Positions 1 to 64,000 of a DNA stretch of 64,000 nt are shown piece by piece. A program made the position numbers and the translations under genes. Below the pieces are notes generated by a model. It saw only the letters and a program-made list of their open reading frames with translations. It made no database searches and was not told the origin of the DNA. Position 1 is the first letter of the stretch. Every line of letters begins with the position of its first letter. This DNA is from Meiothermus sp. (GTDB lineage: Bacteria > Deinococcota > Deinococci > Deinococcales > Thermaceae), in the NCBI RefSeq assembly GCF_025060375.1, contig NZ_JANXCG010000015.1, positions 1 to 64,000 on the forward strand. Reading direction: 5' to 3'.

Positions 1-150
1 CTCGTCGCGCGGGGCGCCCAGGGCCTGAAGAACCTCCCATGGGCCCATCCGCACCGCCCCGGTGCCCAGGGCCAAAACGCCCAGGGTCAGTAGGGCCAGG
101 GCCAGCAGGGGAATCAGGGCGGGTTTGGGAAGGGCGGGGCGGCCTAGCAT
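1..150 (-). CDS. FecCD-family iron ABC transporter permease, N-terminal fragment (runs off window)
   Basis: Manual minus-strand translation from ATG at 150: MLGRPALPKPALIPLLALALLTLGVLALGTGAVRMGPWEVLQALGAPRDE, typical FecCD N-terminus; lies beside an iron SBP. Confidence 0.7.
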   Translation of the reverse strand, partial: MLGRPALPKPALIPLLALALLTLGVLALGTGAVRMGPWEVLQALGAPRDE

Positions 151-195
151 GAGTATTTCAATCAACTTACTCGGGTTTGAAGTCTATCCCTCATG

Positions 196-225
196 AATAA
201 GTCTCGTAGCTTCGAGGTTCTTATC
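196..225. promoter_or_regulatory. Imperfect dyad AATAAGtCTCGtagcttCGAGgttCTTATC, candidate operator upstream of fecCD
   Basis: Seen in sequence: CTCG/CGAG inner arms and ATAAG/CTTAT outer arms in an AT-rich intergenic region. Confidence 0.35.
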
Positions 226-287
226 TTGCATATTCCTAGCGATAAACTAAAGATTATTGCCCGGATTTGCCTCCCCGCTTTCCCGCT

Positions 288-1163
288 TCAGACCTCTTCC
301 CAGCGCACCAGGCTCTCCAGGCTGGGGTATTTGCGCGGGGCCAGGGCCCGCTTGGCGAAGCCCATGTAGAAAAGCCCCAGCAGCCGGTCGGGGGGCTCGG
401 CCCAGCCGAAGTAGGCCGCCAGGTCGGGGTGGGTGGCCACCGGGCCGCTGGCCCAAAGCCCCCCCAGGCCCTGGGCTGCGGCCATCAGGTGCAGGTTCTG
501 CACCGCCATGCTCACCGCAGCCAGCTCCTCCCATTCCGGCATGGGCCGCTCCCGGCGGGGCTGCATCCCGATGGCGATCCAGACCGGGGCTCCAAAGATG
601 AGCTTGCGGTAGCTCTCCAGCCAGCGTGGCTCATAGCCCGGCAGGGCCTTGGGGAACACCTCCTGCACCTTAGCCCATAGCCTTCCCTTGGCCTCGGGGC
701 CGGTAATGACCACAAAGCGGAAGGGGTGGGTGCGCCCGTTGTTGGGGGCGTAGCGGGCCGCATCCAGGCAGCGCTCGATGAGGGCACGGGGTACGGGGTC
801 GGGCCTCAGGGCCTGCACCCCGTAGCTGCGCCGCCCCCGGATGATGGCCTCGAGGGCATCCGCATCAAAACTGGGGTAGGGCCGGTGGGGCAGCCTGGGC
901 TGGCTCATCAGCGCCACCAGCATCTCCCGCAGGTGCAGGGCATCCCTGGCGGGCTCAGCAAAGCGGTGCTCAAAGCGTGCGCTCTGCTCGCCGTCCCAGA
1001 CCAGGGCGGTAAAGCCCTCGGGGCTGAGCTCCGTCATCTCGGCCCCCTCGGCCCACTCCGGGCCGCCCAGGGCCTTGATGGTGGCCAGAAGCTCCTCGGC
1101 GTGGTCGTCGTTGATGTGCTCGAGGTAGGCCGAAAGCCGCTCGGGGGTCAGGTCGGTAGTCAC
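288..1163 (-). CDS. DUF2470 domain fused to nitroreductase-family domain
   Basis: N-term LSAYLEHINDDHAEELLAT...DGEQSARFEHRFAEPA is DUF2470-like; C-term IIRGRRSYG...APNNGRTHPFRFVVI...AVQNLHLMAAAQGLGGLWASG is nitroreductase. Confidence 0.8.
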   Translation of the reverse strand: MTTDLTPERLSAYLEHINDDHAEELLATIKALGGPEWAEGAEMTELSPEGFTALVWDGEQSARFEHRFAEPARDALHLREMLVALMSQPRLPHRPYPSFDADALEAIIRGRRSYGVQALRPDPVPRALIERCLDAARYAPNNGRTHPFRFVVITGPEAKGRLWAKVQEVFPKALPGYEPRWLESYRKLIFGAPVWIAIGMQPRRERPMPEWEELAAVSMAVQNLHLMAAAQGLGGLWASGPVATHPDLAAYFGWAEPPDRLLGLFYMGFAKRALAPRKYPSLESLVRWEEV

Positions 1164-2107
1164 TTCACCTTCTCCAGAATCAACCGGGTCAGCTCGCTCA
1201 CGTTGCGCAGGCTCACCAGCGGGCCGCTGTAGGGGCTGAAGGGCTCGGGAGTGTAGAGGATGGCCTGATCCTTGAGCTTCTGCCCTACCGGGCTACTGAA
1301 GAAGGCCTTGGAGCCGTCGTACTGGCCGCCGGGCGGGAAGACCACCACCAGGGTCTCCTTGTCCAGGCTGATCAGGGCCTCGTCGCTGATCTGGGCCCCC
1401 ACATTCAGGGTGACGTCTTTAGGGGTGTAGCCGTCCTTGAAGCCCATGGCCCTGAGGTCGGGGATCAGCCGCACGTTGGTGTAGACCCAGTTGGCCCCTC
1501 CGGCGAAGGGGGCTACCACAATCACCTTGGGGTACTTTTGGAAGACCCCCGCATTCCTCAGGCGGGCCTGGGCGGCCTGATAAGCCCCCCGCACCTGGCC
1601 GATGATGCGCTCGGCCTCGGTGCTCTTGCCGAAGATGCGCCCCAGGTCGCGCAGACCCCGCTCCCAGAAGCCCTTGCCGCCTTCCTCATAGCCCAAGGTG
1701 GGGGCGATCTGGCTCAGCTTGTCGTAGTGTTTGTTGCCCTTCCAGGTGAGCCGCACGATCAGGTCGGGCTTTAGGGTCAGCAGGGTTTCCAGATTGGGCT
1801 CCATCCAGGTGCCGATGTAGGTAGGATTGTTGAGCTTAGCCCGGGCTAGAAAGCCTTTCTGCAATACCTCAGGCTTGATATGGCCTCCGCTGATATCGGC
1901 AGGGGTCAGGTAGGCGCTGGCCAGCCCCACGATGCGGTCACCTACCCCCAAAGCAGCCAACCAGCCCAGGGCCTCTTCGTCCATCACCACCACCCGCTTG
2001 GGGTTGAGGGGCACGCGGCTGGTGCCCTCATCGTGCTCGATGGTAAGGGTCTGGGCCAGGGCAAAGCCTGAGAGGACGATTGCGACAAGAAGGTTCTTAA
2101 GGTTCAT
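1160..2107 (-). CDS. Iron-siderophore ABC transporter substrate-binding protein (FecB/FepB-like)
   Basis: Signal peptide, VPLNPKRVVVMDEEALGWLAALGVGDRIVGLA...PNLETLLTLKPDLIV. Confidence 0.85.
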   Translation of the reverse strand: MNLKNLLVAIVLSGFALAQTLTIEHDEGTSRVPLNPKRVVVMDEEALGWLAALGVGDRIVGLASAYLTPADISGGHIKPEVLQKGFLARAKLNNPTYIGTWMEPNLETLLTLKPDLIVRLTWKGNKHYDKLSQIAPTLGYEEGGKGFWERGLRDLGRIFGKSTEAERIIGQVRGAYQAAQARLRNAGVFQKYPKVIVVAPFAGGANWVYTNVRLIPDLRAMGFKDGYTPKDVTLNVGAQISDEALISLDKETLVVVFPPGGQYDGSKAFFSSPVGQKLKDQAILYTPEPFSPYSGPLVSLRNVSELTRLILEKVK

Positions 2108-2586
2108 TTCTCTTCTCCTTTGCTCAAAAGGCTCTCAGCCAAAAACGGGTTGAGGCCGCTTTCCAACAGGGCTACCAGGCGGCCAAACTGGCTTTCTTCC
2201 TCGATCTGCTCCTCTAAGTACCACTGCAAGAACTGGTAGGTGGTGTGGTCTTTTTCCTCCAGGGCGGCCTGGGCCATGGCCTGGAAGTCGCGGGTGACCT
2301 TCTGCTCGTAGGCCAGGGCGGTCTGGGTGGCCTCGAGCAGGCTGGCGTACTCGCTTTTCACCTCCGGCAGGGCAGCGAGCTTGACCGGGGCGCCCACCTC
2401 AACCAGGAAGCGAAAAATCTTCAGGGCGTGTTCGCGTTCTTCCTCGGACTGGCGCTCAAAAAAGGCCTGCCAGCCCTCCAGGTTCTGTGACCCAGCGTAG
2501 GCCGCCATCCCCAGGTACTGCTGGCTGGCGGTGAGCTCGCGGGTGAGCTGCTCGTTGAGCATCTGCTGTAGGGTTTGGCTAATCAT
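2104..2586 (-). CDS. Ferritin
   Basis: 160 aa; LNEQLTRELTASQQYLGMAAYAGSQNLEGWQAFFERQSEEEREHALKI...LQWYLEEQIEEESQF. Confidence 0.92.
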   Translation of the reverse strand: MISQTLQQMLNEQLTRELTASQQYLGMAAYAGSQNLEGWQAFFERQSEEEREHALKIFRFLVEVGAPVKLAALPEVKSEYASLLEATQTALAYEQKVTRDFQAMAQAALEEKDHTTYQFLQWYLEEQIEEESQFGRLVALLESGLNPFLAESLLSKGEEK

Positions 2587-2598
2587 GGGAAACCTCCT

Positions 2599-4818
2599 TT
2601 AGGTATGGCGAAGGTTGTTGGGCAGTGCCCGGCGCTTGAGTCCTTCGGCCAGGAAGTAGCTGCCCAGCACCGCAACCACAGCGAGCACTTGCAAGCCCAG
2701 GCCCTCCCAGGTGGGGTAAAGCCCGAGCCACATCCCCGCCCAGTAAGGAAGGGCCAGCCCCCCGATGGGGTGCACGGGCAGCCAGCCCACCACCTGCCAG
2801 ACGTGCGCGGTGGTGCCCACCATGGTGAAAAGCACCAGCAAGAGCAGCACACCGGTGGCGATGAGCATTCGCTTGTAGGGCAGCTTGGCCTGCAAAGCAA
2901 AGACCCCGAGGCCCACCCCCACGGTGGCCAGCAGGCCCAGCCCGATGCCCAGGAGCACCGGGGCCAGGCTGGACTGGAGCACCAAGGACTGCAAGAAGAG
3001 CACCGTCTCGAAGCCCTCGCGGTAGACGCTCACAAAGCCCAGGCTGAGGAGCCCCAGATACTGCCCGGTCTCGGCCCGCAGGAGGCGCTGTTTTTGCTGG
3101 TGGAAGCCGGCCAGGTGATCCGTCCAGTAGACCTGGTGGAAGAACCAGTTCATGATCAAGAGCAGCACCGCAATGGCCAGCAAGGAGACCACCGCCTCGA
3201 GCCGCTCGCCGTAGCGGGCGAACTGGGTCAAAAGCCCCCGCATGGCAAACCAGGTCAGCACCGTCACCCCAAAAGCCAGCAAGGCCCCCTGCCACAGCGG
3301 GCGGCGGAAGCGGCGCACCTCGGGGCGCTTCAAGCTCCCCAAAAGGGCGGCCAGGATCAGCACCGCCTCGAGCCCCTCGCGGAAGACGATGACCGCGGCG
3401 TTGGCCAGGGTGGCGGCGGGGGCGCTTTGGGTCGAGAGGAAGCCGCTGGCCTCGTGCAGCTTGGCCTCCAGCCGCCGCCGGGTCTCGCGCACCTCGCTGG
3501 GCGGGGCCTTCTGCCGGATTAGGCGGGCCAGGCCATCCGGCCCATTCCAGAACAGGTCCTCAATCTCCAGGGCCAGGGCCGGGGCGAAGACCCTGAGCCG
3601 GGCCTCGGGCCCCGACTCCAAGAGGGCGTAGGCGTCCATGCGCGCGGTCTCGGCCAGGTCGTAGCGGCCCTGGGCCACCGCGTTTTCCAGGGCCTTGAGC
3701 TGCTGACGGATCACCTCCAGGTCACCCGCGGGGTCGGCCCGGCGCCACTCGGCGGGCAGAAGGGCCTCGAGCTCTTGACGCAGGGCCCTCACCCCTTCCT
3801 CCAGGGCCTGGGCGCTGGGGGGGTTGTCCCCCTGGCGGGCGGCTTGCAGCCCCTGCTCGAGCCCTTTGAAGCCCTGACGAACCCCCTCCACCTTGGCCGC
3901 CGGGAACATCGGCTCTAAAGCGCTCCAGGCCGCACGGGCGCTTTCCAAAAAGGCCGTGGCCTCCTCAATCTCCAAGGACTTGGTGACCCGCACCGCCCCC
4001 GCCGGGCCCACCACCCCCCGGCCGTACTCCACGGCTACCAGGTCCAAAAAGCGCAGGGTCTGGTTGGCCCGCCGGGCCCGCTCGCGGGGGGAGAGGGGGG
4101 CCGCCTGGAAGCCGGAGAGGGCCTCCCGGATGGCCCCAAGCGGGCCCGACGCCAGGGCCTGGCGGGCCTCGGCCAGCCTGGCCGCCCCCCGGGCTTCCCG
4201 GTAGGCCGGGGCCAGAATCTCAAAGTAGCCCTGGGCCAGGGCCCGCTGCTCGGCGGCCCGGACGGGCTGGCCCTGGGACTGGGCCTCCTCGAGGTCGCGC
4301 AACGCGGCCTCCAGCCGGGCCTGGTAGGCCCCCAGCAGGTCGGCCCGCACCGCCAGGAGGGCCTCCTCGGGCTTTAGGCGGCCCTGGCGCAGCTCCTCCA
4401 GGGCCAAGGTGGCCTCGGCCTCGGGTGCGGCGTAGCGGGTGGCAGGCCGGTACTCGCGCAACAGGGCCCAGCCCCGGGCCGCCGCGAGGTCCCCGGAGCG
4501 CACCGCCTCCTCCAGCCTTAGGTAGCCCTGGCGCAGGAGGTCGGTCCACAGGCGGGCCCGTGCCCTCGCAAAAGCCGCCTCGTCCCGCGCGCCGAGGGCC
4601 TCCTCGAGGGGCTTCAGGTCTACGGTTAGCCCGGCTTTGGCCAAAGCCGCCGCCTCCGCCTGGGCGGCTTGGAGCAGCCCAGCCGCCGCCTGAGGGTCGA
4701 AGGCCAGCTCGAGCTGGGCCTCCACCAGCCTGGCCCTAAGCCCCTCGGCCCGCTCGGCAGGGGTGGGCTGGGCCAGCACCAGCCCAAGCCCCAATAAAAG
4801 CCCCACCCAGCGCCTCAT
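2599..4818 (-). CDS. FTR1-family iron permease with long N-terminal extracytoplasmic domain
   Basis: 739 aa; two REGxE motifs (FREGLEAVLILAALL, YREGFETVLFLQSL) in the membrane domain; signal peptide. Confidence 0.88.
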   Translation of the reverse strand: MRRWVGLLLGLGLVLAQPTPAERAEGLRARLVEAQLELAFDPQAAAGLLQAAQAEAAALAKAGLTVDLKPLEEALGARDEAAFARARARLWTDLLRQGYLRLEEAVRSGDLAAARGWALLREYRPATRYAAPEAEATLALEELRQGRLKPEEALLAVRADLLGAYQARLEAALRDLEEAQSQGQPVRAAEQRALAQGYFEILAPAYREARGAARLAEARQALASGPLGAIREALSGFQAAPLSPRERARRANQTLRFLDLVAVEYGRGVVGPAGAVRVTKSLEIEEATAFLESARAAWSALEPMFPAAKVEGVRQGFKGLEQGLQAARQGDNPPSAQALEEGVRALRQELEALLPAEWRRADPAGDLEVIRQQLKALENAVAQGRYDLAETARMDAYALLESGPEARLRVFAPALALEIEDLFWNGPDGLARLIRQKAPPSEVRETRRRLEAKLHEASGFLSTQSAPAATLANAAVIVFREGLEAVLILAALLGSLKRPEVRRFRRPLWQGALLAFGVTVLTWFAMRGLLTQFARYGERLEAVVSLLAIAVLLLIMNWFFHQVYWTDHLAGFHQQKQRLLRAETGQYLGLLSLGFVSVYREGFETVLFLQSLVLQSSLAPVLLGIGLGLLATVGVGLGVFALQAKLPYKRMLIATGVLLLLVLFTMVGTTAHVWQVVGWLPVHPIGGLALPYWAGMWLGLYPTWEGLGLQVLAVVAVLGSYFLAEGLKRRALPNNLRHT

Positions 4819-5837
4819 TGGCCCACCTTAAGGCCCAGCAGGGCCGCAGCCTGGGCCAGCTTGCCGGTGACGGCGGTGGCCCGGTTGTCGGTCTCCTTGT
4901 AGATGAGCTCGGCCTGCTCCAGGCTGAAGCGGCGCACCTTTTCCTGGGCCACCAGCCGCTCGGCGTAGGCCTTGAGGCCCGAGAGCCCCTCGGTGATCTG
5001 GCGATCCAGGGCGGGGTTTTTGGCCCGAACCAGGCTCGAGACCCCCGCATAGAGCGCCTGCCAGGAGCGGATGTTGTTCACCAGGTCGTCCAGCGAGGAG
5101 ATCACGTTGAAGTCGCGGCGGGTGGCCTTCTCGCCCAGCACGAAGCGGGAGGTCTTCCACCGGGCCACGAAGACCGAAGCGGCGGTGGGCACGTTGGCCA
5201 CCAGCGCCCCAAAAACGTCGCTGGGGGTCGGCTTCCACCCCCGGGCCGCCGCCAAAAGCCCCCCGGTCAGCTCGTCGAGCTTGGCCGCCCCCGCCTTGAG
5301 CACATGGGCGTCGGGCAGGTAGTCGCCAAAGCCCAGCTTGCCGTCGCCATCCACGTCAAAGCGCACCCCGCTGCTAAAGGCCCGCTCGGTACCCCAGAGG
5401 GTGCCCTCCAGCACCCCAAAGGCGTTGCCGGGGCGCCTGAGCACCCGGCCATCCTCCAGCTTGAGGTCGAAGGTGACCACCGCGTCGCCCCCCTCGGCGG
5501 CGGAGGCCCCGGCGTCCAGGTTCAGGTCGAAGTCGGCGAGCGACTCCACCCCCGCCACAATCCCCTCCACGCTCTCGTAGATGGGGCTGGCCTTCACCCA
5601 GGCCGCCCTGGCCGCTTGCAGGCTCTGGCGCAGCGGACCGGGCTGGGTCTGGGCCAGCCGTCGGTAGTCGAAGCCGGCCTTCTGGGCCAGGGCAAAGTAG
5701 TCCTGGCTGGCCTTGACCAAGGCTGCGGTAGCGGCTTTTTGCTGCTCCACCCGCTCAATCAGGTAGCCCTTGACCGCTTCGATTCCCTGGGCCTGGGCCA
5801 GGCCCAGCAGGACAAGGAGCACCACCCACCGGCCCAT
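4815..5837 (-). CDS. Imelysin family protein (EfeO/peptidase M75-like)
   Basis: Signal peptide; IYESVEGIVAGVESLADFDLNLDAG, GNAFGVLEGTLWGTERAF; adjacent to FTR1. Confidence 0.75.
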   Translation of the reverse strand: MGRWVVLLVLLGLAQAQGIEAVKGYLIERVEQQKAATAALVKASQDYFALAQKAGFDYRRLAQTQPGPLRQSLQAARAAWVKASPIYESVEGIVAGVESLADFDLNLDAGASAAEGGDAVVTFDLKLEDGRVLRRPGNAFGVLEGTLWGTERAFSSGVRFDVDGDGKLGFGDYLPDAHVLKAGAAKLDELTGGLLAAARGWKPTPSDVFGALVANVPTAASVFVARWKTSRFVLGEKATRRDFNVISSLDDLVNNIRSWQALYAGVSSLVRAKNPALDRQITEGLSGLKAYAERLVAQEKVRRFSLEQAELIYKETDNRATAVTGKLAQAAALLGLKVGQ

Positions 5838-5840
5838 TCC

Positions 5841-6500
5841 TCACCGCTCCTCAACCAGCACAAAGGCCAGCCCGAAGTTCTCAGCCCGGTGGCTGTACTG
5901 CCCCGAGAGGAAGAGGGTGTAGCTTTTTCCGCTCTCGAGGCGCAGCGAAGGCAGGGGAATGCCTCGGGTGGTATCCCCTGTTGCGAAAAGCACCAGGGAT
6001 AAGCCACCCGCCCCTAGCCCCTGGTAAGCCCCAGCCTGGCCGAAGGAGAGGTTCTGGGCCACCAGGCTGCCCGAGCCTCCACCCACCCGCACATCCACCG
6101 CAGGGAATCCCGGCACGGCGTGCACCAACCTAAGGCTGGCCTGGCCGCCGGCAGGGCTGGCGGCAGCATCCTCCAGCAGGATGCCCCTAAGCTGGGCCAG
6201 CAATCCGGTAGCGGCCAGGGTGTAGCGCTTGCCCGCCTCAATCCGCAGCCGGGCCTCCATAACGCGGGGCTCGGTTTTTCCCGTCGGCACCAGCCAGACC
6301 GTGACCTCTCCGGCGGGCAGGCTCTGGTAGTCCGAAACCGCTTTGAAGGCCAGCTTGCTCAGAACCTCGAGCCTGCTGCCATTTACCCACACATCCACCT
6401 CGGGGGCGTCGGGGGAAAGGTGGGCCACCCGAAGTCCTGCGTTTTGTCCCAGGGCTAAGCCAGCCAGAAGCGTAAGGAAAAACCCAAAAATCTTCTTCAC
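5841..6500 (-). CDS. DUF4397 domain-containing secreted protein
   Basis: Signal peptide; LRVAHLSPDAPEVDVWVNGSRL...YQSLPAGEVTVWLVPTG, repeated LRLVHAVPGFPAVDVRV. Confidence 0.85.
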   Translation of the reverse strand: MKKIFGFFLTLLAGLALGQNAGLRVAHLSPDAPEVDVWVNGSRLEVLSKLAFKAVSDYQSLPAGEVTVWLVPTGKTEPRVMEARLRIEAGKRYTLAATGLLAQLRGILLEDAAASPAGGQASLRLVHAVPGFPAVDVRVGGGSGSLVAQNLSFGQAGAYQGLGAGGLSLVLFATGDTTRGIPLPSLRLESGKSYTLFLSGQYSHRAENFGLAFVLVEER

Positions 6501-7048
6501 GCCAAACCTCCTTCTAACCTCGCAAGCTGTGGCAGGGCCATTTCTTCCAAAAGCTGTTTCACCCAGGCCTGGATGCGCGGGGTGGAAAGTTCAGGCTGGT
6601 TGTCGTAGTCCAGCGCAAGCCCTACAAACTGGCCGTTCTCCACGGCCAGGCTTTGCGAGTGAAAGTAGCCGTCGGTGGAAGTGAAGCCCACCAGTTCGCC
6701 ACCGGCCTCGCGCACTGCTTGCGCCAAAATGGCCAGGGCATCCTGAAAGCTGTCGGGGTAGCTCGACTGATCGCCTACCCCAAAAAGGGCCACCCTTTTC
6801 CCCTTTAGCGAGACCTTGCCCAATTCCTCCAGGCAGCGAGCCCAGTCGTCCTGTAGCTCACCGATGTTCCAGGTCGAGACCCCCAGCAGCAGCGCATCAC
6901 ACTCCCCCAACCGCTGTAGTCCTCGGTCAGCCACGTCGTGCAGCCAGATTTCGCCCGCAATATGCTTTCTCATCTCTTCGGCAATCTCGAAAGCTGCGTC
7001 GCGCGTATTGCCGTAAGTGGAGCCAAAGAAAATTCCCAGCCTGAACAC
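6497..7048 (-). CDS. Flavodoxin
   Basis: MFRLGIFFGSTYGNTRDAAFEIAEEM...LLLGVSTWNIGELQDDW...VALFGVGDQSSYPDSFQDAL; GTG start at 7048 preferred over the ORF-track start 7081. Confidence 0.88.
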   Translation of the reverse strand: MFRLGIFFGSTYGNTRDAAFEIAEEMRKHIAGEIWLHDVADRGLQRLGECDALLLGVSTWNIGELQDDWARCLEELGKVSLKGKRVALFGVGDQSSYPDSFQDALAILAQAVREAGGELVGFTSTDGYFHSQSLAVENGQFVGLALDYDNQPELSTPRIQAWVKQLLEEMALPQLARLEGGLA

Positions 7049-7050
7049 CC

Positions 7051-7182
7051 TTAGTCCACCCCCTCCCAGTCCCAATCCCAACCCAGCCCCAAGCAGGTGG
7101 CCTCTTCAATCGCCAGAGCCCACCAACCCCGCTCGCCCACCACAAAATCCGACCAGAACCAGTAGAACAGACTCCGCCACAT
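7051..7182 (-). CDS. Trp-rich 43-aa micro-ORF, hypothetical
   Basis: Manual translation: MWRSLFYWFWSDFVVGERGWWALAIEEATCLGLGWDWDWEGVD; ATG 8 bp after the upstream stop, stop 2 bp before the flavodoxin GTG; GAGG upstream of ATG. Confidence 0.5.
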   Translation of the reverse strand: MWRSLFYWFWSDFVVGERGWWALAIEEATCLGLGWDWDWEGVD

Positions 7183-7190
7183 ACCCCGCC

Positions 7191-7541
7191 TCAGTTGAGG
7201 AACCTGAAAACCTCTGGACTCTTTTTCTCCAATCCCCCCTGTTGCAGTTCGGCCAGGGCGGCCTGAATCATGGTGTGGAGTCCATGCCGCTCCTCAAAGC
7301 TCATCCGCAGGGCCACACTACCCACCCAGAGCACAAAGGGTATTTCCGGTTCCTCTTCCTCCCTCCGCACCGCCTGGGCAACCACCTCCGCCAGCCATCC
7401 GAAGTCCTTCAGGCTCAGGTGGAGGGTAGCCACATCCCAGGAAAGGTGCACAATGCCCCCGTTGCAAGGGCAGCTGTCGATGTAACGAAACTCGCTCAGG
7501 GTGGCCAGTCTGCGCAGGTGCGGGCAGCTCATGGGTTCCAC
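7191..7541 (-). CDS. Hypothetical 116-aa protein with CPCNGG motif
   Basis: ORF tiled between nitroreductase and micro-ORF; MEPMSCPHLRRL...YIDSCPCNGGIVHLSW. Confidence 0.65.
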   Translation of the reverse strand: MEPMSCPHLRRLATLSEFRYIDSCPCNGGIVHLSWDVATLHLSLKDFGWLAEVVAQAVRREEEEPEIPFVLWVGSVALRMSFEERHGLHTMIQAALAELQQGGLEKKSPEVFRFLN

Positions 7542-8104
7542 ACCACCTTCCTTCGCCAGTCGCTGCGCACGCCTTGGGGGAGCGGTTCAGCCGGGTAGCC
7601 CAGGTACAAAAACCCCAGAAGCCGAGCCGGTGGGGTTAGGCCACAGACCCGCGCGGTGTGCTCGTGCACCACCGGCCTCCCCGAGGTCCAGAAGCCCGCC
7701 AGGCCCAAAGCGGTGGCGGCCAGCCAGGCGTTCTGAACCGCACAGGCCACCGCCGCCACCTCCTCCCACTCGGGAAAGCGGCCGCTGGGCTCCAGCCCCA
7801 GACCAATCCAGACCGGGGCCTGCCAGACCCGCTCGAGCTGGGCCTTGTAGCGCTCAGGGCGAAAGTCCGGGCCGCTGAAGGAGCGGGCGTAGCTCTCGGC
7901 AAAGGCCTCGCCCAATCGGCGCCGGGCCTCCCCCTCAAAAACCACCCAGCGCCAGGGCTCGGTGCGCCCGTGCGAGGGGGCCCAGTGGGCCGCCTCCAGG
8001 ATCTGCTCGAGCTTCTCCCGCTCCACCGGCCTGTCCAGGTAGCCCACCGCCAGCGAGCGGCGGGCCCGAATGACCTCAAAAACAGAAGGAAGGGTCGCTT
8101 GCAT
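7529..8104 (-). CDS. Nitroreductase family protein
   Basis: VIRARRSLAVGYLDRPV...APSHGRTEPWRWVVFEG...CAVQNAWLAATALGLAGFWTSG. Confidence 0.85.
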   Translation of the reverse strand: MQATLPSVFEVIRARRSLAVGYLDRPVEREKLEQILEAAHWAPSHGRTEPWRWVVFEGEARRRLGEAFAESYARSFSGPDFRPERYKAQLERVWQAPVWIGLGLEPSGRFPEWEEVAAVACAVQNAWLAATALGLAGFWTSGRPVVHEHTARVCGLTPPARLLGFLYLGYPAEPLPQGVRSDWRRKVVWNP

Positions 8105-8118
8105 GGCAAAACCTCTTA

Positions 8119-8913
8119 TCAGCCCGCTACCGGGGTGGGCTCCGCCTGGGCCAGCGGCATCACCCAGGGGCGGCCGCTGGGGTGCTGGGCCAGGGCGAAG
8201 GGCAGGCCGTAGACCGCCTCGAGCCGCTCGGGCCGCAGCACCTCGGCGGGGCGGCCCAGCGCCACCATCCGCCCTTCGTGCAGCAGCAGCAGCCGGTCGG
8301 CGAAAAGCCCCGCCAGGTTCAGGTCGTGGAGCACCACCACTACCCCCAAACCTCCCCCGGCCAGGCGGCGGCAGAGGGCCATGACCTCCACCTGGTGGCG
8401 GGGGTCTAGGTGGTTGGTGGGCTCATCCAGGAAGAGCAGCTTGGGCTCCTGGGCCAGCACCCGGGCCAGGTCCACCCGGCTCTGCTCGCCGCCGGAGAGG
8501 CTGGGGTAGGGGCGTGGGGCGAAGGGGAGGGCCTGGGTATGGGCCAGGGCCTGCTCGGTCTGGGCGTGGTCTAAAGGCCCCTCGGCCCGGCGCTCCAGGT
8601 GGGGCAGCCGGCCCAGGAAGGCCACCTCGTAGGCGCTGAAGGGAAAGCCCACCTCGCGCCGCTGGGTCAGCACCGCGCGCAGTAGGGCCAGCTCGAGCGC
8701 CCCATAGCGCTCCAAGGGCCGCCCCAGGAGCTCAACCCGGCCCTGGCTGGGCCGCAGCTCGCCCGACAGAAGGCGCAGCAGGGTGGTCTTGCCGGCCCCG
8801 TTGGGGCCCAGCACCGCCAGCACCTCCCCGGCCTCCAGGGCAAAGCCCACCCCCTCCAGCAGGACGCGCCCCGCCGCGGTGTAGCCGAGCCCCTCGGCCA
8901 CCAACAGGCTCAC
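8119..8913 (-). CDS. hmuV: Heme/iron ABC transporter ATP-binding protein (HmuV-like)
   Basis: Walker A GPNGAGKTT, signature LSGGEQSRVDLARVL, Walker B LLFLDEPTNHLD; GTG start at 8913 overlaps the permease stop. Confidence 0.88.
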   Translation of the reverse strand: MSLLVAEGLGYTAAGRVLLEGVGFALEAGEVLAVLGPNGAGKTTLLRLLSGELRPSQGRVELLGRPLERYGALELALLRAVLTQRREVGFPFSAYEVAFLGRLPHLERRAEGPLDHAQTEQALAHTQALPFAPRPYPSLSGGEQSRVDLARVLAQEPKLLFLDEPTNHLDPRHQVEVMALCRRLAGGGLGVVVVLHDLNLAGLFADRLLLLHEGRMVALGRPAEVLRPERLEAVYGLPFALAQHPSGRPWVMPLAQAEPTPVAG

Positions 8914-9932
8914 CGGGCCACCTCCCGCTTGTGGCGCAGCAGCAGCCAGATGAAGAAGGGAGCCCCCAGAAGGCTCGTCACCACCCCCACCGGCAGCTCC
9001 GCCGGAGCCACCGCCGTGCGGGCCACCAGGTCGGCCAGCACGCTCAGGGAGGCCCCCAGCAGGGTGGCCCCGGGCAGCAGGTAGCGGTGGTCGGGCCCGG
9101 CCAAGAGCCGGAAGAGGTGGGGGGCCACCAGCCCGATGAAGCCCACCCCGCCCGCCGCGGCCACCGCGGTGCCCACCGCCAGGGCCGAGAGGGCCACGGC
9201 CTGGCGCTTGAAGGGCTCGAGGTTCACCCCCAGGTGAAAAGCCTCCCGCTCCCCCAGCACCAGGGCATTGAGGGGCCGGCCCAGCCGCAGCAGGCCCCAA
9301 AGCGCCACCAGCCCGGTGGGGGCCATGGCCAGCAGGGTGGTCCAGGTGGCCCCGCCGTAGCCCCCCAGGGTCCAAAAAGTGAGGCTGCGGAGCTGCTCGT
9401 CGGTAGCCCGGCTGATCAGAAGGCCAATCAGGGCCCCCGCCGCCGCGTTGAGGGCGATGCCGGCCAGGAGCAGGGTCAAGACCTGCACCCGCCCCCCGCT
9501 GCTGGCCAGCCGCCAGACCAAAAGGGTAGTGAGAAGCCCTCCCACAAAGGCCATCAGGGGCAGGGCGAAGACCTGCAGGGCCCCCGCCCCCGGCACCAAA
9601 ACGATGAAGATGGCCGCCCCCAGCCCGGCCCCCGAGGTCACCCCAATCAGCCCCGGGTCGGCCAGGGGGTTGCGAAAGAGGCCCTGCAGCACCGCCCCCG
9701 AAAGGGCTAGCAGGGCCCCCACCGCCGCGGCCAGCACCACCCTGGGAAAGCGGATGGAGACCAGCACCGCGTAGGCCTGGTCGGCCTTCTCCAAAAGCAC
9801 GCGGGGAATCTCCCAGGGTGGGATGTAGTAGGCCCCTATCCCCGCGGCAAGCAGGAGAGCGGCGGGCAGAAGCAGGCCCAGGGCCAGCAGGGCCGAGCGA
9901 TAGCGCAGAACAGAACGGGGCAGGGCTATCAT
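8910..9932 (-). CDS. hmuU: Heme/iron ABC transporter permease (FecCD, HmuU-like)
   Basis: SIRFPRVVLAAAVGALLALSGAVLQGLFRNPLADPGLIGVTSGAGLGAA...GGVGFIGLVAPHLFR. Confidence 0.9.
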   Translation of the reverse strand: MIALPRSVLRYRSALLALGLLLPAALLLAAGIGAYYIPPWEIPRVLLEKADQAYAVLVSIRFPRVVLAAAVGALLALSGAVLQGLFRNPLADPGLIGVTSGAGLGAAIFIVLVPGAGALQVFALPLMAFVGGLLTTLLVWRLASSGGRVQVLTLLLAGIALNAAAGALIGLLISRATDEQLRSLTFWTLGGYGGATWTTLLAMAPTGLVALWGLLRLGRPLNALVLGEREAFHLGVNLEPFKRQAVALSALAVGTAVAAAGGVGFIGLVAPHLFRLLAGPDHRYLLPGATLLGASLSVLADLVARTAVAPAELPVGVVTSLLGAPFFIWLLLRHKREVAR

Positions 9933-10546
9933 GGCAGAAGCCGGTGGTTTGCGAGGCGGAAGGCCCGGTAGCTCAGGCCCTCCCGGTCCTGCCGCAGTAC
10001 CGCCCGGCCCTGCGGCAGCCAGAGCCCCTCCACCTCGGTATAGGTGTCCGTGTAGTTTTCCACAGCCTCCAGCACCTCGCCCCGTCGGTAGACCACGGTG
10101 AAGTGGTGGGGCAGGTACCTCTCCCCCGCCGGCAGGTGGCTTTGCACGTGGATGCGGAAGGAGACTCCCTCAGGGTTCCGCTCCACCAGCACCACCCGCC
10201 CGTCCCGCACCCAGAGCACCGAGCGCAGGGGGTCCTCCAGGGCGATGGCCACCCCCAGCGGGCTCTCCTGCACCACCCGCATGGGGTACCGCCCCTCGCC
10301 CTCCTCAAAGGGCCGGGGGGAGCGGTGGGCCAGCATGGAGGCCAGCTCGCGTTCGGGCCAGGCCCGCAGGGGCTCCGGCAGGGCCACCGCCACCGCGCGG
10401 GGCCCATCGGCCTGCACCCTCCCCTGGTGCCAGCCTCCCTCCTGGAACAGGTGCAACTCGGCCTCAAAGCCCCCAAAGCCTTCCGGCAGGGTGTAGGCGC
10501 GGGCCCGCGCGGCCTGCAATAGTTCGTAGGCGGAAATGGCCGTCAT
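9929..10546 (-). CDS. Hypothetical protein, DUF3386-like (tentative)
   Basis: 205 aa; AYELLQAARARAYTLPEGFGGFEAELHLFQEGGWHQGRVQ resembles remembered DUF3386 N-termini; lies between hmuT and hmuU. Confidence 0.55.
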   Translation of the reverse strand: MTAISAYELLQAARARAYTLPEGFGGFEAELHLFQEGGWHQGRVQADGPRAVAVALPEPLRAWPERELASMLAHRSPRPFEEGEGRYPMRVVQESPLGVAIALEDPLRSVLWVRDGRVVLVERNPEGVSFRIHVQSHLPAGERYLPHHFTVVYRRGEVLEAVENYTDTYTEVEGLWLPQGRAVLRQDREGLSYRAFRLANHRLLP

Positions 10547-11460
10547 GGCTGGGCTGGCTCCCCGGCGATGTAGAGCCCCTGGCGCTCGTAGGCCCCGATG
10601 AAGAGGTCCAGCGCGGCCCGCCCAGCCCGGGGGCCAAAGCCGCCCAGGTAGAGGTCGTCAATGGCCACCACCCGTCCCGCCTGACCGGCAGGGGTCTGCA
10701 TCACCCCGGGCAGTTTGCGCAGGCCCTCTAGGCCTCCCACGCTCTCCAGCCCCTTGGTGAAGACCACGATCACATCGGGCTGGGCCCCCACCACCGCCTC
10801 AGCCGTCATCTGCTTGCAGTCCTTGATGCCCCTAGCGGCGTTGGCAATCCCAGCCAGCTCCATCATCCCCACCGGGTTGGAGCCCTCCCCGCACACGTAG
10901 GTCACCTGGGTGCCCCGCAGGTAGAGGAAGAGGCCCTTCAGGGTTCGCTGCTTGGTGGCCTGGCGCTGCTTGGAGCGCAGCACCAGAAGGTCGCGCTCCA
11001 AGGCCCGCACCAGGGCCTCGCCCCGCTCCACCTGGCCCACCGCCGCGGCGATGGTGCGAATCTTCTCCTTGGCCCCCTCGAGCGTGGGCTTATCGGGCAC
11101 CCGCACCACCGTCACCCCGGCGGCGGCGAGCTGGTCGAAGACCTGCGGCGGCCTGGCGTCCTCCCGGCCCAGCACTAGGGTGGGCCTCAGGGCCAGGATG
11201 CCCTCGGCGTTGAGCTGGAACTGGTAGCCCACGGTGGGGAGCTTGTTCACCGCGGCCGGGTAGTAGCTGCTGGTGTCGCGCCCCACCACCTTGTCCCCCA
11301 CCCCCAGGGCAAAGAGAATCTCGGTGGTCACCCCATTCAGGCTCACGATGCGCTCAATGGAGCGCACCGTGATGGTCTGGCCCCGGGCATCCTTGACGGT
11401 AAAGGGCTGGGCCAGGCCAAGCCCCAGGGCCAGGAAAGCGGCAAGCAGAAGCCCCCTCAC
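10543..11460 (-). CDS. hmuT: Heme ABC transporter substrate-binding protein (HmuT-like)
   Basis: Signal peptide; RIVSLNGVTTEILFALGVGDKVVGRDTSSYYPA...LRPTLVLGREDARPP. Confidence 0.85.
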   Translation of the reverse strand: MRGLLLAAFLALGLGLAQPFTVKDARGQTITVRSIERIVSLNGVTTEILFALGVGDKVVGRDTSSYYPAAVNKLPTVGYQFQLNAEGILALRPTLVLGREDARPPQVFDQLAAAGVTVVRVPDKPTLEGAKEKIRTIAAAVGQVERGEALVRALERDLLVLRSKQRQATKQRTLKGLFLYLRGTQVTYVCGEGSNPVGMMELAGIANAARGIKDCKQMTAEAVVGAQPDVIVVFTKGLESVGGLEGLRKLPGVMQTPAGQAGRVVAIDDLYLGGFGPRAGRAALDLFIGAYERQGLYIAGEPAQP

Positions 11461-11786
11461 GCCCGCTCCTCCTTCAAGGCCGAGTCGGTGACCACTGAGA
11501 AGCTCTCCAATCGGCTTGGCCCGCGGAAGGCCTCCCGCGGCAGGGTGCCGCTTCGGGCGTGGCCCTCCTTGAACTCGGGGCTATTCACCCAGTTCTGGAA
11601 ATGGGCCTCGCTTTCCCAGAAGGTCATCACGATGTAGGGCTCCTCGGCTGGATTGGCCGGACGCAGCACCAGGTTGCGGATGAAGCCCGGCATGCGGTCT
11701 ACCAGGCGGGCCCGCCCGCGAAAGTTCTCCTCAAAGCGCTCGGCATACTCCGGGCTTACCGGGATGCGGTTCATGGTCACGAACAT
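11457..11786 (-). CDS. ABM-type monooxygenase, probable heme-degrading (HmoA/IsdG-like)
   Basis: MFVTMNRIPVSPEYAERFEENFRGRARLVDRMPGFIRNLVLRP...YIVMTFWESEAHFQNWVNSPEF; SD GGAGG upstream. Confidence 0.78.
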   Translation of the reverse strand: MFVTMNRIPVSPEYAERFEENFRGRARLVDRMPGFIRNLVLRPANPAEEPYIVMTFWESEAHFQNWVNSPEFKEGHARSGTLPREAFRGPSRLESFSVVTDSALKEERA

Positions 11787-11805
11787 GCTTACCTCCACGG
11801 AGCCA

Positions 11806-11834
11806 AGGCTAGAACGCCCCGGTGTTAAAGTCAA
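11806..11834 (-). promoter_or_regulatory. Candidate sigma70-type promoter of the iron/heme operon (TTGACT-N17-TAGCCT)
   Basis: Minus-strand -35 TTGACT (11834-11829), 17-bp spacer, -10 TAGCCT (11811-11806), about 20 bp before the ATG at 11786. Confidence 0.5.
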
Positions 11835-11927
11835 GTATTCCGCTCGGTTTTTAAAGTTTTGCAAACGATAACTACTCGCACCAGGGGCCAACCGGAAAAA
11901 TTGGGCGCTCACTCACCCTGCCTCTCT

Positions 11928-11943
11928 TGATATTTGATTATCA
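11928..11943. promoter_or_regulatory. Palindrome TGATA-N6-TATCA, candidate Zur/Fur-family operator
   Basis: TTGATATTTGATTATCAA immediately before the start of the zinc SBP gene; same motif at 12866. Confidence 0.55.
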
Positions 11944-11950
11944 ATAGCTT

Positions 11951-12850
11951 ATGCGCCTTTTCCTCTGGCTTTTCCTCTTGCTGCTCACCCCAGGCCTCGC
12001 CCAAGCCCTGCGGGTGGCCGCAACCACGCCCATTCTGGCTGACCTGGTAAGAGAAATAGGGGGCGAACGGGTCGGGGTGGTAGGGGTGGTACCCATGGGG
12101 GCTGACCCCCACAGCTTCGAGCCACGCCCCTCCACGGTGCGGGCCCTGGCGTCGGTAAAGGTGCTCTTTGCCAACGGCCTCCATCTGGAAACCTTCCTAC
12201 CCAAGCTCCAGGGCGCACTGCCCCGGGGTGCCCAAACGGTGTTCCTGGCGGAGGGAGCATCCAACCTGCTTTGCATCAGCGAGGCTGAGCGGAGGCGGGA
12301 GCTCGAGCAGGGGCTGGACATACACCGCCACGGCCTCTGCGACCCCCACCTGTGGCTTGACCCCAGCTACGCCCGCCACTACGCGGAGGGCATCCAGGCC
12401 ACCCTAAGCGCGCTTGACCCTGGGGGTCGGGCCTTCTACGCGAGGCGTACAGCGGACTTCTTGCGGCGGCTCGAGGCCATCGACGCCGAGATCAGGGCCT
12501 GCCTTACGGCCCTTCCGCAAAACCGACGGCGGCTGGTGGTCCAGCACGATGCCTTCCGCTACGCTGCACGTCACTATGGCTTCGAGGTGGTGGGTAGCCT
12601 GGCCCATTTCAGCGGCCAGGAGCGGGGTCCACAAGCCCTGAGCGAGCTAGCCCGACGGATGCGCCAGGAAGGAGTACGGGTCATCGCCACCGAGCCTCAG
12701 TTCAGCGCAGCCCAGGCCCGCGCCTTGGCCGAGGCCACCGGGGCACGGGTCATTACCCTTCTCTCAGACACGCTTACCCCCCAGGTACCCACCTATCTGG
12801 CCCTGCTCAGCCACAACGGGCGGGCTTTGTGCGAGGCCTTTGCCAGGTAG
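11951..12850 (+). CDS. Zinc/metal ABC transporter substrate-binding protein (AztC/ZnuA family)
   Basis: RVAATTPILADLVREIGGERVGVVGVVPMGADPHSFEPRPS...CDPHLWLDPSYA...VVQHDAFRYAARHYGF. Confidence 0.87.
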   Translation: MRLFLWLFLLLLTPGLAQALRVAATTPILADLVREIGGERVGVVGVVPMGADPHSFEPRPSTVRALASVKVLFANGLHLETFLPKLQGALPRGAQTVFLAEGASNLLCISEAERRRELEQGLDIHRHGLCDPHLWLDPSYARHYAEGIQATLSALDPGGRAFYARRTADFLRRLEAIDAEIRACLTALPQNRRRLVVQHDAFRYAARHYGFEVVGSLAHFSGQERGPQALSELARRMRQEGVRVIATEPQFSAAQARALAEATGARVITLLSDTLTPQVPTYLALLSHNGRALCEAFAR

Positions 12851-12865
12851 GGCTTGTGTCTTTTA

Positions 12866-12881
12866 TGATAATGATATATCA
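12866..12881. promoter_or_regulatory. Palindrome TGATA-N6-TATCA, second copy of candidate Zur/Fur-family operator
   Basis: TTATGATAATGATATATCAATATC just upstream of the AztD-like gene. Confidence 0.55.
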
Positions 12882-12899
12882 ATATCTAGGAGGTGAGCT

Positions 12900-14045
12900 G
12901 TGAGAGGACCAGTGCTTTTAGCCATCGCGTTAGGAATCCTGGGGGTCCAGGCCATGGCCGGGGAGGAGCACCACCCCGGGCGGCTGGTAGTGGCGGACGG
13001 CAAAACCGGCCTGCTGCAGGTGATTGACCTGGAGAAGGGTGAGGTGGTGGGCCGATTTACCGTTCCAGGACCGGCCAGCGTTTACACCGCTCCGGGCGGC
13101 CAGTACGCCTTCGCGGTCCACCGCGAGCAAAACCGGGTAAGCGTGGTCTACAGCGGGCTGGGCCTAGAAGACCACGGGGACCACAAGGACCTGGTCCTGC
13201 AAACCCCCTACATCTGGGCCACCTTGAACACCGGCCCCAAGCCCACCCATCTCAAAAGCCACGGCGACCGGATAGCCATCTACAACGACGGCGATGGCAC
13301 CGTAGCCCTGTTTGACGCTAGGAAGCTAGGTCTAGTAGCCGACTTCAGCGAGATCTCCACCGGCGCCCCCGACCACGGAGCCCCGGTTCCGCTGGCCCAG
13401 GTGGTGCTGGTGGGCAGCTTGAACCGGGGAGTGGTAGAGGTCTACACCTACGGCGGGCGTAAGGTCACCCAGTTCGAAGGCTGCCCGCGCCTACACGGGC
13501 AGGCTGTGCTGGGCAACACCGTGGCCTACGGCTGCGCCGATGGGGTGCTGCTCGTGGAGCAGCGGGGCAGCGGTTTCGCAGCCCGCAAGCTGGCCAACCC
13601 CGCCAGCGCACCCCAAGGGGCGCGGGTGGGCACCCTGGTCGCGCACCCCAAGTACCCCTTCTTTATCGGAAATTTCGGGCAGGGTCTGGTTCGGGTAGAC
13701 AGCACCCTAAGCGTCTACCCTCTGCCAGCCAGGCCGGTCAGGTTTGGTTTTGACCAGGGCGGCCGGCTGGTGGTGCTCACCGCGGACGGCCACCTGCACA
13801 CCCTCGAGCCGGCCACCGGCAAGGTGCTGAGAAGCCTTAAGGTCGCCGAGCCCATCACGGCCACCGGCGAGGGCGCAGTGCGGCCTAGCATGGCCCTAGG
13901 TGACGGCGTGGCCTACGTGGCCCTGCCCGAAAAAGGGGAGGTTCTCGAGATTGAGCTGGATGGGATGGAGCTCAAACGCCGACTGAACGTGGGCGGCACC
14001 CCTGGCAGCCTGGCCTGGCTGTGGGTGAAGGGCGTGCGCCACTGA
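12900..14045 (+). CDS. AztD-like zinc metallochaperone (periplasmic beta-propeller)
   Basis: Signal peptide; His-rich segments (GEEHHPGRLVVADGKTGLLQVIDL; LEDHGDHKDL); propeller-like repeats; adjacent to an AztC-like SBP; SD AGGAGGT, GTG start. Confidence 0.72.
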   Translation: MRGPVLLAIALGILGVQAMAGEEHHPGRLVVADGKTGLLQVIDLEKGEVVGRFTVPGPASVYTAPGGQYAFAVHREQNRVSVVYSGLGLEDHGDHKDLVLQTPYIWATLNTGPKPTHLKSHGDRIAIYNDGDGTVALFDARKLGLVADFSEISTGAPDHGAPVPLAQVVLVGSLNRGVVEVYTYGGRKVTQFEGCPRLHGQAVLGNTVAYGCADGVLLVEQRGSGFAARKLANPASAPQGARVGTLVAHPKYPFFIGNFGQGLVRVDSTLSVYPLPARPVRFGFDQGGRLVVLTADGHLHTLEPATGKVLRSLKVAEPITATGEGAVRPSMALGDGVAYVALPEKGEVLEIELDGMELKRRLNVGGTPGSLAWLWVKGVRH

Positions 14046-14097
14046 GGCTTTGCCGGTTGGATTACCTTCCCAAGCAGGTGCCCAAATCATCCCAGTT

Positions 14098-14120
14098 GCC
14101 CCCAGTATGGGGGCGTTTTT
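14098..14120 (+). terminator. Rho-independent terminator-like hairpin GCCCCC-AGTAT-GGGGGC-G-TTTTT
   Basis: 6-bp perfect GC stem followed by T5, between the aztD-like stop and the next gene's ATG. Confidence 0.65.
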
Positions 14121-14127
14121 GCCGAAC

Positions 14128-15216
14128 ATGGAGCGAACCGATGTGGTCATTGTAGGGGCTGGGCCCGCAGGCATCGGCGTGGGCCTAGCCTTGCAAAAGC
14201 TAGGCGTCCAGTTCCGTGTGCTGGAGCGTTATGGGGTCGGCGCCTCCTTCCGCCGCTGGCCGAGGGAAACCCGCTTCATCACCCCCAGCTTCACCGCCAA
14301 CGCCTTTGGCCTACCCGACCTCAACGCCATCACCCCAGATACCTCCCCCGCCTACACCCTGGGCAAAGAGCGGCTGGGCGGGCCGGACTACGCCCAGTAC
14401 CTGAAGGCCCTGGCAGGGCATTACCACCTTCCAGTTTTGAGCAGGACCGCGGTGCGGCGGGTTGAGGTCCTGTCCGAGGGCTTCCGCATCCAAAGCTCTC
14501 GCGGAGTTCTAGAGGCCCGCTTCCTCATCTGGGCTACGGGCGAGTTCCAGTTTCCTCACCGCCCCTTTGACCTGGGGCTGCACTACGCCCAGGTGAGGAG
14601 CTGGGCAGACCCAAAGGGGGAGCGCTTTGTGGTGGTGGGAGGGTACGAGTCGGGGCTGGACGCAGCCTGCAACCTGGCCGCCCTGGGGAAGGAGGTCTGG
14701 GTGCTGGACCCCGAGGCCCCTTGGGAGAAGGCTACCGGCGAGCCCAGCGTGGACCTCTCGCCCTACACCCGCGAGCGTCTGGCGCAGGCCCTGAGCACGG
14801 GACGGATTCGCCTGGTGAAGACCCGGGTAGAGGCCATCCAGCAAGACGGCCAGGGGTACAGGCTTCAGCTGGGCGAAGGGGCGCTGCACACCTCCACCCC
14901 GCCCATCCTGGCCACCGGCTTTTCCGGGGGCTTCGCCCCTGTCAGGGAGCTCTTCCACTGGGAAGGCTCCACGCCCCTCCTCAGGGAGGAGACGGACGAA
15001 TCCACCCGCACGCCGGGGCTTTTCCTGGTAGGACCCAAGGTAAGCCACCGGGGTACAGCCTTTTGCTTCATCTACAAGTTCCGGGCCCGTTTCCCGATAG
15101 TGGCCCGGGCCATTGCCGAGCGGCTGGGGGTAGACCCGGGGCCCCTTGAGGTCTACAGACGCGGGATGTGGGCCGACGACCTGGCGGCCTGCTGCACCTC
15201 GAGGTGTGCGTGCTGA
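14128..15216 (+). CDS. FAD/NAD(P)-dependent oxidoreductase (flavoprotein monooxygenase/YpdA-like) with Cys-rich C-terminus
   Basis: Rossmann TDVVIVGAGPAGIGVGLALQKLGV; second FVVVGGYESGLDAACNLAALG; ends WADDLAACCTSRCAC. ATG 14128 preferred over TTG 14050. Confidence 0.82.
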   Translation: MERTDVVIVGAGPAGIGVGLALQKLGVQFRVLERYGVGASFRRWPRETRFITPSFTANAFGLPDLNAITPDTSPAYTLGKERLGGPDYAQYLKALAGHYHLPVLSRTAVRRVEVLSEGFRIQSSRGVLEARFLIWATGEFQFPHRPFDLGLHYAQVRSWADPKGERFVVVGGYESGLDAACNLAALGKEVWVLDPEAPWEKATGEPSVDLSPYTRERLAQALSTGRIRLVKTRVEAIQQDGQGYRLQLGEGALHTSTPPILATGFSGGFAPVRELFHWEGSTPLLREETDESTRTPGLFLVGPKVSHRGTAFCFIYKFRARFPIVARAIAERLGVDPGPLEVYRRGMWADDLAACCTSRCAC

Positions 15217-15332
15217 GCTGCAAGGCCCACGTGCTGCCAGCCGCTCTGCGCATAGCGGCAGAAAAGGGACGCCAACCCCAGCAGAGGCCAGCCCAACCCG
15301 CTGGGGCAGGTCTTCCGCCCGAGAGGTCCCCC

Positions 15333-15815
15333 CTAGCGTTTGAACCGCTCGAGGGAGGCCAGGTAACTTTCCAGCATGGCGCGGAACTGGCTCACAAACA
15401 GGTCACGCTCGTTGCGTACCTGCTCAATCTCGGTTCGGATGCGCTTCATCTGCTCGATGAGCTCCTGCAGGGCCACTTGACGCTCGGCTTCGGTCTCCCG
15501 CTTGATGAGCTCCGCTTCTCGCTCAGCCTGGGCCTTGATCTCCCGAGCAATGCGCTCCGCTGCCACCACCGCCCGCTTGAGTTCAGCCTCCCCCTCGCGG
15601 GCTTTGGAAAGCTCGGCCTCGAGCTCCCGTATGCGGTTGCGGAGCCTCTCGTTCTCCTCTATGAGCGCGGTCTGTACATCGGCCACCCGGGCCAGGTACT
15701 CCCGTACCTCAGCCACCGCATAGCCCCGCAACCCCAAGCGAAACTCTTGGTAGCGGATGTCCAGCGGGGTTAGGTCGCTTCCCACCTGAAACTCACCCGT
15801 CTTGCGCCCTTCCAC
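15333..15815 (-). CDS. DivIVA domain-containing protein
   Basis: LTPLDIRYQEFRLGLRGYAVAEVREYLARVADVQ followed by long coiled coil; upstream codons of the longer ORF look non-coding. Confidence 0.82.
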   Translation of the reverse strand: MEGRKTGEFQVGSDLTPLDIRYQEFRLGLRGYAVAEVREYLARVADVQTALIEENERLRNRIRELEAELSKAREGEAELKRAVVAAERIAREIKAQAEREAELIKRETEAERQVALQELIEQMKRIRTEIEQVRNERDLFVSQFRAMLESYLASLERFKR

Positions 15816-15828
15816 AGGCCCCAGACTA

Positions 15829-16485
15829 CTACACCCCCGCGCCCGGCTCGAAAAGGGCCCGGCCCACGCGGACCAAGGTGGCCCCTTCCTCCACCGCCAC
15901 CTCAAAGTCCCCAGACATCCCCATGCTGCGCTCAGCCAGGCCAAAGGTGTCGGCCAGACGGGAAAGACGGGCAAAGATGGGCCGCACCTCCTCAGGGTTC
16001 TCGGTGTAGGGGGCCACGGTCATCAAGCCTTCCAACCTAAGCCCCTCTAGCTCCCGCACCTGTGCCAGCGCCTCGGGCAACTCCTCTTCCAGAAAACCGT
16101 GCTTTTGCGGTTCGCGGCCCAGGTTGAGCTCGAGCAGCACCCGCTGCACCTTACCCACCTCGCGGGCCTTACGGGCCAGCGTTTCAGCCAAGCGGAGCGA
16201 GTCCACCGAATGGACCAGCTCAAAGCGCACCGCAAACTTGGCCTTATTCCGCTGAAGGGGACCGATGTAGTGCCACTCCGCCGCCAGCTCCGCCAGCTTG
16301 GGCAGGGCCTCCTGAATGCGCGACTCACCCAAGGCAAAAGCCCCGTACCGCAATACCCGGTCCCGAATCTCCGGCACGGTGTGGCCCTTGGTTACCGCAA
16401 CTAGCCGTACCCCTCGGGGGTCCCGGCCAGCCCTCCGGCAGGCACGCTCAATCCGATCCAAAACCTCAGGCAGACCCATCCTCAC
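15829..16485 (-). CDS. YggS/PLPBP family pyridoxal-phosphate homeostasis protein
   Basis: VRLVAVTKGHTVPEIRD...WHYIGPLQRNKAKF...VHSVDSLRLAETL...MGMSGDFEVAVEEGATLVRVGRALF. Confidence 0.93.
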   Translation of the reverse strand: MRMGLPEVLDRIERACRRAGRDPRGVRLVAVTKGHTVPEIRDRVLRYGAFALGESRIQEALPKLAELAAEWHYIGPLQRNKAKFAVRFELVHSVDSLRLAETLARKAREVGKVQRVLLELNLGREPQKHGFLEEELPEALAQVRELEGLRLEGLMTVAPYTENPEEVRPIFARLSRLADTFGLAERSMGMSGDFEVAVEEGATLVRVGRALFEPGAGV

Positions 16486-17309
16486 ATCGCCGCCAGAATT
16501 CCCCGCACAAAACGGCGGAAAAGGGCGCCACTGCGGGCCGCAGTGGCCAGCACCTCCTGCTCGGTGGCGTGGTGGTCCCGCTCAGGTATGGCCATATCGG
16601 TGATGGTGGAGAGGCCCAGGACGCGCGCCCCTAAATGGCGCAGGGCAATCACCTCCGGTACCGTGGACATACCGATGGCATCAGCCCCCAGGCTGCGCAG
16701 CACCCTCAGCTCGGCCCGGCTGGCAAACTGCGGACCTGGCCACCAGGCGTAAACCCCTTCCCGCAGGGTGAAGTCCTGTGCGCGGGCCACCCTTTGGGCC
16801 AAGGCCCTGAGGCCCGGGTCATAGGCGTCAAAGGTCACCGGGAAACGCGGCCCCAGCCGCTCGTCGTTGGGACCGGTAAGGGGCGAGAGGGCCGCGTAGT
16901 TGATGTAGTCGCTGTGCAGCATCAGCTCCCCAGCGTTCCAAGCCGGGTTGAGACCGCCAGCCGCCGAGGTCACCAGAAAAGTCCTCGCGCCCAGGAAGAA
17001 GCCCACCCGCACGGGGAAGACCACCTGGGCTGGGGTATAGCCCTCGTACACGTGCACCCGGCCTTTGTAGGCAAGTACCCGTTTACCCTCCAAGTGCCCC
17101 AATATGAGTCTTCCCTCGTGCCCCGGGGCGGTGGAGCGGGGGAAGTAGGGCAGCTCGGTGTAGGGGAAGTCCGCAACCACCTCTATCTCATCGCCCAGGG
17201 GCCCCAGACCCGACCCCAGCACAATGCCCACCTCGGGGACAAAGTCGGTGCGGACCCGGATGTGGCTTACGACCTCCTGTATTGGCTCGTAGGGTGTATC
17301 GCCTGGCAT
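16482..17309 (-). CDS. Purine-nucleoside phosphorylase
   Basis: VGIVLGSGLGPLGDEIE...FLVTSAAGGLNPAWNAGELMLHSDYIN...ADAIGMSTVPEVIALRHLGARVLGLSTITDMA. Confidence 0.93.
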   Translation of the reverse strand: MPGDTPYEPIQEVVSHIRVRTDFVPEVGIVLGSGLGPLGDEIEVVADFPYTELPYFPRSTAPGHEGRLILGHLEGKRVLAYKGRVHVYEGYTPAQVVFPVRVGFFLGARTFLVTSAAGGLNPAWNAGELMLHSDYINYAALSPLTGPNDERLGPRFPVTFDAYDPGLRALAQRVARAQDFTLREGVYAWWPGPQFASRAELRVLRSLGADAIGMSTVPEVIALRHLGARVLGLSTITDMAIPERDHHATEQEVLATAARSGALFRRFVRGILAAM

Positions 17310-17338
17310 ACCCTAAAATCCTAACAGAACCAGCCCGC

Positions 17339-17437
17339 CTAGCCCATAAACAGCAGTAGCAAGGCCAGCACCAAAGGCGACAAGAGGGTTTCCTGCAGCG
17401 TCTGGAACAAGCCCACCGGAAAGACCTTCTCCCTCAT
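17339..17437 (-). CDS. Possible 32-aa single-TM micro-ORF
   Basis: Manual translation MREKVFPVGLFQTLQETLLSPLVLALLLLFMG; hydrophobic C-terminal half; no convincing SD. Confidence 0.25.
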   Translation of the reverse strand: MREKVFPVGLFQTLQETLLSPLVLALLLLFMG

Positions 17438-17503
17438 ACCCAATCGGCCTCAAAGGCTAGCAGAAAGGGGCTTAACTCAGCCTTAACCGGACAAAACAAG
17501 GGG

Positions 17504-17911
17504 TCAAGGAGCCTGGCTCAGGTCGAGCATCCCCGCACCTACCGCCTGGGGGGGATAGGGCAGGGGTTTGGCGTGCTGTTGCAGGGCCTGCTGGACTTGG
17601 GCCGGGCTCAGGCTGGACCGGGCCGAAAGCCAGACTGCCACGGCCCCAGCCACCAGCGGGGTAGCAAAGGAGGTACCGGTGCAGCTGCCCGTGACCCCCC
17701 GGGCTGGGCGCAGTTGCGGTCGGTGCCTGGCACAGCCAGATCCATGTAGGGGCCTTGGGTGCTGTAGAGAGCGGGCTGCCAGCCAGGGGAGGCGAATCGG
17801 CTTTCCCTGAAGAAGTCCAGTATCCAGACGGGCACCGCTACCCCACCCCTTCCCTAACCCTCTGGGGTGAGGCAGGCGCAGAAAAACCACCGCGGACAGG
17901 CCCACCCCCAC
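17504..17911 (-). pseudogene. Frameshifted, N-terminally truncated subtilisin-like (S8) protease remnant
   Basis: GTSFATPLVAGAVAVWL (Ser-active-site motif) in one frame and ESRFASPGWQPALYSTQGPYMDLAVPGTDRNCAQPG in another, joining at a C6 tract (17695-17700). Confidence 0.75.
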
Positions 17912-17936
17912 GGCAGACAGCCTAACACAGGGGGTC

Positions 17937-19655
17937 TCAACGCGGCCTGAACACCCCCAGCCGGCTCTGATACCGCTCAGCCAGCGCGGTGTACTGGGCT
18001 TCCCTCAAAAGGGCAATGGCCTCTTTCAGGCTCTCTGGATCGTTTTGCAATTCGGCCAGGTTGGCCATCACCGCCGCCGTCAACATCCACTCTCGGCCCT
18101 CCCGAGCCGAGCGCAGGGCCTCGCGGTAAGCTGCTTCAGCCCGGGCCCCCTGCCCCTGCCGATGGTAGAGGGCCCCCAGGTTGTTCCATGCCCGGCCCAG
18201 CGCCTCTAGACTTCCCGCCTGCTGGGCCGCCTCCAAAGACTCCCGGTACAGCCTCTCGGCCTCCTCCACCCGGCCCTGTTTCTCCCGCACCACGCCGAAG
18301 TTGAGCAAAACCCTGGACCGCAAAAGCGGCACCTCACCCGCAGCCCGCAAGGCTTCCCCCAGCACCTCCTCGGCCTCTGGGCTTCCTGCCTCCAAAAGGG
18401 CCACCGCACGGTTGTTGAGTGCATCCACCTGCCGCCCTGCTTCTCCTGCGGCAAAAAAGCGCACCGCAGAGCGGGCAAAAAGAGCTGCAGCCTCCTGGAA
18501 GCGCCCTTCGCTAAAGGCCAGCAGGCCCTGCAGGTTGAGGGCCTCCCCCTGCGCCCAGGCACCCCCCCTTGCAGCCTGGCCGACCAACCCCTTGGCCTCC
18601 TCCACCCGGCCCAGCCTGAAGAGCAGAGCACCCCGCAACGCCGCCGCCTCGGGGCCTTCCAGGTTTCCCTCCTCGAGCTCCTCCAAGGCTTCCACGTAGC
18701 GTCCCATCCGCTCCAAAGCCCTAGCCCGCAGCAAGCGGGCCTGGGGCACCCGGCCCAGCCCCTCCAGAAGGCGGTAGGTCCCCTGAGGGTCCTCCGAAAG
18801 CAGCCGGTGGGCTTCAGTCAAGAAGGCCTGGGTCGCTCTAGGCCAGTCCTCCTCCTCCCACAGCGACCGGGCCAGCCGGTAGAACGGAAGGGCCTCCCGA
18901 AGGGGCAAGCACCGGGCCAACTCCAAAGCCACCTCCTGGGCCTCGAGGGGCAGCCGCTTAGAGTCCAGGCCCAGCAAGGGCGACGTTTGTCCGTCGTCCC
19001 CCAACAAACCCTCCGCGTAGAGGTGCTCCATAGCCCACGGTTCCAGCGAAAGCACCTCCCCAGCCCGCCCAGGCAGGTGGAAAAAAGCCCAGTAGGCCCG
19101 GCGCACCTCCCGGGGCAACGGGTCGGAGGCAGGAGGAGAAAGCTCGTGCCCCTCTACCGCCCAGCGCACCCCCCCGAGGCCCAGCACCTCTTCCAACAAG
19201 GCCTGCCCTCTCTCCGGGAAGCCCAAGGCGAAGTGGGCTCGAGCCTGCTTGGAAAAGACCTGATAGACCTCCAAGGCCACCTTCTCCCGCAGGGACCAAA
19301 CCCACTCCCCTAGCTCCTCTCCCAGCAACAGCTCCACCCCTTCTAGAAAAGCCCCCCGATAGAGCCTGCGCAGGGCCTCCAAATCGCCCAACCGCACAGC
19401 TTGGCGGAGGGCTTCAAGATCAGTGGGAACCCGAGCCCGCAAGACCTCACCCCCCTCCACCAGCCCTAGCGGGCGGAGCTGGTTGAGTGCGACCGACAGG
19501 CTGTTGAGCCCATCCTGAGCCCCGGGCCAAAACATCTCAGCCAGCCTGCGGCGGGGCTGCGGCCCCTCAATGGCCAGGTAGGCCACAAGGAGCAAGGGCT
19601 TGTTTCGGCGAAAGGGACTCCCCTCTAGAACAAGCCCACCCAGGGTGCGAAGCAT
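17937..19655 (-). CDS. BTAD/SARP-like transcriptional activator domain protein with TPR repeats
   Basis: MLRTLGGLVLEGSPFRRNKPLLLVAYLAIEGPQPRRRLAEMFWPGAQ...SLSVALNQLR then TPR-like repeats (ALGRAWNNLGALYHRQGQGARAEAAYREAL). Confidence 0.8.
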   Translation of the reverse strand: MLRTLGGLVLEGSPFRRNKPLLLVAYLAIEGPQPRRRLAEMFWPGAQDGLNSLSVALNQLRPLGLVEGGEVLRARVPTDLEALRQAVRLGDLEALRRLYRGAFLEGVELLLGEELGEWVWSLREKVALEVYQVFSKQARAHFALGFPERGQALLEEVLGLGGVRWAVEGHELSPPASDPLPREVRRAYWAFFHLPGRAGEVLSLEPWAMEHLYAEGLLGDDGQTSPLLGLDSKRLPLEAQEVALELARCLPLREALPFYRLARSLWEEEDWPRATQAFLTEAHRLLSEDPQGTYRLLEGLGRVPQARLLRARALERMGRYVEALEELEEGNLEGPEAAALRGALLFRLGRVEEAKGLVGQAARGGAWAQGEALNLQGLLAFSEGRFQEAAALFARSAVRFFAAGEAGRQVDALNNRAVALLEAGSPEAEEVLGEALRAAGEVPLLRSRVLLNFGVVREKQGRVEEAERLYRESLEAAQQAGSLEALGRAWNNLGALYHRQGQGARAEAAYREALRSAREGREWMLTAAVMANLAELQNDPESLKEAIALLREAQYTALAERYQSRLGVFRPR

Positions 19656-19740
19656 AGCTAAGAGGTCATGATACCCGTCAATCCCCCAAAGCCTATGAGT
19701 AAACAACCCAACGCGGTGAGCTTCGGACCACCCCCACCCG

Positions 19741-21207
19741 TTACTGCCTGCTCAGGAGCTCCACCAGCGTCCGGACCCCAAAACCGGTTCCCCCGGCCGG
19801 GCCCAGGGGGTGCTCCTTCTCGCTGTAGGCTGGGCCCGCGATGTCCAGGTGTGCCAGGGGTTTCTCGGTAAATTCACTCAAGAACAAGGCCGCTGTGATG
19901 GCCCCCGCCGAGCGGCTACGCCCATGGGTGTTCTTCAGGTCGGCGGTTTCCGACCTGAGCATCTCCCGGTACTCCTCCTCCAGGGGTAAGGGCCAGACCT
20001 TCTCGCCGGCCCGCTCGGCCGCCTCCCGTACCTCACGGCCCCAGCGAGGGTCGTTGGCAAAAAGCCCGGCCACCTTCTCCCCCAGGGCCACCACGCAGGC
20101 CCCGGTCAGGGTGGAAAGCTCCACAATGGCCTGAGCCCCCTGACGGTCCGCGTAGGTAATGGCATCGGCCAGGGTCAGCCGCCCCTCGGCGTCGGTGTTG
20201 AGGACCTCAATGGTCTTCCCGGAAAGGCTCTTCAGCACATCCGAAACCCGGTAGGCGCGCCCCGAGACCATGTTCTCGGCCGCGGCCACATAGGCCCGTA
20301 CCTCAACCGGGGGCTTCAGCTTGGCAATGGCCCGCATGGCCGCCAGCACCGCCGCCGCACCGGCCATATCGCCCTTCATGGTGATCTGGCTCTCGGAGGG
20401 TTTCAGCGAGTATCCCCCGGTGTCGAAGGTCAGCCCCTTACCCACCAGGGCGACGACCCGCTCCGCCGGACCCTCAGGCCTGTAGGTGAGCTGGATGAAG
20501 CGGGGGGGGTTGGCCGACCCCTGGGCCACTGCATAGAACGCCCCCATGCCGGCCTCCTGTATTCGCCCCTCATCCCAAACCTCCACCTGAAGACCCAGCT
20601 CCTGGGCCATTCCCTCGGCCCGCCGGGCCAGCTCAACCGGGGTAAGGATGTTGGGGGGCTCGTTCACCAGGTTGCGGGCGTAGTTGACCGCCTCGGCCAC
20701 CACCTCAGCCCGCGCCACTGCCGGGCCGGAAGAGCGGGCCAACCAGAGGCGCAGCCGCTCAGCCCTCCTCACCTCGGTCTTGTAACCGCTCCACCTGTAC
20801 CCCCCCAGAAAGGCCCCTTCAGCCAGGGCGTAGCTGGCCTCCCTCTTGCCGAATTTCTCTGCCAAGAAGGTCTCGGCGACGGCCTCCCTGAAGCCCAGCC
20901 GGGCCACCTCCCGCACCAATCGGGCCCCTGCTTGCCGCACAGTCTCCAGGCTCACGCCGCGCTTTTTGCCCAGCCCAAAGAGCAGGGCAAAGCCGGGCTC
21001 CCTCCCCTCTTCCAAAGAGACCAGCAGGGTCTCCCCAAACTCCCCCCTGAAGTGAAGGGCCTCCATGGCCCGCGAAAGCCGCCCCCGATGCTGGATGTCC
21101 AGCCTTCTCCCCTCCTCGCTCAGCTCGCCCCCCCAGACCCCAACCACTGCCAAAGGAGCGTGAATCTCGTCCAAGGACCGGCGCGCAGACTTGAGTGTGA
21201 GTTCCAT
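19741..21207 (-). CDS. pepA: Leucyl aminopeptidase (M17)
   Basis: LVGKGLTFDTGGYSLKP...MKGDMAGAAAV...VLNTDAEGRLTLADAI; ATG at 21207 preferred. Confidence 0.93.
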   Translation of the reverse strand: MELTLKSARRSLDEIHAPLAVVGVWGGELSEEGRRLDIQHRGRLSRAMEALHFRGEFGETLLVSLEEGREPGFALLFGLGKKRGVSLETVRQAGARLVREVARLGFREAVAETFLAEKFGKREASYALAEGAFLGGYRWSGYKTEVRRAERLRLWLARSSGPAVARAEVVAEAVNYARNLVNEPPNILTPVELARRAEGMAQELGLQVEVWDEGRIQEAGMGAFYAVAQGSANPPRFIQLTYRPEGPAERVVALVGKGLTFDTGGYSLKPSESQITMKGDMAGAAAVLAAMRAIAKLKPPVEVRAYVAAAENMVSGRAYRVSDVLKSLSGKTIEVLNTDAEGRLTLADAITYADRQGAQAIVELSTLTGACVVALGEKVAGLFANDPRWGREVREAAERAGEKVWPLPLEEEYREMLRSETADLKNTHGRSRSAGAITAALFLSEFTEKPLAHLDIAGPAYSEKEHPLGPAGGTGFGVRTLVELLSRQ

Positions 21208-21344
21208 ATCCTGCGGGAATATAACACGAAACAGACCAAAGCTGGCCCTAAAAGCCCTTCGCTTACCCGCCCCTGTGGGGAACGCTGGTCTGCGCGCCAA
21301 TGGGGGATTGGGCCAAAGCGACCGGCGGGGCTTACCGGGAGCAC

Positions 21345-22214
21345 TCAGTCCAGCCGGAAGCGGGGCTCAGTCTCGTGCAAGCGCACCCGCTGGATGATGC
21401 GCTGGTCGTGTTCACCATCGTGGGTGCTGGCAATAACCGTTACGTAGTCGCGGATGGGGCTCCGCAAGACCTTTTTGGTGAGCACCTCCTCCACCTGGAA
21501 AATACCAGCGGAGTTGTTCATGACCACCCGGATCTCCACGGGCACCCGCTCCCCCTTCAGAATCTGCACCTCGTCCACCGCCAGGGCGCTGATGGAGTGG
21601 ATGTCCACCGAGCCCAGGGCGAAGGCTTTGCGTCCCCGGCCTTTGGTAATGTCGGTGCCATCGGCCACAGCGGTGATGCCCGCTTCTATGGTGAGGGGTT
21701 CGGGCTCGAGGTCGTGGCAGTGGATGGCGTGGAGCATGAAGGCCCGCAGCTCGGTGCGCTGCTCAGGGTCGCGGTATATCTTATCGAGGATGCGGTCTAG
21801 GATAGGTATGGCCAGCATCACGCTGAAGGCTTCGTGACGCACCCGGTGCACCTGGTTGCCGATATCGTGGAGCATGGTGGAGAGGAGCACCACCAAAAAA
21901 GCGTCGTCCAGGTCACCCACCCCGCTCTCGATGACGTCCGGCTTGACCCCATGGTCGGCAAGGAGCTGCAGAATGGTCACGCTGGCCGCACCGGTCAGAA
22001 GGGCGTGCACCCGTCCGTGGTCGTTGTAGCCCAGCTTGCGCACGGTGATGTAGTTGGCCATGTCCCAGTGGCCCCGGGCCTCGGGGTCGCTGCTCAGCAT
22101 CTCGTAGGCCGCCAGCGCCCTCGGGTAGCGCCGCAACCCCTCGCGAATTGCCAGGTCGGCCTCCACATAGAGCTTGGCCTTGGGCTGGGTAACCTGCACG
22201 GTGCGCTCGTTCAT
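21345..22214 (-). CDS. HD-domain phosphohydrolase
   Basis: YNDHGRVHALLTG...LLSTMLHDIGNQVHRVRHEAFS, HD metal-ligand pattern. Confidence 0.8.
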   Translation of the reverse strand: MNERTVQVTQPKAKLYVEADLAIREGLRRYPRALAAYEMLSSDPEARGHWDMANYITVRKLGYNDHGRVHALLTGAASVTILQLLADHGVKPDVIESGVGDLDDAFLVVLLSTMLHDIGNQVHRVRHEAFSVMLAIPILDRILDKIYRDPEQRTELRAFMLHAIHCHDLEPEPLTIEAGITAVADGTDITKGRGRKAFALGSVDIHSISALAVDEVQILKGERVPVEIRVVMNNSAGIFQVEEVLTKKVLRSPIRDYVTVIASTHDGEHDQRIIQRVRLHETEPRFRLD

Positions 22215-22286
22215 GGCCGAACCGCCTTCCACAACCGATGGTAGGCCTAGAAGGCCCCACAGGCGGTGACAGGGAACACAAGCCCC

Positions 22287-23084
22287 TCACTCGCCCCTGA
22301 ACTGGGGGGTTCGCTTTTCCAGAAAGGCCCGAGTGCCCTCCCGCATGTCCTGGGTAGCGCAGGCCAGCCCAAAGAGGTCGGCCTCAATCTCCAAGGCCTC
22401 CTGCAGGTCCAGGTTCTCCCCCCGGCCCACCGCCTCCTTCGCCAGCGCCAAGGCCACCGGTCCGTTCCTGAGGATGACCGCGGCCAGCTCCTTGGCTGTC
22501 TCCAGAGCGTCCTCCCCCACCCGGTTAACCAAGCCCAGGCTCAAAGCCTCCTCGGCGCTCAGGTGCCGACCGGTAAAGATAAGGTCCAAAGCCCGGCCCC
22601 GGCCCACCAAGCGAGGCAACCGCTGGGTACCGCCAAACCCCGGGATGATGCCCAGCCCTACCTCGGGCAGTCCGAGCCGGGCCTTGGTGCTGGCCACCCG
22701 CAGATCACAGGCCAGGGCCAGCTCGAGCCCCCCACCCAACGCATAGCCGTTGATGGCCGCGATGGTAGGCAGGGGCAAGGCGGCGATTTCGTTGAAAACC
22801 GACTGGCCCAGGATTGCAAACTCCCGCGCGGCGAAGACGTCCTGCAAGGCCGCAATTTCACCGATGTCGGCCCCGGCCACAAAGGCCCGGCCTTCCCCAG
22901 TGAAGATGGCCACCCGCACCTCCGGGTCCTGGGCGATGACCTCAACCACATCGGCCAGCTCAATGAGCGCATCCTGGTTGAGGGCGTTGAGGGCCTGGGG
23001 CCGACGAAGGGTGACGATGGCCACACGGTCTTCTACCTGGTAGCTCAGGTGCTCAAACTCGGGGGCCTCACTTGGCGGGGTCAT
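22287..23084 (-). CDS. Enoyl-CoA hydratase/isomerase family protein
   Basis: VAIVTLRRPQALNALNQDALIEL...AFVAGADIGE...INGYALGGGLELALACDLRVAS. Confidence 0.93.
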   Translation of the reverse strand: MTPPSEAPEFEHLSYQVEDRVAIVTLRRPQALNALNQDALIELADVVEVIAQDPEVRVAIFTGEGRAFVAGADIGEIAALQDVFAAREFAILGQSVFNEIAALPLPTIAAINGYALGGGLELALACDLRVASTKARLGLPEVGLGIIPGFGGTQRLPRLVGRGRALDLIFTGRHLSAEEALSLGLVNRVGEDALETAKELAAVILRNGPVALALAKEAVGRGENLDLQEALEIEADLFGLACATQDMREGTRAFLEKRTPQFRGE

Positions 23085-23110
23085 AGCCTACCTCCAACGG
23101 CCCAAGCATA

Positions 23111-25525
23111 CTACTTGGCCTCCAACCAGTTGTCGCCAATTCCCACCCCCACCTCGAGGGGCACCTCGAACGTCCAGGCGCTTTGCATCACCTCCCGGAC
23201 CACCCCGGCTACCTCGAGGGCCCGCTCAGCTGGGGCTTCCACCAGAAGCTCGTCGTGGACCTGAAGGACCAGGTAGGCCCCCAAGGCTTCCAACCGAGGC
23301 TGGAGCCGAACCATAGCCAGCCGCATCAGGTCGCCCGTCGCGGTACCCTGAATGGGCATGTTGAAGGCCATCCGCTCGGCTGCCTCGCGCACGCTCCGCA
23401 CCCGGGAGTCCAGGTCGGCCACGTAGCGGCGACGGCCGAAGAGGGTCTCCACATAGCCCCGCTCACGGGCCTCGGCCAGGGTGCGCTCAATCCAGACCCG
23501 AACCTTAGGGTAGGAGGCAAAGTAACGCTCAATAAAGCCCACCGCCTCAGGAGGAACGCCGAACATCCAAGCCGCGGTCTGGGTATGGATATCCTTTCCC
23601 TCCCGAAAGACCCGGATGAGGTTCTCATCGCCCGATATGTGGGCAAGCACCCGCAGCTCTATCTGTGAGTAGTCGGCGGCGATGAGCTTCATCCCCGGAG
23701 CAGCGATGAAGGCCTTGCGAATTTTGCGGCCCATCTCGGTGCGCACCGGAATATTCTGCAGATTGGGATCCTGGGAGGAAAGCCGCCCGGTAGCGGTACC
23801 AGTCTGGATAAATCGGGTGTGCAGACGGCCGGTTTTGGGGTGGACCAGTCTGGGCAGCGGCTCCAGGTAGGTGCTCTTGAGCTTGCTGAGTTCGCGATAG
23901 GCCAGGATGTGGTCTATGATCTCGTGCTGGCCCCTCAGCTCCTCCAGCGCGCTGGCCGCGGTGGAGCGCTTTCCGGTCTGGGTCTTGCGCCCCGGCGCAG
24001 CTAGCCCCAGCTCGTCGTAGAGGACGACCTCGAGCTGGTCGCGGGAGTTCAGGTTGAAAGGGCGTCCAGCCAGGCGGTGAACGGCGGCCTCCAAATAGCC
24101 CATTTCCTTGCCCAGCTCCTCCGCAAGCTCCTGCAGGTAGGCCGTATCCAGCGCAACCCCACGGGCCTCCATACGGGCCAGCACCGCAGAAAGCGGCTTT
24201 TCAACCTCCCAGTAAAGCCACTTTAGCCGCCCGTCCTCCTCCACACGGCCCCTCAGGGCTTCCCAAAGGGCCGCGGCCGCCCGGGCCCGTTCAGCAGGGT
24301 CTGGGGTCCAGTCACCCACCCCATAGCGCCTCAGGGTGCCAGCGGGCTCGGTGTTGGAGGGGTCGAGGAGGTAGGCCAAAAGCAAGGGGTCGTCGCCTGG
24401 GGGTACCCAGACCCCCTCCCGCAGGGCCAGCACCGACAGGTCCTTGGCCAAAAGCGCGCGCAACTCGGGAAAACGCCGTAGCTCCTCCACCTGAGGGCTG
24501 GCCTGGTAAACCCGGGCCTCCGCACTGGCGGCCAGGCCCGTCAGGCTGGCCCACATCGGCTGGAGCCGATCCAGGGTGTAGCCCAAAAAGGCCTCCGGCG
24601 GGGGCGGCCAGGGGGCCTCCTCAACCCCGGTCAGGGTCCCCAAAAGCCCCAGCTCACGCAGAATAGAGCCAAACTCGAGCCGCTCCAGCACCACCCTCAA
24701 GGCCTTCAGGTCGGGCGCCCGCCGGTGGCACCCCTCAAACTCAAAGCCAAGGGGGAGATCGGTGTGCACCTGGGCCAGCCGCCGGGAAAGCTCCACGCCC
24801 TCCCGCCCCTCCTCCAAGGCCCTGCGCAGCTTGGGGGAGAGCGCACCCAGGTGGGCGAACAGCCGCTCCAAGGAGCCCCACTCCTGCAACAGCCTGGCCG
24901 CGGTCTTCTCCCCAATTCCCCTGGCCCCCGGCAGGTTGTCGGAAGGGTCGCCCACCAGGGCCCGGAAGTCCACCCACTGCTCCGGCTGGACCCCGTACTT
25001 TTCCCGCAGGGCCGCCGGGGTCATGACCCGCCCATCGGGCAGCACCACCGTAATGCGCTCAGAAAGGAGCTGAAAGCTATCCCGGTCGCCGGTGAGGATG
25101 CGCACCGGGTAACCCTGGGCCTCGGCGCGGCGGGCCAAGGTGCCAATCACGTCGTCGGCCTCGTAGCCGGGAACCTCCAACCGGCCCAGCCCCAGCAGGT
25201 CCACCAATTCCTTGATCTGCTCGAGCTGGGCAGGAAAGTCCTCAGGGGTGGAGGCCCGACCCGCTTTGTACTCCTCATAGGCCTCGTGGCGAAAGGTTCG
25301 GGCCGGAGCATCAAAAATCACCACCACGCAGTCGCCATCCTCCTTGAGGAGCCTGAGGAGACTGCGCATGAAGCCGTAGATGGCCTGGACAGGCTGGCCC
25401 CGGGAGGTGGTTAGCCGCTCGTAGGCGAAGTAGCTGCGGTAGGCTAGGTGATGGCCGTCCACCAGCCAGACGCGCTCGGGCCGGGCCCGTTGCGAACTCT
25501 GGGCGAACAAACTGGGCTGCTCCAC
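23111..25525 (-). CDS. polA: DNA polymerase I (family A) lacking motif B/O-helix region
   Basis: 5'-3' exonuclease (YEADDVIGTLARRAEAQG, GDPSDNLPGARGIGEKTA), DYSQIELRVLAHISGDENL, QVHDELLVEAP present; RRAAKTINFGVLYGMSAHRLS-equivalent absent between GVPPEAV and GFIERYF. Confidence 0.93.
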   Translation of the reverse strand: MEQPSLFAQSSQRARPERVWLVDGHHLAYRSYFAYERLTTSRGQPVQAIYGFMRSLLRLLKEDGDCVVVIFDAPARTFRHEAYEEYKAGRASTPEDFPAQLEQIKELVDLLGLGRLEVPGYEADDVIGTLARRAEAQGYPVRILTGDRDSFQLLSERITVVLPDGRVMTPAALREKYGVQPEQWVDFRALVGDPSDNLPGARGIGEKTAARLLQEWGSLERLFAHLGALSPKLRRALEEGREGVELSRRLAQVHTDLPLGFEFEGCHRRAPDLKALRVVLERLEFGSILRELGLLGTLTGVEEAPWPPPPEAFLGYTLDRLQPMWASLTGLAASAEARVYQASPQVEELRRFPELRALLAKDLSVLALREGVWVPPGDDPLLLAYLLDPSNTEPAGTLRRYGVGDWTPDPAERARAAAALWEALRGRVEEDGRLKWLYWEVEKPLSAVLARMEARGVALDTAYLQELAEELGKEMGYLEAAVHRLAGRPFNLNSRDQLEVVLYDELGLAAPGRKTQTGKRSTAASALEELRGQHEIIDHILAYRELSKLKSTYLEPLPRLVHPKTGRLHTRFIQTGTATGRLSSQDPNLQNIPVRTEMGRKIRKAFIAAPGMKLIAADYSQIELRVLAHISGDENLIRVFREGKDIHTQTAAWMFGVPPEAVGFIERYFASYPKVRVWIERTLAEARERGYVETLFGRRRYVADLDSRVRSVREAAERMAFNMPIQGTATGDLMRLAMVRLQPRLEALGAYLVLQVHDELLVEAPAERALEVAGVVREVMQSAWTFEVPLEVGVGIGDNWLEAK

Positions 25526-25566
25526 CCCGGTATTCTACCCGGATTCGGTCTAAAACATAAAGCCGG

Positions 25567-25935
25567 TCAGGGGGGTGGGGCCGGCAGCAGGGGAGCCCCC
25601 AGCTCGAGCTGGAGCACCGGGCCACCCCCCACCAGCACCACCAGGCGGTAGTACCCCTCGTCCAGGCGGCTGAAGCGGGCCTGGTAGCTCCCGGGGGCCT
25701 CCACCCAGATGGAGCGCTCCTCGAAAAGCCGGTCGTCCTTGTACCAGCGCAGCTCGAGGTACCCAGGCTCACCCACCCGCCGCACCGTGAGGTAGGCCAC
25801 TGCCCCACCGGGAACTGCCTCGAGACGCCCGCTCAGGCCCAACCGGGGCGGGAAACTGGCCCGGCCGGGGTCAAGAGGGACGAAGGTGTAGCGGCAAGCC
25901 GACAGGAGCAGAAGAAGACACAGCCAGCACCTCAT
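25567..25935 (-). CDS. Putative lipoprotein, hypothetical
   Basis: 122 aa with lipobox-like LLLLLSAC. Confidence 0.6.
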   Translation of the reverse strand: MRCWLCLLLLLSACRYTFVPLDPGRASFPPRLGLSGRLEAVPGGAVAYLTVRRVGEPGYLELRWYKDDRLFEERSIWVEAPGSYQARFSRLDEGYYRLVVLVGGGPVLQLELGAPLLPAPPP

Positions 25936-26630
25936 AGGCCCTCCGCGGCGGTGATAAGGCTCAAAAGGGCTACGGGAGCGGTCTCGGCCCGCAGGATGCG
26001 GGGGCCCAAGGCCACCGGGATAAACCCCCGCGCCCTCAAAAACCCCACCTCCTCCTCCGTGAGCCCCCCTTCAGGGCCGGTGATGAGGGCGGTGGGCCGG
26101 GTGGGGTCAAAAACCTCCCGCACCCGCCCGACCGCGTAGGGGTGAGCCACAAAACCCTGCTCCACTGGGGGCACCTGATCCAGGGGGCAAAGGGGCTCCA
26201 CCTGGGGCACCACGCTGCGCAGGCACTGCTTAGCCGCCTCCTGAGCCACCCGGCGAAGGCGCAAGAGCTTGCCCTCGCTCAGCTCACGCACCACGCAGCG
26301 CCGGGTCAGCACCGGAACCACCTGGGTCGCTCCCAGCTCGGTAGCAGCCCGAACCACCTCGGCCAGATGGTCCCCCTTGAGCAAGGGCACATAGAGGACG
26401 ATGGGGATAGGGGGCTCCCGCCCTGCCGCCCAGGTTTCCTCCACCCTCAGCCGTACCCAACCCCGGCCCACCGCCAGCACCCGGGCCCGGCCCTCCCGGC
26501 CCTTTCCATCAAACACACTCAAAGCATCCCCCGGCCGGGCTCGTAAAACCTCCACCAGGTGGTGGGCCTCCCTGCCCAGAAGCTCCACCTCTGGCGCCAG
26601 GCTCGGAACATGGGCCCGATGTGGCCGCAT
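25932..26630 (-). CDS. rsmE: 16S rRNA (uracil1498-N3)-methyltransferase RsmE
   Basis: VLRARPGDALSVFDGKG...LLKGDHLAEVVRAATELGATQVVPVLTRRCVV...ALITGPEGGLTEEEV...LGPRILRAETAPVALLSLI. Confidence 0.93.
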   Translation of the reverse strand: MRPHRAHVPSLAPEVELLGREAHHLVEVLRARPGDALSVFDGKGREGRARVLAVGRGWVRLRVEETWAAGREPPIPIVLYVPLLKGDHLAEVVRAATELGATQVVPVLTRRCVVRELSEGKLLRLRRVAQEAAKQCLRSVVPQVEPLCPLDQVPPVEQGFVAHPYAVGRVREVFDPTRPTALITGPEGGLTEEEVGFLRARGFIPVALGPRILRAETAPVALLSLITAAEGL

Positions 26631-26631
26631 A

Positions 26632-27393
26632 CTAAACCGCCGCCCAGGTAAGGCAGACCCACTCCCCTTCCTGCTCCCGCTCAAGCAGCCGGAACGAGCA
26701 GGCCTCCAAGGCTTCCCGAACCATCCCTTCCCGCTCAACCAGGATGCCCGTGGCGACGAGCAGGCCGCACATCCCAAAAGCCTTCCGGTAATCCTCGGCC
26801 AGATGGGCGTGCAATTCAGCGTAGAGGTTGGCCAACACCAGGTCAAAGGGCCCCTCCACGTCGGCAAGACTTCCCTCCGCAAAGCGCACCTCCACCCGGT
26901 TGCGCTCGGCATTGGCCCTTGCCTGAGGAATCACCGCTGGGTCGATGTCCACCCCCCAAGCCTCCGCCCCCAGCATCGCCGCCGCAATGGCCAGGATGCC
27001 CGAGCCAGTGCCCAGGTCAAGCACCCGCATACCGGGCTCCACCCGGCGGGAGAGGGCCTCCAGGGCCATCCGGGTGGTCTCATGGTGGCCGGTACCAAAG
27101 GCCATGCCCGGCTCGATCACCAAGCGGCGCTCAGGGCCCTCCCAGCGGTGCCAAGGTGCTAGCACCACAAAGGACCCAGCCCGCACCGGCTTCAGGTCGC
27201 GCCGGTAGGCCTCCAGCCAGTCGGTGTCGGGAAGCTCCATCCACTCCCCCGGCAGGGACAGCTCCACACGGGAGGGAAAATAGGCCCAGACCTCACCCGG
27301 CTTCTCCTCCAAGCCCCTCGCCCCCAGCTCAAAGAGCAAGGGGGTGTAGGGATCCAGGCTCTCAAAGTCGCCCCTGAGGCGAAAGACGTGCAT
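26632..27393 (-). CDS. prmA: Ribosomal protein L11 methyltransferase
   Basis: PGMAFGTGHHETTRMALEAL...VLDLGTGSGILAIAAAMLGA...DLVLANLYAELH. Confidence 0.93.
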   Translation of the reverse strand: MHVFRLRGDFESLDPYTPLLFELGARGLEEKPGEVWAYFPSRVELSLPGEWMELPDTDWLEAYRRDLKPVRAGSFVVLAPWHRWEGPERRLVIEPGMAFGTGHHETTRMALEALSRRVEPGMRVLDLGTGSGILAIAAAMLGAEAWGVDIDPAVIPQARANAERNRVEVRFAEGSLADVEGPFDLVLANLYAELHAHLAEDYRKAFGMCGLLVATGILVEREGMVREALEACSFRLLEREQEGEWVCLTWAAV

Positions 27394-27397
27394 GGAC

Positions 27398-28192
27398 CTA
27401 GTCTAGCACCCCCCTAATTTGCCCCACCAGCCGCTCCAGGTACCCAAAGAAGAGCGGCCCGTAGTGGGCCAGCTCATCCCCACCGGTCACCACCAAGGGC
27501 AGCGCCCAGCCCCGCTCAGCCATAAGCTGCTCGGCCCTTTCCCGGGCCCTCGAGCGATGCGGCTTGGGCTCATAAATGAAAAGCTCAGGAGCCCTACAGG
27601 GCACCTCGGCCAGCTCAGGGGCGAAGTAGCTTTGGGGGTGCTGGGAAAAAATGTTCTGCAACCCCAGATGCCGCAAGGCCTCATCCACATAGCTGCCCCG
27701 GCCTACGGTGATGGGACCGCCCAGGTCGAGCTCGAGGTACACCCTCCGGGAGGGCAGGGCCCGGTAAAGCCGGGCATACCGCTCGGCCAACCCCTGGGCA
27801 AGCTGAGTGGCGGCCTCCGGCACACCCAGCAGGGCCCCCAGCAGCACCGCGTTTTCCATAATCCCGTAGGGGCTTTGCGGCAACGGCAGCGGGTACACGG
27901 GAAAACCCCGCTCCACCAGCGCCTGCAGCAGCTCTCGCTGAACCCCGGTGCTGACCAGCACCAAATCGGGCTCCAGGGATGCCAAAAGCTCCCAGCGAAC
28001 CCGGGTGTAGCTCGAGACCACCGGCAGCCCCAAAACCCCCGCTGGCCGGTAGCAAAAGGCGCTGCGACCCACCAACCGCTGGCCCAGCCCCAGCGCGAAG
28101 AGGGTATCGGTGGCGTTTGGCGCTAGGGAGACAATCCTCTCTGGGGCTTCAGGCAGCTCAATGGGCCCCAACCAGTCGTGCACGATTCTCAT
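27398..28192 (-). CDS. Cobalamin/iron-type ABC substrate-binding family protein (BtuF-like)
   Basis: PERIVSLAPNATDTLFALGLGQRLVGRSAFCYRP...LLASLEPDLVLVSTGVQ; no signal peptide evident. Confidence 0.78.
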   Translation of the reverse strand: MRIVHDWLGPIELPEAPERIVSLAPNATDTLFALGLGQRLVGRSAFCYRPAGVLGLPVVSSYTRVRWELLASLEPDLVLVSTGVQRELLQALVERGFPVYPLPLPQSPYGIMENAVLLGALLGVPEAATQLAQGLAERYARLYRALPSRRVYLELDLGGPITVGRGSYVDEALRHLGLQNIFSQHPQSYFAPELAEVPCRAPELFIYEPKPHRSRARERAEQLMAERGWALPLVVTGGDELAHYGPLFFGYLERLVGQIRGVLD

Positions 28193-28764
28193 CCCAGGGC
28201 CTCCTCGAGCCAGGCCGCCACCCGGGCCTGCAGGGTCCCTAGGTCGGCCTCGTTCCAGATCACCCAGGTGGCCCTGCGCAACTTCTCCTCCTGGGGAAGC
28301 TGGGCCCTATCCCGAGCCTCAAACTCCGCCTCGGAAAGCCCCCGCGCCACCACCCGCCGCCGTCTGTGCTCCTCCGGCGCGGCCACCACCAACACCCCGT
28401 CAAACTCCCCCTCCCGTCCAGACTCGAAGAGCAGAGGTATCTCCTGCACCAGAAGGGGAACCCCCCGAGCCCGGGCCCGCTCCGTCTCCTCCTCGAGCCG
28501 GGCCCGCACGTAAGGGTGCAGAAGGCTCTCCAGCCGCCGCCGGGCCTCCGCATCGGCAAAGACCAAGGCCCCGAGCGCCCGACGGTCCACCTCCCCTGAG
28601 CGGCAGGCCTCTGGAAACATGCGGCAAATCTCGGCCTTGAGCACCTCCGCTCCCTCGCGGGCCAGCGCGTCGGCATCCAACACCGGCACCCCTCGCCTGC
28701 GCAAAAGCTCCGCCACCGTGCTCTTCCCGCTGCCAATGCTACCGGTGAGGCCCACAAGGCGCAT
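28189..28764 (-). CDS. coaE: Dephospho-CoA kinase
   Basis: MRLVGLTGSIGSGKSTVAELLRRRGVPVLDADALAREG; LLFESGREGEFDGVLVV. Confidence 0.93.
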   Translation of the reverse strand: MRLVGLTGSIGSGKSTVAELLRRRGVPVLDADALAREGAEVLKAEICRMFPEACRSGEVDRRALGALVFADAEARRRLESLLHPYVRARLEEETERARARGVPLLVQEIPLLFESGREGEFDGVLVVAAPEEHRRRRVVARGLSEAEFEARDRAQLPQEEKLRRATWVIWNEADLGTLQARVAAWLEEALG

Positions 28765-28779
28765 CGGGCTAAGCATACC

Positions 28780-29673
28780 CTAGCCCACCCCGATCAGGAG
28801 CAACACCAGAGGAACCGTCGCGAAGGAGAGCACCGAGGAGACCACCACCGCGCGGGCCGCCCTGGGGGCGTTGCCCCCGAACTCCCCCGCCATCAGAAAG
28901 GCATTGACCGCAATGGGCATGGCGCTCTGTAGGACCAGGACCTGGAGGTCCAGCCGCTCCAGCCCCAAAGCCCAGCCTGCCAAAGCGGCAAGCCCCGGCG
29001 CAGCCAGTAGGCGCAGGCCGCTGGCCTTGAGCTCAAAAACCCCCCACTCCGGCTTTGAGCGGGCAATCTGGATACCTAGGGTGAGAAGCATCACCGGGAT
29101 ACAGGCCTGCCCCAGCAGGTGAACCCCTTCGTCCAGGCCAAGCGGCAGCGGGATGGAAAACCCCCGCACCAGAATTCCCCCTGCCAGCGCCCAAAAAAGC
29201 GGCAGCCGCAGGGTAAAGAGCAGGCCCTGCAAAAACCCTCCCCCCCGCAAGAACGCCGGCCCCAGGCCAAACATCAGCACACTGCTGGCGATGAAATACA
29301 CCACCGCCCGGTCCAACCCCGGCTGCCCCAGGGCAAAAAAGGTGAGCGAGAGGCCCATATTGCCCGAGTTAGGGAAAGTCGCTGAGGCCACCAGGGTCTT
29401 CGTTGAACCCGCGTCCAAGCGCCACAGCCGGCCTAGGAGCAGGGCCAGGGCATAGAGGCCGGCGGAGGCTAGAAAAAAGGCCAGGGTAATGCCCAAGACG
29501 CTTGCGCTGCTCAGCCTGGCCCTGAGCATGGCGTCGAAGATGAGCACCGGCACCAGCACGTAGATGGAGAGCTTGGAAAGGGTCGGCAGGTCAAACTCAA
29601 TGCGCCGCCCCACCAAGTAGCCGGTGAGCACGATAAAGGCCACGGGGACGATGGTGTTGAGCAGGGCCTCCAT
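28780..29673 (-). CDS. AEC family transporter
   Basis: 297 aa polytopic; LLNTIVPVAFIVLTGYLVGRR...FPNSGNMGLSLTFFALG...SAMPIAVNAFLMA. Confidence 0.85.
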   Translation of the reverse strand: MEALLNTIVPVAFIVLTGYLVGRRIEFDLPTLSKLSIYVLVPVLIFDAMLRARLSSASVLGITLAFFLASAGLYALALLLGRLWRLDAGSTKTLVASATFPNSGNMGLSLTFFALGQPGLDRAVVYFIASSVLMFGLGPAFLRGGGFLQGLLFTLRLPLFWALAGGILVRGFSIPLPLGLDEGVHLLGQACIPVMLLTLGIQIARSKPEWGVFELKASGLRLLAAPGLAALAGWALGLERLDLQVLVLQSAMPIAVNAFLMAGEFGGNAPRAARAVVVSSVLSFATVPLVLLLIGVG

Positions 29674-29679
29674 ACCCCG

Positions 29680-31440
<1,761 letters not shown>

Positions 31441-31473
31441 CCTCTTTCCCTCCAGGTCCTAGACTTGGGTGCT

Positions 31474-32572
31474 ATGGAGCTGGAGACCCTCAGACATCGC
31501 CTGGACACCCTCCGGGGGTATCTTTGACATCGCCGGCAAGGAAGCACGGCTGAAGGAACTCGAGCCCCTCCTGAATGACCCCCACCTTTGGAGCGACGCC
31601 GAAAAGGCCCGAAGGATTTCCCAGGAGGCTGCCCGGCTGCGCAAGGCGGTGGAGGGCTATCGGCGCCTGGAGTCCGACCTGCAAGGGCTTCTGGAACTCT
31701 GGGCAGAGATGGGGGCCGAGGGGCGGGCCGAGCTAGCGCCTGAGCTCGAGCGAGCCGGACAGGAGCTCGAGGAGCTCTACCACCAGACCCTGCTCTCTTT
31801 CCCCTACGCCGAGAACCCGGCCATCGTAACCATCAAGCCAGGCGCAGGGGGCACCGAGGCCTGCGACTGGGCGCAGATGCTCTACCGCATGTACACCCGC
31901 TTTGCCGAGCGAAAGGGCTTTAGTGTGGAGCTGGTTGACCTGGAACCCGGGCCCGAGGCGGGCATCGATCACGCTCAGTTCATCGTGCGCGGCGAGAATG
32001 CCTACGGCCTGCTCTCTGCAGAGGCCGGGGTACATCGCCTGGTCCGCCCCTCCCCCTTCAACGCCCAGGGCAAGCGCCAGACCAGCTTTGCCGCGGTGGA
32101 GGTAATGCCCGAGGTAGACGACACCGTGGAGGTCCAGATCAACCCCGAGGACCTGCGCATTGAAGTGATGCGCTCCCAGGGCAAGGGCGGCCAGGGGGTC
32201 AACACCACCGACTCAGCCGTTCGGGTGGTGCACCTACCCACGGGCCTTCAGGTCAAGTGCCAGATCACCCGCAGCCAGCAGAAGAACAAGGAGCTGGCCC
32301 TGAGCATCCTCCGCTCCAAGCTCTTTGAAATTGAGTTCCGGAAGAAACAGGAGGAGCTGGCCCGTCTCCGCGGCGAGGTCCGCCCCATCGAGTGGGGTAG
32401 CCAGATTCGCAGCTACGTGCTGGACAAGCAGTACGTCAAGGATCACCGCACCGGGGAGCTGCGCCACGACCCTGAGAACGTGCTGGACGGAGACCTGGAG
32501 AGCCTAATCTGGGCTGGGCTGGAGTGGAAGGCCGGCCGCCGAGAGACCGCCGCAGTGGGGGATGAAGAGTAG
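31474..32572 (+). CDS. prfB: Peptide chain release factor 2 with +1 programmed frameshift
   Basis: Zero frame MELETLRHRLDTLRGYL-TGA, then +1 frame FDIAGKEARLKELEPLL...; GGGGG upstream of CTT TGA C at 31522-31528; GKGGQGVN, SPF motifs. Confidence 0.95.
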
Positions 32573-32590
32573 CCTCCACTGGCCTTAGCC

Positions 32591-34114
32591 TCAAAACCTG
32601 AGGCGCTCCTGCAGGTAGGCGGCCAGCTCGCTCACCGCGACCCTTTCCTGCTGCATGGTGTCGCGATCGCGCACCGTAACCGTGTCCTTCAAAGCGGGAC
32701 TACCGCTCTGGCTCTTGCCAATGGTGTCGTAGTCCACCGTCACGCAGAAGGGGGTACCCACCTCGTCGTGGCGGCGGTAGGCCTTACCGATGTTGCCGGT
32801 GTCCTCGTAGAATACCCGGCCCAGACCCAAGGCCTGCAGCTCGGCTTTGAGTCGGCGTGCGTAGGAGGTGATCTCCTCCCTGTTTTTGGCCAAAGGGATC
32901 ACCGCCACCTTGATGGGGGCCAGGTGGGGCTTGAGCCTCAGCACCACCCGCTCTTCTCCATTGGGAAGACGCTCTTTGGTGTAGGCTTGGGAAAGAAGCG
33001 CCAGCACTCCGCGGTCAACCCCTGCCGAAGGCTCGATCACAAAGGGCACAAACCACTCCTTGGTCTCGGGGTCCTGCACTGCCAGCCGGGCGGTGGAGTG
33101 GCGGTTTTCCATCACCCTGGCCTGAATCCTGAGCTCCGACTGGCCCCGGGTATGGCTGCCCAGGTCGTAATCGCTGCGATTGGCGATGCCCTCGATTTCC
33201 TCAAACCCCAAGGTGGGAAAGTTATACATCAGATCAAAGGTGCGCTTGGAGTAGTGGGAGAGGTCTTCCTTGGGAACATCCAAAACCCGAATCTGCTCGC
33301 GGGGAATCCCCTGCGCCTCCCACCAAGCGAGCCTTATCTCCAGCCAGCGCTGGTGCCATTCCTCATCGGTGCCGGGCTTGACGAAGTACTCGATCTCCAT
33401 CTGCTCAAACTCACGCACCCGGAAGATGAAGTTGCGGGGGGTAATCTCGTTGCGGAAGGCCTTGCCAATCTGGGCCACACCAAAGGGCAGGCGGCGGGAG
33501 GTAGCGTCCAGTATGTTTTTGAAGTTGATGAAAATCCCTTGGGCGGTCTCGGGCCGCAGGTAGCCGAACGACTCCTCATCAGCCACCGGGCCAATCTGGG
33601 TCTTGAACATCATGTTGAAGGGCCTAGGGGGCGTCCAGTCGCCCTTAGCCCCATCAGCAGGGTCCACTACGCCGGCCGCGTTCATGGCCGAGGCGGCCCG
33701 TTCGGGCTCAGCCAGCATCTGGGCCACCAGGGCGGCCAGGCTCGCCTCAGGGAGGCCCATAGCCCTAGCCACCGCCTCTAGCACTGCAGGGGTCTGCTCC
33801 TTGAGCAGGTGGTCCAGGCGGTAGCGCTTTTTGGAGATGCGGTTATCCACCAAAGGGTCGGAGAAGGTGGCCTCGTGGCCTGAGTAATGCAACACCAAGC
33901 GGTGAGTGAGGATGCTCGAGTCGAGCCCCTCCATATCGTCCCGCTCATAGACCATGGCCTTCCACCAAGCCGCCTTGAGGTTGTTCTTGAGCTCAACCCC
34001 AAGAGGGCCGTAGTCGTAGGTACCCTGCAAACCCCCGTAGATGTCCGAGCCAGGAAAGATGAAGCCCCTCCGTTTGCACAGGCTGACCAGTTCCTCCAGC
34101 GTTTCAGCAGGCAT
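32591..34114 (-). CDS. glyS: Glycyl-tRNA synthetase (alpha2 type)
   Basis: [34 protein letters not shown]...[16 protein letters not shown]...[25 protein letters not shown]. Confidence 0.95.
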
Positions 34115-34149
34115 GGTTCTCCTCCAAGAAAGGCGAGGCGCACCTCATG

Positions 34150-34370
34150 TAAAAATCCCCGGCCATGCCGGCCTGGGGACGAAAGGTACACTTCCGCGGT
34201 TCCACCCCAGTTCCCGGGCTTTCCCGGGCACCTCTCGGTGCGCTGGCCTTGTGGCAAACACCGCCGCCCTTCACCCGGCCCTTGGCCACCCGGCTTCCAC
34301 CCTCCCGGGCTCGCTGCGGCTGGAACCAGGCTACTCCTGCGGTTCAGCGCAAGGGAAAAGCTAACACAAA
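34150..34370 (-). ncRNA. T-box riboswitch leader of glyS
   Basis: Minus strand carries GGGGTGGAACCGCGG (34208-34194), matching the T-box sequence, followed by terminator CCCCAGGCCGGCATGGCCGGGGATTTTT. Confidence 0.88.
34151..34178 (-). terminator. Intrinsic terminator of the glyS T-box leader
   Basis: CCCC(A)GGCC-GGCAT-GGCCGGGG-ATTTTT on the minus strand. Confidence 0.85.
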
Positions 34371-34536
34371 TCACCCCGACGAGCAAGGCCAAACCCAACG
34401 GAAGGGCCCGAGGCCCTCAGCAACGCTTCGTAACGTGCGGCGCAAACACCCAGGACAGACCCGCCATACTGTATCATTGGGGTAGGGAAGATCGCCGCGC
34501 CATGTTGACTCGTCCGACACACCAGGAGGTTCGCCC

Positions 34537-36738
<2,202 letters not shown>

Positions 36739-36760
36739 GGAGAGCTGACCGCGTTGGGCC

Positions 36761-37270
36761 TCACCTGAGCTGGGCAAGGGCAGCCCGAAGCTGCTCTGGG
36801 CTCATGTAGCCCCGCACCTCCCCCACCCGCTCGCCGCGAGCGTTGTAGAAAAAGTTGGAGGGGTAGCCGTTTACCCGAAGGGCCTGGGCCACCGCTCGCA
36901 GGGCGTCCTGATAGACCTCGGCGTGGGTGAAGCCCCGGGCATCGTGGAACTGGCGTACCAGAGCGGCAGGCTCGCCATCGTTGACGAACACAAAGCGCAC
37001 CTCCGGGTGGGCTCGAGCCACCGCCTCAAATTCCGGAAGCTGGCGCTGGCAGTAGCCGCACCAGGTGGCCCACACCGTGAGCACGGTGGGCTTGCCGCTC
37101 TGAAGACGCACCGGGGTGCCGTCCAGCCGGACCAAGGTAGCCTGGGGGAGGTCGCCAGCCAGCCCCCGGTGAGGGGCCGGGAGAAGGGCCAGGGCCACCA
37201 GCCCTCCCACAATCAAGCCCACCAACCCCAGCCGCAAGCTGGGGGAGAGGCCTGTAGGTATCTTCTCCAC
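36761..37270 (-). CDS. TlpA-like thioredoxin-family protein
   Basis: LVRLDGTPVRLQSGKPTVLTVWATWCGYCQRQLPEFEAVA. Confidence 0.9.
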   Translation of the reverse strand: MEKIPTGLSPSLRLGLVGLIVGGLVALALLPAPHRGLAGDLPQATLVRLDGTPVRLQSGKPTVLTVWATWCGYCQRQLPEFEAVARAHPEVRFVFVNDGEPAALVRQFHDARGFTHAEVYQDALRAVAQALRVNGYPSNFFYNARGERVGEVRGYMSPEQLRAALAQLR

Positions 37271-37318
37271 AACGCCAGTTTAGCAGGCTGGCAGGGGTGG
37301 GAGCGTATACTCTCCCCT

Positions 37319-38563
37319 GTGTCTGGCCCCCCTCCCATACCCCCTTCCGTCAGGAGGAATACCCTCCTGCTGGCCATGGTCCAGGCCATAAACGGAGCTG
37401 GAATCCAGCTCGTGCCCACCTTCGGGGCCATCCAGGTGGTCACCCTTCTGGGTAGCGCGGTCTTCGCCGGCCTAGCCACCAGCCTGATGGGGCTGTCCCG
37501 CGCCCTGACCGCCTACAGCATCGGGCAGTTTTCCGACCTTTGGGGCCGCAAGCCCACCCTGTACCTGGGCTTGTGGCTCACCCTGATGGGGGCGCTGCTC
37601 ATCGGCGGGGCAACCCTGGCAGGCTCCCTGGCCCTCTTTGCCCTGGGCATTCTCGTCTTTGGCACCGGGGTGGGGGCGGTACAGCAGATGCGGGTGGCCG
37701 CAGCCGACATGTACCCGCCCAGCCGGCGGGGGGAAGGGCTGAGCCTGGTGGCCATGGGTTCGCTCCTGGGCGCTGGGCTCTCCCCTATGCTGGTAACACT
37801 GGCGGAGTGGCTGGGGCGGAGGCTTGGGTTCAGCGAAATTGCCCTGGCCTGGCTGCTGGTGCCGCTTCTGGTGCTCCCGGGCTTTCTGATGGTGAGGGGC
37901 ATCCGGCCCGACCCGAAGCGGATAGCCCAGCACCTGGAAGCCTACTACCGCCCAGAAGACCTCCAGACCGGCCCCGACCCTACCCCGAGAGGGGAGCGCC
38001 AGGTCCAGCCGCGGATCGCCGCTCTCTCCTCTGCGGTGGCCGCGCAAGGCCAGATGGTCATGATGATGGCCATGACCGCCCTAGCCCTGAAGGCCCTGGA
38101 GTGCAGCCTGGCCCAGATATCCCTCTCTGTGGCGCTGCACGTGATGGGCATGTTCGCCTTCTCCTGGCCCATCGGGCGCCTTGCCGACCGGATAGGGCGC
38201 AAACCGGTGATGGGGGGCGGCCTCGCAGTGGCCGCCCTGGGGGCCCTTCTGGTGGGGCTGGGCCAGGGCTACGGGGCCATCACCGCAGGGACCTTTCTGG
38301 TAGGGCTAGGGTGGTCGGGGGCCTTCCTTGCGGCCAACACCGCGCTGGCCGATGTTACCCCCCCCGCCGAACGCGGGCGGGCCACGGGGGTCCTGGAGGC
38401 GTGGGCCAACCTTTCGGGAATGATCCTGCCTATTCTGGGGGGGCTGGTGGTGGAGACCCTTGGACTACCCACCTTGGGCTACTTCGGTGCACTCCTGGCC
38501 CTGCTCCCGCTGCCCCTGGTCTACCGCCTGAGGGAGGTTGCCCCAGGGGTATTTCAGCCTTGA
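37319..38563 (+). CDS. MFS transporter
   Basis: Polytopic; GQFSDLWGRKPTLYLG, GRLADRIGRKPVMGGG; GTG start. Confidence 0.87.
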   Translation: MSGPPPIPPSVRRNTLLLAMVQAINGAGIQLVPTFGAIQVVTLLGSAVFAGLATSLMGLSRALTAYSIGQFSDLWGRKPTLYLGLWLTLMGALLIGGATLAGSLALFALGILVFGTGVGAVQQMRVAAADMYPPSRRGEGLSLVAMGSLLGAGLSPMLVTLAEWLGRRLGFSEIALAWLLVPLLVLPGFLMVRGIRPDPKRIAQHLEAYYRPEDLQTGPDPTPRGERQVQPRIAALSSAVAAQGQMVMMMAMTALALKALECSLAQISLSVALHVMGMFAFSWPIGRLADRIGRKPVMGGGLAVAALGALLVGLGQGYGAITAGTFLVGLGWSGAFLAANTALADVTPPAERGRATGVLEAWANLSGMILPILGGLVVETLGLPTLGYFGALLALLPLPLVYRLREVAPGVFQP

Positions 38564-38597
38564 CGCTGGGCGCCCAGGGCCTGAGATTGGTCTTGGT

Positions 38598-40847
38598 GTG
38601 CTACCCAAGGAACTTGCCCCCTACCCCTCCTACGGCGACTGGCTGCGCAGCCTGGAAGGCTACGCCGGGCAGCTTCGCTTTGTCCGGCTTCTCCCCCCCA
38701 ACCCGCCCGCGTTTGTGGACTACCAAGGGGTTTTTGCCGGCCTGCTGGCGGCTTTAGGGCTGAGGCCCTACCCCCATCAGGCCGAGGCTTTCGCCCTGCT
38801 GGAAAGGGGGCGGCATGTGGTGCTGGCCACCTCCACCGCCTCGGGCAAAAGCCTGGTCTTCCAGGTACCGGTGCTCAAGGCCCTGATGGAGGGTGAAACC
38901 GCAATTCTGCTCTACCCCACCAAGGCCCTGGCCCACGACCAGCTCGAGCGGCTGCGCAGGATGGGGGAGGTCCTGGGAGTTGCTGAGCGCATCCACCCCT
39001 ACGACGGCGACACCCCCGCCAAGGCCCGCAGGAAGGCCTTGGAAGAAGGCCAGGCCCTGCTCACCAATCCGGACATGCTTCACTTCGGCCTGCTGCCCCG
39101 GCACGGCGAGTGGGCGCAGTTTTTAGGCCGGCTGCGCTACATAGTTCTGGACGAGCTCCACGCCTACCGAGGGGTGTTTGGTAGCCACGCTGCGCTCATC
39201 CTGCGCCGGCTTCTGCGGCTAGCCTGGCACTACGGCGCCCAGCCCCAGGTTGTCGCGGCCAGTGCCACCATTGCCAACCCAGCCGAGCATGCCCTGGGCC
39301 TCACCGGCCTGCCCTTCCAGGCCGTGGTGGCCCACCCGCGCAGGGCGGAGCTGGAGTTTGGGGTGTGGGTGCCCAAGGCGCTGGACCGGGAGGGGAAAAT
39401 CCGCCGTAGCCCCAATCTGGAAGCAGCCCTCCTGGCCCGTTCCATCGCCCAACAAGGCCTCCGGGCCCTCATCTTCACCAACGCTCGCCGCACCGCCGAG
39501 CTGGTGGCCCGCTACGCCGGGGACGACCGGGTGCGCCCCTACCGGGCAGGCTACACCGCACCCCAGCGCCGGCGCCTAGAAAAGGCCCTGCGGGAGGGCG
39601 ATCTGCGGGTCTTGGTCAGCACCAGCGCCCTGGAGCTGGGGGTAGACATCGGAGAGCTGGACGCGGCGGTGCTGCTGGGCTACCCCGGCTCGCTCAGCTC
39701 CTTCTGGCAGCGAGCCGGCCGGGCTGGCCGGGCTGGTCGGCGGGCGCTTTTGCTCTGGATACCCCGGGAAGACCCGCTGGACGCTTTTTTTGAGGCTCAC
39801 CCGGAGCTTCTGCTGGAAAGCCCACCCGAAGCAGCCGTCGCCGACCCCGAAAACCCCGTGCTTTACCCCCTTCACGCCCACTGCGCCGCGCTCGAGCTAC
39901 CCATCCCCCTCCGCTCCCCCTCCGATCCCTTCCACCGCGCATCCTCCGCGGTACCTCCGCTGGTAGAAAGGAACGGCCGGCTCTACTCTCCTAAGCGCAA
40001 CCCCCACCGCGAGCTAGCTTTGCGCGGGCTGGGGCAGAACTACAGCCTGCGCGATGCCAAGGGGAAACTCCTGGGCACCCTGGACGAGCGGCAGGCCTAC
40101 TGGGAGGCCCACCCCGGGGCGGTCTACCTACACCAGGGGGAAAGCTATCTGGTGCGCAACCTCGACCCCGAGAGGCGGGAGGTGGTGCTACTGCCAAGCC
40201 TGGAAGACTACTACACCGAGCCCCGGGCCCAGACCGAGCTGGAAGTGTTGGGTGGAGAGGAGGTGCTGCCAGGGGTCTGGGTCGGGGCGGTGGGCCTGCG
40301 GGAGCGGGTGGTGGGGTATGTCAAAAAACGCTACTACAGCGAAGCTGTGCTGGAAGAGGTGCCCCTGTGCATGCCCGAGCTCACCTTCCAGACCGAGGCG
40401 ATCTGGTTTCACCCCTGCGAGGGGGTTGCGGTGCCCAAGGAAGCCCCGAACGGCTTCACTGAGGCCCTGATACCCAGCGCCCTGCACGCCCTCGAGCACG
40501 CCCTGATAGGCCTGCTTCCCCTTTTTGTGCTAGCCGAGCGCCAGGATGTGGGCGGAGTTTCCTACCCCTTCTATCCCCGCCCCCTTCCCTCCGCTGGCGG
40601 GCCCACCATCTTCATCTACGACGGCTACCCCGGTGGAGTGGGCTACGCCCGAACCGCAGCGCGCCATTTTGCCCGCTGGGTTCAGGCCGCCCGCGACCTG
40701 CTGCAAAGCTGCCCATGTGAGGCGGGCTGTCCGCGCTGCATCCTCTCCCCAAAGTGCGGCAATGGCAACCAACACCTGGACAAAAAGGGGGCCTGGATTC
40801 TGGCTGAGGCCCTGCACCGCCGCTACCCCCCCCATCCCCCCAACTGA
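38598..40847 (+). CDS. MrfA/YprA-like DEAD-box helicase with C-terminal Zn-binding DUF1998 domain
   Basis: TSTASGKSLVFQVPVL, LYPTKALAHDQ, LDELHAYRGVFG, QRAGRAGRAGR; C-term CPCEAGCPRCILSPKCGNGN. Confidence 0.88.
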   Translation: MLPKELAPYPSYGDWLRSLEGYAGQLRFVRLLPPNPPAFVDYQGVFAGLLAALGLRPYPHQAEAFALLERGRHVVLATSTASGKSLVFQVPVLKALMEGETAILLYPTKALAHDQLERLRRMGEVLGVAERIHPYDGDTPAKARRKALEEGQALLTNPDMLHFGLLPRHGEWAQFLGRLRYIVLDELHAYRGVFGSHAALILRRLLRLAWHYGAQPQVVAASATIANPAEHALGLTGLPFQAVVAHPRRAELEFGVWVPKALDREGKIRRSPNLEAALLARSIAQQGLRALIFTNARRTAELVARYAGDDRVRPYRAGYTAPQRRRLEKALREGDLRVLVSTSALELGVDIGELDAAVLLGYPGSLSSFWQRAGRAGRAGRRALLLWIPREDPLDAFFEAHPELLLESPPEAAVADPENPVLYPLHAHCAALELPIPLRSPSDPFHRASSAVPPLVERNGRLYSPKRNPHRELALRGLGQNYSLRDAKGKLLGTLDERQAYWEAHPGAVYLHQGESYLVRNLDPERREVVLLPSLEDYYTEPRAQTELEVLGGEEVLPGVWVGAVGLRERVVGYVKKRYYSEAVLEEVPLCMPELTFQTEAIWFHPCEGVAVPKEAPNGFTEALIPSALHALEHALIGLLPLFVLAERQDVGGVSYPFYPRPLPSAGGPTIFIYDGYPGGVGYARTAARHFARWVQAARDLLQSCPCEAGCPRCILSPKCGNGNQHLDKKGAWILAEALHRRYPPHPPN

Positions 40848-40952
40848 GGGAGCCCCTACGGGAAAGCGTTGGGATTCGGGAAGCGGCAAAGCGGCGAAAC
40901 CTTACGCGAACGCTTACCCAGCCCCGTGGGAAACCCTTTAGACTTAGGGGCT

Positions 40953-42266
40953 ATGGGCCTACCTTCCTTGCAGGACATCATCGCCGCCATCGCCACCCCT
41001 CCAGGCCGGGGAGCAGTAGGCGTCGTGCGGGTATCGGGCCCAGGCAGCCTGGAACTCGTTGGAAAGCTCTGGCAGGGAAAGGACCCCAGCCGGCTTCCGG
41101 GTGGGCGCTTCACCTTTGGTAAGGTCTGCGACCCCAGGAGTGGGGAGGTTGTGGACGAGGCTTTGCTTCTGGTCTTTCGTGCCCCTCACTCCTACACCGG
41201 CCAGGACAGCGCCGAGCTCCAAACCCATGGCTCACCCGCAGTGCTGCGGCGGGTTTTACAGGTGCTCTTCCAAAACGGGGCCCGCCCAGCGCAACCCGGG
41301 GAGTTCACCCTGCGCGCCTACCTGAACGGCCGGATGGACCTAGCCCAGGCTGAGGCGGTGCTTAGCCTGGTAGAGGCCGAGTCGGAAGCGGCCCGGCGGC
41401 AAGCCTTGCGGGGGCTCAGTGCAGGCCTCTCCAAAAGGATAAGGGCCCTCTCCGAGGGGCTGTTTGACCTTCTGGCGCACATCCAGGCCTGGCTGGACTA
41501 CCCTGAGGAGGGAGTGGAGCCGGTGGAGGTGGCCGTCCGGCTCGAGCCGGTTCTAACCGAGGTGCGCCGGCTCCTTGCCACTGCCCCTGCGGGTCGTATC
41601 GCCAGCAGGGGGGCCCGGGTAGCCCTGGTGGGCGCCCCCAACGCCGGCAAGTCAAGTCTACTCAACGCCCTTTTGGGCTACGAACGGGCCATCGTAACCC
41701 CCATACCTGGGACCACCCGCGACTACCTCGAGGCCCCGTTGGAGGTCGGCGGGGTACCGGTGACGGCGATAGACACTGCGGGGGTGCGAGAGACCGACGA
41801 TCCGGTGGAGAGAAGCGGGGTGGAACGAGCGCTGCAGATTGCCCAGGAAGCTGATCTGGTGCTCTATCTGGCCGACCAGAGCCAGCCCAAGCCCCCGCCC
41901 CCGCCCCTGCCCTGGCCCCGCACCCTCAGGGTGGCCACCAAGGCCGACCTGCCCCCGGCCTGGCAGGATGAGGCGTTTTTACCGGTCTCGAGCCTCACCG
42001 GAATGGGCCTCGAGGCGCTGCGCCAAGAGGTACACCGCCGGCTGCTGGGAGAAGCCCCTCAGGGCGAAATCTGGATTAGCAACGAACGCCACGTTGAAGC
42101 CCTGCGACGGGCCGAGGCCCACCTTCAGGCAGCTCTGGAAGCCCCTCTAGACCTGGCCGGGCTCTCAATTGAGATGGCCCTGGAGGCCCTCTCGGAAATT
42201 TTGGGCAAAAATGTCTCGGAGGAGGTCATCGAGCGGGTTTTCCGCAACTTCTGCGTGGGAAAGTAG
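40953..42266 (+). CDS. mnmE: tRNA modification GTPase MnmE
   Basis: [47 protein letters not shown]-terminal FCVGK. Confidence 0.95.
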
Positions 42267-42269
42267 CCT

Positions 42270-42779
42270 ATGGAAGGCAGGCGCATCACCTCAAAACCCA
42301 GCCCAACCACCTACGCGTTGGCGCTGGGCCTCATTCTGATGGGTCTGGCCCTCACAGCCGTGTGCCTTTGGGCTTGGTTTCAGGGGGTAGAACCGCGCTG
42401 GTCGGTGGTGCTCTTCGGTCTGCTGGGGCTCTACACAGCTGCCCTGGGGGTAGACGAGGGATGGCTCTCGGGGCTCGAGGTCACCCCCACCACCCTGCGC
42501 GTGCGAAGCTTTGGCCGATGGAGCGAGTATACCCTGAAGGGGCTTGATGCCGCCGATGGCCTGCGGGACATCCTGGGTGGGGGGTGGCAGGTAGTGCTCC
42601 TGGGCCAAGGACGGGAGGCCATCCGAGTACCCCTGCGGCGCTACGCCAACGCCCAGCAGCTGGCGCAGGCCCTGCTGGACGCGCTCTGGATGCAAAACAA
42701 GGACCTGGTGGTTATGCCCCGGCTGGCCCACCGCTTTGGCCGTCCGCCCTTTGGCCTGCTGACCAGAAAGAGGAGCTGA
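42270..42779 (+). CDS. Hypothetical membrane protein
   Basis: 169 aa with two hydrophobic segments; tightly follows mnmE. Confidence 0.65.
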   Translation: MEGRRITSKPSPTTYALALGLILMGLALTAVCLWAWFQGVEPRWSVVLFGLLGLYTAALGVDEGWLSGLEVTPTTLRVRSFGRWSEYTLKGLDAADGLRDILGGGWQVVLLGQGREAIRVPLRRYANAQQLAQALLDALWMQNKDLVVMPRLAHRFGRPPFGLLTRKRS

Positions 42780-42790
42780 AGCCTGGCCTT

Positions 42791-44365
42791 ATGATGAACC
42801 CCATGGAGTGGTTCTGGATAGGGGCGGCTTTTGGCCTGGGCTGGCTAGCCAACCGCCTGGGCTGGCCCCCGCTGGTGGGCTACCTGGGGGCAGGGTTCGT
42901 CCTCTGGGGGCTGGGGCAAAAAACCGGCCCTTTGCTGGAAAACCTGGCCGAAATCGGGGTTCTGCTCCTGCTCTTTACCGTTGGCCTCAAGCTGCGCTTC
43001 GCCAGCCTGGTGCGCCGGGAGGTACTGGGGGTAGGGGGGCTGCACCTCATCGCCTTTGCCCTGCTGGTAGGGCTGCTAGTTCTGGGCACCGGCCTCTCGA
43101 GCCAGGCCGCCCTCTTCATGGGCATTGGGCTGGCCTTCTCCAGCACCGTCCTGGCTGTAAAGCTCCTGGACGACCGGAGCGAGCTGAGCACCTTTCACGG
43201 CCGCATTGCGGTGGGCATCCTAATCCTGCAGGACCTGGTGGCCATCGGGCTAATGGCCTACGCCGGCGTCAAGAATCCCACCCCCTGGGCCCTCCTGCTG
43301 CTGGCCCTGCCCTTGCTGCGCCCCTTGGTGGGCTTTGTCCTGGAGAAAAGCGGGCACGAAGAACTCCTGCTGCTCTATGGACTGGGCTTAGCCCTGGGGG
43401 GGGGCAGCCTAGCGCAAAGCCTGGGGGTCTCCCCCGAGCTTGGGGCCCTGCTCATGGGGGCGGCGCTGGCTGGACACCCTCAGACCGCCGAGCTTTCCCG
43501 CACCCTATGGGGCTTGCGGGAAGCCTTCCTGGTGGCTTTCTTCCTGCAAATCGGGGCGATGGGCCTGCCCAGCAGCCAGCAGCTACCTCTGGCCGCCGGG
43601 CTAATCCTGCTGCTGCCGCTGAAGGCAGGGCTCTTCTTCCTCCTCTTTGTGAGCTTCGGACTGCGGGCCCGCACCGCTTTCGTATCCAGCATCTCCCTGA
43701 CCAGCTACAGCGAGTTCGCCCTTATCACCAGCGTAGCGGCGGTGGAGAGCCAGCTGCTGCCGGCCTCCTCGAGCCAGACCATAAGCCTGGCGGTGGCCCT
43801 GTCGCTGGCCCTGGCCGCCCCCCTCAACCGGGCCGTGCACCGGCTGTACCAGCGCTACGAACCCTTGTTGCTCCGCTTTGAGCGCAAAGGCCGCCACGCC
43901 GACGATGAGCCCACCAGCCTGGAAGGGGCCGAATGGCTGGTGGTGGGTATGGGCCGCACCGGCGGGGCCGCCTACAAGATGCTGGCTGGAAAGGGGCACA
44001 AGGTGTTGGGACTCGATGCCGACGAGGGCAAGCTCGAGTTTCACCAAGCCAAAGGCCGCAACGTCCGTTACGGCGATGCCGAGGACCCCGAGCTTTGGGA
44101 GCGCCTAGACCTCGCCGGTCTAAAAGGGGTTCTGCTCACCCTCCCCGATCTTGAGGCCAAGCTCCGGGCCGCTGAAGGGCTAAAGCGGCGTGGCTTTGAG
44201 GGCATCGTGGCCGCCACCAGCTACCACCGCGAGGAGGACCCACAGCTACAAGCAGCCGGGGTCACCCTCATCTCTCGCCCCTTCGCCGAGGCAGGGGAGC
44301 GGCTGGCCGAACGGGCTTTGGGGCTTAACCTGGTAGAGGAAGCCGAGGAGGGAAACCCCACCTAG
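42791..44365 (+). CDS. CPA2 cation:proton antiporter with C-terminal TrkA-N domain (Kef-like)
   Basis: GYLGAGFVLWGLG...AEIGVLLLLFTVGLKLR...; TrkA-N EWLVVGMGRTGGAAYKMLAGKGHKVLGLDAD. Confidence 0.9.
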   Translation: MMNPMEWFWIGAAFGLGWLANRLGWPPLVGYLGAGFVLWGLGQKTGPLLENLAEIGVLLLLFTVGLKLRFASLVRREVLGVGGLHLIAFALLVGLLVLGTGLSSQAALFMGIGLAFSSTVLAVKLLDDRSELSTFHGRIAVGILILQDLVAIGLMAYAGVKNPTPWALLLLALPLLRPLVGFVLEKSGHEELLLLYGLGLALGGGSLAQSLGVSPELGALLMGAALAGHPQTAELSRTLWGLREAFLVAFFLQIGAMGLPSSQQLPLAAGLILLLPLKAGLFFLLFVSFGLRARTAFVSSISLTSYSEFALITSVAAVESQLLPASSSQTISLAVALSLALAAPLNRAVHRLYQRYEPLLLRFERKGRHADDEPTSLEGAEWLVVGMGRTGGAAYKMLAGKGHKVLGLDADEGKLEFHQAKGRNVRYGDAEDPELWERLDLAGLKGVLLTLPDLEAKLRAAEGLKRRGFEGIVAATSYHREEDPQLQAAGVTLISRPFAEAGERLAERALGLNLVEEAEEGNPT

Positions 44366-44378
44366 GCCTTTTGGCTCC

Positions 44379-45041
44379 TCAGAGGGGCCGCCAAGCCCGC
44401 GTCCAGGCCTTCTTGCCCACCCCAGGCACCTTTTCGACCTCAAACCCCACCGCCGCAAGGGCGCGGCGCAGCCTTCCTGCCACCGAGTAGGTGGCCAGGT
44501 AGGCCCCGGGTGTGGCCGCAGCGTAAAGCGAGCGCAGAACGGGCAGCCCCCAAGGCTCAGGGTTGACCGCCGGGCTAAAGGGGTCCAGGTAGATGGCGCT
44601 GGCCCATTCCCGGGGAAAGGCGGCCTGGGTCACGTCCTCAAAGCGCACCTCGAGCCGCCCCCAACCCCCCTCCAGCACCAAAGGGCGAGGCCCGGCTGCC
44701 CAAGCGGCCCGAACCTCCGCCCAGACCCGGGCTGCCCCTCCCGTCAGTGGAGCCTCCACCCATCCGAGCACCTCAGCCTCCACCGGAAAGGCCTCGTAGC
44801 CCAGGTAATCCAGGGGCACCCCACGGCGGAGGCAGCTGTCCAGCGCCGCGCGGAAGTTCATCCCCAGACCGAAGCCCACCTCGAGAATCCGTGGAGAGGG
44901 GTGTTCGTGGGTACGGGTAAGGCGCAGGTAGAGCGCGTTGGCCTGGGTCCAGGCCCCATAGCGGGAGCTGTAGGCCTCCTGGAAGTGAGGGTGCACCAGG
45001 GTGGGCGAGCCATCCTGGGTAATCAGAAGCTCAGGCCTCAA
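44379..45041 (-). CDS. MnmC/MnmD-like methyltransferase (DUF752)
   Basis: ITQDGSPTLVHPHFQEAYSSRYGAWTQANALYL...ILEVGFGLGMNFRAAL...AIYLDPFSPAVNPEPWG. Confidence 0.87.
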   Translation of the reverse strand: MRPELLITQDGSPTLVHPHFQEAYSSRYGAWTQANALYLRLTRTHEHPSPRILEVGFGLGMNFRAALDSCLRRGVPLDYLGYEAFPVEAEVLGWVEAPLTGGAARVWAEVRAAWAAGPRPLVLEGGWGRLEVRFEDVTQAAFPREWASAIYLDPFSPAVNPEPWGLPVLRSLYAAATPGAYLATYSVAGRLRRALAAVGFEVEKVPGVGKKAWTRAWRPL

Positions 45042-46455
45042 TTTCCACCCGCTGGGCTTCCCGCTGCATGAGGGCCCACAAGGCCTCCACGTGGGCCCGT
45101 TCTGTCCTCTCCGCGCCGATTGAAACTCGCACCATCCAGCGCCCTTTGAGCAGGGCTGGGGTCAGGAAGGCCTGGCCGGTGCGGTTGACCCGCTGGACCC
45201 AGTCTTGGGTATGGCGGTCCAGAGCCTCAGGGCTCAACCCCCCAGGGTCGTAGCGCAGGGCCAGGGTCTGCAGGGTAAGCGGAGCCAGCAGCGCCCAGCC
45301 TGGGGTGCGCCGCACCTGCTCGGCCAACCACCGGGCGTTGGCAATATCCCGCCGCAACCGGGCCTGCAAGCCCTCCACCCCCTCGTCCAGCAGGGCAAAC
45401 CACAGCTTGAGGGCCCGGAAGCGCCGTCCCAAAGGGATGCCCCAGTCCTTGTACTGCCGCACCCGACCATCCACCGCAGAGCTCAGATAGGAGGGCTGGG
45501 TGGACATGGCCCGCACCAGAACCTCGGGTTCGCGCACGTATAGAAGGGAGCAGTCAAAGGCCACCCCCAGCCACTTGTGGGGGTTGATGGCGATGGAATG
45601 GGCCTCTTGGATGCCCGCAAAAAGCGGCCGGCATTCGGGAAGGATTAGGGCCGAGCCGGCCATGGCCGCGTCCACGTGAAGCCAAAGCCCGTACCGCCGG
45701 CACACCTTGGCAACCTCGGTCAGCGGGTCAAAGGCCAGGGTGGCGGTGGTGCCCGCCGCTGCCACCACCGCACAGGGCCTCCTTCCCCGCGCCAGGTCTT
45801 CCACAATGGCTGCCTCGAGCGCCTCCGGCCTCAAGGCGTGGTCCGCATCGGTCTCTACGAGCCGCAGGTTCTCCCGGCCAAACCCCGCAAGCAGGGCCGC
45901 TTTGGGTACCGAGCTGTGGACCTGATCCGAGGCGTAGACGGTGAGGGGGCGCTCCTCGGCCTGAAGCCCTCCGCGCTCCTGGGAGAAGTTCGTGGCCCAC
46001 TCCCGGGCAGCCAGCAGGGCCACCAGGGTACCGGTGGAGGCGGTGTCCTGGATAACCCCCTGGAAGACCTCGGGCAGACCGAACATCTGGCGCAACCAGT
46101 CGGTGGTTACCTCTTCCAGCTCGGTGAGGGCCGGGCTGGCCAGCCAGGTAATCCCGGTCTGGCCCAGGCCGGTGGCCACCAGGTCGGCCAGAACCGAAGA
46201 GAGGGGTGCGTTGGAGGGAAACCAGGCGAAAAAGCGGGGGCTTTGCCAGTGGGTCAGGCCCGGCAAGAGCTTTTTCAACTCCTCTACCACCCCCCAAAGC
46301 CCTCCGCCCTGCTGGGGCGGTGCAGAGGGGAAAAGGGCCCGCACCGCTCCCGGTTCCACCTGGGCCATCACTGGAAAAGCCTCCATCCGCTCGCGGTACT
46401 CGGCAACGAAGTCGACCAGGGCATAGCCCAGCCGCTTGAACTCCTCGGGCGACAT
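45031..46455 (-). CDS. PLP-dependent aromatic-L-amino-acid decarboxylase family protein
   Basis: LTHWQSPRFFAWFPSN...WLHVDAAMAGSALILPE...SIAINPHKWLGVAFDCSLLYV. Confidence 0.92.
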   Translation of the reverse strand: MSPEEFKRLGYALVDFVAEYRERMEAFPVMAQVEPGAVRALFPSAPPQQGGGLWGVVEELKKLLPGLTHWQSPRFFAWFPSNAPLSSVLADLVATGLGQTGITWLASPALTELEEVTTDWLRQMFGLPEVFQGVIQDTASTGTLVALLAAREWATNFSQERGGLQAEERPLTVYASDQVHSSVPKAALLAGFGRENLRLVETDADHALRPEALEAAIVEDLARGRRPCAVVAAAGTTATLAFDPLTEVAKVCRRYGLWLHVDAAMAGSALILPECRPLFAGIQEAHSIAINPHKWLGVAFDCSLLYVREPEVLVRAMSTQPSYLSSAVDGRVRQYKDWGIPLGRRFRALKLWFALLDEGVEGLQARLRRDIANARWLAEQVRRTPGWALLAPLTLQTLALRYDPGGLSPEALDRHTQDWVQRVNRTGQAFLTPALLKGRWMVRVSIGAERTERAHVEALWALMQREAQRVEIEA

Positions 46456-46513
46456 ACCCGAATCATACCCATTTCCCGCACAAGGGCCACAAACCCCTGC
46501 CCTTGCCAGTAGA

Positions 46514-48084
<1,571 letters not shown>

Positions 48085-48090
48085 AACAAG

Positions 48091-48116
48091 GCCGCCGAAG
48101 GGAAACCTTCGGCGGC
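48091..48116. terminator. Bidirectional hairpin between convergent serS and thx (11-bp perfect stem, GAAA tetraloop)
   Basis: GCCGCCGAAGG-GAAA-CCTTCGGCGGC. Confidence 0.7.
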
Positions 48117-48122
48117 GGGTTC

Positions 48123-48206
48123 TCACTGCTTCTTGCGAGGGCGGTACTTACCGTACGAACCCCGGAAGATCTTGCCCCGACGGGTACGACGATCCCCTTT
48201 ACCCAT
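48123..48206 (-). CDS. 30S ribosomal protein Thx (bTHX), 27 aa
   Basis: Manual translation: [27 protein letters not shown], near-identical to remembered Thermus Thx; absent from ORF track because of length. Confidence 0.95.
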
Positions 48207-48216
48207 ACTTAGCTCC

Positions 48217-48510
48217 TTAGGCTTTGGCTCCTTGTAGGAGCTGGTGAACCTTGCTCATCAGACGGGACTTGCGCCGGCTGGCCGCATTTTTGTGCAGGGT
48301 TGAACCCTTGGCCGCCTTGTCAATCAGGCTCTCGGCGTAGCGCATGACCCGCAGGGCCTCTTCGGCGTTGCCCTGCTGCGCCAAGGCCACCGCTTTTTTG
48401 CTCACGGTCTTAATGGCCGACATCTTGGACCTGTTGCGGGCCCGCCGCTTGAGCGACTGGCGGTGGCGCTTCATGGCCGAAGGGTTGCGTGCGGTCTTTT
48501 TCTGTGCCAT
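48217..48510 (-). CDS. rpsT: 30S ribosomal protein S20
   Basis: [40 protein letters not shown]...[24 protein letters not shown]. Confidence 0.95.
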
Positions 48511-48599
48511 AGCTCTCCAAACTCAAAAGGCCAGGGCTGCACCCTGTGCAGCCTCGAGGCAAACCGCCCATGAGTCTAACACACCCCGCGGCTTCCTGC

Positions 48600-49730
48600 C
48601 TAGACCAGCGGCCCCCCCTCCCAGTCCGCCGGCCGCTCGCAAAAGCCCAGCCGCCAGGCCACCCCCTGGGCACAGCGCTCCGCCGCCCGCCCGTCGCCGT
48701 AGGGGTTGGGGCGGTTGCGCATGGCGGCCAGGGCCTCCTCGTCACGAAGCAGGCCATGCACCGTGGCGAAGACCTGCTCCGGGTCGGTTCCGGCCAGCTT
48801 CAAAGCCCCCACCGCCAGCCCCTCCGGGCGCTCGGTAACGTTCCGCAACACCACCACCGGCACCCCAAGCGTGGCCCCACTCTCCTGCACACCACCCGAG
48901 TCGGTCACCAGCAGGACCGAACGCTTCATTAGGGCCGCCATGGTGCCGAAATCCAGGGGCTCGAGCAGGCTGAAGTTGGCCAACCCCTCCAGCACCGGAT
49001 AGACGGCCTCGCGCACCGCCGGGTTCAGGTGCACAGGGTAGACGAAGTGGCACTCCGGATGGGCCTGGGCCACCCGGGCCAACGCCAGGGCCAGGTCGCG
49101 CATGACGGGCAGGTTCTCCCGGCGGTGCATGGTCACCGTGACCACCCGCTTGTCCGAGGGAAGGGGTGGAGGAACCCCCCGCGCGCTGGCATACAAGACC
49201 GCATCCACCTCGGTCTGCCCGGTCACGATGATGGTCTCCTCGGGCTTTCCCTCACGCAGGAGGTTGGCCTTGGAAGTCGGGGTAGGGGGCAGGTCAAGGT
49301 CGGTTAGCACATCGGTTAGCCGACGGTTGGCCTCCTCAGGAAAGGGCTCCTTGAGGTTGAAACTGCGCAACCCCGCCTCCACATGAGCCACCGGAATCCC
49401 CTCAAAGAAGGCCGCTAAGGTAACCGCGAAGGTGGTCAGGGTATCCCCGTGCACCATCACGTAGTCGGCCTCCAGCTCCCTGAGCCGGGAGGCAGCGGCC
49501 GGGACAATGCGACCCATCAGGTCGGGTAGGGTCTGCCGCTCGGTCATTACCTGCAAATCGGTATCGGGAACCAGCCCAAAAACCCGCAGGGCGTCCTCGA
49601 GCTGGGTACGATGCTGGCCCGTGGAGAGGAGGATGCTGTGTATGGAGGGCCAGCGCCGCATGGCGAAAATCACCGGGGCCATCTTGATGGCCTCCGGACG
49701 GGTACCAAAGGCGATGACCACGCGCTTCAT
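48600..49730 (-). CDS. wecB: UDP-N-acetylglucosamine 2-epimerase (non-hydrolyzing)
   Basis: [17 protein letters not shown]...[15 protein letters not shown]...[32 protein letters not shown]...[30 protein letters not shown]. Confidence 0.95.
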
Positions 49731-49732
49731 TC

Positions 49733-52153
49733 TCAGTCCTGAGGCGCTACCACAAAGGCCGAGGCCAGCTCATCGCCCTCACCTAGATTCATGATCCTGA
49801 CCCCGCTGGTGGCCCGGCCATACTGAGCGATCTCAGCCACCTTGGTGCGAATGGCAATGCCCTTTTTGGACAGCACCAGCAGGTCCTCGTTGCCCTGCAC
49901 TCGCAAAAGGGCCGCCAAATGGCCCACCTTCTCGTTGGTGTTGAAGGTGATGACCCCCATCCCACCCCGGCCCTGCAGGGGGTATTCCCTCACCGGGGTG
50001 CGCTTGCCGTAACCATGGGTGCCCACCGCCAACACCTCCCCCTCCTCGCCCTTGGGAAGGATGACCAAGGACACCACCTGGTCTTCGCGCCCCTCCTTGA
50101 AGCGGATTCCGGTGACACCTTGGCTGGCCCGACCGGTAACCCGCACGTCGGAAAGCTCAAAGCGGATGGCCTGGCCGGTGCGGGTAGCCAACATGGCCTG
50201 GTCGCCCTCCTGGGCGATGGCCACACCCACCAGGGCGTCGTTTTCCAGGAGATTGATGGCGATGAGACCAGCGCTGGAAAGGTTCTGGTACTCCCGTATG
50301 GGGGTCCTCTTGACCAGGCCGTTCCGGGTAGCAAAGACGAAGTATCCCTCCTGACCAAGGTCACGCACGTTGAGCAAGGCCGCCACCTCCTCACCTTCCT
50401 GCAGCGGCAGCAGGCTCACCACGCGGGTGCCCCGGGCCTGACGGCTGGCCTCGGGAAGCCCATGCACCTTCTCGGCGTAGACCCGGCCCCGGTTGGTGAA
50501 GACCAGGAGGGTATCGTGCATGGAGGCCACGAAAACCGAGATGGCCTCGTCCTCCTCCCTGGGCTTTCCGGCCTGGGCCCCCACCCCGCCCCGGCCTTGG
50601 GCCCGGTAGGCCTCGAGCGGGGTGCGCTTGATGAAGCCCTGGGCGGTGAGGGTAATGACCATGGGCTCGTCCTCTATGAGGTCCTCTAGACTGAAGCCCT
50701 CCTCAAACTCGGTAATCAGCGTACGGCGCGGGTCAGCGTACTTGCGCTTGACTTCCAGGAGCTCTTCCTTCACCACCTGCCAAAGCCGCCCCTCGTTCCC
50801 TAGGATGGCTTCGAGCCGACCGATTTCCTCCATCAGCTCCCGGTACTCCTCCTGCAGCTTCTCCCGCTCCAGACCCACCAGGCGTTGAAGGCGCATATCC
50901 AAAATGGCCTGGGCCTGAATCTCGGTCAGACCAAAACGGCCCATCAGCCCCAAGCGGGCTTCAGCGGCGTCCTGGGAGCCCCGGATCAGCGCTATCACCT
51001 CGTCGATGTGGTCAAGGGCTATGAGAAGGCCCTCCAGGATGTGGGCCCGCTCCTTGGCCTTGCGCAGGTCAAACTCGGTGCGCCTCCGCACCACCTCGCC
51101 GCGGTGGTCAAGGTAGTGGCGCATCATCTCCAGCAGGGTAAGCACCCGGGGCTCGCCTTTCACAATGGCCAGAAGGTTCACGGTAAAGCTGGTCTGCAAG
51201 CGGGTGTGCTTGTAGAGCTTGTTGAGCACCACCTGTGGGTTGGCCCCCCGCTTTAGCTCCACCACGATGCGCAGACCCTGCCGGTCGGACTCGTCGCGCA
51301 AGGCAGCTATCTCGTCCAAAACCTTGTTGCGGACCAGGCCAGCTATCTGAGCGATAAGGTCGGCCTTGTTGACCTGGTAGGGAATCTCGGTAAAGACCAG
51401 CATGGCCCGCCCGTTCTTCTCCTCGTTGCGCACGCGGGCGCGCACCTTTAGGCTACCGCGGCCGGTGGCGTAGGCCTCTTTTATGCCCCGCCGTGACAGC
51501 TTGGCCCCAGTGGGGAAGTCGGGGCCAGGAAGCACCTTCATCACCTCTTCCAGCGAAACCCCCGGGTTTTCGATCATCAGCACCAGCGCGTCCACCACCT
51601 CCCCCAGGTTGTGGGGGGGCAGGCTGGTGGCCATGCCTACCGCGATGCCCGCTGAACCGTTCACCAGCAGGTTGGGCAGTGCCGCGGGCAACACCTCGGG
51701 CTGTTCCTGGGTACCGTCGTAGTTGGGCACAAAGGGTACGGTCTCCTTGTCTAGGTCCTGGAGCAGCTCGAGGCCCACCGCCGAAAGCCGAGCCTCGGTG
51801 TAGCGCTGGGCGGCCGGAGGGTCGCCGTCCAAGGAGCCAAAGTTACCCTGGCCGTCAATCAGGGGGTAGCGCAGGTTCCACGGCTGGGCCATCCGCACCA
51901 GCGTCTCGTAGATGGCCGCGTCCCCGTGGGGGTGGAACTTACCCATCACCTCACCCACGATCTTGGCGCACTTCACGTGCTTGCGGTTAGGCAACACCCC
52001 ATCCTGGTAAGCCCCATACAAAATGCGGCGCTGAACCGGCTTCAGGCCATCGCGCACGTCAGGCAAAGCCCGATCCACGATGACCGACATGGCGTAGTTG
52101 ATGAAACTCTGCTTGACCTCGTCGGTAATCTCAACGGGAAGAATTTGGGACAT
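49733..52153 (-). CDS. gyrA: DNA gyrase subunit A
   Basis: [32 protein letters not shown]...[41 protein letters not shown]...; GyrA-box-like QGRGGVG. Confidence 0.95.
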
Positions 52154-52174
52154 TCCACTCTCCTCAAGCCGCAC

Positions 52175-52197
52175 AAAAAAAGCGCCCAGAAGCGCTT
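52175..52197 (-). terminator. Terminator-like hairpin in the gyrA 5' leader
   Basis: Minus strand AAGCGC-TTCTGG-GCGCTT-TTTTT lies between TATAAT (52212-52207) and the gyrA ATG (52153). Confidence 0.55.
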
Positions 52198-52206
52198 CCC
52201 TCGCAC

Positions 52207-52212
52207 ATTATA
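52207..52212 (-). promoter_or_regulatory. -10 element TATAAT of gyrA
   Basis: Perfect TATAAT on the minus strand 54 bp before the gyrA start. Confidence 0.6.
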
Positions 52213-52317
52213 CACCTGGGGAATGACCACAGCGTAAACGGCTCCCCCAAAATTGTGCTTCCCAGCATTCAACCCCAACCCTCATCGGCGTAGGCTGAAG
52301 CATACGAGGGGGGAAAG

Positions 52318-53331
52318 ATGCGGCGCAGATGGATGTGGATTGCAGCACCGCTGGTTGCTCTGGCCGCGGTCATCCAGGCCCAACCTCTCAGACCCGCGGA
52401 GATTCGGGCCGCGCTCGAGCCCGTCTACAATCGGGCCCTTCCGGCCGCCTTGCGCATCGAAACCACTCCCGAGGGCACCGGCTCCGGCTTTTTCATCAGC
52501 ACAGGCGGCTTGGTGCTGACCGCCTACCACGTGGTGGAGGGCAGCCGCAGCCTGCGGGTGGTCAACGCCTTGCGGGAAAGCTTCCCAGCGGAGCTGGTGG
52601 GATACGACGAGTTTCGCGACCTGGCTGTCCTACGGGCCCAGGTGAGGGGAACAGTTCCCTCTCTGCCCCTAGAAACCGCCACCAGCCCCCGTCCAGGGGA
52701 ACCCCTGCTGGCCATTGGCAACTCCCGCGGTGAGTTCATCGCTCCCCGCTACGGCCTGGTCAACACCGTGGAGCGCGATATCTTTCCCTTCTTCAACTCC
52801 ATCGCCATCTCCACCAACATCCCCCTGGCCCCGGGCGACTCGGGCGGCCCGGTGCTCAACCAGGCGGGGCGGGTGGTGGCGGTGGTGGTGGCCATCGGCC
52901 AGCCCAACGGGGTCTTTGAGAGCTTCCTCTCGCCGCTGCTGGGCCTGGATGAGCTCCTCACCCAGCTCCAGGCTGGGCGCAAGCGGGACGTGCCCTACAT
53001 TGGGGTGCAGCTCTCCCAGATTGACGACGAGACCGCCGCGCTCCTCGGAATCCCCAAGCAAGGCGTGCTAATCCGGGGCCTGCTCCGGGGCGGGGCCGCC
53101 GAGCGGGCCGGGCTGAGGGGGCTCACGGTGCGGCGGGAGAACGGCCGGGAGTTCTACGAGTTCGACGTAATCCTAGAGGCCGACGGCCGCCCCTTCAACG
53201 ACGTAACCTCGCTACAACGTTACATCCGCAGCAAGGAAGTGGGCGACAGCGTCACCCTCACCATACGTCGGGGCAACCAGACCTTCCGGGTGGAGCTTAG
53301 GCTCACCCCTAACCCTCTGCGCAGCGGATAG
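52318..53331 (+). CDS. HtrA/DegP-like trypsin-family serine protease with PDZ domain
   Basis: GTGSGFFISTGGLVLTAYHVVEG, FRDLAVLRAQ, PGDSGGPVLNQAGRVVAVV; C-terminal PDZ. Confidence 0.92.
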   Translation: MRRRWMWIAAPLVALAAVIQAQPLRPAEIRAALEPVYNRALPAALRIETTPEGTGSGFFISTGGLVLTAYHVVEGSRSLRVVNALRESFPAELVGYDEFRDLAVLRAQVRGTVPSLPLETATSPRPGEPLLAIGNSRGEFIAPRYGLVNTVERDIFPFFNSIAISTNIPLAPGDSGGPVLNQAGRVVAVVVAIGQPNGVFESFLSPLLGLDELLTQLQAGRKRDVPYIGVQLSQIDDETAALLGIPKQGVLIRGLLRGGAAERAGLRGLTVRRENGREFYEFDVILEADGRPFNDVTSLQRYIRSKEVGDSVTLTIRRGNQTFRVELRLTPNPLRSG

Positions 53332-53434
53332 GGGCAGAAAGGGTTTCCGTCCAGCAACACTTTGACACTTTGTCCATTGCCCTGGCGAAGGCAAAGGGTC
53401 TAACATTGAGCCAAACCTGCGGGGAGGAGGCCCT

Positions 53435-54772
53435 ATGGAGCGTTCGTCCAGGGAAGTCGTGCAGGAGAACCGCGATTACACGCTGTTTTCCTGGTCAGTG
53501 CAGAGCACCGCAAACCCCATCCACATGACCCGCGCCCAGGGGGTATGGTTCTGGGACGGGGACGGCAACAAGTGGCTTGACCTCAACGCCCAGCTCATCA
53601 ACATGAACGTGGGACACCAGCACCCCAAGGTGCTGGAGGCCATAAAGAAGCAGGTAGACGAGCTCTGCTTTGCCGGCCCCGGCTTCGCCACCGAGCCGCG
53701 GGGTCGGCTCGGGAAGCGGTTGGCCGAGGTAACCGGCCTGGCCAAGAGCTTCTTCACGCTGGGCGGGGCCGAGGCCAATGAAAACGCCATGAAGATTGCT
53801 CGGCTGTACACCGGCCGGGACAAGATCATTACCCGCTACCGCAGCTACCACGGGGCCACCATGGGGGCCATGACCGCCTCTGGCGACCCCCGGCGCTGGC
53901 CGGTGGAACCCGGTATACCGGGTATTGTCCGGGTTTTTGACCCCTACTGCTACCGCTGCCCCTTCGGCAAAACGGTGGACAGCTGCAGGCGGGAGTGCGT
54001 AAGCCACATTGAGGAGGTCATTGAGCTCGAGGGGCCCCACACCATCGCCGCCATCATGGTAGAGGGCATCACCGGCTCCAACGGGGTGCTGGTGCCTCCC
54101 GACGACTACTACCCCAGATTGCGGGCGCTTTGCGACAAGTACGGCATCCTGCTCATCACCGATGAGGTAATGAGCGGCTTCGGCCGCACCGGCAAGTGGC
54201 TTTCCACCCAACACTACGGTATCAAGCCCGACATCGTGACCTGCGCCAAGGGTCTGACCAGCGGCTACATGCCTTTAGGGGCGGTTATCGTTTCTGCCCC
54301 GATCGCTGAGTTTTTCGAGAGGAACATGCTCTGGGGTGGGCTCACCTACTCCGGCCACCCGGTCTCCTGTGCCGCGGCCCTGGCCAACCTGGAGGTCTAC
54401 GAGGAGGAACGCATCTTCGAGAACACCGAAGTCCAAGGGCGCTACCTGGCCGAGCGGCTCGAGGCCATGAGAAAGTACGCCTGCGTGGGGGATGTGCGGT
54501 ACAAAGGCCTCTTCAGCGTGATTGAGCTGGTAAGGGACAAGGCCACCAAGGAGCCCCTCGCCCCCTACAACGGCACCTCACCCGAGATGCAGAGGCTGGC
54601 CGCCTACCTCAAGTCCAAGCACATCTACGTCATGACCCGCTTTCACATGCTCTGGATCTGCCCCCCCTTGGTCATCAACCGGGAGGAGCTCAAGTACGGC
54701 CTGGACATTATCGAGGAAGCTCTCGAGGAGGTGGACCAGATGCTGGGGGTGGCCCGCGCCGCGGCCGACTGA
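53435..54772 (+). CDS. Class III PLP-dependent aminotransferase
   Basis: FWDGDGNKWLDLNAQLINMNVGHQHPKV...ITDEVMSGFGRTGKWLSTQHYGIKPDIVTCAKGLTSGYMPLGAVIV. Confidence 0.93.
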   Translation: MERSSREVVQENRDYTLFSWSVQSTANPIHMTRAQGVWFWDGDGNKWLDLNAQLINMNVGHQHPKVLEAIKKQVDELCFAGPGFATEPRGRLGKRLAEVTGLAKSFFTLGGAEANENAMKIARLYTGRDKIITRYRSYHGATMGAMTASGDPRRWPVEPGIPGIVRVFDPYCYRCPFGKTVDSCRRECVSHIEEVIELEGPHTIAAIMVEGITGSNGVLVPPDDYYPRLRALCDKYGILLITDEVMSGFGRTGKWLSTQHYGIKPDIVTCAKGLTSGYMPLGAVIVSAPIAEFFERNMLWGGLTYSGHPVSCAAALANLEVYEEERIFENTEVQGRYLAERLEAMRKYACVGDVRYKGLFSVIELVRDKATKEPLAPYNGTSPEMQRLAAYLKSKHIYVMTRFHMLWICPPLVINREELKYGLDIIEEALEEVDQMLGVARAAAD

Positions 54773-54825
54773 AGGCCAAAGAAGCGTTTCCAAAAGGGAG
54801 GCGCCTGGGGTAGACTACCCCTGCT

Positions 54826-56328
54826 ATGCGGCTTCCCCGCTCGTTCGGGGTGCTCCTTCACCCCACCAGCCTTCCTGGCCCTTGGGGCATTGGCACCCTG
54901 GGAGAAGAAGCGCGGAGGTTTGTGGACTGGATGGCCGCCGCGGGCGCGCGGTGGTGGCAGGTGCTGCCCCTGGGGCCCACCGGCTATGGCGACTCCCCCT
55001 ACCAGTCCTTCTCGGCCTTCGCGGGGAACCCCTACCTGGTAGACCCCAGGCTTTTCTTCGCCAAGGGCTGGCTAGAACCCGAGGAGCCCCCCCCTCTCCC
55101 GGATCACCGGGTGGACTACGGTGGGCTCTACAGGACCCGCTGGCCCCTTTTCCGGCGGGCCTTTGCCGGCTTTCGCGCCCGGTCCTCAGAGGAGGATCAG
55201 GCCAGTCTGGAGAATTTTTCACGGGAAGAGCAGGGCTGGTTGGACGATTACGCTCTCTTCATGGCCCTAAAGCACCGCTTTGGCGGCGAGCCTTGGAACC
55301 GCTGGCCCGAGGAATTCCGCGCGCGCAAGCCGGAAGCTATGAAAAGTGCCCGAAAAGACCTGGCCGACGAGATAGCCTTCCACGTCTGGCTGCAGTGGCT
55401 CTTCTACTCCGGCTGGGACGAGCTAAAGAGGTACGCCGAGGGCAAGGGGCTTGGAATCATCGGGGATATGCCCATCTTTGTGGCCTTTGACTCAGCCGAT
55501 GTGTGGGCCCACCCCGAGTACTTCTGCCTGGACGAGAACGGGAACCCCACAGGGGTGGCCGGCGTGCCCCCCGACTACTTCTCCGAAACCGGCCAGCTTT
55601 GGGGCAACCCGCTTTACCGCTGGGAGGCGATGGAAGAGGACCGCTTCACCTGGTGGGTCGCCCGGCTGCGCCAGGCTTTACGGCAGGCGCACCTGGTGCG
55701 CGTAGACCACTTCCGAGGCTTTGAGGCCTACTGGGAGGTGCCCTTCGGCAAGCCGACCGCGGTAGAGGGCCGCTGGGTCAAAGCGCCCGGAGAAAAGCTC
55801 TTCAAAGCGCTTAGGGAAGCCCTGGGGGAGCTCCCCATCCTGGCGGAAGACCTGGGGGTCATCACCCCCGAGGTAGAGGCTCTCCGGGACGGCTTCGGCT
55901 TCCCCGGGATGAAAATCCTGCAGTTCGCCTTTTCTGACGGGGGAAACCCCTTTCTGCCCCAAAACTATCCCGCCCACGGCAATGTGGTGGTCTACAGCGG
56001 TACCCACGACAACGATACCAGCTTGGGCTGGTACCGAACTGCCCCTCCGGCCGAGCGCGCCTTCATGCGCAGGTATCTGGCCCAGGAGGGCATTCGCTGT
56101 CTATCGGAGCGCGAGGTGCCGGGGGCCCTTGTTGAGCTGGCGCTCAAAAGTCCTGCCCGCCTGGCCATCGCACCGCTTCAGGACATCCTGGGGCTGGGCC
56201 CCGAGGCCCGCATGAACTTCCCCGGTCGCACGGGCGACAACTGGACCTGGCGCTACCAGCCAGAGGACCTGGGGCTCGAGCTGGCCCAGGGCCTCCGGAG
56301 CTTGGTTGAGGCTTACGGGCGCGTGTAA
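54826..56328 (+). CDS. malQ: 4-alpha-glucanotransferase (amylomaltase)
   Basis: GVLLHPTSLPGPWGIGTLGEEARRFVDWM...VLPLGPTGYGDSPYQSFSAFAGNPYL...LAEDLGVITPEVEALRDGFGFPGMKILQFAF. Confidence 0.96.
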   Translation: MRLPRSFGVLLHPTSLPGPWGIGTLGEEARRFVDWMAAAGARWWQVLPLGPTGYGDSPYQSFSAFAGNPYLVDPRLFFAKGWLEPEEPPPLPDHRVDYGGLYRTRWPLFRRAFAGFRARSSEEDQASLENFSREEQGWLDDYALFMALKHRFGGEPWNRWPEEFRARKPEAMKSARKDLADEIAFHVWLQWLFYSGWDELKRYAEGKGLGIIGDMPIFVAFDSADVWAHPEYFCLDENGNPTGVAGVPPDYFSETGQLWGNPLYRWEAMEEDRFTWWVARLRQALRQAHLVRVDHFRGFEAYWEVPFGKPTAVEGRWVKAPGEKLFKALREALGELPILAEDLGVITPEVEALRDGFGFPGMKILQFAFSDGGNPFLPQNYPAHGNVVVYSGTHDNDTSLGWYRTAPPAERAFMRRYLAQEGIRCLSEREVPGALVELALKSPARLAIAPLQDILGLGPEARMNFPGRTGDNWTWRYQPEDLGLELAQGLRSLVEAYGRV

Positions 56329-56337
56329 GCTGGGGGC

Positions 56338-56727
56338 ATGCGGCTGGATGGGGTGCTTGAAACCTGCCTCTACGCCGCCGACCTGGAGGCTGCCCGGCGT
56401 TTCTACCAGGAGGTGCTGGGCCTGGAGCTCGTTGCCGAGCAGGCCGGACGACACCTCTTTTTCCGGGCTGGAGAGGGAATGTTTTTGGTCTTCAACCCCG
56501 AGACCACCCTTCGGGAAACTACCCTCCCAGCCCACGGGGCCCAAGGCCCGGTGCACGTCTGTTTCCGTGTTCCAGCCCAAGACCTGGAAGCCTGGGCGGT
56601 GCGGCTGGAGTCCTGGGGGTATCCCGTAACCTGGGCCGGCTGGAGGGCAGGGCGGAGCCTCTATGTGCGGGACCCTGCGGGCAATCTGGTGGAGCTAGCA
56701 CCCGCCGCCATCTGGGGCCTTCCCTAG
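56338..56727 (+). CDS. VOC (glyoxalase/dioxygenase) family protein
   Basis: LDGVLETCLYAADLEAARRFYQEVLGLELV...SLYVRDPAGNLVELA. Confidence 0.92.
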   Translation: MRLDGVLETCLYAADLEAARRFYQEVLGLELVAEQAGRHLFFRAGEGMFLVFNPETTLRETTLPAHGAQGPVHVCFRVPAQDLEAWAVRLESWGYPVTWAGWRAGRSLYVRDPAGNLVELAPAAIWGLP

Positions 56728-56730
56728 GCC

Positions 56731-57120
56731 TTAGAGCAGCTCCAGCCCTACCTCTTCCCCCTCTGGCAGCCGGTAGGCTCGGTAAATCCCCCTCTTCAGA
56801 TCAAAAATGACGTAGGGCACCCGCCAGTAGGCCTCGGCCACATCGGTGCTGCTGGGCTCGGCCGGCCCCTGGGGGTGGGAGTGGTAGATGGCTAGTAGCT
56901 CCATCCCCTCCGCCTCGGCCCCCTGCAGGGCGCGCAGGACCGCCTGCGGCTCCGCACGGTAGCGCAACCAAGGGGTAGGATGGATGTTCTTGAGAGGCAA
57001 AACCCTCTCCACCCGGCCTGCTCGACCCAGCCAAAGCCCCACCCCCTCCTCGGGATAGGCCCCTCGGAGATGGGCCAGGGTCTGCTCGAGGCAGTCCTTT
57101 GAAAGCCGCAAAACCTTCAT
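56731..57120 (-). CDS. JAMM/MPN-family metallopeptidase
   Basis: LLAIYHSHPQGPAEPSSTDVAEAYW matches HxHP...S..D. Confidence 0.85.
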   Translation of the reverse strand: MKVLRLSKDCLEQTLAHLRGAYPEEGVGLWLGRAGRVERVLPLKNIHPTPWLRYRAEPQAVLRALQGAEAEGMELLAIYHSHPQGPAEPSSTDVAEAYWRVPYVIFDLKRGIYRAYRLPEGEEVGLELL

Positions 57121-57602
57121 CCTCGGCGAACAAAATCCAGGTACTCAAAGGCAAAAGCGTGGCGCTCATCGGCTGAATGGTACTCGCGGTAAACAAGGCT
57201 CCAGCCGTCGGGCCCCCACTCCGGGAAAAAGGCATCGGCCCCGTCCACCTGGGCGTCCACCTGGGTTAGGTAGAGGTGGGTCGCCAGGGGCAGGGTCAGG
57301 GCGTACACCTCTCCCCCACCAATCACCCAAAGTTCCTCATCCTGGCTCAGGGCCTCCTCGAGGGAGCCCACCACCTCTGCCCCCTCGAGGCTAAGCCCTC
57401 GCTGCCGCGTGAGGACTAGGTTCCTCCGCCGGGGCAGCGGGCGCCCAATGCTGTCGAAGGTCTTGCGGCCCATCAGGATGGTCTTCCCCATGGTTAGGGC
57501 GCGAAAGCGCTTGAGGTCGTCGGGCAGGTGCCAAGGCAGAGCCCCCTGGCGACCAATGGCACGGTTCTTGTCCAAAGCGGCGATGAGCGCAATCTTTCTC
57601 AT
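57117..57602 (-). CDS. folA: Dihydrofolate reductase
   Basis: KIALIAALDKNRAIGRQGALPWHLPDDLKRFRALTMGKTILMGRKTFDSIGRPLPRRRNLVLTR...WVIGGGEVYAL. Confidence 0.95.
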   Translation of the reverse strand: MRKIALIAALDKNRAIGRQGALPWHLPDDLKRFRALTMGKTILMGRKTFDSIGRPLPRRRNLVLTRQRGLSLEGAEVVGSLEEALSQDEELWVIGGGEVYALTLPLATHLYLTQVDAQVDGADAFFPEWGPDGWSLVYREYHSADERHAFAFEYLDFVRRG

Positions 57603-57690
57603 AGATACCCCGCGCTTGCCTTTCCCCATCTGGAGCCTGTGGAAGGCGCGAATCTGTGCCTTGAAGAACAACCCTATACAGCGGAGGTGC

Positions 57691-58485
57691 CTAGACCGCC
57701 ACCGGGGCGGGGATGGCCGGGTGAGGGTGGTAACCCTCCAGGGTAATGTCCTCGTAGGTGAACTCAAATAGGTTCCGCACCTCGGGGTTGAGCCGCACGG
57801 TGGGCAGGGGCCGCGGCTCGCGGGAGAGCTGCAGGCGGGCTTGGTCGAAGTGGAAGCGGTAGAGGTGGGCGTCGCCTATGGTGTGGATGAACTCCCCGGG
57901 CTTCAGCCCCGTCACCTGGGCCACCATCAGGGTGAGCAGGGAGTAGGAGGCAATGTTGAAGGGAAGGCCCAAAAAGATGTCGGCGCTGCGCTGGTAGAGC
58001 TGGCAGGAAAGCCTGCCTCTGGCCACATAGAACTGGAAGAGCACGTGGCAGGGGGCCAGGGCCATCCGGGGCAGGTCGGCCACGTTCCAGGCACTCACCA
58101 CAAGGCGGCGCGAGTCGGGGTTGCGCTTGATCTCCTCCACCACCCAGGCCATCTGGTCAATGGTCTGGCCGTTCGCCCCTTCCCAGCTCCGCCACTGCTT
58201 GCCGTAAATCGGCCCCAGCTCGCCCGCTTCATCGGCCCACTCATCCCATATGGTCACCCCATTTTCGCGCAGAAAACGGATGTTGGTCTCGCCGCGTAAA
58301 AACCACAAAAGCTCGTAGACCACGCTTTTCCAGTGCACCTTTTTGGTGGTCACCAGCGGAAAGCCTTCTGAGAGGTCGAAGCGCATCTGGTAGCCAAAAA
58401 CGGAGCGGGTACCCACCCCGGTGCGGTCGGGCCTGTCCACCCCGTGCTCCAGCACATAGCGCATCAGGTCGTGATACTGCTGCAT
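57691..58485 (-). CDS. thyA: Thymidylate synthase
   Basis: [46 protein letters not shown]...[16 protein letters not shown]...[26 protein letters not shown]. Confidence 0.96.
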
Positions 58486-58495
58486 CGCCGTCAGT

Positions 58496-59392
58496 CTAGC
58501 AGGATTTCCGGGAAAGAAGCCTTAGAAGGCGCAGGGCGTACAGGGGGGCATAAAAGTAGGCTGCCGAGCCAAAGCCGGTGAGGGCATACCCGCCGGGAAT
58601 GGGCTTCAGGTAGTTCTGGTCCAGCCGGTAGCGCACCCCGGCCCAGCTCCCGCGGGTCTCGGGCCGGTAGCCGAGCAGCCTTTCGGCCTCCGCCATCAGC
58701 CACCCGACCTCGTGGGGCTCGGTCTGGTGCGGCGCGTAGCTGTTGCGGTGGGGCAGGTAACTGCCCCCCAGGCTGTGCCCGGCCACGTACACCCCATACG
58801 AGCGGGCCTGCTGGAAGTATTCCTGGGTCAGAAGCACCGAGCCCGGGGTGAAGCGCCCCCCCAGGCCCAGGAGGTGCGCCCCGCTTGCCCCTCCTGCGTA
58901 CACCACCAAACCCGCCCGCAGGGTGCGGGGCTCGGGGGTGCGAAGGTGAAGGGTGCTCCCCTCGAGCCGCTCCACCTCGGCATACCAGATGTTCAGGCCC
59001 TGGGCCAGGCGGTGCAGGAGGGGGGCGGTCTCGAGCCAGCCCGCGTTTTCCAGGTAGAGGCCCTCATCCAGCCACACATGGGGAATCCGGCGGCCCTCGA
59101 GGCGGGCCTTCCAGGCTGCCCGACTGGCCTCGGGAACGGGCCTGAGGAGGCCCCGCTGCAGCGGAACAAAGCGGGGGTAGAAGTCCCACAGCGCCGCCAG
59201 CGCCTCCTCGGCCTCGGGGGCCACCACCCCACGCTTACCCCGCACCGGGTTCAAAAGCGCATCCGGCACCCGGCTGGCCTCGCCCAGCTCGCGGGCCACA
59301 ACCAGCACCTCTTTGCCAGATTCATGAAGCATCCGGGCCGCACACAGCCCAGCGACCCCCGCACCCACGACGGCTATTTCAATCATGCTCAA
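58496..59392 (-). CDS. FAD-dependent oxidoreductase (DAO family)
   Basis: [31 protein letters not shown]; late [20 protein letters not shown]. Confidence 0.85.
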
Positions 59393-59474
59393 TGCTCATG
59401 CGGTCTTCGCGGCGCACTGAGCATATCCAAATTCAGGTCCATGGGCACCCTCCGGTGGAAACGTCAGGAACCAC

Positions 59475-60797
<1,323 letters not shown>

Positions 60798-60903
60798 GCC
60801 AACCTCTGGGCCGACCGGAGGGATTCCGGGACCGCACAAGAACCCAGTGTAGCAGATGCCGTCATGTTGCGCCCGCTTGGCCCGAGCTTTAGCCTTGTAG
60901 GGC

Positions 60904-61512
60904 ATGAACGTGCTGCTGGTACACGCCCACCCCAACCCCCGTTCCTTCAACGCTGCCCTGCGGGACACAGCCATACGCACCCTGGGCCAGGCCGGGCACA
61001 GCCTCCTCCTCTCTGACCTCTACGCCATGCGCTTCAACCCGGTGCTCTCCCTCGAGGAGCTCATGGGAGAACCGCAGGAGGTGGAGGGAGAGATGGAAAA
61101 GGTACGGCGGGTCGATCTGCTCCTGTTCCTGTTTCCCATGTGGTGGTACGGGATGCCAGCCATCATGAAGGGCTGGATTGACCGGGTTTTCGCCTACGGT
61201 TTCGCCCACGACGAGGAGCACTCCTTTGAAAATGGGCTGCTCAAGGGGAAAAAAGCCCTGCTCTGCCTTACCACCGGGACCCGCGCGGCCTACTACCAAG
61301 AAGCCCCCGAGCGAAACCTCATGCGGGTGCTGGAACCCATCCACTACGGCATCTTCGCCTACTGCGGGATGGAGGTGCTACCCCCGTTCATCGCCTACGG
61401 ACCCGCTGAGATGAGCGAGGCTGAGCGCAGGGCAACCCTCGAGGCCTTCCGGGTTTACCTGCAAGGGCTACCTGAACTAAAACCCCTGCGCTTCAGTCAC
61501 GATAGCCTGTAG
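60904..61512 (+). CDS. NAD(P)H dehydrogenase (quinone)/flavodoxin-like fold protein
   Basis: [24 protein letters not shown]...[31 protein letters not shown]. Confidence 0.9.
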
Positions 61513-61764
61513 CTATGCAACGCCGTACTTCGCTGGGCGGTCTGGCCTCGCTCGGCCTGGGCCGAACCCAAAGGCCCTCAAGACGGGCATCCCCGGTTGG
61601 ACAGCGGCTCTGCGCGCGCCGCGGGAAGGGTCGGTGTTGCAACGAACCACGGGGACACTGGACTCCTTGGTAGGCAACCATCCCTCCCTTTCGCACCAAG
61701 TCTCCTTCGTCTTCTGCCCAGAAGCCCCGTAACCCACAATTAAGCCGGAGGAGGCCCGAACGAC

Positions 61765-62325
61765 ATGACCCAGGGTGAGGTACGCGAGATGGTCTGGACG
61801 GCGCTGGCCCGACACCACGCGGCCACCTACCCCCTTCCCCCCCACGGCCACCACCCTAACTTCGTCGGGGCCAGCCGAGCCGCTGAACGGCTGATGCGCC
61901 TGTCCCTTTGGCAAAGGGCCCAGGTGGTGCTGGCAGGACCCGACCAGGTGCTCAAGCCCCTGCGGGAAGCGGCCATGAAGTCCGGCAAAACCGTGCTCAT
62001 CCCCCACCCAGACAGAGCCGGCCAGTACCTAAGCCTAGAGGGCCTGCAACCCCAGCAGCTAAAGCGTATCCGGGAGGCCGCCTGGCTCGGCCGGCCTGTG
62101 GACCTGGACCACCTCCCCATTGACCTGGTGCTGGTGGGCTCGGTAGCGGTGGACGAAAAACAGGGTTGGCTGGGCAAGGGCTACGGCTTTCCGCCGAAGA
62201 ACCTTCGGATTGCTGCCCCATGGGCCACCTTGGCCCACACCCTGATGGTCTTTGAGGCCCTGCCCTGCGACGCCGAACGCAGGGTGGACCTGATCGCCAC
62301 CCCACACCAGGTTATCGGCATCTGA
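61765..62325 (+). CDS. 5-formyltetrahydrofolate cyclo-ligase-like protein (COG0212-like)
   Basis: DLVLVGSVAVDEKQGWLGKGYGFPPKNLRIAAPWATLAHTLMVFE. Confidence 0.7.
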   Translation: MTQGEVREMVWTALARHHAATYPLPPHGHHPNFVGASRAAERLMRLSLWQRAQVVLAGPDQVLKPLREAAMKSGKTVLIPHPDRAGQYLSLEGLQPQQLKRIREAAWLGRPVDLDHLPIDLVLVGSVAVDEKQGWLGKGYGFPPKNLRIAAPWATLAHTLMVFEALPCDAERRVDLIATPHQVIGI

Positions 62326-62334
62326 AGTAGGCTT

Positions 62335-63141
62335 GTGGCTATGTGGACCAAGGAGGAGCTTGACCGCTACGCACGCCACATCGTGCTCCCTGGGGTCGGG
62401 GGAGCAGGCCAGGCCCGGCTAAAGGAGAGTAGGGTGCTGGTGGTGGGAGCCGGAGGGCTGGGGGCCCCCGTGCTGCTATACCTGGCCGCCGCCGGGGTAG
62501 GCCGGCTGGGAATTGTGGAGATGGACCGGGTCGATCTCACCAACCTGCAGCGCCAGGTCTTGTTTGACACCCCCTCTATCGGTGAACCGAAGGCCGAGGT
62601 AGCCAAAGCCCGCCTGCAGGGTTTGAACCCCCACGTAAGGGTGGAGGTCTACCCAACCAAGCTGAGCGCGGCGAATGCGCTGGAAATCCTCGAGCCCTAC
62701 CACCTGGTCATCGATTGCAGCGACAACTTCCCCACCCGCTACCTGGTCAACGATGCCTGCGTGCTCCTAGACAAGCCCCTGGTGTACGGGGCCATCCACC
62801 AGTTTGAAGGGCAGCTCTCGGTTTTCCACCACCAGGGCGGCCCCTGCTACCGATGCTTATTCCCCAGCCCTCCCCCACCCGGTGCCGTACCCTCCTGCGC
62901 CGAAGCAGGGGTCTTCGGGGTGTTGCCCGGGGTGATTGGGAGCCTGATGGCCGCCGAGGCCATCAAGGTACTGATAGGCCTGGGCACCCCCCTTTCAGGG
63001 AGGTTGCTGCTCTACGAAGCCCTAGAACCCCGGTTTCGCGTCCTGCGGTTGGCTCGCAGGGCCGACTGCCCAGTATGCGGCGAAAACCCGAGTGTAACTA
63101 CACTGCAAGACTACGAGCTTCTCTGCGGGGTTTCGGTGTAA
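62335..63141 (+). CDS. ThiF/MoeB-family E1-like adenylyltransferase, no rhodanese domain
   Basis: YARHIVLPGVGGAGQARLKESRVLVVGAGGLGAPVLLYLAAAGVGRLGIVEMDRVDLTNLQRQVLF...SCAEAGVFGVLPGVIGSLMAAEAIK; CPVCG. Confidence 0.93.
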   Translation: MAMWTKEELDRYARHIVLPGVGGAGQARLKESRVLVVGAGGLGAPVLLYLAAAGVGRLGIVEMDRVDLTNLQRQVLFDTPSIGEPKAEVAKARLQGLNPHVRVEVYPTKLSAANALEILEPYHLVIDCSDNFPTRYLVNDACVLLDKPLVYGAIHQFEGQLSVFHHQGGPCYRCLFPSPPPPGAVPSCAEAGVFGVLPGVIGSLMAAEAIKVLIGLGTPLSGRLLLYEALEPRFRVLRLARRADCPVCGENPSVTTLQDYELLCGVSV

Positions 63142-63175
63142 AAATCGCATTAGACTACACCGTCTCAGGGTGTAG
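63134..63175. promoter_or_regulatory. Alternating inverted repeats CGGTGTA / CTACACCG / GGTGTAG upstream of gltA
   Basis: CGGTGTA 63134-63140 pairs with TACACCG 63156-63162; CTACACC 63155-63161 also pairs with GGTGTAG 63169-63175. Confidence 0.5.
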
Positions 63176-63187
63176 GAAGGGGAATTT

Positions 63188-64000
63188 ATGGCAACAGCAA
63201 CCATTGCGAGGGGACTGGAGGACGTCATCTTTACCGAAAGCAGCCTTTGCTTCATCGACGGAGAGCAGGGGAGGCTCTACTACGCGGGCTACAAAATTCA
63301 GGACCTGGCCGAGCACTCCACCTTTGAGGAGGTCACCTACCTACTGCTGCACGGGCGACTACCCAGCAAAACCGAGCTGAAGACCTTTAGCACCAAGCTG
63401 GCCTCCCTGCGGGCCCTGCCGCCCTCGGTGATCAAGCAGATCAAGCAGTTCCCCAGGAATGCTCACCCGATGTCCATGCTGCGGACCGCGGTGAGCGAGC
63501 TGGGAATGGCGGACGAGACCGAGGCCGATGTCTCACCCGAGGCTCTCTACGAGAAGTCGCTTTCGCTCATCGCCAAGTTCGCCACCATCGTGGCTGCCAC
63601 CAAGCGGCACCGCGAGGGTCAGAGGATACTAGCGCCGCGCAAGGGCCTCTCCCACGCGGCCAACTTCCTCTACATGTCCAACGGCCGGGTCCCCAGCAAG
63701 GAGGAGACCAAGCTAATGGACGTGGCCCTGATTCTCCAGGCTGAGCACGGCTTCAACGCCTCCACCTTCACCGCCATTGCCACCTTCTCTACCCAGGCCG
63801 ACATCTACAGCTCCATCGTGGCTGCGGTAGGGGCTCTCAAGGGGCCGCGCCACGGCGGGGCCAACGAGGCGGTGATGAAGATGATCGCCGAAATCGGGGC
63901 CCCTGAAAATGTCTCGAGCTGGCTGGCTGAGTTGCAGGCTAGAAAGGGCCGGGTTATGGGAATGGGCCACCGGGTCTACAAGTCCTACGACCCCCGGGCT
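63188..64000 (+). CDS. gltA: Citrate synthase, 5' part (runs off window)
   Basis: Manual translation [59 protein letters not shown]...[11 protein letters not shown]...[18 protein letters not shown]. Confidence 0.94.

Follow-up and report, generated by a model that had tools for sequence, protein, structure and literature searches.

A DRI (DUF2470)-nitroreductase fusion in a heme and iron uptake operon of Meiothermus, with a suggested role in iron release

In the window analysed here (the whole stretch of DNA, 64,000 nucleotides long), a heme and iron uptake operon carries a gene in which a DRI domain (DUF2470) is fused to an FMN nitroreductase. The pairing is absent from the published survey of DRI proteins (PMC11014987), which describes DRI fusions with split-barrel, SIP, heme oxygenase and TMEM254 domains, nitroreductase not being among them, and mentions DRI-SIP fusions in Pseudomonadota only; both domains and their setting are already known, and none of the papers searched names DUF2470 together with nitroreductase. 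On balance, the product is probably a flavin reductase tethered to DRI, which either liberates iron from the chelates taken up or provides the operon's heme monooxygenase with electrons, and this iron-release reading fits better than that of a heme-degrading enzyme. The features of the fusion gene and its operon are as follows.

1..150, minus: FecCD permease, N-terminal 50 residues, truncated at the contig edge; intact in relatives
288..1163, minus: fusion gene of DRI (DUF2470) and nitroreductase, encoding 291 aa; start codon GTG at 1163, stop codon at 288-290
360..842, minus: FMN nitroreductase domain, residues 108-268; R111-R112-S113 nearly invariant, H146-P-F instead of EPW/QPW
870..899, minus: flexible inter-domain linker, residues 89-98, pLDDT below 50
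909..1124, minus: DUF2470/DRI domain, residues 14-85, from Pfam and a whole-genome search, with a fold match to Ssr1698
1101..1118, minus: HINDDH motif, which contains H16 and H21, both reported to be strictly conserved in DRI
1160..2107, minus: FecB/Peripla_BP_2 substrate-binding protein of an iron-chelate ABC transporter
2104..2586, minus: ferritin
2599..4818, minus: FTR1/EfeU-type iron permease with a long N-terminal extension
4815..5837, minus: imelysin/EfeO-like protein
5841..6500, minus: DUF4397 protein
6497..7081, minus: long-chain flavodoxin, above the TIGR01752 cut-off
7191..7541, minus: 116-aa Cys-containing protein of no family, conserved in the relatives' cluster
7529..8104, minus: second nitroreductase, unfused, directly after the HmuV-like ATPase
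8119..8913, minus: HmuV-like ATPase of a heme ABC transporter, 276.8 bits (PRK13548 equivalog cut-off 261)
8910..9932, minus: FecCD/HmuU-like permease
9929..10546, minus: DUF3386 protein
10543..11460, minus: substrate-binding protein, HmuT/BtuF/IsdE-like
11457..11786, minus: IsdG/HmuQ-type heme-degrading monooxygenase of ABM fold, ortholog of T. thermophilus TT1380 (1iuj)

No complete gene lies between the fusion and the contig edge; the GTG start of the fusion overlaps the stop of the upstream substrate-binding protein gene by 4 bp and has a GGAG-type ribosome-binding sequence upstream. The sequence-only reading had described an N-terminus of about 85 residues resembling DUF2470 joined to an FMN nitroreductase, and the Pfam search bears this out: residues 14-85 match DUF2470 (PF10615) with 43.6 bits, well above the cut-off of 22 (E 4.5e-11), and residues 108-268 match Nitroreductase (PF00881) with 91.2 bits against a cut-off of 23.5 (E 1.1e-25). 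The match at 909-1124 on the minus strand is the only DUF2470 of the genome in an independent whole-genome search. The AlphaFold2 model has a mean pLDDT of 78.9 over the whole protein and 80.7 over the DRI part, the latter superposing on heme-bound Ssr1698/Dri1 structures with TM-scores of 0.84 (8zxr) and 0.80 (8gdw), while the whole-protein model gives a strong fold match to nitroreductases such as YdjA, BluB and IYD. In addition, a PDB search with a profile of five DRI sequences recovered Ssr1698/Dri1, MSMEG_6519, plant HOZ and GBP, HugZ, PA4388 and ChuZ. The fusion is kept in frame in three genomes of two Thermaceae genera, with 97% identity in Meiothermus luteus and 91% in the genome of the second genus, and dN/dS is 0.08-0.19 for the complete ORF, or 0.15-0.18 when only the DRI part is taken. 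Together, the fold, the domain scores, the in-frame conservation and the purifying selection show that the fusion is neither a chance match nor the product of an assembly error or frameshift.

The sequence-only reading had also pointed to the neighbouring genes as a check, and the fusion is indeed surrounded by genes of heme and iron uptake. Between 11786 and 288, almost every minus-strand gene touches or overlaps the next, with the heme monooxygenase at the head and the fusion near the end, and this context, including HmuUV and a heme monooxygenase heading the cluster, is found in all three fusion genomes. The N, W and H residues of the monooxygenase align with those of HmoB; these are the catalytic residues of IsdG enzymes. 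A zinc substrate-binding protein gene (ZnuA) is divergent from the operon, and the region upstream of the monooxygenase is conserved; between the two divergent genes, at window positions 11933-11945, lies a near-palindrome, TTGATAATCAA / TTTGATTATCAAT, which is present in two genomes, conserved in M. luteus, and possibly a Fur-type site. A scan for sigma-70 promoters gave nothing above chance. Two further proteins of the operon have parts or sequences of their own: the FTR1 permease (2599-4818, minus) has an N-terminal extension of about 470 residues that has no Pfam match, and the 116-aa protein (7191-7541, minus), encoded between the flavodoxin and the unfused nitroreductase, has an SCPCNGG motif and matches neither Pfam nor NCBIfam. 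The latter protein is 67% identical in both relatives' clusters and 34% identical beside a flavodoxin in another genome of the genus (L042).

Parallel arrangements exist in the same phylum. When the DRI part was used as the query in plasmid searches, a D. radiodurans protein annotated only as 'SIP domain-containing protein' (WP_162177813.1) was retrieved, and no other DRI-nitroreductase was found in these searches. This protein, encoded on plasmid MP1 of D. radiodurans R1 (L047:8983-9894) and named DR_B0124 (PMC11229311), carries a Pfam DRI match of 31.1 bits with the motif HLNDDH, followed by FAD_binding_9 and SIP domains. Its operon runs substrate-binding protein, DRI-SIP, FecCD, FecCD, ATPase, with a ferritin-like gene near. 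Like the fusion, DR_B0124 has an N-terminal DRI on a flavin reductase and occupies the slot between a substrate-binding protein and FecCD as in the window; unlike it, the reductase is of the FAD_binding_9 and SIP type, the fold of which is unrelated to nitroreductase. Genome G108, from a third genus, has a homologous HmuTUV cluster in which HmuV is directly followed by a HugZ-like split-barrel plus DRI protein, and the substrate-binding protein beside the latter is 48% identical to the one preceding the fusion in M. luteus and in genome G024. Related iron and heme clusters of a single phylum thus contain DRI joined to flavin-type folds of three kinds. That this phylum has DRI attached to two flavin reductases of unrelated fold, in iron-transport operons of matching layout, suggests a common design, in which a heme-responsive domain would be attached to an iron-freeing enzyme. 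For most bacterial heme-degrading enzymes the electron donors are unknown (PMC6018153), and the function of DRI domains is known in few proteins only; the fusion is a small and probably thermostable protein with which such a design could be tested.

A nitroreductase can serve iron release, as the precedent of NtrA in S. aureus indicates. According to PMC9598555 and PMC6018153, S. aureus requires NtrA to use iron from staphyloferrin A, and requires it jointly with IruO to use heme; neither paper mentions a DRI domain for NtrA, with which the fusion is compared here by function. A search of the fusion genomes for siderophore reductases of the SIP type found none. The favoured reading rests on these points, on the operon context in all three genomes, on the parallels in D. 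radiodurans and G108, on the conserved H16 and H21 and on the intact flavin motif of the nitroreductase. The fusion would then be a cytoplasmic NAD(P)H-dependent FMN reductase of nitroreductase fold, expected to be a homodimer, acting in iron release at the end of the heme and iron-chelate uptake pathway. The DRI domain would bind heme via its H16/H21 face, or sense it; electrons from the flavin domain would reduce the Fe(III) of an imported chelate or drive the IsdG/HmuQ-type heme monooxygenase, and the resulting Fe(II) would pass to ferritin. Inferred in this scheme are the heme binding, the reliance on FMN and NAD(P)H, the acceptor of the electrons and which way the two domains are coupled. 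Several points stand against it: the cyanobacterial ligands E76 and H79 are replaced, the fusion is much rarer in the phylum than the heme monooxygenase, the unfused second nitroreductase of the same operon could do the reductase job, and the linker, flexible in the model, may leave the DRI histidines far from the flavin.

The same flexible linker would also suit a DRI domain that acts as a heme- or zinc-responsive regulatory or docking domain, which switches or places a general nitroreductase for which heme is not the substrate; we regard this as possible but rather unlikely. DUF2470 was renamed DRI by Grosjean et al. (PMC11014987), who described it as an iron/heme domain, reported that Dri1 binds heme and proposed that DRI is a heme-dependent regulatory domain; in the plant protein GBP it docks glutamyl-tRNA reductase, and the ZnuA gene divergent from the operon is in keeping with a response to zinc. 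Against this, both the operon context and the parallel DRI-SIP fusion suggest that the task is iron release, and regulation of that task is compatible with the favoured reading. In the same work, H16 and H21 were reported as strictly conserved across phyla, GBP excepted, while E76, H79 and R90 were specific to cyanobacteria (PMC11014987). The HINDDH motif with H16 and H21 is present in all three fusions, and these two histidines occur in all five aligned DRI domains, whereas the zinc-mirror ligands of the cyanobacterial proteins are replaced in the three fusions (L76 for E76, R79 for H79), and R90 is found in the window protein only, not in its two orthologs. A general-type DRI is therefore present, for which the zinc-mirror mode of heme binding is not expected. 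Compared with Dri1/Ssr1698 (8gdw, 8gf4, 8zxq), the fusion shares the DRI fold and H16/H21, but Dri1 is a single-domain protein with E76/H79 as zinc-mirror heme ligands and is linked to succinate dehydrogenase. Among the Deinococcota, a single-domain DRI protein of genome G008 (L015:7605-7931) has EDAH at the E76/H79 positions, outside the cyanobacteria to whose Dri1 the literature calls these residues specific.

The sequence-only reading had proposed flavin-driven heme degradation, in which the fusion itself would degrade heme in the manner of HugZ, the heme held by DRI being attacked with electrons from the adjacent FMN. The link that it drew to heme and flavin chemistry stands, given the operon and the DRI structures, while the fusion as the degrading enzyme is not the favoured account and appears clearly unlikely. 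DRI does occur in the heme-degrading HugZ, ChuZ and HOZ proteins (PMC11014987), the DRI-only protein Ssr1698 was credited with c-type heme oxygenase activity in one report (PMC10504260), and the fusion sits in a heme uptake operon. However, the degrading site of HugZ is attributed to the split barrel, which the fusion lacks, and isolated Dri1 did not degrade heme b (PMC11014987). Moreover, an IsdG/HmuQ-type heme monooxygenase is already encoded in the operon, so that heme degradation need not fall to the fusion. The full-length HugZ model TIGR04109 matches over the DRI part only, at 19.5 against 240 bits, and canonical HugZ membership was rejected on the missing split barrel. HugZ, ChuZ and MSMEG_6519 resemble the fusion in joining DRI to an FMN-type fold in heme and iron loci, but that fold is a PNPOx-like split barrel where the fusion has a nitroreductase. 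DUF2470 had further been placed at the C-terminus of HugZ-type proteins, which proved incorrect for H. pylori HugZ (3gas, residues 3-80) and C. jejuni ChuZ (3swj, 5-81), where it is N-terminal; it is C-terminal in MSMEG_6519 and in plant proteins.

The nitroreductase half contains the RRS flavin motif (R111, R112, S113) and the conserved C-terminal residues of the family, and it is closest to YdjA, BluB and small nitroreductases. YdjA (3bm1), a minimal nitroreductase, has the same fold and gives the catalytic half its best match in sequence (E 9.5e-16) but has no DRI; the score against the YdjA model PRK10828 is 63.8 bits, below the equivalog cut-off of 183. At the EPW/QPW position, each of the three fusions has HPF, with H146, a motif absent from every other nitroreductase compared that covers this position. 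The histidine would have a part if a single chain released iron from heme, with the DRI histidines holding heme, FMN reducing it directly and H146 helping at the flavin, which seems quite improbable. Were it so, the iron would leave before the operon's monooxygenase opens the ring, or with no such opening at all, by a reductive route for which the known heme oxygenases offer no example. The BluB-like chemistry to which the sequence-only reading had alluded found no support: a BluB-type enzyme making dimethylbenzimidazole from FMN for vitamin B12 beside a BtuCDF-like transporter would accord with the BtuC-like permease and a weak similarity to the BluB model TIGR02476 (61 bits), but is extremely improbable, as the score is far under the equivalog cut-off of 150 bits and the neighbours are heme and iron genes. 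BluB identity was rejected also because Ser113 stands where BluB has its catalytic Asp (RRS in the fusion, RRD in Azospirillum BluB); the essential Asp is D32 in S. meliloti BluB, and Ser113 occupies its position in the fusion.

The genome survey for DRI-nitroreductases covered 111 Deinococcota genomes, a set to which D. radiodurans does not belong. DUF2470 was matched in five of them, three by the fusion described here, one by the split-barrel plus DRI protein of G108 and one by the single-domain protein of G008. Since the fusion is rare (3/111) while the heme monooxygenase is commoner (33/111), the fusion is not a required partner of that enzyme. A scan of genome contigs with a single query sequence, which sees only close relatives, gave none besides M. 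luteus, and a viral-contig scan found no relatives of the fusion. The fused nitroreductase is 38% identical to the unfused gene at 7529-8104, 36% to BluB and 37% to a Thermomicrobium nitroreductase, so that its origin as a recent duplicate of the unfused gene was rejected; the unfused gene itself shares 51-58% identity with unfused genes elsewhere in the Thermaceae. In genome G006 (L039:9481-9858), the C-terminal piece of a nitroreductase 60% identical to the fused one lies next to homologs of the cluster's FecCD and ATPase genes; where its front half would be expected, a DNA cytosine methyltransferase gene lies on the opposite strand, and the piece is a broken remnant. The iron cluster of the relatives (L002:12992-14692, L013:3576-5282) also contains a fused oligopeptide-type ABC ATPase of 566 aa, DppDF-like, which sits between the binding proteins and FecCD and is absent from that place in the window.
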